A stretch of DNA of 42,560 nucleotides from Spirochaetaceae bacterium (lineage in GTDB: Bacteria > Spirochaetota > Spirochaetia > DSM-27196 > SLST01), in assembly GCA_007118855.1 (NCBI GenBank), contig SKQU01000042.1, positions 1 to 42,560 of the forward strand, read 5' to 3'. This document shows positions 1 to 42,560 of the stretch, in pieces (positions within the stretch are counted from its first letter, which is position 1; each line of letters starts with the position of its first letter). A program made the translations under genes and the position numbers. The notes under the pieces were generated by a model. It was not told where the DNA came from. It worked only from the letters and a program-made list of their open reading frames with translations, and searched no databases.

Positions 1-23
1 CTAATACTCTATTATTTAAGATA

Positions 24-52
24 TTGCACTTCTAGGTGCCGATCACTATACT
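24..52 (+). promoter_or_regulatory. putative sigma70-type promoter for the REC-PAS-GGDEF-EAL gene (TTGCAC, 17-nt spacer, TATACT)
   Basis: TTGCAC at 24-29, TATACT at 47-52, 17-nt spacer; start codon at 62 with no Shine-Dalgarno. Confidence 0.5.
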
Positions 53-61
53 CTGATCTGC

Positions 62-2137
62 ATGGCTGAAGACCGGATACTCGTCGTCGAGGACGAACGG
101 ATCATAGCTCTCGATCTCAAGCGCAGGCTCGAGCGCTACGGGCACCGGGTGGTCGGTCTCGCCGCCACCGCGGACGAGGCGCTGCAGATGACCGCGGCCG
201 AGCGGCCGGATATCGTCCTGATGGACATCATGCTCACCGGAAGCACCGACGGCGTGAGCGCCGCCACCGAGATCCGCCGGCAGTACGGTATTCCGGTTAT
301 CTTCCTCACCGCCTATGCCGACGAGGCGACGATTCAGCGGGCCAAGATCGCCGAGCCGGTGGGATACGTTCTGAAGCCGTTCAAGGAGCGCGAGCTGCAC
401 ACGACGATCGACATAGGGCTCTACAAGAGCCGCGTCGAACGCGAGCTGCTGCGACAGGAACGGCTCTTCTCCTCGATCCTCCGCAGCGCCGGAGACGCGA
501 TCGTCGCCACGGACGCGAAGGGGATTATCCAGTTCATGAATCCGGTCGCGGCAACGCTCACCGGGTGGCACGAAGAAGAGGCTCGCGGGCGCGAGGTCAA
601 CGAGGTGATATCGCTCGTCGCGGACAAGAGCGAGGAGCCGGCGATGATCCCCGTGGAACCGGATCCCCAGAATCGCGTCGCCCGGGCATTCGAGTCGGTC
701 TACCTGCAGAACAAGTTTGGTGCCCGCATTCACATCGAAGGCACGGTCGCCGAGATCCGCGGGGATCGCGGCGAGTTCGAGGGGCTCACGGTCGCGTTTC
801 ACGACATCACGGACATCAAGCGACTGAACGAAACGGTCAGCTACCAGGCGAGCCACGACGCGCTGACCGGCCTCATCAACCGCGACGAGTTCGCCACCAG
901 GCTTGCCGAAATCGCCGAGCCGACCGAAACCTCGGATCAGACCCATCTCTTCCTTTTCATCGACATTGATCAGTTCAAGGTAATCAACGACGTCTGCGGC
1001 CATCTCGCCGGCGACGAGCTGCTGTGCCAGACCGCGGACGGAGTCAAGGAGTTCCTTGATCGAGGGTATGTCCTCGGAAGAGTCGGCGGCGATCAGTTCG
1101 GGTTGATCCTCCTCGACACCTCGCTCGACGAGGGCACCGTGATCGCGCGCGACCTGGTGGCCCATCTGAACCGCAAGTTCATCTGGCAGGAGAAGAGCTA
1201 CAACGTCACGGTGAGCATGGGCGCCGCGCCCATCATGGCCGGAAGCAGCGGCGTGAATGACATCCTGGCCGCCGCAGACGATGCCTGTTCGCTGGTCAAG
1301 GAACACGGCGGAAACGGCGCAGAGGTCTACAAGACCTCAGACTACGTGTTCCTGCGGCGCAAGGGCGAGATGCAGTGGATTGCGCGGCTGACGGAGGCAA
1401 TCGAGGAGGACCGGTTTGCGCTCTACCATCAGGAGATAGCGCCGCTCGACAACCGCCCTGAGGACGTGCCGAAGTACGAGATCCTGCTTCGGCTCAGGGA
1501 CGCGGGCGGCGGGCTCGTTTCCCCGGGCGAGTTCATCACCGCGGCCGAACGCTACAAGCTCATGCCGTCCATCGACAAGTGGGTCGTCGCCGCCGCGTGC
1601 CGCTATGTGTCGCTCGCCGAGAAGCACGCGATTTCGATTCCGGTGATATGCATCAACTTGAGCGGCGCCTCTCTAGTGGACAACTCGCTTCTCGACTATC
1701 TGCTCCTCATGTTCGACACCCACGAGGTGAGCCCGTCGAGCTTCTGTCTCGAAATCACCGAAACCAGCGCCATACAGAACTTCAGCCGCGCGATCAGCTT
1801 CGTGACGCGCCTGCGAGATGAGGGGGCGACCTTCGCGCTGGACGACTTCGGTAACGGATTCTCGTCCTTCTCCTACCTGAAGCGGCTGCCCGTGGACTAC
1901 CTGAAGATCGACGGTTCATTCGTCAAGGAGATCGAGCACGACGAGATCGACCTCGCAATGGTAGAGGCGGTCAACAATATCGGCCACACGATGGGGATGA
2001 AGACGATCGCCGAGTACGTCCACAACGAGAATATCCGCACGATACTGCGCGACATAGGCGTCGACTACGCGCAGGGTTTCGCCGTCTCACGCCCCTCACC
2101 GCTTCCACACGCCCGCGAGCTGCTCGAGCAGGGATGA
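62..2137 (+). CDS. response regulator receiver-PAS-GGDEF-EAL protein (c-di-GMP signalling)
   Basis: REC (LVVEDERIIALDL..VLMDIM..LTAYAD..LKPF), PAS (AIVATDAKGIIQFMNPVAATLTGW), GGDEF-like GRVGGDQFG, EAL-domain motifs (EILLR, CLEITET, ALDDFGNGFSSFSYLKRLPVDYLKIDGSFV). Confidence 0.95.
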   Translation: MAEDRILVVEDERIIALDLKRRLERYGHRVVGLAATADEALQMTAAERPDIVLMDIMLTGSTDGVSAATEIRRQYGIPVIFLTAYADEATIQRAKIAEPVGYVLKPFKERELHTTIDIGLYKSRVERELLRQERLFSSILRSAGDAIVATDAKGIIQFMNPVAATLTGWHEEEARGREVNEVISLVADKSEEPAMIPVEPDPQNRVARAFESVYLQNKFGARIHIEGTVAEIRGDRGEFEGLTVAFHDITDIKRLNETVSYQASHDALTGLINRDEFATRLAEIAEPTETSDQTHLFLFIDIDQFKVINDVCGHLAGDELLCQTADGVKEFLDRGYVLGRVGGDQFGLILLDTSLDEGTVIARDLVAHLNRKFIWQEKSYNVTVSMGAAPIMAGSSGVNDILAAADDACSLVKEHGGNGAEVYKTSDYVFLRRKGEMQWIARLTEAIEEDRFALYHQEIAPLDNRPEDVPKYEILLRLRDAGGGLVSPGEFITAAERYKLMPSIDKWVVAAACRYVSLAEKHAISIPVICINLSGASLVDNSLLDYLLLMFDTHEVSPSSFCLEITETSAIQNFSRAISFVTRLRDEGATFALDDFGNGFSSFSYLKRLPVDYLKIDGSFVKEIEHDEIDLAMVEAVNNIGHTMGMKTIAEYVHNENIRTILRDIGVDYAQGFAVSRPSPLPHARELLEQG

Positions 2138-2167
2138 ACCTCGCCTGATTTCGTACTACAATGGAGC

Positions 2168-5041
2168 ATGCGAACGATCCTCTGCGCGGCACTGCTTGCC
2201 GTAACGGCCGTCATTGCGTCGGCCGACAGCCCTGCCGACAGCCTCAGATGGTACTCACACTCCACCGAGCACTTCACGTTCATCTACCGCACCGCGCACC
2301 AGCCCGCGATCGACGAGCTTTCGAGTTTCGCCGACGAGGTCTACGCGGAGATCACCGGGTTCTTCGGCAGCGATCCCGGCCACGTGCCGGTCGTCGTCTA
2401 CGGCGAGACCGACCTTGCAAACGGCTACTACTCACCCGCTCCCCCGCAGCACATCGGGTTGTTCGTCGCTCAGCCGTCGCTCCCGTGGGTCGGGGCGAGC
2501 ACCGGGAGCTGGCTTCGATTGCTCCTTGTACACGAGCTGACCCACTACGTCCACGCCAACTACGACCGCGGCTTGTTCCGGTTGCTCGGGACGGTATTCG
2601 GCCGCTCGCTCGGCGGACTGTTCATCGGGTTCGCTCCCATCTGGACGACCGAGGGACTCGCGGTAAACACGGAGACGATCTACACCTCCGGAGGGCGCGG
2701 ACGTGACCCGTTCTTCGAGATGCTCTACAAGGCGCCCGTCGTCGAGAACCGGCTGCACAACCTCAGACAGGCGGGGTACGACAGCCATCTTGCGCCGCCC
2801 GGCCGTTACTACGTCGCCGGCTACTTCATCTGGGACTATCTCCTTAAGGAGTACGGACCCGAGATCGTCGGAGAGATCTTCGACGACTTCGCGCGTTTCC
2901 CGCTGTTCGGCATCTGGGGTGCGATCCGCCGTACAACGGGCGACCCTATGCGTCACATCTACCCGCGCATCGTTGCGCACCTGGAGAGCCGCTACGCCGG
3001 TCTGCGCGCGATCAACCCGGCGCCGCGCATCACCCCTTTGACGCGCGCTGACTACCATCTGCCGGTACAGACCGATCGCGGGCTCTACCTCTACCGCAGA
3101 CGCCCCGACGCCCGTCCGGCGGTCGTCCGCTTTGACCACGCAACCGGAGTCGAGGAGCCGGTTCTCGAGATGCGGCTCACCGACGAGGCATCCTGGAGCG
3201 TCACCGCCGACGGCATGACCATCGCCTTTGCAGCGATCACGGCCGACAACACCTATCCCGATGAGCCTGCGATCTCCTCCAACCTCTATCTGCGCGATCT
3301 CGCAACGGGTCGAACCACGCAGCTGTCCCGGGACGGCGGCTACTACCAGCCTGCAATCGCCCCGGACGGCACCTATCTGGTTGCCGTCAGGCGTGAGGGC
3401 AGCTACCATCGGCTCGTCCGCTTCGACCTGCCCGCATCGGTGAGCGATGCCGAAGGGCCCGAACCCCGGATCCTGCTCGACCCCGACGATGCCCGCCTCT
3501 ACACTCCGGATGTCTCGCCGGACGGCTCACGCATCGCGCTCGTCGTGAACCAACGCGGCGACCAGCAGGTCGTGCTCGTCGGCGCGAACGACGGCGCGGT
3601 CACGGTGCTCGATCAACCCGAAGGCGGGCTCCCCTACCATCCCACCTTCGCCTCGAACGAGGTGCTCCTCTACGGGCACGATCGCGGGGGCACGCTTGCG
3701 CTCTACCGGCATGACCTTGCGACGCACGAGATCGCGGTCGCAGCACACGACCCCATAGGCGCCTTCGCCGGTCGAGTCGTGGACGGCGAACTGATCTTCA
3801 GCACCTACACGTCGGACGGGTACGCGCTTCGCGCCGGCCCCTGGACGGAAGTGGGCCCGGCGAAGGATCCGGTTCCGGTCAGCGCCGCCCGACCCATCGC
3901 CTCGTTTCCCGCGCCCGAGCCCATGGACCGCGAACGTTACTACCCACTGCCGCGCCCGGTGTTCTGGCTTCCGACGCTCGGCATCGCCGGCCCGGGGCTC
4001 GAGGCGAGCGGGCTCGGAGGCGGCGCGCTGGTCTACGGCGCGGACTACCTGGGCAGAAACGCGTGGCAGGCCACGGCGGTCTGGTTTCCCGCGCTGAGCC
4101 AGATTGACTACGCGCTCGCATGGCAGACGCGGTATGGGCCGTTCGCCTTCCAGGCGGAAACCGACGCGCTCTACCGGGTCAGCCTGGTCGCGCCGGATGA
4201 ACCGGTCTACCTGCGCTCGATCAGGCAGGGGCTCGCGGTGAGCTATCTGCTGCGGTTGCAACACAAGCTCGGGGTCTCGCGGCAGTCGTCGGTCGCCTTG
4301 AGCGCCACGCACCTGCTCGGCTTCCTGTCCCGCACACCGTTTGCCGTCGGGCAGGCCACCTCCAACGAGGTTGAGCTGCGGGTGAACCGGATCGCGCTCG
4401 GCACGACCTACTCGGCGAGCGCCACGCCGCTTTCCTCAATACGGGCCTTCCATGCCCCATGGGCCAGGTCGATCGCGGTCGCGGCGGCTACACCCCTTGA
4501 CGCGCCGGAGTTCACCCCGCAGGCGCTCGTGACGTTCGCCCGCGCCCGTCTGAACGTGGGTCTTGGTGGAACCGACCACGTCCTCGCCCTCGTCCCTCAG
4601 ACGAGCTACGCGACGAGCAGCCGGTTTGCCTCGCCGTTCGGCCTGCGCGGCTTCGAGGCGACTACCGATCACACGGCGAGCGCGGGGATGCGCGGGCGCT
4701 ACCGCCTCGCGCTCGACTACCACACGCCGCACCTGCTCGTAGACATTCCGCTCCTGCCGAGCGTCGGGATTACCGGCTTCGGCCTGACGCTCTTCTCAGA
4801 GGCGACCGGAGGCTACGACCCGTCGCCGGCGCGGGCCGTGATCGATCCGGCTGTCGTTGTTGGAGCCGAGCTCACGACGGTCGTCACCTACTGGGCGAAC
4901 ATACCCGTCAGGCTCGGGCTTGCCGCGAGAATCAGACCCCAGGACCTCGCCTCCTTCTCCGTTCCTGAGGACGTGTCACTCTACCTTCGGTCCGACTTTC
5001 TGCAGTCGATACCACGGATACCGCGGTATCTTGATCAGTGA
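2168..5041 (+). CDS. secreted/outer-membrane protein: N-terminal gluzincin-like metallopeptidase (HELTH..TEGLA), TolB/WD40-like beta-propeller, C-terminal barrel-like region
   Basis: signal-peptide-like N-terminus; LLLVHELTHYVH + WTTEGLAV; repeated propeller-like segments (SPDGSRIALV, APDGTYLVAV); C-terminal ~300 aa with alternating aromatic/hydrophobic strands. Confidence 0.82.
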   Translation: MRTILCAALLAVTAVIASADSPADSLRWYSHSTEHFTFIYRTAHQPAIDELSSFADEVYAEITGFFGSDPGHVPVVVYGETDLANGYYSPAPPQHIGLFVAQPSLPWVGASTGSWLRLLLVHELTHYVHANYDRGLFRLLGTVFGRSLGGLFIGFAPIWTTEGLAVNTETIYTSGGRGRDPFFEMLYKAPVVENRLHNLRQAGYDSHLAPPGRYYVAGYFIWDYLLKEYGPEIVGEIFDDFARFPLFGIWGAIRRTTGDPMRHIYPRIVAHLESRYAGLRAINPAPRITPLTRADYHLPVQTDRGLYLYRRRPDARPAVVRFDHATGVEEPVLEMRLTDEASWSVTADGMTIAFAAITADNTYPDEPAISSNLYLRDLATGRTTQLSRDGGYYQPAIAPDGTYLVAVRREGSYHRLVRFDLPASVSDAEGPEPRILLDPDDARLYTPDVSPDGSRIALVVNQRGDQQVVLVGANDGAVTVLDQPEGGLPYHPTFASNEVLLYGHDRGGTLALYRHDLATHEIAVAAHDPIGAFAGRVVDGELIFSTYTSDGYALRAGPWTEVGPAKDPVPVSAARPIASFPAPEPMDRERYYPLPRPVFWLPTLGIAGPGLEASGLGGGALVYGADYLGRNAWQATAVWFPALSQIDYALAWQTRYGPFAFQAETDALYRVSLVAPDEPVYLRSIRQGLAVSYLLRLQHKLGVSRQSSVALSATHLLGFLSRTPFAVGQATSNEVELRVNRIALGTTYSASATPLSSIRAFHAPWARSIAVAAATPLDAPEFTPQALVTFARARLNVGLGGTDHVLALVPQTSYATSSRFASPFGLRGFEATTDHTASAGMRGRYRLALDYHTPHLLVDIPLLPSVGITGFGLTLFSEATGGYDPSPARAVIDPAVVVGAELTTVVTYWANIPVRLGLAARIRPQDLASFSVPEDVSLYLRSDFLQSIPRIPRYLDQ

Positions 5042-5772
5042 TGGCAAGGCTGACCACGACACGCATTTCTGTCACCCTCGTGCTCATGTTCCTGCCGGCG
5101 TTCCTGCTCGCGCACCCGCTGTGGGGCGAGGCGGTCGGCGCGCTACAGGAGAGCGAGGGGCTCGTGCCCGGATCGATGTCGATGCGTTTCGACCAGTACA
5201 ACGGACGCGGGGACCTCATCTCGAGCGACGAGACGCTGGTGCGGCTCTGGATCGATGCAAACGGAGAGGTACAGAGCACGATTGTCCTGGCGCGAAGCAA
5301 TGGCGAGGACGTCACCGAACAGCGACGCGGCGACCCCGGAGCGGGATCGCGGATGTTCGGGCCCGGAGCCGGCGACGATGGTGACGGGTCACCGTTCGCT
5401 TCGCTGCAACGCAGTCCCTTCGCGGTCGAGGAACAGCCCCGGGTGACGATCATCGCTGTGGGGCCTGCGCAGTCGCTGGACGGGCGTACGGTGCTTCCGC
5501 TGGAGTTCGAGCATCGCACCGCACCGGATGTCCTGAGCCGCGGAACCGCCTGGCTCGACGCGGAGAGCGGCACACCGGTACGGCTCGAGTCCACCTTCGA
5601 GCCGCTTCCACGGTTTGTGAGTACGCTGCGTATGGTCCAGCACTATGCTCGAGACAACGACGGCAACCTCATCGTCGAGCGACTGGAGTTCAGCGGCGAC
5701 GGAAGATTTCTCCTGTTTCGGCGTCGGCTTGAAAGCGTATTGTTTTTCTCAGAGTATTTCCGCTTGCCCTGA
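5038..5772 (+). CDS. hypothetical exported protein (LolA-like/outer-membrane lipoprotein-sorting-like beta protein)
   Basis: overlaps upstream stop (GTGATG), signal-peptide-like N-terminus, beta-rich periplasmic-type sequence. Confidence 0.65.
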   Translation: MMARLTTTRISVTLVLMFLPAFLLAHPLWGEAVGALQESEGLVPGSMSMRFDQYNGRGDLISSDETLVRLWIDANGEVQSTIVLARSNGEDVTEQRRGDPGAGSRMFGPGAGDDGDGSPFASLQRSPFAVEEQPRVTIIAVGPAQSLDGRTVLPLEFEHRTAPDVLSRGTAWLDAESGTPVRLESTFEPLPRFVSTLRMVQHYARDNDGNLIVERLEFSGDGRFLLFRRRLESVLFFSEYFRLP

Positions 5773-5795
5773 GCAGGCGCTATACTGAGCCCGCG

Positions 5796-6353
5796 GTGAA
5801 TACGAGTAGAATCTATCTGGTGGGGATGAAGCATACCGGCAAGAGCCGCCATGGGTGTACTCTGGCCGACGGGCTTCGCAGAGACTTCTGCGATACGGAC
5901 ACGATCATCCGGGAGATCGATGAGGCGCAGCACGGCAGTCGCAGGACGGTACGCGACATCTATCTCGAAGACGGCGCCGAACGGTTCCGTCAGCTCGAGA
6001 CGGCGGCGTGCCGTCTGATCGCCGCGAGAGAGGAGCCACTGGTGGTGGCAACCGGAGGCGGGCTGTGCGACAATCAGGAGGCGCTCGAGTCGACACGAGG
6101 GTACCTCCTGGTTCATATCGTCGATACCTACGAGGCGATCGCCGAGCGCGTGTTCACCCGGGGAATCCCGGCGTTTCTGCGAACGAAAGACGAGCGGATC
6201 GCTCGCGAACGGTTCCGCGAGTTGTACGACCGGCGCATCGGCATCTACGACTCGATCGCGCACCTTCGCGTCGAGATCAACGGAAGGCCTCTGCGCTCGG
6301 CAGGCGCACTCGTTGCCGCAACCATCACGGAGTACCTGAATGGCAGGCAGTAG
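5796..6353 (+). CDS. aroK: shikimate kinase (GTG start)
   Basis: Walker A GMKHTGKS, FCDTD, VVATGGGL, followed directly by aroC. Confidence 0.88.
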   Translation: MNTSRIYLVGMKHTGKSRHGCTLADGLRRDFCDTDTIIREIDEAQHGSRRTVRDIYLEDGAERFRQLETAACRLIAAREEPLVVATGGGLCDNQEALESTRGYLLVHIVDTYEAIAERVFTRGIPAFLRTKDERIARERFRELYDRRIGIYDSIAHLRVEINGRPLRSAGALVAATITEYLNGRQ

Positions 6354-7395
6354 CTTTGGACACGTGTTTCGGCTCACGACATTCGGCGAGTCCCACGGTG
6401 GGGCGGTCGGTGTCGTCGTGGACGGCGTGACCCCGGGACTCGAGATCTCGGAACAGGACATCCAGACGCAGCTCGACCGCCGCAAGCCGGGGCAGAGCTT
6501 CATAACCACTCCGCGCAAGGAGCCGGACACGGTCAGGATCCTCTCCGGCATCTTTGAAGGTCGGACCACCGGAACGCCGGTGATGCTCATCCTCTACAAT
6601 TCCGACGCCGATCCGTCAGCGTACGACGGCATCAAGGGCATGTTCCGGCCCGGACACGCGGACTTCACCTATCTGAGGAAGTACGGCATCCGCGACTACC
6701 GCGGCAGCGGCCGCGCAAGCGGGAGAGAAACCGCCGGAAGAGTCGCGGCCGGCGCGATCGCGCGCAAGCTGCTCGCGCGTCGCGGCGTCGAGGTGCTCGC
6801 CTATACGGTGCGCGCGGCCGGTATTCAGTGCGAACAATTCGTCCCGGATCAGATCGAACACAACATGCTTCGGGCCTGCGATCCGGACGCAGCAACACGG
6901 ATGATGGAACGTATCGCCGGGATTCGCGACCGCGAAGACAGCGTGGGAGGCATCGTCGAGTGCCGCGTTCGCGGAGTCGACCCGGGCCTTGGAGAGCCGG
7001 TCTTCGACAAGCTCGACGCGCATCTGGCGCACGCAATGCTGAGCGTGGGTGCGGTGAAGGGAATCGAGTTCGGCGCTGGATTCGCTGCCGCAGACATGAC
7101 CGGCAGCGAACACAACGACCAGATGCGCGCAGGCGGGTTCGTCACGAACAACGCCGGCGGGATCATCGGCGGGATATCCACCGGGACGGAGATTGTTTTC
7201 AGAGTCGCGGTCAAACCGGTGAGCTCTATCGCGCGCCCCCAGAAAACCGTTGATCTCGACGGCGCCGAGCAGACAATCCGAACCGAAGGCCGGCACGACA
7301 CATGCATCTGTCCGCGGCTCGTACCGGTCATAGAGGCCATGGCCTGCCTCGTGATCGAGGATCACTACAAGCGGCAGGCGGCCCTTCTCGCGTGA
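6340..7395 (+). CDS. aroC: chorismate synthase
   Basis: FRLTTFGESHGGAVGVVVDG, RPGHADFTYLRKYGIRDYRGSGRASGRETAGRVAAGAIA, NNAGGIIGGISTG. Confidence 0.97.
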   Translation: MAGSSFGHVFRLTTFGESHGGAVGVVVDGVTPGLEISEQDIQTQLDRRKPGQSFITTPRKEPDTVRILSGIFEGRTTGTPVMLILYNSDADPSAYDGIKGMFRPGHADFTYLRKYGIRDYRGSGRASGRETAGRVAAGAIARKLLARRGVEVLAYTVRAAGIQCEQFVPDQIEHNMLRACDPDAATRMMERIAGIRDREDSVGGIVECRVRGVDPGLGEPVFDKLDAHLAHAMLSVGAVKGIEFGAGFAAADMTGSEHNDQMRAGGFVTNNAGGIIGGISTGTEIVFRVAVKPVSSIARPQKTVDLDGAEQTIRTEGRHDTCICPRLVPVIEAMACLVIEDHYKRQAALLA

Positions 7396-7397
7396 GC

Positions 7398-7559
7398 TTA
7401 CTCTTCCGGAGAGAAGTCCTCTTTCAACGCTCCGCACATCGGACATACCCAGTCGTCAGGGATGTCCTGGAACGAGGTACCGGGCTCGATGCCGTTATCC
7501 GGATCGCCCTCCTCAGGATCATAGATATAGCCGCACACGTTGCATACGTACTTCTGCAT
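7398..7559 (-). CDS. rubredoxin
   Basis: 53 aa [61 protein letters not shown] upstream of ATG (CAT at 7557-7559). Confidence 0.95.
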
Positions 7560-7616
7560 TCCCAACTCCTTCGAATTCGGCATTGCCTTGTGGATTTCTC
7601 CCTAATGTAGTCAAAA

Positions 7617-8498
7617 TCATGCCGAGCGTGTGCGCTCGAGCGGCGGTTTTCCGACCGACTCCTGCGTGCCGCCAAGGACCAGCCACCTGTGCTCATCGAC
7701 CAGCGGATGGATGCCCGGACGGGTGAGGCAGAAGTCGAAGCGCACCGGGTCGCGCGGGTCGATTGCGCGCAGTGCCCCGGTTATCTCTCGAGCGACGCGG
7801 AGATTCGCCTGCGCACGGGAGGTCAGACCGAGCGCGCGCGCAACCCTCAGGAGGTGGGTATCCACCGGCACGAGCAGGGAGGCGGGCTCGAGGCAGGTCC
7901 AGCCGCCCGGATCGATCGCATCGCGGCGAACCATCCACCTCAGGTAGAGCATCAACCGTTTGCACGCACTCTGCCTTCCCGGCCGCGGCAGGAGAATCGA
8001 CTCTGAGAGCTTCCCTCCTGAGGCGGCCACGACCGCGTCCACGAGCCCGGTGAGACCGGCGATCACCGCATCGCAGCGGTCGCCGGCCTGCCCGAGGGCC
8101 CTGCCCGTGGAGGCGAGCCGGAAACACGCCTCCACAGATCCGTGATCACGCATCACGCCGCGCAGCCCGACGAGCAGCCCCCGGAGCTGTTCGGCGTCGA
8201 AGAACCGGTACCGGAACCCCTCGCAGCAGGTCCGGAGCTCGCGCGCGCTCGCGTGCGTGACGACATCCGCCGGCGTTCCACCCGAGGCCCCGAGCCGGGC
8301 CGCCACCTCGCGGGCGGCCCCCACGATCCCGTCGACTCTGCCGATCGCCAGGCTCGAAGCGATCAGCCCGACCACCTCACGGTCGCGAACCGTCGAGTAC
8401 CGGCGCACAACCTCGAGCGGATCGGGTGAGAGGTAGCGCAGGTGATGATACTGCAGATAGGCTCGCTCGCAGAAGCGCCTCACTGCCTCCGCGTGCAT
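7617..8498 (-). CDS. TIGR02757/DUF2400 family protein
   Basis: MHAEAVRRFCERAYLQYHHLRYLSPDPLEVVRRYSTVRDREVVGLIASSLAIGRVDGIV...CKRLMLYLRWMVRRDAIDPGGW; longer ORF trimmed to ATG at 8498. Confidence 0.85.
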   Translation of the reverse strand: MHAEAVRRFCERAYLQYHHLRYLSPDPLEVVRRYSTVRDREVVGLIASSLAIGRVDGIVGAAREVAARLGASGGTPADVVTHASARELRTCCEGFRYRFFDAEQLRGLLVGLRGVMRDHGSVEACFRLASTGRALGQAGDRCDAVIAGLTGLVDAVVAASGGKLSESILLPRPGRQSACKRLMLYLRWMVRRDAIDPGGWTCLEPASLLVPVDTHLLRVARALGLTSRAQANLRVAREITGALRAIDPRDPVRFDFCLTRPGIHPLVDEHRWLVLGGTQESVGKPPLERTRSA

Positions 8499-9028
8499 CA
8501 CCGCCGCCTGCCACGCGCGAGATGGGCCACGATCAGCGCGACTCCCATGCCTACGAGCAGCGTCGGCCACCAGACGCCCACGAAGGCCGCAAAGTCGGTG
8601 GTTACCAGATTCAGCGAGAAGGGCAGGAAGAGCATCGAAAGGAGGATCATGGCCGCCGCGGGAATGGTAAACGTCACCCGCGCCGCGCCGTGCTTGCGCA
8701 GTCCGTACGAGAGGAGCGCCACCCCGATCACGGTCATGAACACCGGCCAGACGCGGGAGAGCTCGACGACGACAACGGTGCCGGTCAGAAGCAGAAGAAG
8801 GCCGGTCAGAAGCAGACTCGTGCCGAAGAAGACGTAGTAGTCCGGGCCCGAGTGGAACACCCGGTAGTAGAGCAGCACCAGGCCGGTCAGAAGCGGAAGC
8901 AGCGGCCAGAGTGCGAGCAGCCCGGGCAGCCGTCCGGAGGTCCGCAACAGCAGCACCCCGCCGGCGATGACGAGCATGACCCCCAGAACGGCGAGCTTGT
9001 TCGGAAATCGGGGATGACGTCGATCCAT
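8498..9028 (-). CDS. small multi-pass membrane protein of unknown function
   Basis: MDRRHPRFPNKLAVLGVMLVIAGGVLLL... several hydrophobic helices; start at 9028 preferred over ORF-track start. Confidence 0.65.
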   Translation of the reverse strand: MDRRHPRFPNKLAVLGVMLVIAGGVLLLRTSGRLPGLLALWPLLPLLTGLVLLYYRVFHSGPDYYVFFGTSLLLTGLLLLLTGTVVVVELSRVWPVFMTVIGVALLSYGLRKHGAARVTFTIPAAAMILLSMLFLPFSLNLVTTDFAAFVGVWWPTLLVGMGVALIVAHLARGRRR

Positions 9029-9034
9029 GACGCA

Positions 9035-9085
9035 ATAGTAGCCGGTTTGCCGCCGGTTGCCAACGAACACTCCGGCTGCTATACT
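9035..9085. promoter_or_regulatory. divergent promoter pair with overlapping -35 boxes (plus: TTGCCA-17-TATACT; minus: TTGGCA-17-TACTAT)
   Basis: plus -35 9057-9062, -10 9080-9085; minus -35 9063-9058, -10 9040-9035; both spacers 17 nt. Confidence 0.6.
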
Positions 9086-9095
9086 CCGGCCGACG

Positions 9096-10139
9096 ATGAG
9101 TCTCAGAACGCTGTTTTTCGCTTCCTTGGTCGTGGCGATCGCGGTCACCGGTTGCTCGAATATTGATGACTACTACCTTGCAGGCTCTTCAGACCCGGAA
9201 GTACGTGAGCTGTACCGGCTCGTGGCCACGGAGGATGATCCGCAGGTCCGCGCCGTAGCGATCGAACGCCTCGCGGGATTCCTGCTGATCGAGTCCGGGC
9301 CGCAACCGCTGATCGCGTACCTCACGAACTACGTCGAGAGAAACCCGAAGGACAAGTACGGCGGCCTGTACCTCTACATTGTCGCGCAGAGCTACCTGGA
9401 AACGGGAGCCCATGCGCTCGCCCGCTACTACTACGAGCGCGTCGTCACGGGGTACTCGGATGTGCGCTCAAACGGGATCTCGCTGCGAAAGGCTGCGCTC
9501 GAGCAACTCGTCCGGCTGAGCCCGGATCCGGAGGATCGTGTCGTCCACTATCGCACGCTGCTCGCCGAGTACGGAGACGAGGTCGACCGGGGTCTGCTCC
9601 ACTACCGTCTGGCCGAGAACCTGGCGCTCCTCGGCGAATGGGACGAGGTCTACAGGACGTACCGGCAGGTATTGCGGCATCCGGAACTCGAGGTCCCCGG
9701 CAGGCCGGATGCATATCGCCGGGTTCGCGAGCGCGTGGACTTCTACGACAGCCGCAAGAACTGGACGTTACCGACGGTGGAGGACCTTCGACGCACGATC
9801 ACCTGGGCGCTGGTGAACCGCGACACAGCCACGCTGACGCGCTACCAGGCCGGGGTCAACTTCTTCACCCGCAGTTGGGAACAGGACTTCGACGATCCGA
9901 ATACCATGCCGATCTGGAACCTGGGCGCCATTCTGCGTCTCACGCCGCGCACGCTGAGCATCGACCGGGAGGTCGACATGAACGCGGAGGGCACGGAAGC
10001 CTATCTCTGGACGTACGGATGGGGCGGCCTGCGTATTCGCACGTGGTACCTCTACTTCCGGCGGGTGCATTTCCCGCCTGATCCGGATATCCACGGAACA
10101 TGGGAGTGGGCCGGCGTCTATCTGGGAGAACGCCTGTAG
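9096..10139 (+). CDS. lipoprotein, TPR/HEAT-like repeat hypothetical protein
   Basis: MSLRTLFFASLVVAIAVTGC lipobox; repeated helical pairs; start trimmed to 9096. Confidence 0.8.
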   Translation: MSLRTLFFASLVVAIAVTGCSNIDDYYLAGSSDPEVRELYRLVATEDDPQVRAVAIERLAGFLLIESGPQPLIAYLTNYVERNPKDKYGGLYLYIVAQSYLETGAHALARYYYERVVTGYSDVRSNGISLRKAALEQLVRLSPDPEDRVVHYRTLLAEYGDEVDRGLLHYRLAENLALLGEWDEVYRTYRQVLRHPELEVPGRPDAYRRVRERVDFYDSRKNWTLPTVEDLRRTITWALVNRDTATLTRYQAGVNFFTRSWEQDFDDPNTMPIWNLGAILRLTPRTLSIDREVDMNAEGTEAYLWTYGWGGLRIRTWYLYFRRVHFPPDPDIHGTWEWAGVYLGERL

Positions 10140-10207
10140 GCCTTCCGGCCGACCGGCACCGACCGGCGCCTCCTAATGTGAAGCTTCCGGCCGCCGAGAA
10201 TAGAAAG

Positions 10208-11080
10208 GTGGGATACCCGATCGGTCTGCGGATCATCCTGACAACGCTTTTCCTCGTTTGCCTGGCCGCAGGTGCGGCCGGGAATCCGGATCCCCGGGAT
10301 ACGGTCACGAGCGAGATCGACTGGGGCACGGGCACGATGCTCGTCACGATCGAGCGCTCGCTCAACGCCGCGGGCGCGACCGGACCCGCCGCCGTCTCGA
10401 GGACCCAGCGGGCAATTCGGCGAGACGCTGCGCAGATCCTCTTCGACGTGCTCCTGGACGTACGACTCGACTCGCTGCATACGGTCGGCTCTCTCATCGG
10501 TGAACGCGAAGATCTCGTCTTCCGGCTCGAACGCGCCGCAGGCTCCGCCACTCCGATCGACGCGAGCGCGACGCGCGACCTCTCGGCCGCCCGGGTTACG
10601 TTCTCCGTCGACCTTCACAGGGGCCTCGCCCGGCAGTTCGTGTTCCACTCCCGGGCGGCTTCCATTGAGTCGAGACTCGGATGGATTGCCCATACCGACT
10701 ACACCGGCATACTCATCCATGCCGCCGGCGAGCTTCCGCTGTTCGGCACGAACACCACGGCTCGCCTGGAACCGGCGCTCTTTCCCGCGGTACACTACCT
10801 GCGTGGACCGGAGAACCTGCTCTACCGCCTCGCCACAGCGGAGCACATGGACCCGGACCTGCTCGGCTCCAAGGGAGCGGCGGCGTACACGAACGACCCG
10901 CAGGCGGCGGGTCACGCCGATCGCGTGGGCACTCGTCCCTTGCGGATCCTCGCCGCAGGCACTTTCGGCACCGCTGCGACCGACATCGTCATCACCGAAC
11001 AGGACGCCCTCCAGATCATGGCCTCCGCGCACAACCGTTCGCTGCTCCGCGACGGCAAGCTGGTGATCGTGATCGACTGA
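10208..11080 (+). CDS. exported hypothetical protein (GTG start)
   Basis: signal peptide MGYPIGLRIILTTLFLVCLAAGAAG; continuous ORF to 11080; start site uncertain. Confidence 0.65.
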   Translation: MGYPIGLRIILTTLFLVCLAAGAAGNPDPRDTVTSEIDWGTGTMLVTIERSLNAAGATGPAAVSRTQRAIRRDAAQILFDVLLDVRLDSLHTVGSLIGEREDLVFRLERAAGSATPIDASATRDLSAARVTFSVDLHRGLARQFVFHSRAASIESRLGWIAHTDYTGILIHAAGELPLFGTNTTARLEPALFPAVHYLRGPENLLYRLATAEHMDPDLLGSKGAAAYTNDPQAAGHADRVGTRPLRILAAGTFGTAATDIVITEQDALQIMASAHNRSLLRDGKLVIVID

Positions 11081-11143
11081 GTAGCGTGTCGGACAGTTGA
11101 CTTTGCGATACCGTTGTGGTGAATTCAGCGGACGGAGTCCCGG

Positions 11144-12475
11144 ATGCCCGCTTCATCACACGGCCGCGGTTGCAGTGCCGTCTCACGAATATCGCTCCTG
11201 TTCCTCGTTCTCTCCGCCGCCCTGTGGGGCTGCGGGGACCGGCCCCTGGGGACCGGGGTGGTGCTGTGGTCACCGGATGAGTCGCTCCTGCGGTCGGCCT
11301 CCGTCGTATCCGTGCTCTCGCAGTCGGAAATCACCGACACCTACCGCGTTTCCGCCGACGAACTCGCCGAGCCTCTGGATATCGAGCGATGGCGGGTCGA
11401 GCTCCACGACGACGCAGACAGAGCCCGCACGCGCGCATCCGAGTTCGCATCCGCGCTCGAGGGAAACCCGTCGCTTCATGCCCGGGCGACACGTAGCGCG
11501 CTTCCCGTTCGATCCGAACCGCGTGCTGCCGCCGGCAACACGATCTACCGGCTGCGGGAGAACGAAGAGGTCAAACTGATCGGGCGGCAGCCGGAAGAGA
11601 CCGATCTCGAGGGGCTCGTTTCCTACTGGTACGAGGCGATGACCGCGACCGGGGAGCGGGGATGGGTGTTCGGCTACACCCTGCGTCTGTTCGACCCAAC
11701 CGACGATACGGTCGTCGTCGAGACCGGCAGGGGTGCTGATCCGCTCATCGACCTCCTTCTGCAGAACGTGTGGCGACCGGTGTACTACCTCGACATGATC
11801 GCAAGCCGTGCCTTCGACCTTGAGTTGTTCCGACCCGAGTTCGGCCTCTTCCCCCAGCCGGAGAACAGACAACTCGAGCTCGTGCTGCCCTACCACGCCA
11901 CGATCTTCGAGTACGAACAGATCGCCCCGGCGGGGTCGCGCCGGTACGTCGCCGAGGGCACATCGCTTCAGATCACCTTCCAGCGCAACGACGAGTTGAA
12001 CCTGCGCTACACCCTGGAAGGGCGGCAGTATATCCTCGCGATGCAGCGCGTGCCGGGAGACATAGAGCAGTTCATCGAGAATGAGATCGAGCGCAGGAGC
12101 GCCGTCTACGAGCGCCTGCTCGAACGGGGTCCGGAGCTCGGAAGCGACGCGTACGGGTCTCTCACGCTGATGCCGAACCAGCAGTTTGCCTGGACGGGGT
12201 TCCAGCGGCTCGTTCCGACCGCGATCGGCCCGCAGGCTTTGTCTACCGGCCGGATCGACATGGGTCTCTATCTGAGCTCCGCGCTGCGCCGCGACTACGA
12301 CGGAGCGCTCGCCTTCCGGTTCGACGGTGAACAGACGCCGGCGAGCTTCGTCTACCAGCTGCTCGAAGGTGGCATCCGATTCGTCTGGGTTGCGCCGCAG
12401 AACATCCGCGATCGCATCGTCCAGAGCGTCGGCGTCTCCCCGCTTACGGTCTTCATGTCGGCGGTCACAGAATAG
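11144..12475 (+). CDS. SH3-like-domain lipoprotein
   Basis: lipobox LSAALWGC; SH3b-like NTIYRLRENEEVKLIG...YWYEAMTATGERGWVFGYTLRLF. Confidence 0.82.
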   Translation: MPASSHGRGCSAVSRISLLFLVLSAALWGCGDRPLGTGVVLWSPDESLLRSASVVSVLSQSEITDTYRVSADELAEPLDIERWRVELHDDADRARTRASEFASALEGNPSLHARATRSALPVRSEPRAAAGNTIYRLRENEEVKLIGRQPEETDLEGLVSYWYEAMTATGERGWVFGYTLRLFDPTDDTVVVETGRGADPLIDLLLQNVWRPVYYLDMIASRAFDLELFRPEFGLFPQPENRQLELVLPYHATIFEYEQIAPAGSRRYVAEGTSLQITFQRNDELNLRYTLEGRQYILAMQRVPGDIEQFIENEIERRSAVYERLLERGPELGSDAYGSLTLMPNQQFAWTGFQRLVPTAIGPQALSTGRIDMGLYLSSALRRDYDGALAFRFDGEQTPASFVYQLLEGGIRFVWVAPQNIRDRIVQSVGVSPLTVFMSAVTE

Positions 12476-14530
12476 ATGGCCCACATCCAGGCCGGCGACA
12501 TCAGCCTCGCCTATGGGGACCGCGACATTCTCAAAGGCGTGAATCTGACCCTGACCTCCGGAGACCGCTGCGCACTTGCGGGCGCCAATGGAAGCGGCAA
12601 ATCGACGCTGATGCGGATCCTCGCCCTGGAGCTGCCCCCGGATTCGGGATCGGTCGTCGCAACCACCGGGGCCCGGATCGTCTACCTTCCCCAGTCGGGG
12701 ATCACACACGCGGGACAGACCCTTGACGAGGAGATCGAGCTCGCCTACGGGCCCATCGCCGCGCTCCTCGCGAAGCGCGACCACATAGCCGAGCAGATGC
12801 AGGCCCCCGACCGGTCTGCGCCCGATCTTGACGCGCTCGTGCACGAGCACCATGAGATACAGGAACGCATAGAGCGCAGCGGCTACTACGACCGCGACGC
12901 GCAGATCGACCGGATACTCAGCGGTCTGGGATTCGCCCGGTCGGACCGGAGCAGAGGGGTCGACGAGTTTTCCGGAGGCTGGCAGATGCGAATCGCGCTG
13001 GCCAAGGTGCTGCTCTCCGGGCCGGATTTCCTCCTGCTCGATGAGCCGACCAACTACCTCGACGTCGAAGCGCGAGTGTGGCTCGGGAGCTTCCTCTCCT
13101 CGTATGCCGGGGGTGTCCTCATCGTCAGCCACGATCGTCGATTCCTGGATCAGACGATAGACACCGTGTGGGAGCTCTTTCTCGCGGAAGTCAGGCGCTA
13201 CCGGGGCTCCTACAGCGACTACGAGCGGCAACGGGAGGAGGAGATTGCCCGTCTGACCGCCGCGTGGGAACAGCAGCAGGAGGAGATCCGGAGGATCGAG
13301 GACTTCATCCGTCGCTTCCGTGCCAAAGCGTCCAAGGCGCGACAGGTTCAGAGCCGTATCAAACAGCTTGAGAAGATGGAGCCGATCGTCATTCCGGAGC
13401 ATCTGAAGCGCATCTCGATCGCCTTTCCCCCCGCGCCGCGCTCCGGCCGCGAGGTCGTGACCCTCGAGTCGGTGTCTCGCCGCTACGGAACGAACCGTGT
13501 CCTTGAAGACGTCGACCTCATCGTCGAGCGAGGAGAGAAGGTCGCACTCGTCGGCCCGAACGGCGCCGGGAAGTCGACGCTGATGCGGATCATCGCCGGC
13601 ACCGACTCAGCACACGGCGGCACGGTCCGATTCGGCGCGCAGGCTGCAACGGGTTTCTACGCCGACGACGACAGCTGGCTTGCCGGCGTCGGGGAGGCAG
13701 TCGGGGCGGCCGGCTCACCGGCCCGAGGTGCTTCCGGCGCGGCGGCTTCGGTGTTCGAGGTCACGATAAGGTCCGCACACGGTCAGACTGAACAGCAGAT
13801 CCGAAACATGCTCGGCGCGTTTCTTTTTCGTGACGACGACGTGTACAAGTCGATCGACGTCCTCTCCGGCGGAGAGCGAAGCCGGCTCGCCATGCTCCAG
13901 TTGCTGCTGCAGCCGCACAATCTGCTCGTACTTGACGAGCCGACCAACCATCTCGACATGGCGAGCAAGGACGTACTCCTTGACGCTCTGCGGCAGTTCA
14001 AGGGGACCATCGTCTTCGTCAGCCATGACCGCGAGTTCATCGAGAAGCTCGCAGGACGCGTCATCGAGCTGCGCCCCGACCCGCGAGACCCCGGCGCGCC
14101 GTCGCTCGTCTCCGACTTCCCCGGCGATTACCACTACTACGCGTGGCGACTCGAGCATCAGGGAGAGACGGTGGAGAGCGGGCCGACGCGTGCCGGAGGC
14201 GGCTCGCATCTGCCCGGGCCGGACGGATCGGACGGGTCCAACGGAGGAGGACCACCGGAGGTATCGCACGGCGAACAGAAAGCGCGGCGCAGCCGACGCC
14301 GGCAGCTCGAGCGTCGGGTGGAGACGCTTCTGGAGCAGATTGCTTTCGAGGAGCAACGCCACGAGACACTGCAGCGTGAACTCGCCGACCCGAGTGTCTA
14401 CGGCGACGGGGCCGAAGTGAAGAGACGGACCGCCGAGCTGAAGCGTATAGAGGCGAGGATCGACGAGTTCACCCGCGAGTGGGAGTCCGCCGCGACGGAG
14501 CTCGAGTCGCAGGCCGTCGCCGGTGGCTGA
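12476..14530 (+). CDS. ABC-F family ATP-binding cassette protein
   Basis: two NBDs (GANGSGKST, GPNGAGKST), LSGGERSRLAML, LLDEPTNYLD and VLDEPTNHLD, C-terminal coiled coil. Confidence 0.95.
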   Translation: MAHIQAGDISLAYGDRDILKGVNLTLTSGDRCALAGANGSGKSTLMRILALELPPDSGSVVATTGARIVYLPQSGITHAGQTLDEEIELAYGPIAALLAKRDHIAEQMQAPDRSAPDLDALVHEHHEIQERIERSGYYDRDAQIDRILSGLGFARSDRSRGVDEFSGGWQMRIALAKVLLSGPDFLLLDEPTNYLDVEARVWLGSFLSSYAGGVLIVSHDRRFLDQTIDTVWELFLAEVRRYRGSYSDYERQREEEIARLTAAWEQQQEEIRRIEDFIRRFRAKASKARQVQSRIKQLEKMEPIVIPEHLKRISIAFPPAPRSGREVVTLESVSRRYGTNRVLEDVDLIVERGEKVALVGPNGAGKSTLMRIIAGTDSAHGGTVRFGAQAATGFYADDDSWLAGVGEAVGAAGSPARGASGAAASVFEVTIRSAHGQTEQQIRNMLGAFLFRDDDVYKSIDVLSGGERSRLAMLQLLLQPHNLLVLDEPTNHLDMASKDVLLDALRQFKGTIVFVSHDREFIEKLAGRVIELRPDPRDPGAPSLVSDFPGDYHYYAWRLEHQGETVESGPTRAGGGSHLPGPDGSDGSNGGGPPEVSHGEQKARRSRRRQLERRVETLLEQIAFEEQRHETLQRELADPSVYGDGAEVKRRTAELKRIEARIDEFTREWESAATELESQAVAGG

Positions 14531-16091
14531 GTCGCGCGGCAGAAACCGGCGCTTCCGTGAGCTTCGCCGGCTCCTCCCCGACGTTCAACCGACGCAGCCG
14601 GGCACGTACGAGCGCGATCAGGGAATCTTCTCGCTTGCCCCCGCAGCCGTCATCCGGCCCACTGAGGAAGAGCAGATCGCGAGCGCCCTTCGCGCCGCCT
14701 CACAGATGGGCATTCCCCTCGTCGCCCGCGCAGGGGGCAGCAACACCGGCGGCGCCGCAATCACCACCGGCATACTCATGCTCTTCGACCAGCAGCCTTT
14801 CAGCCGGATGACGCTCGACGAAGAACACGGTCGGCTGTGCTGCGGCGCGGCCGTGCGCCACGACCGGGTTCAGGAGGCGTTCGGGCGAATCGGGTTTCAC
14901 CTGCCCTCTGATCCTTCGAGCGGTCCGCTCTCCCGTCTGGCGGGCAACATAAACACACGGGCGAGCGGACCCCACGCGCTTCGCCACGGCGCGATCAACC
15001 GGTACGTCCGCGAAGTCAGGTTCATCACCGCCGACGGTACGGTGATCGATACGCGCCGACCTGCACAGGTACCGCGCCGTCTCATCGACGAGCTCCGCGC
15101 GCTTGCCGGAACAATCGCAGCCGACGACCGGGTGAGGGCCCGGCTCGAGGCGCGGCGTGACGTCAAGTGGGCCTCCGGATACGAGCTACTCGCTCTCCTT
15201 GACCACGCCGACGATCCGGTCCGCGCGCTGCCGCGTCTTCTGACCGGGAGCGTCGGGACGCTCGGTATCGTGACCGAAGCCGAGCTCCAGGGACTCCCCC
15301 GAGAAGAAGGCCGCGCCGCGGTGCTCCTGCGCTTCGAGGGCGACGGCGAGGCGTGCGCGGCGGCCCTCGACCTTCGAAGCGAGGCTCAGGCGGTTGAGCT
15401 CGTCTCCTGCACGACGCTCGAGCTCCTGCACGAGCGCATGCCCGCCCTGCGCGGCGCGAGCGCGGGGACCCTCCTCATCGTCGAGTACGCCGGGGCCGAG
15501 GCGACCACGAAGGCACGCCACGCCGCAGACCGGCTCTCGACGGCCCGCGGATTACGGTCGCACGAGATCGCCACCGACGAGCAGAGCATCGCGGCGATCT
15601 GGAAGGAGCGCAAGGCGCTCCTTCCGCTGGTGCGCAGCCTGACCGGGATCGTCGGCGTGCCGTACTCGGTCGTCAACGACGTGGGGGTCGATCCCCCTCG
15701 CCTGCCGGAGCTCCTCGAAGGCGCCGAACGCGTTCTCGCCCGCCACGGCCTTCGATCAGCGGTCTATGGGCACGCCGGAAGCGGAAATCTCCATCTGCGG
15801 CCGTTCTTCGCTCCGGGTGATGAGAAGACGGTGCGAGCGGTCGCCGAGGAGATCTATACCCTCGTGGGGACGCTCGGGGGTACGGTCACCGCGGAGCACG
15901 GAATGGGGCGCCTGCGCTCACCGTTTCTCGAGCTGGAGTGGGGTGCGCAGATCGTCGGCTTGATGCGGAACCTCAAGCATATCTTTGACCCGGATGATGT
16001 CCTGAACCCCGACACTCTGTTCGTCCCCCGGGGCCACCGGTTCAGCACGAGCGGATGGCCGACGCCGCCTTCGCTTTCCGGCTCAGGATAA
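14523..16091 (+). CDS. FAD-linked oxidase (GlcD/D-lactate dehydrogenase-like), GTG start
   Basis: PLVARAGGSNTGGAAITTGI FAD-binding PP-loop; C-terminal AEHGMGRLRSPFLE. Confidence 0.92.
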   Translation: MAESRGRNRRFRELRRLLPDVQPTQPGTYERDQGIFSLAPAAVIRPTEEEQIASALRAASQMGIPLVARAGGSNTGGAAITTGILMLFDQQPFSRMTLDEEHGRLCCGAAVRHDRVQEAFGRIGFHLPSDPSSGPLSRLAGNINTRASGPHALRHGAINRYVREVRFITADGTVIDTRRPAQVPRRLIDELRALAGTIAADDRVRARLEARRDVKWASGYELLALLDHADDPVRALPRLLTGSVGTLGIVTEAELQGLPREEGRAAVLLRFEGDGEACAAALDLRSEAQAVELVSCTTLELLHERMPALRGASAGTLLIVEYAGAEATTKARHAADRLSTARGLRSHEIATDEQSIAAIWKERKALLPLVRSLTGIVGVPYSVVNDVGVDPPRLPELLEGAERVLARHGLRSAVYGHAGSGNLHLRPFFAPGDEKTVRAVAEEIYTLVGTLGGTVTAEHGMGRLRSPFLELEWGAQIVGLMRNLKHIFDPDDVLNPDTLFVPRGHRFSTSGWPTPPSLSGSG

Positions 16092-16111
16092 ATACAGTAT
16101 CCTACACTGCC

Positions 16112-16882
16112 ATGAAGCGGATACTCTCGTGGAACGTCAACGGCATCCGCGCCGTCTCGAAGAAAGGATTTCTCGAATGGCTCGAAGCCGAGTCGCCCGA
16201 GATTCTCTGCGTCCAGGAGACCAAGGCACACCCCGATCAGCTCGCCGAACAGCTGCGAGAGCCGGGCGGCTATCACGCCTACTGGGCGTCCGCCGAGAAG
16301 AAGGGGTACAGCGGAGTCGCTCTCTTCTCACGCGAAGAGCCGCGCATCGTGAAGACGATGGGGGTCTCGAGGTTCGACGCCGAAGGACGAGTCCTCCTGG
16401 CGGAGTATCCGCGGTTCACGCTCATCACGGCCTACTTTCCCAACAGTCAGGACGGCGGGAAGCGACTCGATTACAAGCTCGACTTCTGCGACGCGATGCG
16501 CTCGCTCTGTGACGAGATCGAACGCTCCGGGACGCCGCTCGTCATCTGCGGCGATTTCAACATCGCGCACAAGCCGGTGGATCTCGCGCGCCCGAAGGAG
16601 AACGAGCAGAGTCCCGGGTACCTGCCCGAGGAGCGCGCCTGGATGGATCGGTTCACCGACGCCGGGTACCGTGACACGTTTCGGATGTTCACCGCCGACG
16701 GCGGTCACTACACGTGGTGGAGCTACTTCACGAAGGGGCGCGAACGCAACGTCGGATGGCGCATTGACTACCACTGCGTCAGCCCGACAACAACGGAGCT
16801 CGTCACCGGCGCTCGCATTCTCTCAGACGTTATGGGGTCGGATCACTGTCCCGTTGAGATCACCTTCAAAGAGGAGGTGTGA
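16112..16882 (+). CDS. exodeoxyribonuclease III / AP endonuclease
   Basis: MKRILSWNVNGIRAVSKKGF, LCVQETKA, CGDFNIAHKPVDLARPKENE, WRIDYHCVS, DVMGSDHCPV. Confidence 0.95.
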   Translation: MKRILSWNVNGIRAVSKKGFLEWLEAESPEILCVQETKAHPDQLAEQLREPGGYHAYWASAEKKGYSGVALFSREEPRIVKTMGVSRFDAEGRVLLAEYPRFTLITAYFPNSQDGGKRLDYKLDFCDAMRSLCDEIERSGTPLVICGDFNIAHKPVDLARPKENEQSPGYLPEERAWMDRFTDAGYRDTFRMFTADGGHYTWWSYFTKGRERNVGWRIDYHCVSPTTTELVTGARILSDVMGSDHCPVEITFKEEV

Positions 16883-17478
16883 TGCGCATCACGTACAACG
16901 CACCGGTCACGCTCACCTTTACCATCCTGAGTGCCATGGTGCTTCTCGCGGACACGATTACGCGCACCGGGATCATCGAGAGCCTGTTCGTCGTCGGCCC
17001 TACGATGAGCCTTGCGGACCCGGTCGACTACCTCCGGCTCGTCACGCACGCCGTCGGGCACGCCGGTTGGGGTCATCTCGTCAGCAATTTCGCCTTCATA
17101 CTTCTGCTCGGACCGATTCTCGAAGAGAAGCACGGCTCAGGCCCGCTTCTTGTCATGATGATCCTCACGGCGCTCGTGACGGGCGTGCTCAACGTGCTTC
17201 TCTTCCCCACCGGTCTTCTTGGAGCAAGCGGCATCGTCTTCATGATGATCCTCCTGAGCTCGTTCACCAACTTCCGACGCGGACAGATCCCCCTCACCTT
17301 CATCCTCGTCGTTCTGCTCTACCTGACACGGGAAGTCGTGACGGCATTCCAGGCGGACTCGATATCCCAGTTCGCTCATATCGCAGGCGGCGTGTGCGGA
17401 AGCCTCTTCGGCTTCCTGAAGCCTCCATCCGGCGCACGCGCCTACGAACACAGGAGCAGTGATGATCGACAAGCTTGA
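16879..17478 (+). CDS. rhomboid family intramembrane serine protease
   Basis: HLVSNFAF, catalytic [10 protein letters not shown] Ser, [11 protein letters not shown] His; multi-TM. Confidence 0.88.
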
Positions 17479-18529
17479 GCAACTCAGTGAACGCTACGAT
17501 GAGCTGAACAAGCTCATCATGGATCCGGACCTGCCGAAGGACCAGAAACGGTACCGGGAGGTCATGCAGGAACACTCCGCCCTGAGTGAGACGATGCGGA
17601 CCTATGAGGAACACCGCCGCGTCGCTGGCTCGCTGAGCGAAACGCGGCAGCTTCTCGATACCGAGACGGACAGCGCGATCCGCGAGATGGCGCGCGAGGA
17701 GCTCGAGACGCTCGAGGAGCAGCTCGCGGAGATCGAGGCCCGGCTGCGCCTCCTGCTCGTGCCCAAGGACCCGCTCGACCTGAAGAACGCCATCATGGAG
17801 ATCAGAGCCGGGACGGGAGGCGATGAGGCTGCGCTCTTCGCGGCTGATCTGTACAGGATGTACCAGCGCCTCAGCGAGACCCGGAACTGGAAGGTGGAGG
17901 TGATGAACAGCAACCCGACGGAGATCGGCGGGTTCAAGGAGATCGTCTTCTCCATCAGCGGCAGGAACGTCTACGGCGACCTCAAGTATGAGAGCGGCGT
18001 GCACCGGGTTCAGAGAGTACCGGAGACCGAGTCCGGGGGCCGCATCCACACGTCGGCCGTGACGGTGGCGGTCCTTCCTGAGGCCGAGGAGTCCGACGTG
18101 CAGGTCAACCAGGAGGACCTGCGGATCGACGTCTACCGCTCGTCCGGTCCGGGCGGACAGAGCGTCAACACGACCGACTCCGCGGTTCGGGTGACGCACA
18201 TCCCCACGGGTCTCGTCGTCACCTGCCAGGACGAGAAGTCGCAGCTGAAGAACAAGGCGAAGGCCCTTCGTGTCCTCAAGGCGCGCCTTTACGAGATGGA
18301 GCAGAGCCGACGACATGCCGAGGAGGCGGCGGCTCGCCGCAGTCAGATCGGGAGCGGCGACCGCAGCGAGCGTATACGCACCTATAACTTCCCTCAGAAC
18401 CGCTTCACCGACCACCGCATCAATCTCACGCTCTACCGTCTCGATTCCATCCTTGAGGGCGAGCTCGACGAAGCAATCGCCGCGCTCAAGATTACCGACA
18501 GGGAGGCGTATCTCAGAGACCATGCGTGA
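17462..18529 (+). CDS. prfA: peptide chain release factor 1
   Basis: GGQ motif [39 protein letters not shown]. Confidence 0.97.
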
Positions 18530-19493
18530 CCTTCGCCCGGCAGATCGGGCGCGCGTCCGGGATGCGCTGCAGTGGGCGACGTCGAAGCTCAGTCAATGCA
18601 GTCACGAGGCGCCTGTCGGGTCGGCCGAGACCCCTTTTCTCGACTCCCTGCTGCTTCTCAGTCTGGCGACCGGCGAGCCCACCGAGCGTCTGCTCGCGTC
18701 AATGCCCGACGAAGTCAGCCGGGAGGCGATCGCCCGGTTCGTGAGGCTCGTCGACCAGCGGTGCCGCGGCACGCCTGTCAGCTACATCCGCGGAGTGAAG
18801 GAGTTCTACGGACGGCAGTTCACGGTGAACCCGGCGGTTCTCGTTCCGCGGCCGGACAGCGAGCTGGTTGTAGAGACCGCGATCGAGATCGTGGATCAAC
18901 TCGGGGACGGCGGCGAATCCGCGCACGTGCACGACGCGTGTACCGGATCGGGATGTATCGCGATCACGATCGCCGCCGAGCGACCCGCCATTATCGTCAG
19001 CGCATCGGATCTGGACCAAGGGGCTCTACTCGTAGCCGCGGCCAACCGTGATCGGCTGCTCGGGCCGCCCACCGACGGGGCGCACGTCGCCGGTCTGCCT
19101 TTGTGGCGGAGCGACGTCCTCGAGGCGCTCCCGCGCGAATCCAGGGCGCGGCGGCTGCCCCCGGCGAAGATAATCACCGCGAACCCTCCCTACCTGACCG
19201 ATACTGAATACGAGCACCTGCGCACCCGCGGCTGGCCCGAACCGGAGACGGCGCTTCGCGGCGGCGCCGACGGCCTTGAGCTCATCCGCACACTTGCGCG
19301 GCAGGCGGTGACGGTGCTGCCTCCGCTCGGGTATCTTGTGGTAGAGATCGGTGCCGGCCAGCGCTCGGCCTGTTCGAACGTGCTCGCGGATTGCGGATTC
19401 CATGAGATCGAGACGCGGCGCGACCTTGCGGGCCGGGATCGGGTGCTCGTGGCGCGCCGGTCGGCACAGAGGACCCATGGTAACGACGATTGA
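18522..19493 (+). CDS. prmC: peptide chain release factor N5-glutamine methyltransferase
   Basis: NPPY motif ([10 protein letters not shown]), [24 protein letters not shown]; coupled to prfA. Confidence 0.95.
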
Positions 19494-21549
19494 GGAGTTC
19501 GAAACACTTCTTGAGGCTTACTCACAGGAGGACCGGGAGACGATCGTCCGCGCGGCGGTGAAAAGCCGCGAGCTGCACGAGGGACAGGTGCGCGAGAGCG
19601 GCGAGCCGTTCCTCGTACACCCGCTGCAAGTCGCCGAAATACTGATCGGCCTGCGGCTCGACGCAGCGGCAATCGTGAGCGCGCTTCTGCACGACGTGCT
19701 CGAAGACACGGTCATGACGCGAACCGAGCTCAGACAGGAGTTCGGCAAGGACGTCGAGCAACTGGTCAACGGCGTCACCAAAATCGCCGCGGTGAAAGCG
19801 AAGAACAAGAGCCTCCAGACGACCGAGACGATCCGGAAGATGCTCTTCGCCATGGTCAAGGACATCCGGGTCATCCTCATCAAGCTCGCGGACAAGCTCC
19901 ATAACATGCGCACGCTCGAGTACAAGAAGGAGCTCCGCCGTCGCGCCATTGCCCAGGAGACGCTCGACATCTACGCCCCGCTCGCCGGAAGACTCGGTAT
20001 CGCCTGGCTCAAGGACGAGCTCGAGGACCTTGCGCTCAAGCACATCAACAAGGAGGCCTACGAGCAGATCAAGGCCTACGTGGCTCAGAAGCGCACGGAG
20101 CGATCGGACTACCTCGAGCGCATAGAAGGGTCGATCGCCGCGGCGGCCGATGACGCCGGCATCAGCATCGAGGTTGAAACGCGTGCCAAGCATTTCTACT
20201 CCATCTACGAAAAGATGCGCCGACGGGGCAAGGAACTCGATGATATATTCGACCTGCTCGGCACCCGGATCGTCTGTGACAATGCGACCGATTGCTACAC
20301 GCTGCTCGGTCTCGTCCACCGGGTCTGGCCTCCGATCGAGGGACGGTTCAAGGACTACATTGCCATGCCGAAGGCAAACAAGTACCAGAGCCTGCACACG
20401 ACGGTCATGGGATTCGACGGCAGGCTACTCGAGATTCAGATCCGCACCCGGGAAATGCACCAGATAGCCGAGTACGGAATCGCCGCGCATTGGGTCTACA
20501 AACAGGGACTCACCCGCGAGGAAACTCGTTCGCACGACCTCGCCATCCTGCATCGCGTCCGCGATCTCGGGGCGATCCGCCTGACTTCCAATGAGTTCCT
20601 CGAGGAGATCAAGCAGGAGATCCTCAAGGACTCGATCTACGTCTTCACGCCGAAGGGGGACGTGATCCAGCTTCCCCGCGGAGCAACGGCGATAGACTTC
20701 GCCTATCACATTCACACGGAAGTCGGTCACCACACGATGGCGGCAAAGGCCGACGGCTCGATCATCCCGCTTCGGGCAGAGCTGAAGAACACCCAGGTCA
20801 TCGAGATCATCACCTCCCCGCACGCGCACCCGCATCTCAACTGGCTGCGCTACGCGCGCACCACCCGCACCCGTCAGAAGATCAGACAGTGGCTCAACAA
20901 AAACGACGAGAGCCTCATCCTGGACAAGAGTATCGTCGCCCGAAAGAAGGCCGCTGAACCCGTCGAAGAAGCGGCAGAGCCGGACCGCGCGAGGGAGATC
21001 GAAGAAGATACGCACGAGCCGACGACGGTGATCGACCCCCAGAAGGTGGGGGTTCGAGTCGGCGATGAGCGCAACATGATGATACATTTCGCCCGTTGCT
21101 GCCACCCGACGACCGGCGATGAGATCGTGGGTTATATTTCGCGTGGACGCGGCATCATCGTACACCGGCAGGACTGCAACAATCTTGCAGGTATCCCGGA
21201 TTTCGAGACGCGGTCGATCGAGGTGGAGTGGGAGACCGTTTCACCGCGCGAGACGCGAAGGTTCCGGGTGGTCGCGCGCAGAACCTTTGATCTGTTCAGC
21301 GAGATCGAGGGCGCTATCCGCAAGTTCCACGGCAATCTCATTGAGGGTCGAGTCGAGGAGATGGACGACGGCAGACTCAACGCCCAGTTCACCGTGGAGC
21401 TCGACCGGCGGGACGACTTCAAGAAGGTCATGAAGAGCGTCCGGTTGATACCCCAAGTACTCAATATCACCGCCATCTCCGGGATGGGCGACCAACGCTA
21501 CGCGGAATCTGCCCCGCTTGACTACGCTGCCGGAAGAGAGAAGCCATGA
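19477..21549 (+). CDS. rel: bifunctional (p)ppGpp synthetase/hydrolase (Rel/SpoT)
   Basis: HDVLEDT hydrolase motif, RFKDYIAMPKANKYQSLHT synthetase (RXKD-type), TGS (IYVFTPKGDVIQLPRGATAIDFAYHIH), C-terminal ACT. Confidence 0.96.
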   Translation: MVTTIEEFETLLEAYSQEDRETIVRAAVKSRELHEGQVRESGEPFLVHPLQVAEILIGLRLDAAAIVSALLHDVLEDTVMTRTELRQEFGKDVEQLVNGVTKIAAVKAKNKSLQTTETIRKMLFAMVKDIRVILIKLADKLHNMRTLEYKKELRRRAIAQETLDIYAPLAGRLGIAWLKDELEDLALKHINKEAYEQIKAYVAQKRTERSDYLERIEGSIAAAADDAGISIEVETRAKHFYSIYEKMRRRGKELDDIFDLLGTRIVCDNATDCYTLLGLVHRVWPPIEGRFKDYIAMPKANKYQSLHTTVMGFDGRLLEIQIRTREMHQIAEYGIAAHWVYKQGLTREETRSHDLAILHRVRDLGAIRLTSNEFLEEIKQEILKDSIYVFTPKGDVIQLPRGATAIDFAYHIHTEVGHHTMAAKADGSIIPLRAELKNTQVIEIITSPHAHPHLNWLRYARTTRTRQKIRQWLNKNDESLILDKSIVARKKAAEPVEEAAEPDRAREIEEDTHEPTTVIDPQKVGVRVGDERNMMIHFARCCHPTTGDEIVGYISRGRGIIVHRQDCNNLAGIPDFETRSIEVEWETVSPRETRRFRVVARRTFDLFSEIEGAIRKFHGNLIEGRVEEMDDGRLNAQFTVELDRRDDFKKVMKSVRLIPQVLNITAISGMGDQRYAESAPLDYAAGREKP

Positions 21550-21767
21550 GTGAGTCGGGTGCGATCCGTCAGATCATCCACGAGCTGAACAACGCGCTTG
21601 CGCGCATACTAACCACCGCCGAGTTGATCGCCACCGACCCGGGCGGTGAGCAGACCGCGGTCGACGCGGAAAGCATTCGCGCCGCGGCGCTCGACGGACG
21701 CGAGCTGGTTGCGCGACTGCATCGGTATGCCCTTGAGGATGAAGACGATGAACATCGTCCTTGTTGA
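21546..21767 (+). CDS. orphan histidine-kinase DHp-like small protein (73 aa)
   Basis: ATGA overlap with rel stop; IIHELNNALARILTTAELIATDP...ESIRAAALDGRELVARLHRYALED resembles the HELNN-type DHp helical hairpin; overlaps trmL start. Confidence 0.6.
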   Translation: MSESGAIRQIIHELNNALARILTTAELIATDPGGEQTAVDAESIRAAALDGRELVARLHRYALEDEDDEHRPC

Positions 21768-22239
21768 GCCGGAGATTCCCCAGAATACCGGCAACGTCGC
21801 GCGAACCTGTGCCGCGCTCGGAGCCACGCTCCACCTGGTGCACCCGCTCGGATTCCGCGTTGACGACCGGGCGCTCCGCAGAGCCGGTCTCGACTACTGG
21901 CATCTGCTGGAGGTCCGCCATCACGCCTCGTACGACGACTTCACCGCCGGCGTCGATCCGGACGACCTGGTGCTGTTCACCAGCCGCGCCGCCGTCGCCT
22001 ACACCGGGATCGAGTATTCCGGCGCTGCATACCTCGTCTTCGGAAGCGAATCGCGCGGATTGCCGCAGGAGATCCTCAGAACGCACAGCGGCCCGACCGT
22101 GCGGATACCCACGGTCAGCGATGCGCGATGCCTGAACCTGAGCAATGCCGTGGCGGTCGCGGCGTACGAGGCGGCCCGACAGAGCGGCTTCGCGGGGCTG
22201 CAGACGAGCCGGTTTCTTGAGGGGGGTCTCTTCGATTGA
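21748..22239 (+). CDS. trmL: tRNA (cytidine(34)-2'-O)-methyltransferase, SPOUT family
   Basis: MNIVLVEPEIPQNTGNVARTCAALGATLHLVHPLGF, FGSESRGLP, RIPTVSDARCLNLSNAVAVAAYEA. Confidence 0.93.
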   Translation: MNIVLVEPEIPQNTGNVARTCAALGATLHLVHPLGFRVDDRALRRAGLDYWHLLEVRHHASYDDFTAGVDPDDLVLFTSRAAVAYTGIEYSGAAYLVFGSESRGLPQEILRTHSGPTVRIPTVSDARCLNLSNAVAVAAYEAARQSGFAGLQTSRFLEGGLFD

Positions 22240-22264
22240 AGCGGGCGCCCGGCCCGCATATGAT
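22236..22264 (+). promoter_or_regulatory. putative promoter for NeuB-like gene (TTGAAG-17-TATGAT)
   Basis: TTGAAG 22236-22241, TATGAT 22259-22264, start codon 22271. Confidence 0.45.
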
Positions 22265-22270
22265 GCATGC

Positions 22271-23362
22271 ATGGCGGATACCTACATTGTGGCGGAGATC
22301 GGCACGGCTCATGCGGGCGATCTCACTCTGGCAACGGAGCTCATTGACGCGGCGCGCGAAGCGGGGGCGGACTGCGCAAAGTTCCAGTACGTGATCGCGG
22401 ACGAGATCGTCCATCCTGCAACAGGCGCCGTCACGCTTCCCGGTGGGCCTACGCCCCTCTACGAGCGATTCCGCGCGATCGAGCAGCCGCCTTCCTTCTA
22501 CGAGCACTTGATGACAGCCTGCAGTTCGGCGGGCATCGACTTCCTGTGCACACCGTTCGGGACCGCGAGCGCTCGCGCGCTCAAGGAGATGGGCCCGTCG
22601 GCGCTGAAGATCGCCTCGCCGGAGCTCAACCACACCGACCTGCTGCGCGAGGTCGCCGGCTATGGCCTGCCGCTCATCATCAGTAGCGGCGTATCACAGC
22701 TCTGCGACATTGAGTACGCCCTGTCCCTGACCGGTCGAGAGCGGGTGACGCTCCTGCACTGCATAACCGCCTATCCGGCGCCCGAGGAGGAGTACAACCT
22801 GCGCCTCATTCCCGCGCTTCACCGCATCTTCGGGGTCCCCGTCGGCCTCTCGGATCACAGCGGTGACCCGCAGCTCGTCCCTGGACTGGCCGCGGCACTC
22901 GGCGCGACCGTTGTGGAGAAGCACATCACCCTCTCGCGGGACGGAACGGGACTCGACGATCCGATCGCGCTCGAGCCGGCCATGTTCACCCGCATGGCGG
23001 CAGCCGTGCGGCGCGTCGACGCGATACGTTCGCTCGATCCGCATGAGGGGTCGAAGAAGGTGATTGGTGAGTTCAAAGCGGAGTACGGAGCCTCCCGCGT
23101 AGAAGCCGTTCTCGGCACCGGGATTAAGCGTCTCGCGGCGCGCGAAGCGGGCTCCTACCGAACCACGCGTCGGTCCCTGCTTGCAGTCCGGGATCTTCCG
23201 GCCGGTCGCGTGCTGGAAGCGGCGGACGTCGCGCCGCTGCGCTCGGAAACACTCACTCCGGGCCTGGAACCGAGGTTCGCGCAGACGGTGACGGGGGCGC
23301 GGCTTCACAGGCCGCTCGCCTCAGGCGAGGGTCTGCGGTGGGAACACCTGCTCAGCCGGTAG
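22271..23362 (+). CDS. N-acetylneuraminate/pseudaminate synthase-like (NeuB/SpsE) with C-terminal SAF domain
   Basis: [70 protein letters not shown]-terminal SAF-like. Confidence 0.92.
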
Positions 23363-26075
23363 CGGACCCTTCTGAGAGGAACCGGCGCAGGACCGCCTGC
23401 AGGATGCCTCCGTTGCGGTAGTAGTCGATCTCCACGGGCGTGTCGAGCCGGCAGATCGCGGTGAAGTCGACCTTGCGCCCGTCTTCACCGGTGGCGACAA
23501 CCTGCACCACTACTCCGGGACGAACCTGTTCGTCAATGGCGACCGCATACGCCTCGCGTCCGCTGAGCCCAAGGCTCGCGGCGTTCTGCCCCGACATGAA
23601 CTGAAGCGGCAGCACACCCATACCCACGAGATTGCTGCGATGGATGCGCTCGTAGCTCTCGGCGATGGCGGCCCGGACCCCAAGCAGGTAGGTCCCCTTC
23701 GCGGCCCAGTCCCGGCTCGAGCCCATTCCGTAGTCCTTGCCGCCGAGGATGATCGTGGGAACGCCCTCCTGCGCGTAGCGCAGGCTCGCGCTGTGGATGT
23801 CCATCCGGTCGCCGCTGGGAAAGTGGGTCGTGACGCTGCCTTCGGTGCCCGGCGCCACGAGGTTGCGGAACCGGATGTTTGCAAAGGTTCCCCGGGTCAT
23901 GACCCGATCGTTGCCGCGTCGACTGCCGTAGCTGTTGAACTCTTCGACCCCAACGCCCTGCTCGAGCAGGTATCTTCCGGCCGGACTCGCCGGGTCTATG
24001 GGACCCGCGGGACTGATGTGGTCGGTGGTCGTGCTGTCGCCGGCCATGACGAGGACGCGGGCGTTCTCGATCGCTGATATGGGCTCCACGTCCATCTTCA
24101 TGTCCGTGAAGAAGGGCGGCTCCTGGATATAGGTGCTCGACTCACGCCAGGGGTAGATCTCGCTCGCGGAGAGCGAGATCGCATTCCACTGGGGGTTGGA
24201 GGACTCGAGGCCGCCGTAGCTCTCGATGAAGGCTTCCCGGTCGAGCGCCTTCCTCACGTACGCGGCGAGCTCCTCGTCCTCCGGCCAGATGTCCGAGAGG
24301 TAGACGGGCGTTCCATCGGCCCCGGTTCCCAGAGGATCCTTCGTCAGGTCGACATCAACGGTCCCGGCGAGCGCGTACGCGACAACGAGCGGCGGCGAGG
24401 CGAGGAAGTTTGCCTTGACGTGAGGATTGATGCGGCCCTCGAAATTGCGGTTCCCGGAGAGCACACCGGCCACGACGAGATCGCCCTCCTCGATCCCCTT
24501 CGCGATGTTGGGCGGGATCGGACCGCTGTTCCCGATGCACGTGGTGCAGCCGTACCCGACGAGGTAGAACCCGAGCTTCTCAAGGTACGGCATCAGCCCG
24601 GCGCGGACGAGATACTCGGTGACCACCATGCTTCCCGGCGCGAAACTCGTCTTCACCCACGGCTTCGAGGCGAGTCCGGCTTCCACGGCTCGCTTCGCGA
24701 GGAGTCCGGCCCCCATCAGGACGGCCGGATTCGAGGTATTCGTGCAACTCGTGATCGCGGCGATGACCACGTCACCGTGAGTCAGCGGCCCGCGCATCCC
24801 GTCGTTGTACTCGACCTCCTCTCGTCTGTCCGCTTCCTCGTCGCCGAGCGCGAACCCGCGGTTCTCGACCGGCGCGCGAAGCATCGTCTTCCAGTTCTCT
24901 TTGAGCTCGCGGATCGCAACCCGATCCTGGGGCCGCTTGGGACCCGCCATACTCGGCTCAACCGACGACAGATCGATCTCAACGATTTCCTGGAACTCCG
25001 GGTCGTCCGAGTTGTCGGTGCGAAAGACCCCCTGTTCCTTGGTGTACCGCTCGACGAGATCGATGAGCTCCTCCGGGCGACCGGTTGCGTAGAGATACTG
25101 CAGCGTCTGATCATCGACCGGGAAGTAGCCGACGGTCGCGCCGTACTCCGGGGCCATATTGGAGATCGTCGCGCGATCGGGCACCGTCATCGTGGAGAGC
25201 CCGGTTCCGAAGAACTCGACGAATCTGCCCACCACGCCATGCGCGCGCAGCGTCTGGGTCACGACGAGCACGAGATCCGTTGCGGTCACGCCGGGATCGA
25301 GCTTGCCGGTGAGCTTCACGCCGACGACACCGGGGGCGAGCATGTAGACGGGCTGACCGAGCATCGCCGCCTCGGCCTCGATGCCGCCGACCCCCCATCC
25401 GACAACCCCAACGCCGTTGATCATCGGTGTGTGACTGTCGGTTCCGACGAGCGAATCAAAGTAGGCGATCCGTCTGCCGTCTATATCACGCGACTGAACG
25501 ACCGGAGCGAGGTATTCGAGGTTGACCTGGTGACAGATGCCGCTCGCGGGGGGAACCACGTCGAAGTTGCGCAGCGCGCCCTGTCCCCAGCGCAGGAACT
25601 CATATCGCTCCTGGTTGCGGGCGAACTCGATCTCGGCGTTCTGCTTGAGCGCGTCCGGGCTGTTGAACACGTCGACCTGCACCGAATGGTCGATTACGAG
25701 GTTCACCGGCAGCTGCGGGTTTATCTTCGCAGGGTCTCCTCCCAGCCGTGCCATCGCCGACCGCATGGCCGCGAGATCTACAACACACGGCACTCCGGTG
25801 AAGTCCTGCAGCAGAACACGCGAGGGACTGAACGGGATCTCGAGCTCACCGGGGTGGTGCGGATCATAGCCGCAGAAGAGCGCCACATGGTCGTCGGTGA
25901 TCTCCTTCCCGTTCACGCCCCGGACGACCGACTCGGCGAGCACCCTGATAGACACCGGCATTCGCGCGAGACCGCCGAATCCGGCCTCCTCGAGTCTGCG
26001 GAGGCTGTAGTAATCCACCCGGCCTTGCCCACTCTGGAAGGAATCGATAACGTCATACCTGCTGGAATCGCTCAT
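23352..26075 (-). CDS. acnA: aconitate hydratase
   Basis: [67 protein letters not shown]; start trimmed to [13 protein letters not shown]. Confidence 0.97.
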
Positions 26076-26091
26076 GGACACCCTCGCGCAG

Positions 26092-26140
26092 AATATAGCC
26101 GGTCGCCAAGGTGACTTCAAGTCGGCCCGCGTGGTATAGT
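26092..26140. promoter_or_regulatory. divergent promoter region acnA / E1-lipoyl-KAS III
   Basis: minus strand TTGAAG (26120-26115)-17-TATATT (26097-26092); plus strand GTGACT (26111-26116)-18-TATAGT (26135-26140). Confidence 0.5.
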
Positions 26141-26182
26141 TTACACAGAATATGATCAGTTTGGTCAGCGAAGGAGAGACCG

Positions 26183-29100
26183 ATGGCCCAGACGCTTGCA
26201 GGAACGCAGACCCGCACCATGGCACTCTACCAATACATGGTCACATCACGCGAATTGGATCGTATAGAGGAAGAGTACACCGGACGTGGGGAGGCATTCT
26301 TTCACGTCTCGGGAGCGGGTCACGAAGGGAGCGTCATGCTCCACCCGCACCTGACCGCGGACGACTGGCTGCACTGCCACTACCGTGACAAGGCGTTGAT
26401 GCTCGCCCGCGGCATCTCCCCCGAGATGTTCTTCCTGAGCCTGTTCAACAAGGCCGGCTCCCACTCACGGGGGCGGCAGATGAACGCCCACATGAGCGCC
26501 CCTGAGCTGAAGATTCTCAGCCTCGTTGGCCCCGTGGGAAACTCGGGGCTTCAGGCAGCCGGGGTCGCGAGCGTCGTGAAGGACCAGGCCGGATCACCGC
26601 TGGTGCTCTGTTCGCTCGGCGACGGGATGACCCAGCAGGGGGAGATACTCGAGGCGATCGCCCACTGCGTTCGGGACCGGCTGCCGGTTCTCTTCCTGAT
26701 CCAGGACAATGCGTTCGCGATTTCCACGAGGACGCTCGAACGCACCTTCTACTCGACCCCTTCGGGAGCAAGCGAGGATTTCTACACGGTACCCATCCGA
26801 CGCATCGACGGTCGCGATCCGTCGGGCTGCTACGATGCGTTCGGCGAGCTCGTCGCATGCATCCGCAAGACCCGCGGCCCGGCAATCGCCGTCATGAGCG
26901 TGGACCGGCTCAGCAACCATACCAACGCCGATGACCAGCGGATGTACCGAACCCCGCAGGAGATCGAGCATATCCGGTCGACCGGAGACCCGCTTCTGGC
27001 GATGCGTCGGCGTCTGGAGGACTCGGGCGTCGAGCCTTCGGAGCTCGACGACCTGCGTGACACCGTGGAAGCCGAGTTGCGGGAGATGGCCCGACGGGCG
27101 CAACGCAGCGAGGAGCCTGAGCCCACGACCACCGCGGTCAGACCGCTTCCTTCGCGACTGCAGGACCGCGCGGCGGAGTACACAGGCGGACAGGGTGAGG
27201 GCGAGCTCACGATGCTCGAAGCGATCCGGGAGGTCCTTCGCGCCCGGCTCGGATCGGACGAACGCGTACAGCTGTTCGGCGAGGACCTCGAGGACCCCAA
27301 GGGCGACGTTTTCGGCATCACCCGCGGACTCACCCGGCAGTTTCCGGGCCGGGTCGTCAACTCCCCGCTCGCGGAAGCGACGATCATCGGGGTATCCGTC
27401 GGCCAGGCGCTCGCCGGCAAGCGCCCGGTCGCCTTCCTCCAGTTCGCGGACTTCCTGCCCATCGCCTACAACCAGATCTTCGCCGAGCTCGGCAGCATGT
27501 ACTGGCGCACCGACGGGGGCTGGCAGGCTCCGGTCATCGTCATGGTGACCTGCGGCGGCTACCGGCCGGGGCTCGGGCCCTTTCATGCATCGAGCATGGA
27601 GGGCGTCGCCGCACACACGCCGGGCATCGACGTCTTCATGCCGTCCACCGCCGGCGAGGCGGCCGGACTGCTCAACGCGGCCTTCGAGAGCGAACGCCCG
27701 ACGATCTTCTTCTATCCCAAGAACTGCCTGAACGATCGCTCTGCCGTCACCACGACGGACGTCACGCGTCATCTCGTCCCGATCGGTACCGCCCGCACGG
27801 TCCGTGCGGGCGAGCACATCACGCTCGTCGGCTGGGGCAACACCGTGCGGCTGTGCAGGCAGGCCGCCGAGGCTCTCGCGTCGGTCGATATCTCGGCTGA
27901 AGTCGTCGACCTTCGAAGCCTCGTTCCCTGGGATGTCGACCGCGTCACCGAATCCGTCGCAAGAACCCGGCGGCTCGTCGTAGTCCATGAGGACAACCAC
28001 ACGGGTGGGATGGGAGCCGAAGTCGTCGCGACGGTGAGCGAACGACTCTCCGGCGCCGTGGTCGCGCGCAGGGTAACGCGCGGCGACACCTACGTTCCCT
28101 GCAACTTCGCCAACCAGCTCGAGGTGCTCCCCTCGTACCGTCGCGTTCTTGAAACCTGCGTCGACATCCTCGGCGGGAGCGTCGCATGGAAACTCCCCGA
28201 AGACTCGGTGAGCGGCATCCGCACGGTGGAAGCCATCGGTGCGAGCCCGTCCGACGAGTCGGTAACGGTCATCGCCTGGCATATTGAGACCGGACGCGAG
28301 ATCGCCGAAGGTCAGCTCGTGGCGGAGCTCGAGGCAGACAAGGCCGCCTTCGACTTCAAGAGCCCGATCGGGGGGACGGTGGAAGCCCTCCTGTGCGAAG
28401 AGGGCGACACGGTCACCGTGGGTTCGCCGCTCTTCAACGTGCGGACCGCTGAAGGAGAGGTCTCGTTCACGCCCGTCACTCGCGAGGAGCCGGGAGAACC
28501 GGTGATCACCGGAATCGAGCCTGGGGGCGTCGCAAGACCGGCCGCGGGGTTCGCCGGCCCAGTGGTCGGCGCCGCCCCGGCAACCGTCCCGGGCAACGGG
28601 GCCGCAGGCCGCACGCTCGTCGCGGGACTCGCCGGCGTCGCACGGCGCGTCGGGTCGCGCCGGGTGGACAACGATGAGATCGCACGGATGTGCCCGGCAT
28701 GGAGCCCTGAAGACATCATGAAACGCACCGGCATCGAGTCACGGCAATGGATCGACGAGGGCGAAACCGCGCTCTCGATGGCCGTGGACGCTTCCAGGGA
28801 AATCCTCGAACAGCAGCAGATGACGATCGACGACATGGATCTCATTCTCTGCGCTACCGGCACGCCGCTGTACACCACTCCGTCGATGGCGACGCTCATC
28901 CACTACGAGCTGGCCGGCGACCGTGACACGGGCACGGCCGGTTACGACATCAGCGCAGCGTGTTCGGGTTACCTCTACGGCCTGCAGATCGCGTACGACT
29001 ACCTGCAGAGCAAGCCGCGGCACCGAATCCTGCTCGTCACGACCGAGGCGCTCTCCCCCAAGCTCGACACGGCGGACCCGGACACCGCTCCCATCTTCGG

Positions 29101-29575
29101 GGACGCGGCGACGGCCTCGATTCTCGTTGGAGGCGCAGACGCGCGGATCGCCGTGGCGGAGGTCTACCGCCCGTCGATCGGGGCACAGGGCGAGTCCGGC
29201 GATGCATTGAAGGTCCCGGTGTCCAACACCGAACCCATCGGCATGGACGGCCCGAAGGTGTACCAGGTAGCGGTGCGAGCGATGATCGAGATGCTGCAGA
29301 ACGCCACAGAGGAAGCCGGAATCACGATGAAGGAACTCGATCTCGTCGTCCCGCACCAGGCAAACCAGAGGATCATCAACGCGGTCCGACAGCGCATGCG
29401 CGTCCCGCCGCAGATGGTCTACAGCAATATCCGGACGCTCGGGAATACGTCGAGCTCGACCATCCCGCTGTGCCTCTCAGAGCTGATAGGCACGCGCAAG
29501 ACGGGAGAGTTGATCGGCATGACGGCGTTCGGTGGGGGCTTCACGTACGCAGGTGGTGTGCTCAAGATGAGATAG
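26183..29575 (+). CDS. fused 2-oxoacid dehydrogenase E1 alpha + E1 beta + lipoyl domain + beta-ketoacyl-ACP synthase III (FabH-like)
   Basis: E1 alpha TPP motif [32 protein letters not shown]1 beta ([32 protein letters not shown]); lipoyl [30 protein letters not shown] (Lys720); KAS III Cys927 ([12 protein letters not shown]), His1058 (VPHQANQRI), Asn1088 (GNTSSSTIP). Confidence 0.95.
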
Positions 29576-29577
29576 GA

Positions 29578-29735
29578 GACCAACGGGTCTGCGGCAATCA
29601 TTGTGGATTGACAACCGCCCGACAGACCCGTGGTCAAGCCGTGCGGGTGATGAATGCATCCAGGGCAAAGGAGGTCGAAATCCCTGGTTGCGCCGACCCC
29701 ACGGCAAAGGGAAAAGGAGGACTGCCAGTCCTTCT
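29578..29735 (+). ncRNA. candidate structured intergenic RNA element: three consecutive hairpins
   Basis: H1 GACCA(A)CGGGTCTG/CAGACCCGTGGTC (29578-29591/29623-29635); H2 GCCGTG(C)GGGT/ACCCCACGGC (29638-29648/29696-29705) enclosing GCATCCAGGG/CCCTGGTTGC; H3 AGGAGGACT-GCC-AGTCCTTCT (29715-29735); no U-tract. Confidence 0.5.
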
Positions 29736-29776
29736 CATCTCCATAACAACAACCAGGAGAGAAGGTAACAGATTCG

Positions 29777-30607
29777 GTGCACTATCGGAACACCACGGTT
29801 GTCATCACAGGCGCCTCAAGCGGCATTGGACTCGAGTTCGCACGGTTTTTCGCGCGCGAGGGCGCCCGGCTCGTTCTCACGGGCAGGCGTGAAGCCGTTC
29901 TCGCTCAGGTTCGCAGGGAGGCACTCGATCACGGGGCGGCGAGCGTGGACCTCGTCGTGGGGGACCTCGCCCGGGCCCCGGTGGCTTCCGAGGTCGAGAC
30001 CATCGCGGCGGAGCGTGATGTCCTTGTGCTCGTCAACAATGCCGGCTTCAGCCACTACAGCGCGGTCGCCGACGCGGAAACCAGGCCGCTGCTGGACATG
30101 CTCGCCGTCCAGGCGCAGCTGCCGGTGCGGCTCTGTCACGCAGCGCTGCAACGGATGAAGCGCGAGGGCCGTGGGCTGATCATCAACGTCGGGTCGCTTG
30201 CCGGGCGCGTCGCGGTCCCGGGCTCGGCGCTCTATGTCGCCACGAAATGCTTCATTGAGCGTCTGAGCGAAACGCTGGCGCTCGAGGCGGCGCCGCACGG
30301 CGTGGTGGTCCAGGCGCTCACCCCGGGCTACGTGCGAACCGACTTCCACCGCGACGTCGAGAACTACCGGGAGAGGCGCAGGAATCGGGGTCTGATCCGC
30401 TGGATGGACGCCGACGCCGTCGTTCGCTGCAGCATGCGCGCCGCAGAACGCGCCCGAAGGCGGCTGCAGTCGCGACCCGGCCGGATTCCCCGCAGACGAG
30501 ACGTTGTGATCATCCCCGGGACGGCGAACCGCTTCCTGGCCGCGATCTCACCCTTCGTTCCCCGGACGCTCGTCTACCGCGCGGCCGCGGCGCGTCCCCG
30601 GATGTAG
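29777..30607 (+). CDS. short-chain dehydrogenase/reductase (GTG start)
   Basis: VVITGASSGIGLEFARFFAREGARLVLTGR, VNNAGFSHYS, INVGSLAG...YVATK. Confidence 0.93.
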   Translation: MHYRNTTVVITGASSGIGLEFARFFAREGARLVLTGRREAVLAQVRREALDHGAASVDLVVGDLARAPVASEVETIAAERDVLVLVNNAGFSHYSAVADAETRPLLDMLAVQAQLPVRLCHAALQRMKREGRGLIINVGSLAGRVAVPGSALYVATKCFIERLSETLALEAAPHGVVVQALTPGYVRTDFHRDVENYRERRRNRGLIRWMDADAVVRCSMRAAERARRRLQSRPGRIPRRRDVVIIPGTANRFLAAISPFVPRTLVYRAAAARPRM

Positions 30608-30628
30608 ATCGCGCCCACGGCCCCCGCC

Positions 30629-30645
30629 GCCGGCGTCGCGCCGGC
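30629..30645. terminator. possible terminator-like hairpin between convergent genes
   Basis: perfect 7-bp stem GCCGGCG-TCG-CGCCGGC in the gap between convergent ORFs; no clear U-tract. Confidence 0.3.
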
Positions 30646-30669
30646 CACAGCCGCCGCGGCGCGGGCACA

Positions 30670-31311
30670 TCAGGATTCGTCCTCGGACGAGAAGTCGGCG
30701 TCCTCGACATCCTGCTCGCTGTCCGCCTTCGCCGCGGCCCGCCCATCCTCGTCCCGTGATCGTCGCTCTTCGGCCGCCTCCGTCTGCTCGTTCATCGCGC
30801 GGAAGAACGCGCCGAGCTGTTCGAGACCTCCGCGAATCCCCTTCTCAGCGGCAGCGAGGAAATCGGCCACGTCCTCCGGCGGTTCGCCGGAGCCGAGCTC
30901 GTCGGCTGCCTCCTCAAACCGTCTGCGGGCTTCGTCGGTCGCGTCGGAGAGTCCCTCGGATACGCTCTTTCGGCCGGCAGCCACGTCTCCAAGACTGCGA
31001 AGCCCGCGTCTGAGATCGGCAAACGCGTCGGCCCCGCCTGAGATCTCGCGCAGCTGCTCCCGGTACAACCCCGAAAGCCCGGGCACCTCGCGCAGAATCC
31101 AGGCGAGGACGCTTCGCAGATAGGCGAGACGCTCACGGTCTTCGCGTCGTGTCCTGCCGAGCTCATCAACCACCGCGGTCGCGAGCAAGCCGAGCAGCTC
31201 GCCCTTCTCATCGTCGGCGATCTCCGCCTCCCTGAGAAAGAGCTGTGCACCAAGAAAGTTCCGCTCCTCGATCAGGCGACTCACGCGGGAGCGCGGGTTG
31301 ACGTCTTTCAT
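30670..31311 (-). CDS. hypothetical acidic, helical protein
   Basis: MKDVNPRSRVSRLIEERNFLGAQLFLREAEIADDEKGELLGLL..., acidic C-terminal tail; SD GGAGG upstream of trimmed ATG. Confidence 0.65.
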   Translation of the reverse strand: MKDVNPRSRVSRLIEERNFLGAQLFLREAEIADDEKGELLGLLATAVVDELGRTRREDRERLAYLRSVLAWILREVPGLSGLYREQLREISGGADAFADLRRGLRSLGDVAAGRKSVSEGLSDATDEARRRFEEAADELGSGEPPEDVADFLAAAEKGIRGGLEQLGAFFRAMNEQTEAAEERRSRDEDGRAAAKADSEQDVEDADFSSEDES

Positions 31312-31423
31312 CCTCGGTCCTCCAGTGCTCACCATGCCGCCCCTGGCCGTCCAAGTCAATACCGCGCGGGCGCGACGGAGGTCTGCAGTGGATCGACTGC
31401 CGGGCTTTTCGTACTATAGCGGT

Positions 31424-32638
31424 ATGCGCCGACCGCCGCGTGTGCGAGCGACCCTCTCCGTCGCCGCAGTACTCCTGGCCGCAACCGTCTCGACGCTCGG
31501 CGCCTCCCCCGACGGAGCGACGATCGCGCTGCGGCTGCCGGAACGAGTGCGCCTCTCGGAACGGAGCAACCTCTCAACGAGAGAGAACGGACGCTACACG
31601 GGCCTGTTCACGCGTGAGGTCACCGGCCACCTCTCCCGCCGCGAGTCGGTGTACTCGGGGCGGTTCTTCGTCTTTGAGAAGATCCGGCGCGATGCGCACG
31701 AAGTGGGGCGGCTCGTCGACCACTCGATCGCCTCAACGCTTGCAGTCTCCGCCACAACGCTCTTCCCCGGAGACAACCCCTACCCCTACCTCCAGGACTT
31801 CCTCGCCCTGCCTCGCGAACCGGTCGCGCCGGGCGGGAGCTGGCAGGCGCCGGCATGGATCCTGCTCAACCCGCGACGCTCGGACCCGCCCCTGCGTCTG
31901 CCGGTCACCGTCTCCTACGAGTACCAGGGACGAGAGACGTGGAACGGAGAGCCGGCCGCACGGGTGGAAGCCCGGTTTGCCACACGCTATCCTCTGCCGC
32001 ACTCCGACGACCCTGACGCTCCGGTCGTCGACTATAGCGGCGACATCGCCTTCGTGCAGGGGTCACACCGCGTTACAGTGATGATACCGGACACCGGGGC
32101 GCAACTCGCCTTCCTGCGCGACACGGTCCACGAGCAGTACCGGTTCGCCGACGGTTCGACGAAGGAGATCCAGGGCCATGTGCTACTCTTCCTGAGCGGC
32201 GGCGACCCGGCAGCCCCCCGCATCGCCGAGGCGATCGGGGAGCAGCTTGATCCGGACCTGGTGCCCGGCATCTCCGTTGACCGCACCGACGTCGGGGTGA
32301 GGCTGACCATCGAGGCGTTGCGCTTCCTGCCGGACCAGGCGGTGCTCCTGCCCGAGGAAGGCCCGAGGCTCGCGTCGATCGCAGCGGCGCTCGAGCCGTT
32401 GCGGGGAGTTCGCTACCTCGTGGTTGGTCACACGGCCGACGTCGGAAGGCCGCAGGGCGAGGCGGCTCTCTCCGCGCAGCGGGCGCGGGTGATCGCGGAG
32501 GAGCTTGCCCGCCGCGGCATCAGCCGGGACCTGATCGACGTGGAGGGGCGAGGGGCGACCGAGCCGGTCGCGTCGAACGAGACGGAGGCGGGCCGGGCGC
32601 GTAACCGGCGGGTCGAGATCTATCTCGTTGAGGAGTAG
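31424..32638 (+). CDS. exported protein with C-terminal OmpA-like peptidoglycan-binding domain
   Basis: signal peptide; LRFLPDQAVLLPEEGPRLASIAAAL...YLVVGHTADVG..LSAQRARVIAEELARRGI..VEGRGATEPVASNETEAGRARNRRVEI. Confidence 0.9.
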   Translation: MRRPPRVRATLSVAAVLLAATVSTLGASPDGATIALRLPERVRLSERSNLSTRENGRYTGLFTREVTGHLSRRESVYSGRFFVFEKIRRDAHEVGRLVDHSIASTLAVSATTLFPGDNPYPYLQDFLALPREPVAPGGSWQAPAWILLNPRRSDPPLRLPVTVSYEYQGRETWNGEPAARVEARFATRYPLPHSDDPDAPVVDYSGDIAFVQGSHRVTVMIPDTGAQLAFLRDTVHEQYRFADGSTKEIQGHVLLFLSGGDPAAPRIAEAIGEQLDPDLVPGISVDRTDVGVRLTIEALRFLPDQAVLLPEEGPRLASIAAALEPLRGVRYLVVGHTADVGRPQGEAALSAQRARVIAEELARRGISRDLIDVEGRGATEPVASNETEAGRARNRRVEIYLVEE

Positions 32639-34020
32639 CCGGCGGCGGGGACGACCTGGGCGCCATCGCTCACCATCCGCCGACGTGCGAGCGTCCGGCG
32701 GGACCACCAGAAACTGAATACGGCCGCGGACCAGTTCACCAGCGCAAGCCCCCAGAACACCCCGTCGACGCCCATCCGCGCGGCATAGGCGAGCGACGGA
32801 AAGACGACGAACGGCGCGGCCACCTGACGGTACAGGCCTATCCACATGATCATCGCCGGACGCTTGAGACCGCGCAGCACGGCGTTGGAGAGGTTCATCA
32901 GGATGTAGGAGAAGTAGGTGATGCCCTGGATATAGAGGTACCGACGCCCGATCTCGACAACCGCCCCGGTATCCGTGAACAGCCGCAACAGGGGGGCGGC
33001 GAGCAGCAGCACCGGTGTGAGGATCGCGGTCGCCGCGACAAGGGAGAAGCGAACGGATACCCGAAACGACTCGTCAACCCGATCAAGGCGCCGCGCACCG
33101 TTGTTCTGACCCGCGAGGGTCGAAAGCGCCGTGCTGAGCCCAAAGAGCGGAAGGAGCGCGATCTGTTCGATCCGCAGGGCCGCACCGTACGCAGCGATCG
33201 GATCGCGCCCGAAGTCCGCGACGAAGTAGTTGATCACGAACGAACCGAGCGTGATGATGAGGATGTCGAGCGCGGCCGGCGCAGACTGTCCTATGAGCTC
33301 CCGCATCGTCCGCCGGTCCGGCAGAAAATCCCGGAGGCGAGCGCCTTCGTAGATGCCAATCCGCCTGCCCCGGCGAATCAGGTAGACCACCCCGAGTCCC
33401 TGCAGCATCACCGTCGAAAGCGCAGTGCCGGTCTCCAGGAGCGCCGGAATGACTGAAACCCCCGCGATCTCGAGCCCGAACATGAGCAGCGGGTCGAGCC
33501 CGACGTTCAGCAGCGCGGTGCCGATCAGGACGTTGCGGAAGGCCTTCGTGTCGCCGCGCGCGACGAGCGATGCGTTCAGGACCTGCGAAAGGACGATCAG
33601 GATTGCGCCCGCCGCGATCACGCGCATGTACCGTAGGCCGCCGGCGAGCACCTCCCCCTCGGCCCCGAAGAACCGGTACATGGGCTCGAGCAGGGCGAGG
33701 AGCAGCGAACCAATCACGGCAGCCACGGCCACCGCAAGAACGATCGCCTGGACCTGGTAGCGAACGGCGGCACGCCGATCCCCGGCCCCGATCGCGTTGG
33801 AGATCAACGCCGATGCGCCGCTCTGGATGCCGATACCGGGACCGAGCACGAGGAAGAACATGGGAAAAGAGAGCGAGAGGGCCGCGAGCGAATCCGTGGA
33901 CAACCGCCCGGCGAAGAAGGTGTCGGTCACGTTGAACATGGTGTTGAAGACCATGCCCAGGGCGAACGGTACCGAGATCTGACGAATCAGGCGGGGAATC
34001 GGGTCACGAAGGAGGTCCAT
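32620..34020 (-). CDS. MATE family efflux transporter
   Basis: LIRQISVPFALGMVFNTMFNVTDTFFAGRLSTDSLAALSLSFP; two 6-TM repeats. Confidence 0.95.
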   Translation of the reverse strand: MDLLRDPIPRLIRQISVPFALGMVFNTMFNVTDTFFAGRLSTDSLAALSLSFPMFFLVLGPGIGIQSGASALISNAIGAGDRRAAVRYQVQAIVLAVAVAAVIGSLLLALLEPMYRFFGAEGEVLAGGLRYMRVIAAGAILIVLSQVLNASLVARGDTKAFRNVLIGTALLNVGLDPLLMFGLEIAGVSVIPALLETGTALSTVMLQGLGVVYLIRRGRRIGIYEGARLRDFLPDRRTMRELIGQSAPAALDILIITLGSFVINYFVADFGRDPIAAYGAALRIEQIALLPLFGLSTALSTLAGQNNGARRLDRVDESFRVSVRFSLVAATAILTPVLLLAAPLLRLFTDTGAVVEIGRRYLYIQGITYFSYILMNLSNAVLRGLKRPAMIMWIGLYRQVAAPFVVFPSLAYAARMGVDGVFWGLALVNWSAAVFSFWWSRRTLARRRMVSDGAQVVPAAGYSSTR

Positions 34021-34037
34021 TGATTCCCGCCGGCCGC

Positions 34038-34898
34038 CTACGTCCGGTAGAGCTTGTAGAGCGCCTGTGTACCGTCGTTCTCACCGCCTGCGGCCGCAAG
34101 CTCCTCGTAGAGCTGCCTCGCGAGCGCAAGCCCCGGCGTGCGAAGCCCCATCGCCTGCGCGCTCTCGAGGGCGATCGACAGATCCTTGATGAAGTGCTTC
34201 ACGTAGAAGCCCGGATCGAAGTTTCCCGCGATCATCCGTGGTGCGAGATTGCTGAGGCTCCACGAAGCGGCGGCGCCCGAGGCGATACTCTCGAGGACCG
34301 TTTCCGGATCCAGACCCGCCTCGCGCGCATAGGCAACAGACTCGCACACCCCGAGCATGCCGGCCGCGATCGCGATCTGGTTGCACATCTTCGAATGCTG
34401 TCCGCTTCCGGCAGGACCCTGATGGACAATATTCTTACCCATCAACTCGAAAAGCGGCTTGACGCGGGAGAAGGCCGACTCGGGCCCCCCTGCCATGATG
34501 GACAGACGCGCTTCGCGCGCGCCGACGTCACCGCCGGAAACCGGCGCGTCGAGCGTCTCGATTCCGCGCTTCGCCGCCTCTTCGGCGATGCGCTCGGCGA
34601 GATCGGGCCGGGAGGTCGTCAGGTCGACGAGCGTGCTCCCCTCGGGCGCCGTCGCGATGATACCGTGCGAACCGAAGTAGACCTCTTCCACGTCGGTGGG
34701 AAACCCGACGATCGACATGACGACGTCGGCGTTCTCGGCAGCGCCTCCCGGGCCGTCCGCCCACGCGGCGCCCCGATCGATCAGCTCCTGGGCCTTCGAC
34801 CTGGTGCGATTGTAGACCGTCAGATCGTGGCCGCCGGCCATCAGGTGGCCGGCCATGCTCCTGCCCATGACGCCTGTACCGATAAACCCGATTCTCAT
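34038..34898 (-). CDS. NAD(P)-dependent beta-hydroxyacid dehydrogenase (3-hydroxyisobutyrate dehydrogenase/tartronate semialdehyde reductase-like)
   Basis: MRIGFIGTGVMGRSMAGHLMAGGHDLTVYNRT; DAPVSGGDVGAREARLSIMAGG; KMCNQIAIA; KDLSIALESA. Confidence 0.93.
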   Translation of the reverse strand: MRIGFIGTGVMGRSMAGHLMAGGHDLTVYNRTRSKAQELIDRGAAWADGPGGAAENADVVMSIVGFPTDVEEVYFGSHGIIATAPEGSTLVDLTTSRPDLAERIAEEAAKRGIETLDAPVSGGDVGAREARLSIMAGGPESAFSRVKPLFELMGKNIVHQGPAGSGQHSKMCNQIAIAAGMLGVCESVAYAREAGLDPETVLESIASGAAASWSLSNLAPRMIAGNFDPGFYVKHFIKDLSIALESAQAMGLRTPGLALARQLYEELAAAGGENDGTQALYKLYRT

Positions 34899-34950
34899 AG
34901 TCCTCCATGCTACCAGACCGGGGCCTGCGACACAAGGGAGTCGCCGCGCC

Positions 34951-36090
34951 TCAGTCCGCGCCTCGGTTCTTCTCGTCGTCCGCCGGATAGCTTGCCGGAA
35001 AGCCGGCGGCAAGGCCTGTGGGCCCGGGTACCCTGGTTCCCGCGAGGAGCTTGATCCGCGCAAATACCGAGTCGAGGGTATCGCTTTTCACCTCCATCCG
35101 GTGGTAGTCGGTGCCGGGCAGTTGCGCCGTCTCGTAGTTGCGGTAGCGCAGGTACTTGCGGCTGCGGGTTTCGTCGAACCAGTGGACCAGGGTGATCCGC
35201 TCGTCGGCGATCTCGAGGCAGGTCATGCCGCGCTTCCCGATCACCGTTCCCGAGTTGAACAGACAGGGCACCACGAGGTTCGCATTGTAGAGGCTCGACG
35301 GCGAGTCGAAGTCGTCCGGGTCGACCCGCTCGAGCTCAGAGCGATACTCTTCGATCTTCCGCTCGATTTTGTGCTGCTTCTTCACCGAGACCTTTGGATA
35401 CTTGCGGCACAGTCGCTCGATCTCGAACTTGAGTGAATCGACCCTGCTCATCGACTCGAACAGCGGCCGGTGAGTGTGGCCGATGATCGAGAGTACCTTG
35501 TTGGCCGAGGCGAACTCGTAGATTCGCTCCTCGGTCCGGAACCGCTTGCGGCTGTCGTGCGCGACGGAGTAGTTGCGGATCTTCAGCGGATTCGCGAAGT
35601 ATCGCAGGCCGAACCCGTAGAGCTTGTTGAACCGCTCGAACCGTCGGGTCGTCTGGTGCCCGTGCAGGATGAATATCGAGTTGTCGTGATGGGAGAAGCG
35701 TAACGCCTCTCCGATCCGGAACGGATGGTCGCCGCGGGTGATGAGATCCATGTCATGGTTCCCCACGAGTCGCAGCAGCCTGTGATCCCGCTCAAAGGAC
35801 TCAAAGAGGTCGTAGACGGCGCTCCACCGGTTCATGATGTCCGGCAGCCGAAAACGCTGCAGTTCCTCAATGTCGCCGTTCAGGATGAGCTTGAACCGGT
35901 TCTCCTGGTAGTGGCGATCAAGAACGGTCAGAAAGAGACCGGAATTCGGCAGAAAGTCGTCGGTCCGGGTGCCGTTGCCGAGGTGGAGGTCACTGAAGAT
36001 CACGATTCTGGCTCCGGGATCAAGCATCGTGACGGGCGTCGCACGGTAGAGGTCGGTAAGGTTCCGGAAACTGAACGAATCACCACCCAT
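34951..36090 (-). CDS. metallophosphoesterase (calcineurin-like)
   Basis: VIFSDLHLGNG, LNGDIEEL, LVGNHDMDLI, IIGHTHRPLF. Confidence 0.9.
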   Translation of the reverse strand: MGGDSFSFRNLTDLYRATPVTMLDPGARIVIFSDLHLGNGTRTDDFLPNSGLFLTVLDRHYQENRFKLILNGDIEELQRFRLPDIMNRWSAVYDLFESFERDHRLLRLVGNHDMDLITRGDHPFRIGEALRFSHHDNSIFILHGHQTTRRFERFNKLYGFGLRYFANPLKIRNYSVAHDSRKRFRTEERIYEFASANKVLSIIGHTHRPLFESMSRVDSLKFEIERLCRKYPKVSVKKQHKIERKIEEYRSELERVDPDDFDSPSSLYNANLVVPCLFNSGTVIGKRGMTCLEIADERITLVHWFDETRSRKYLRYRNYETAQLPGTDYHRMEVKSDTLDSVFARIKLLAGTRVPGPTGLAAGFPASYPADDEKNRGAD

Positions 36091-36176
36091 GCTCTCCAGG
36101 CCTCCTCAGGCGCCTGCCGACGGGAGCTTCCCTACCAGTCAAAAGGCTGATATAGTTCGCGCACGAAGGAGCACGA

Positions 36177-38780
36177 ATGACCCGTCTCGATCTATCCGGC
36201 ATCTGGTCGCTGACCGCGCTTGAGGCAGATCATGCTCGCGTACCGGACACCATAGCCAATCAAAGCATACCTGCTCAGATCCCCGGTGACAATCTCTCGG
36301 CCCTCCATCGTGCAGGGCTGATCGCCGACCCCTACTTCGGGATGAACGAGCTCGAGCTCCAGTGGATCGGCCGAACCGACTGGAAACTCGAGCGGAGCTT
36401 CGACCTCGAGTCCACATTCGCCGATTCCGCGGGTGTCCGTTTCAGGGCCGACAGTCTCGACACGATCGCCGAGATCGCGATCAACGGCCGGTCCATCGGC
36501 TCTTCTGAGAACATGTTCACCGCGGTGGACATGCCCGTGCCTCCCGGAGTCCTGCAGTCCGGCGCGAACACCATCGTGATCACCTTCCGCTCCGCGGAGC
36601 TCACGGCCGTCGAACGCGCCGCCCGTCTGCCCTACCCGATTCCGCATACGACGAACCCGGTTCAGTCGCCCCACCGCAACCTCGTGCGCAAGGTGCAATG
36701 TCACTCCGGCTGGGACTGGGGACCGTGTTTCATGGTCTGCGGGATCAACGGAACGATCGAGCTCGTCGGCTCAGACGAGCCGTACCTGAGCTATGCGCCC
36801 GCGATGGCGCTTCTGGAGAACGGACGGTGGGTCGTCCGTGTAGAGCCCCGCATGCAGCTGCCGGTCGCCGGAGGGCGAGCGTACCGCGGGACACTGAGCG
36901 TAACAGTGTACGACCCGGGGGGGACAGCCTGCGCCGGGACGACCACAGAGGTCTCGCTTGATCCGCGCCTGGCGGGCGGCGAGGAGTGCGCCCCGGTCGA
37001 GCTCCACGTGCGCGACCCGCAGCTGTGGTGGCCGAACGGCTTCGGCGACCAGCCGCTGTATCGCGTCGTCGTCGAGGGTTTCGGCAGTCGAGTCGAGCGC
37101 ATTGTCGGCTTTCGAACGCTGGAAGTGCGCCGGGATCCGGACGAGCAAGGCGAGAGCTTCACCTTCGTCGTCAACGAGGTCCCGGTTTTTGCGAAGGGAG
37201 CGAACTGGATTCCCCAGGATGCGATGCCGGGGAACGCATCGCTGGAACAGCTGCGCTGGCTGCTCGAGTCCGCCCGTGATGCCAATATGAACATGCTGCG
37301 GGTGTGGGGCGGCGGCACATACGAGTCCGACCGCTTCTACGAGCTGTGCGACGAGCTCGGTCTGATGATATGGCAGGACTTCATGTTCTCCTGCGCGCTC
37401 TACCCGTCCGACCTGGAGTTTCTCGACGGCGTGCGTCGCGAGGTGACGCATCAGGTCCTGCGCCTGAAGGACCACGCCTCGCTCGCGCTCTGGTGCGGCA
37501 ACAACGAGAACGTCGGCTCGCTCGGCTGGTTCGAGGAATCGCGCAGGAACCGCGACCGGTATATCGTCGACTACGACCGCCTCAACGAGGGCGTCGTCGG
37601 CTTGACCTGCCGCACGCTCGACCCGTCCCGGCTCTTCTGGCCGAGCTCGCCGACCGATGGTCCGGACGAGTACTCGGACGACTGGAAGGCCGACGAGAAG
37701 GGCGACATGCACTACTGGAGCGTATGGCACGGCGGAGAACCGTTCAGCTCATACCGTACCGTGGTGCCTCGTTTCTGCAGCGAGTTCGGGTTCCAGTCGT
37801 TTCCGTCGTTGTCCGGCGTGGAGACCTATACACACCAGTCGCATCACAACGTCACCGCGCCGCAGATGGAGCACCATCAACGCAACGCCCGCGGAAACAC
37901 GATCATCCTGCAGACGATGTCCCGCTATTACCGGTTCCCCGATTCCTTTGACGAGCAGCTCTACCTCAGCCAGGTCCAGCAGGCCCACGCGATCCGCACC
38001 GCCGTGGAATACTGGCGGGCCAGACGTCCGCGCTGCATGGGGGCCCTGTACTGGCAGCTCAACGATACGTGGCCGGTCGCCTCCTGGGCCTCAATCGAAT
38101 ACGGGGGCAAGTGGAAGCTCCTGCACTACTGCGCGAGACGGTTCTTCGCCCCGGTGATGATCGCCGCCATCCCGGTGGACGCAGACCGACTCGCACTCGA
38201 CCGCGAGGAAGAGCCGGCGGCCGGCTGGGACATCTTCCTCGTGAACGATCGTCGGCAATCAACGAGCGGAGACCTGACCGTACGTGTCATCGGCTTTGAC
38301 GGGACGGTCTTCCACCAACAGACGCAGAACGACATCTCGATCAGCCCGGGCAGCAGCACGAAACTGCACCATCTCGCGGCACGCGACCTCACGACCGAGC
38401 GAACCGCATGCTTCGGTCTTTTCGAGTGGAGCGCAAACGGCAGCGAATCGGCGTCGGATTCGGTTCGCACACAGGTCTTCTTCGCTCCTCCCAAGAGCTG
38501 TCGAACCGAACAGCCACAGATCGTTGCCGAAGTGACGCGCGACGACCGGGGTCTGTCGATCACGCTCGCAACGGATCTGCCTGCCTTCGACGTCGCACTC
38601 GACCTCGGCAATCTGCCCGGGCGCTTCACCGACAATATGCTGACACTCCTGCCCGACGTGCCGGTCACCGTGGACTGGATCGCAACAGAGGATCTGCCGG
38701 ATACCGACGATATCGGCAACAGACTGGCGATCCGGTCGCTGAACGGGACCGGACTGCCCTGGAGGCCCCATGAAGATTGA
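36177..38780 (+). CDS. glycoside hydrolase family 2, beta-mannosidase-like
   Basis: ANWIPQDAMP, NMNMLRVWGGGTYESDRFYELCDELGLMIWQDFMFSCALYP, WCGNNENVG, CSEFGFQSFPS, GALYWQLNDTWPVASWASIEYGGKWK. Confidence 0.95.
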   Translation: MTRLDLSGIWSLTALEADHARVPDTIANQSIPAQIPGDNLSALHRAGLIADPYFGMNELELQWIGRTDWKLERSFDLESTFADSAGVRFRADSLDTIAEIAINGRSIGSSENMFTAVDMPVPPGVLQSGANTIVITFRSAELTAVERAARLPYPIPHTTNPVQSPHRNLVRKVQCHSGWDWGPCFMVCGINGTIELVGSDEPYLSYAPAMALLENGRWVVRVEPRMQLPVAGGRAYRGTLSVTVYDPGGTACAGTTTEVSLDPRLAGGEECAPVELHVRDPQLWWPNGFGDQPLYRVVVEGFGSRVERIVGFRTLEVRRDPDEQGESFTFVVNEVPVFAKGANWIPQDAMPGNASLEQLRWLLESARDANMNMLRVWGGGTYESDRFYELCDELGLMIWQDFMFSCALYPSDLEFLDGVRREVTHQVLRLKDHASLALWCGNNENVGSLGWFEESRRNRDRYIVDYDRLNEGVVGLTCRTLDPSRLFWPSSPTDGPDEYSDDWKADEKGDMHYWSVWHGGEPFSSYRTVVPRFCSEFGFQSFPSLSGVETYTHQSHHNVTAPQMEHHQRNARGNTIILQTMSRYYRFPDSFDEQLYLSQVQQAHAIRTAVEYWRARRPRCMGALYWQLNDTWPVASWASIEYGGKWKLLHYCARRFFAPVMIAAIPVDADRLALDREEEPAAGWDIFLVNDRRQSTSGDLTVRVIGFDGTVFHQQTQNDISISPGSSTKLHHLAARDLTTERTACFGLFEWSANGSESASDSVRTQVFFAPPKSCRTEQPQIVAEVTRDDRGLSITLATDLPAFDVALDLGNLPGRFTDNMLTLLPDVPVTVDWIATEDLPDTDDIGNRLAIRSLNGTGLPWRPHED

Positions 38781-39546
38781 ACAGGTAGCCGCCCAGCTGT
38801 ACACACTTCGCGACCACCTCAACACGAGCGAACAGATACGCAAGACGCTGCGGCAGGTCCGGAAGATCGGGTATCAGGCGGTGCAGATCTCCGGTATCGG
38901 ACCCGTTGACCCGAAGGAGCTCGCGTCTATTCTCGACGGGGAAGGCCTGCAATGCTGCGCAACGCACGAGAATGCTCAGGTCATACTCGAGACCCCCGAA
39001 GCGGTCGTGGAGAAGCTCTCGATCCTCGGCTGCCTGCATACCGCCTACCCCTACCCCGCCGACGTCGACTTCTCCTCCATGCGTGCCCTGAAGGCCTTCG
39101 TCAAACAGCTCGACGCCGCCGGCGCCGTGCTGCGAGCGGGAGGCAAGACGCTCAGCTATCACAACCACGACATCGAGTTTCGCAGGGTCCGGGACCACCT
39201 GATCCTCGAGTTCATCTACGACAATACCAACCCGGACCATCTGAAGGCAGAGCTCGACACCCACTGGGTGCAGGCCGGCGGAGCGAACACCGCGGCCTGG
39301 TGCCGCCGGCTGTCGGGACGTATGCCCCTGATCCACCTCAAGGATTACGCCATCGATGCGGACCGCCGACGCCGGTTCGCGGAAGTCGGTTCCGGGAACA
39401 TGGACTGGACCGGAATCATCGCCGCCGCGGATGCCGCAGGATGCCGGTGGTTCATCGTGGAGCAGGACGGCGACTGGGTGAACAACGATCCGTTCAAGAG
39501 CCTGAAGCTGAGCTTCCGGTATCTGAAGGATATGGCGAGCGGGTAG
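38770..39546 (+). CDS. sugar phosphate isomerase/epimerase (AP-endonuclease-2-like TIM barrel)
   Basis: KIEQVAAQLYTLRDHLNT, LSYHNHDIEF, AELDTHWVQAGG, IHLKDYAID, WFIVEQDGDW. Confidence 0.9.
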   Translation: MKIEQVAAQLYTLRDHLNTSEQIRKTLRQVRKIGYQAVQISGIGPVDPKELASILDGEGLQCCATHENAQVILETPEAVVEKLSILGCLHTAYPYPADVDFSSMRALKAFVKQLDAAGAVLRAGGKTLSYHNHDIEFRRVRDHLILEFIYDNTNPDHLKAELDTHWVQAGGANTAAWCRRLSGRMPLIHLKDYAIDADRRRRFAEVGSGNMDWTGIIAAADAAGCRWFIVEQDGDWVNNDPFKSLKLSFRYLKDMASG

Positions 39547-39575
39547 AACAGACGACGGTAGATCACGGGAACGGA

Positions 39576-40604
39576 CTACTTGATCCTCTTGCGCAGCTTG
39601 CGCATGGAGACTGACCGGGCCTGCGAACCGTGATGCTGCCCCTCACCGGTCGCGGCCTCGACGGTCCGGGCCCGTTTGCCGACGATCACGAGGAAGACGG
39701 CCCCGGCGACGATCATGCCGAGGCTGTAGAGCTGGCTCGGGATCAGGTTGAGCGGCGACTGGACGAAGTAGACCGGCAGCCCGGTATCGGCGAGCCTGAC
39801 GGCGAAATCCTCGGCAGCAATCGGCACGCGGAAGTAATCGATGACGTACCTGACGACCCCGTATCCAATCAGGTAGAAGCCGACGATGAACCCGTCAAAG
39901 GGCTTGTGCTTGCGAACGAAGAACCAGACGATCAGCCACAGCAGGACGCCTTCGGTCGCAGCCTCATAGAGCTGCGTTGGATGGCGGGGCAGATTTACCA
40001 GCGCATCGGCGGCGGAGACCTCGATGCCCACGTCGGCAGCCCACTCCTGTACCCATGGCTCCGCGGCGGGAAAACGCCGTGCTCCGGGGAACAGCACACC
40101 CCAGGAGGCACGGGTGACACGGCCGTAGAGCTCGGCATTGATGAAGTTGCCGATACGCCCGAAGGTGTACCCGAGAGGGATACCGCAGAGCAGCATGTCA
40201 CCCCAGTCGAGAATCGCGATCCGGTCCCGGTGCTTCCTTGCGTACAGCACGAATCCCACGACCGCGCCAACGAGCCCGCCATAGTAGTTCATCCCCTGCA
40301 ACCCCACGAACCGTCCGTCGCGAAAGGGCCAGAAGATGAGCCACGGCTGTCGCCAGTAGATACCGGTCGGCTCGAAGAAGAGGGCGGAGAAGATCCGGGC
40401 CCCCACGAGCAATCCGATGATACCCCAGAAGAAGAAGTTGATGATCGTGTCCTGGTCCACGCCCAGCTTGCGCTGCCGGACCTGTGCCATGAACAGAAGG
40501 TAGGACACCCCGAACGCGATGAGGTACATCAGGCCATACCATCGAAAGGGCAGACCGGGGATGATCTCAGCTCGCAGCCACGCAGGAAATGGTATGTAGA
40601 TCAA
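39576..40604 (-). CDS. lgt: prolipoprotein diacylglyceryl transferase
   Basis: FRWYGLMYLIAFGVSYLL, GRIGNFINAELYGRVT, HPTQLYEA; TTG start at 40604 preferred because AAGGAGG lies 8 nt upstream (alternative ATG at 40640). Confidence 0.93.
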   Translation of the reverse strand: MIYIPFPAWLRAEIIPGLPFRWYGLMYLIAFGVSYLLFMAQVRQRKLGVDQDTIINFFFWGIIGLLVGARIFSALFFEPTGIYWRQPWLIFWPFRDGRFVGLQGMNYYGGLVGAVVGFVLYARKHRDRIAILDWGDMLLCGIPLGYTFGRIGNFINAELYGRVTRASWGVLFPGARRFPAAEPWVQEWAADVGIEVSAADALVNLPRHPTQLYEAATEGVLLWLIVWFFVRKHKPFDGFIVGFYLIGYGVVRYVIDYFRVPIAAEDFAVRLADTGLPVYFVQSPLNLIPSQLYSLGMIVAGAVFLVIVGKRARTVEAATGEGQHHGSQARSVSMRKLRKRIK

Positions 40605-40764
40605 ACTGGCATCCTCCTTCGCCGAAGAGTATAGTGGCATCCGCGCCTGCGCGACTACCGGCGGTTCCGTACGGGCTGGCGTCGGCGGTGTTCTGGCCGG
40701 CGGCCCTTTACGCCCGGCGCCCGGGCTGATACGCTCGAACAACCGATTCGAGCAAGGAGGATCA

Positions 40765-41595
40765 GTGGCGGTAGCAACCCTGCGTTCCACGGTGCGCCTG
40801 AACTGCGGCGCGCGCATGCCGATGTTCGGGCTGGGCTGCACACCGACGGAACGGGGTGGCGAGACGGTGCGGGCCGTTGGGGCGGCGCTCGCGGCTGGGT
40901 ACCGCCTGATCGATACAGCGAGTGTCTACGAGAATGAGGCCGACGTCGGGCGCGCCCTGCGCAGTACGGCAATACCGCGCGCGGACATCTTTCTCTCTAC
41001 GAAGGTCTGGAACTCCGATCTGGGGTACGACCGGACCCTCGCCGCCTTCGACCGCTCGCTCGAGCTGTTGGGCGTCGAGTATGTCGACCTCTACCTCATC
41101 CACTGGCCGTTGATCCGCCTGCGAAGAGAGAGCTGGCGGGCCCTGGGAAAACTGCTCGAGGACGGTCGCTGTCGGGCGATCGGCGTGAGTAATTTCGCCA
41201 TCAGACACCTCGAGGAGATCGTCTCGGAGACCGGTTCGGTACCGGCGGTCAACCAGGTGGAGTTCAACCCGTTCCTCAATCAGCGGCGCCTGCACGAGTG
41301 GTGCCGGCGCAAGGACATTCTGCTGCAGACGCACACACCGCTCTCACGCCATCTTCGGCGGCGCGCCCGACACCTGCACGAGATGGCCGAACGGTACGGG
41401 AAGTCGATATCCCAGCTCATGGTGCGTTGGGCCCTGCAGAAGGGCGTCGGCGTACTCGTTCGGACGCTCGATCCGGCCGAGATAGCCGAACAGGCCGACG
41501 TGTTCGACTTCGAGATCTCGCTGCGCGACATCGATACGATGGACTCGTTACATGCGAACCTGCGCGTCGGATGGGATCCCACCAACGCGCCGTAG
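40765..41595 (+). CDS. aldo/keto reductase (GTG start)
   Basis: MPMFGLGC, GYRLIDTASVYENEADVGRAL, LSTKVWNSDLGYDRTLAAFDRSL, DLYLIHWP, IGVSNFAIRHLEE, NQVEFNPFL; AAGGAGG SD. Confidence 0.95.
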   Translation: MAVATLRSTVRLNCGARMPMFGLGCTPTERGGETVRAVGAALAAGYRLIDTASVYENEADVGRALRSTAIPRADIFLSTKVWNSDLGYDRTLAAFDRSLELLGVEYVDLYLIHWPLIRLRRESWRALGKLLEDGRCRAIGVSNFAIRHLEEIVSETGSVPAVNQVEFNPFLNQRRLHEWCRRKDILLQTHTPLSRHLRRRARHLHEMAERYGKSISQLMVRWALQKGVGVLVRTLDPAEIAEQADVFDFEISLRDIDTMDSLHANLRVGWDPTNAP

Positions 41596-41649
41596 GCGTC
41601 ACGCTAACGAGGGACAGTCATTCACCCGACAATCAGAGTGGAGACGTCC

Positions 41650-41826
41650 ATGAACGAGAGAGGAAGCCAGCGATGCACCGTCTGTGGAGAGGCGCTGGAC
41701 ACCGAACGAACGGAGGCTCGAGCGACGGTCGTCCGCGAGCGCAGGAAGGAGTACGTTCTTCGGCACTGTCCGCGATGCGCGACGCTCCTCGTCAGGGTCA
41801 GACCCGCACCGGTGCACGCGTGCTGA
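41650..41826 (+). CDS. small CxxC...CxxC zinc-ribbon-like protein
   Basis: CTVCGEALDTE...YVLRHCPRCATLLVRV; GGAG upstream of ATG. Confidence 0.5.
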   Translation: MNERGSQRCTVCGEALDTERTEARATVVRERRKEYVLRHCPRCATLLVRVRPAPVHAC

Positions 41827-41837
41827 CGTGAACGACT

Positions 41838-42560
41838 ATGAGCGGGCAACCCGACTACGTCAGCTTCGACCCCAGAGGCAGAGATGAGGTCCTGTCTCAG
41901 ATCGGGAGTTTCGCTCCGAACGAACGCGCCCTCTTCCAGAGGCTGTGCGACGGTTGGTTGCCGCGGATCGATGTCGACCGGTTTCTGAGCGCAGCACAGA
42001 CGAGCGCCGAACAGGAGCGCAGCGCCCTCGAGCGGCTGATGGCGAAGCTTCGGACCGCTGAGATAGGGCTTCTCACGACACGGGCCGGCGCCTCCGGCCG
42101 CGAACCCCGTCACATCGTCCTCACCACGAAGGGGAGCCTGGAGTTCTGGGTCGCCGTCGTAGACGAGGCCATCGCGCGAATCCTCCAGACCGGCTTCCAC
42201 ATCCTGCCGTCCGAGCAGCGGCTTCGTGAGATGCGCTCGCTGCCCCCGGACTATTACATCGCGGATGCGGACTCTTCGCACCTGGTGATCTCTCAGGCAG
42301 AGCAGGCTGACACGGCGGTCATCTATCGCATCCGCCTCATGGGCAACTACCGCATCCTCTTCACACCCGGAACCACAGATGAGCTGCTTTCTCAGTCGGT
42401 ATCCACCCTCAGACGCGACCTCACCGAACGAGGTATCGTTGAGGAGCTCGCGAGACTCGCAAACACCAGTATTGGTGAGACCGTTCGTCGCATGGACAGC
42501 AGGGCGCCTGACGTCTGGCACGCTCTGACGACAACACTGGTGAAGGAACGCTCGACAATC
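41838..42560 (+). CDS. hypothetical protein, 3' end truncated by window edge
   Basis: manual translation MSGQPDYVSFDPRGRDEVLSQIGSFAPNERALFQRLCDGWLPRIDVDRFLSAAQTS... open through 241 codons to the window end; absent from the ORF track, which appears to require a stop. Confidence 0.7.
   Translation, partial: MSGQPDYVSFDPRGRDEVLSQIGSFAPNERALFQRLCDGWLPRIDVDRFLSAAQTSAEQERSALERLMAKLRTAEIGLLTTRAGASGREPRHIVLTTKGSLEFWVAVVDEAIARILQTGFHILPSEQRLREMRSLPPDYYIADADSSHLVISQAEQADTAVIYRIRLMGNYRILFTPGTTDELLSQSVSTLRRDLTERGIVEELARLANTSIGETVRRMDSRAPDVWHALTTTLVKERSTI

Follow-up and report, generated by a model that had tools for sequence, protein, structure and literature searches.

The window analysed here, a stretch of 42,560 nucleotides, is one contig (C399) of a fragmented 3.9-Mb draft genome made up of 439 contigs. 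On its forward strand lies a gene for a single polypeptide that joins both halves of a TPP-dependent E1 to a lipoyl domain and a KAS III domain (Table 1). An earlier note, made from the letters alone, had described this as one open reading frame, and both its coordinates and its strand are correct, with no internal stop.

Table 1. Features of the fusion gene and its downstream neighbour, in window positions
Feature	Position	Strand	Basis
AAGGAG, likely ribosome-binding site, 6 bases 5' of the ATG	26171..26176	+	Direct sequence reading
Whole fusion gene, 1130 aa (P0001)	26183..29575	+	Single open frame without stop; 41 full-length homologues aligned
E1-alpha domain, aa 17-314, GDG...N TPP motif intact	26231..27124	+	Pfam E1_dh 7.4e-38; motif alignment
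E1-beta domain, aa 342-646	27206..28120	+	Pfam Transket_pyr and Transketolase_C; tree, motifs
Lipoyl domain, aa 679-754 by predicted strands	28217..28444	+	Pfam Biotin_lipoyl aa 692-752; predicted structure
Lys720, expected lipoyl attachment residue	28340..28342	+	Invariant 41/41; hairpin turn in model
Linker, aa 755-813, poorly conserved	28445..28621	+	Alignment; pLDDT <50 at 782-810
KAS III domain, aa 814-1129	28622..29569	+	NCBIfam PRK09352, 260.7 bits against a cut-off of 249; fold match to FabH structures
Asp844 at the FabH Trp32 position (CoA adenine stacking), lost	28712..28714	+	KAS III alignment
Cys927, KAS III nucleophile	28961..28963	+	Invariant
Pro966 at the FabH Arg151 position (CoA adenine stacking), lost	29078..29080	+	KAS III alignment
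His1058, KAS III triad	29354..29356	+	Invariant
Asn1088, KAS III triad	29444..29446	+	Invariant where present
Short-chain dehydrogenase, possible 3-oxoacyl reductase (putative)	29777..30607	+	Pfam adh_short

Along the fusion, the Pfam families follow one another in the order E1_dh, Transket_pyr (342-516), Transketolase_C (535-646), Biotin_lipoyl and two KAS III families, namely ACP_syn_III (921-988) and its C-terminal family (1043-1128). This layout of E1 alpha, E1 beta, lipoyl domain, linker and KAS III, as the earlier note had drawn it, is borne out by Pfam, NCBIfam and AlphaFold2. The predicted structure has a mean pLDDT of 87.2 with confident domains, places Lys720 in the turn that links two strands (712-718 and 722-726), and has a stretch of the linker (782-810) that is probably disordered. 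The top Foldseek matches are FabH structures, with a Thermus branched-chain E1 beta also listed, and the KAS III domain matches Aquifex FabH (2ebd) with a TM-score of 0.94 by target length. Against the fabH model TIGR00747 this domain reaches 233.4 bits, below the cut-off of 292.1, while it exceeds the cut-off of the PRK09352 subfamily. The fusion has a KAS III fold with a Cys-His-Asn triad. The TPP and E1 motifs are intact as well, and the best solved match of the E1-alpha domain is a Thermus 2-oxoacid dehydrogenase. Compared with a 2-oxoacid dehydrogenase complex, the fusion has the TPP-dependent E1 and the lipoyl domain with its conserved lysine, and lacks both the E2 catalytic domain and the E1/E3-binding domain.

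A scan of species-representative genomes found 46 fusion loci in Spirochaetales, Planctomycetota and Facilibium, the closest relatives being Spirochaetales metagenome assemblies. The surveys covered Spirochaetota, Planctomycetota and the order of Facilibium, and within these the fusion is present in about 15 of 393, 5 of 392 and 13 of 33 genomes, respectively, with one more copy in the last order cut by a contig end; it also occurs in two further gammaproteobacteria. Counting the window copy, 41 of 47 fusion ORFs are longer than 1050 aa, the shorter ones coming from cut contigs, and all six Pfam families are matched in 41/41 members of the alignment (A1). Even though a fragmented draft genome could produce a chance fusion, the same full-length single ORF, identically arranged, recurs in dozens of independent genomes from Spirochaetales, Planctomycetota and Gammaproteobacteria, including several single-contig ones, so that an assembly error, a frameshift or a chance ORF is excluded, its probability being negligible. 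The fusion is thus genuine, as the earlier note had taken it to be. Homologues split and provided with a dedicated E2, which that note had named as an argument against its own reading, are not what the alignment contains: all 41 aligned copies are single-chain, and Pfam matched neither an E2 catalytic nor an E3-binding domain in any of them, in agreement with what had been read from the window sequence. One copy is broken, since in a single-contig spirochaete genome (L062, 7823-11315, minus strand) the fusion is split into three ORFs, either as a pseudogene or by sequencing error. As a separate observation, one gammaproteobacterial genome (L096) has a second E1-lipoyl copy without KAS III (12497-14878, minus strand) beside its complete fusion (8172-11576, minus strand).

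The residues singled out in the earlier note as catalytic proved invariant. Lys720, Cys927 and His1058 are conserved in 41/41 homologues and Asn1088 in the 40/40 having a letter at that position, and a second set of 41 members shows no variation at any of the four. A different picture emerges at the CoA-binding site. The CoA adenine is held in FabH by stacking between Trp32 and Arg151 (PMC4606726). With E. coli FabH as reference, the equivalents of both residues are absent in all 46 scorable fused KAS III domains; at position 32 nearly every copy has Asp or Glu and none has Trp, and at position 151 none has Arg. Of 14 separate KAS III proteins, taken as a control from seven fusion-bearing genomes, none lacks both. 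The Fisher value for this contrast takes no account of relatedness. Fusion copies looked at later agree with this loss. Other types of KAS III that use non-CoA donors also lose such clamp residues. FabH Arg249, which we take to be an ACP-contact residue, is retained in 48/48 fused domains, and the position of FabH Phe87 is occupied by Thr or Ser, which, judging from the alignment, may suit a larger acyl group. Since the KAS III domains of the fusions group in a single clade, the clamp was possibly lost in a single event and kept thereafter.

The origin of the fusion can be approached through its E1. The KAS III fusions group as one clade (100/99) in the E1-beta tree, and its sister clade (99/94) consists of single-chain E1-lipoyl-E2 proteins from planctomycetes and one spirochaete. 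Such E1alpha-E1beta-lipoyl-E2 proteins, of about 1030-1175 aa, were found at L057 (1647-4838, plus strand), L064 (1796-4903, minus strand) and L065-L070, and carry the E2 catalytic motif HRP[IF]NG or HRLING in the tails that were read. All but L064, which groups further out with streptomycete E1s, belong to the sister clade. Their domain order is that of the fusion, but they end in an E2-type catalytic domain where the fusion has its KAS III. Because these proteins are the nearest E1 relatives, KAS III would occupy the former place of E2, and the simplest history suggested by the tree is that it replaced E2 behind the lipoyl arm. The streptomycete fused E1s fall in the same larger group, outside the fusion clade, and their genes precede a megasynthase starting with lipoyl and E2 domains followed by PKS modules, in neighbourhoods that presumably resemble those of streptogramin producers. 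This streptogramin-type loading (L056, L090, L091) shares with the fusion a fused E1alpha-E1beta and a lipoyl arm as the source of an assembly-line starter; however, it uses two proteins, has an E2 that hands the acyl group on, and involves no KAS III.

Decarboxylation on TPP and reductive acylation of a lipoyl arm are the established chemistry of the E1/lipoyl family. In the fusion, the E1 would decarboxylate a 2-oxoacid on TPP and reductively acylate the lipoyl arm within its own chain, and this arm, held on its flexible linker, would pass the acyl group straight to Cys927 of the KAS III, so that the donor would not be free acyl-CoA. The intact triad and the retained Arg249 suggest that KAS III would then condense the acyl group with malonyl-ACP into 3-oxoacyl-ACP. 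As the earlier note remarked, no E3 gene adjoins the fusion in the window genome; this genome does, however, encode an unlinked E3 above the curated cut-off (G000:C438:698-2065), and the E3 model TIGR01350 is over its cut-off, again unlinked, in 7/7 fusion genomes tested. The dihydrolipoyl group could thus be reoxidised by the ordinary cellular E3. A lipoate synthase gene is present in the genomes tested, together with lipoate-ligase-like genes scoring below the curated cut-off.

Direct hand-over from the lipoyl arm to Cys927 in cis, one of the options raised in the earlier note, is the best-supported reading of these sequences: the clamp is lost in the fused domains and kept in the separate ones, and E2 stands at the same place in the relatives, while the loading step itself is what we infer from both. 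On this basis, we consider it rather probable that the fusion is a self-contained chain-initiating enzyme whose arm loads KAS III in cis, with neither an E2 nor free acyl-CoA. Against it count the sharing of the clamp loss within one clade, the similar losses in other KAS III types with non-CoA donors, the absence of a regularly linked ACP, reductase or dehydratase gene, and the separate KAS III proteins of the fusion genomes. The weakest part of this reading is the substrate, and the E1 pocket residues, compared below, do not point to a particular one. If the reading holds, the chances are about even that branched-chain 2-oxoacids are used, yielding starters from which branched fatty acids or some related lipid would be built, and the one hint in this direction comes from the streptomycete fused E1s of the same larger group, which feed a lipoyl-E2-PKS. 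Whether the fusions represent a family of CoA-independent chain-initiating synthases, with the lipoyl arm as direct starter donor and serving lipid metabolism in three phyla, appears to us evenly balanced.

The earlier note had also considered that KAS III might be a mere substitute for E2, one that takes the acyl group off the lipoyl arm and transfers it, uncondensed, onto ACP or CoA. Such a role would agree with the position of KAS III, which is that of E2 in the related chains, and with the dnacin cluster, where a KAS III (DinQ, a NapE homologue) has been put forward as the enzyme that charges an ACP with an acyl unit beside NapB/NapD-like enzymes (PMC7570522). The complete and invariant Cys-His-Asn condensing triad of the fusion makes this less likely, and we regard it as improbable. 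In acyltransferases of the KAS III type, CerJ and ChlB3 among them, the Asn has been lost.

Two further explanations are more doubtful still. In one of them, E1 and KAS III would act on separate substrates, the E1-lipoyl part working with an E2 in trans to produce acyl-CoA that KAS III then uses, and the fusion would serve proximity only. A conventional E1/E2/E3 gene set at C438 of the window genome could supply that E2, but both CoA-stacking residues are gone, an E1/E3-binding domain is present in none of the 41 members scanned, and Facilibium has the fusion with no other E1 of the alpha-beta type at E<=1e-15; we give this explanation little credence. In the other, a ketose phosphate would be the donor, which is how NapB/NapD and QncN/QncL work; the arm would then carry a glycolyl group, for KAS III to extend or load onto ACP. 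The Nap and Qnc systems do combine a related E1 with a lipoyl arm and an ACP and dispense with CoA (PMC6335953), a KAS III gene is present in related clusters (PMC7570522), and the E1 substrate pocket of the fusion has an unusual Lys or Arg, compared with His in the Thermus enzyme and Ala in human BCKDH. However, the E1 motifs are like those of 2-oxoacid enzymes, as is the Thermus match of E1-alpha, and the nearest fused E1s among plasmids, those of streptomycetes, belong to a streptogramin-like cluster, for which one would expect a branched starter; a ketose donor is accordingly a slim prospect.

In terms of known systems, the fusion has in common with the branched-chain 2-oxoacid dehydrogenase and FabH the E1 chemistry, the lipoyl arm, the class of KAS III and the kind of product expected. 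Whereas there E1, E2, E3 and FabH are normally separate, with free acyl-CoA between them, the fusion is one chain with no E2 and with a KAS III deprived of its adenine clamp. The glycolyl-ACP platforms NapB/NapD/NapC/NapE and QncN/QncL/QncM resemble it, as described, in their TPP enzyme, their lipoyl arm and their CoA-free delivery to ACP, and in the KAS III gene of the Nap/Din clusters. They differ in consisting of separate proteins with an E2-type acyltransferase (QncL), a ketose donor and a dedicated ACP, encoded in secondary-metabolite clusters, the fusion having KAS III after the lipoyl domain. That transfer from a TPP enzyme to a carrier protein can run over a lipoyl arm without CoA is already known, from QncN/QncL/QncM (PMC6335953). 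As to the architecture, which the earlier note did not recognise as standard, the open-licence literature, itself an incomplete body, yielded no description of a KAS III standing fused where E2 would be, nor any fatty-acid phenotype for relatives of Facilibium. We know of no ketosynthase that is loaded straight from a lipoyl arm. If the preferred reading is true, 2-oxoacid decarboxylation would be coupled to chain initiation in one polypeptide that bypasses both E2 and acyl-CoA, a compact route to branched starters from amino-acid-derived 2-oxoacids. The residue comparison predicts no need for acyl-CoA and a strict dependence on Lys720, and one purified protein suffices for testing both.

The neighbourhoods of the fusion show no biosynthetic cluster, the adjacent genes being mostly unrelated or housekeeping and differing between phyla. 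Across the fusion loci, linkage to an ACP, a reductase or a dehydratase is not consistent, planctomycetes and gammaproteobacteria have no neighbour conserved group-wide, and no PP-binding domain was detected among the window ORFs scanned, which included part of the ACP-sized ones. The downstream short-chain dehydrogenase of the window has its best partial NCBIfam matches to mycolate reductase and 3-hydroxybutyrate dehydrogenase, below all cut-offs shown, and a same-strand downstream homologue occurs in 12 spirochaete loci, a partial association. Spirochaete fusions are usually divergent from an AcnA aconitase. In the window, the ORF called for it (23352-26225, minus strand) overlaps the start of the fusion, and the true AcnA start probably lies further in; being a canonical AcnA, it was dropped as a clue to the substrate. 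In one complete genome (L059), leuA-like and leuB-like genes, called from their start sequences, lie directly upstream of the fusion (5681-8478, plus strand); they are absent in L104, of the same genus, and were likewise dropped as substrate evidence. Overall, this pattern names no product and agrees with a self-sufficient enzyme that supplies common lipid metabolism. Each of the fusion genomes examined also encodes separate KAS III proteins, which rules out the fusion as the sole KAS III of its genome, and it is thus not needed as the sole initiator.
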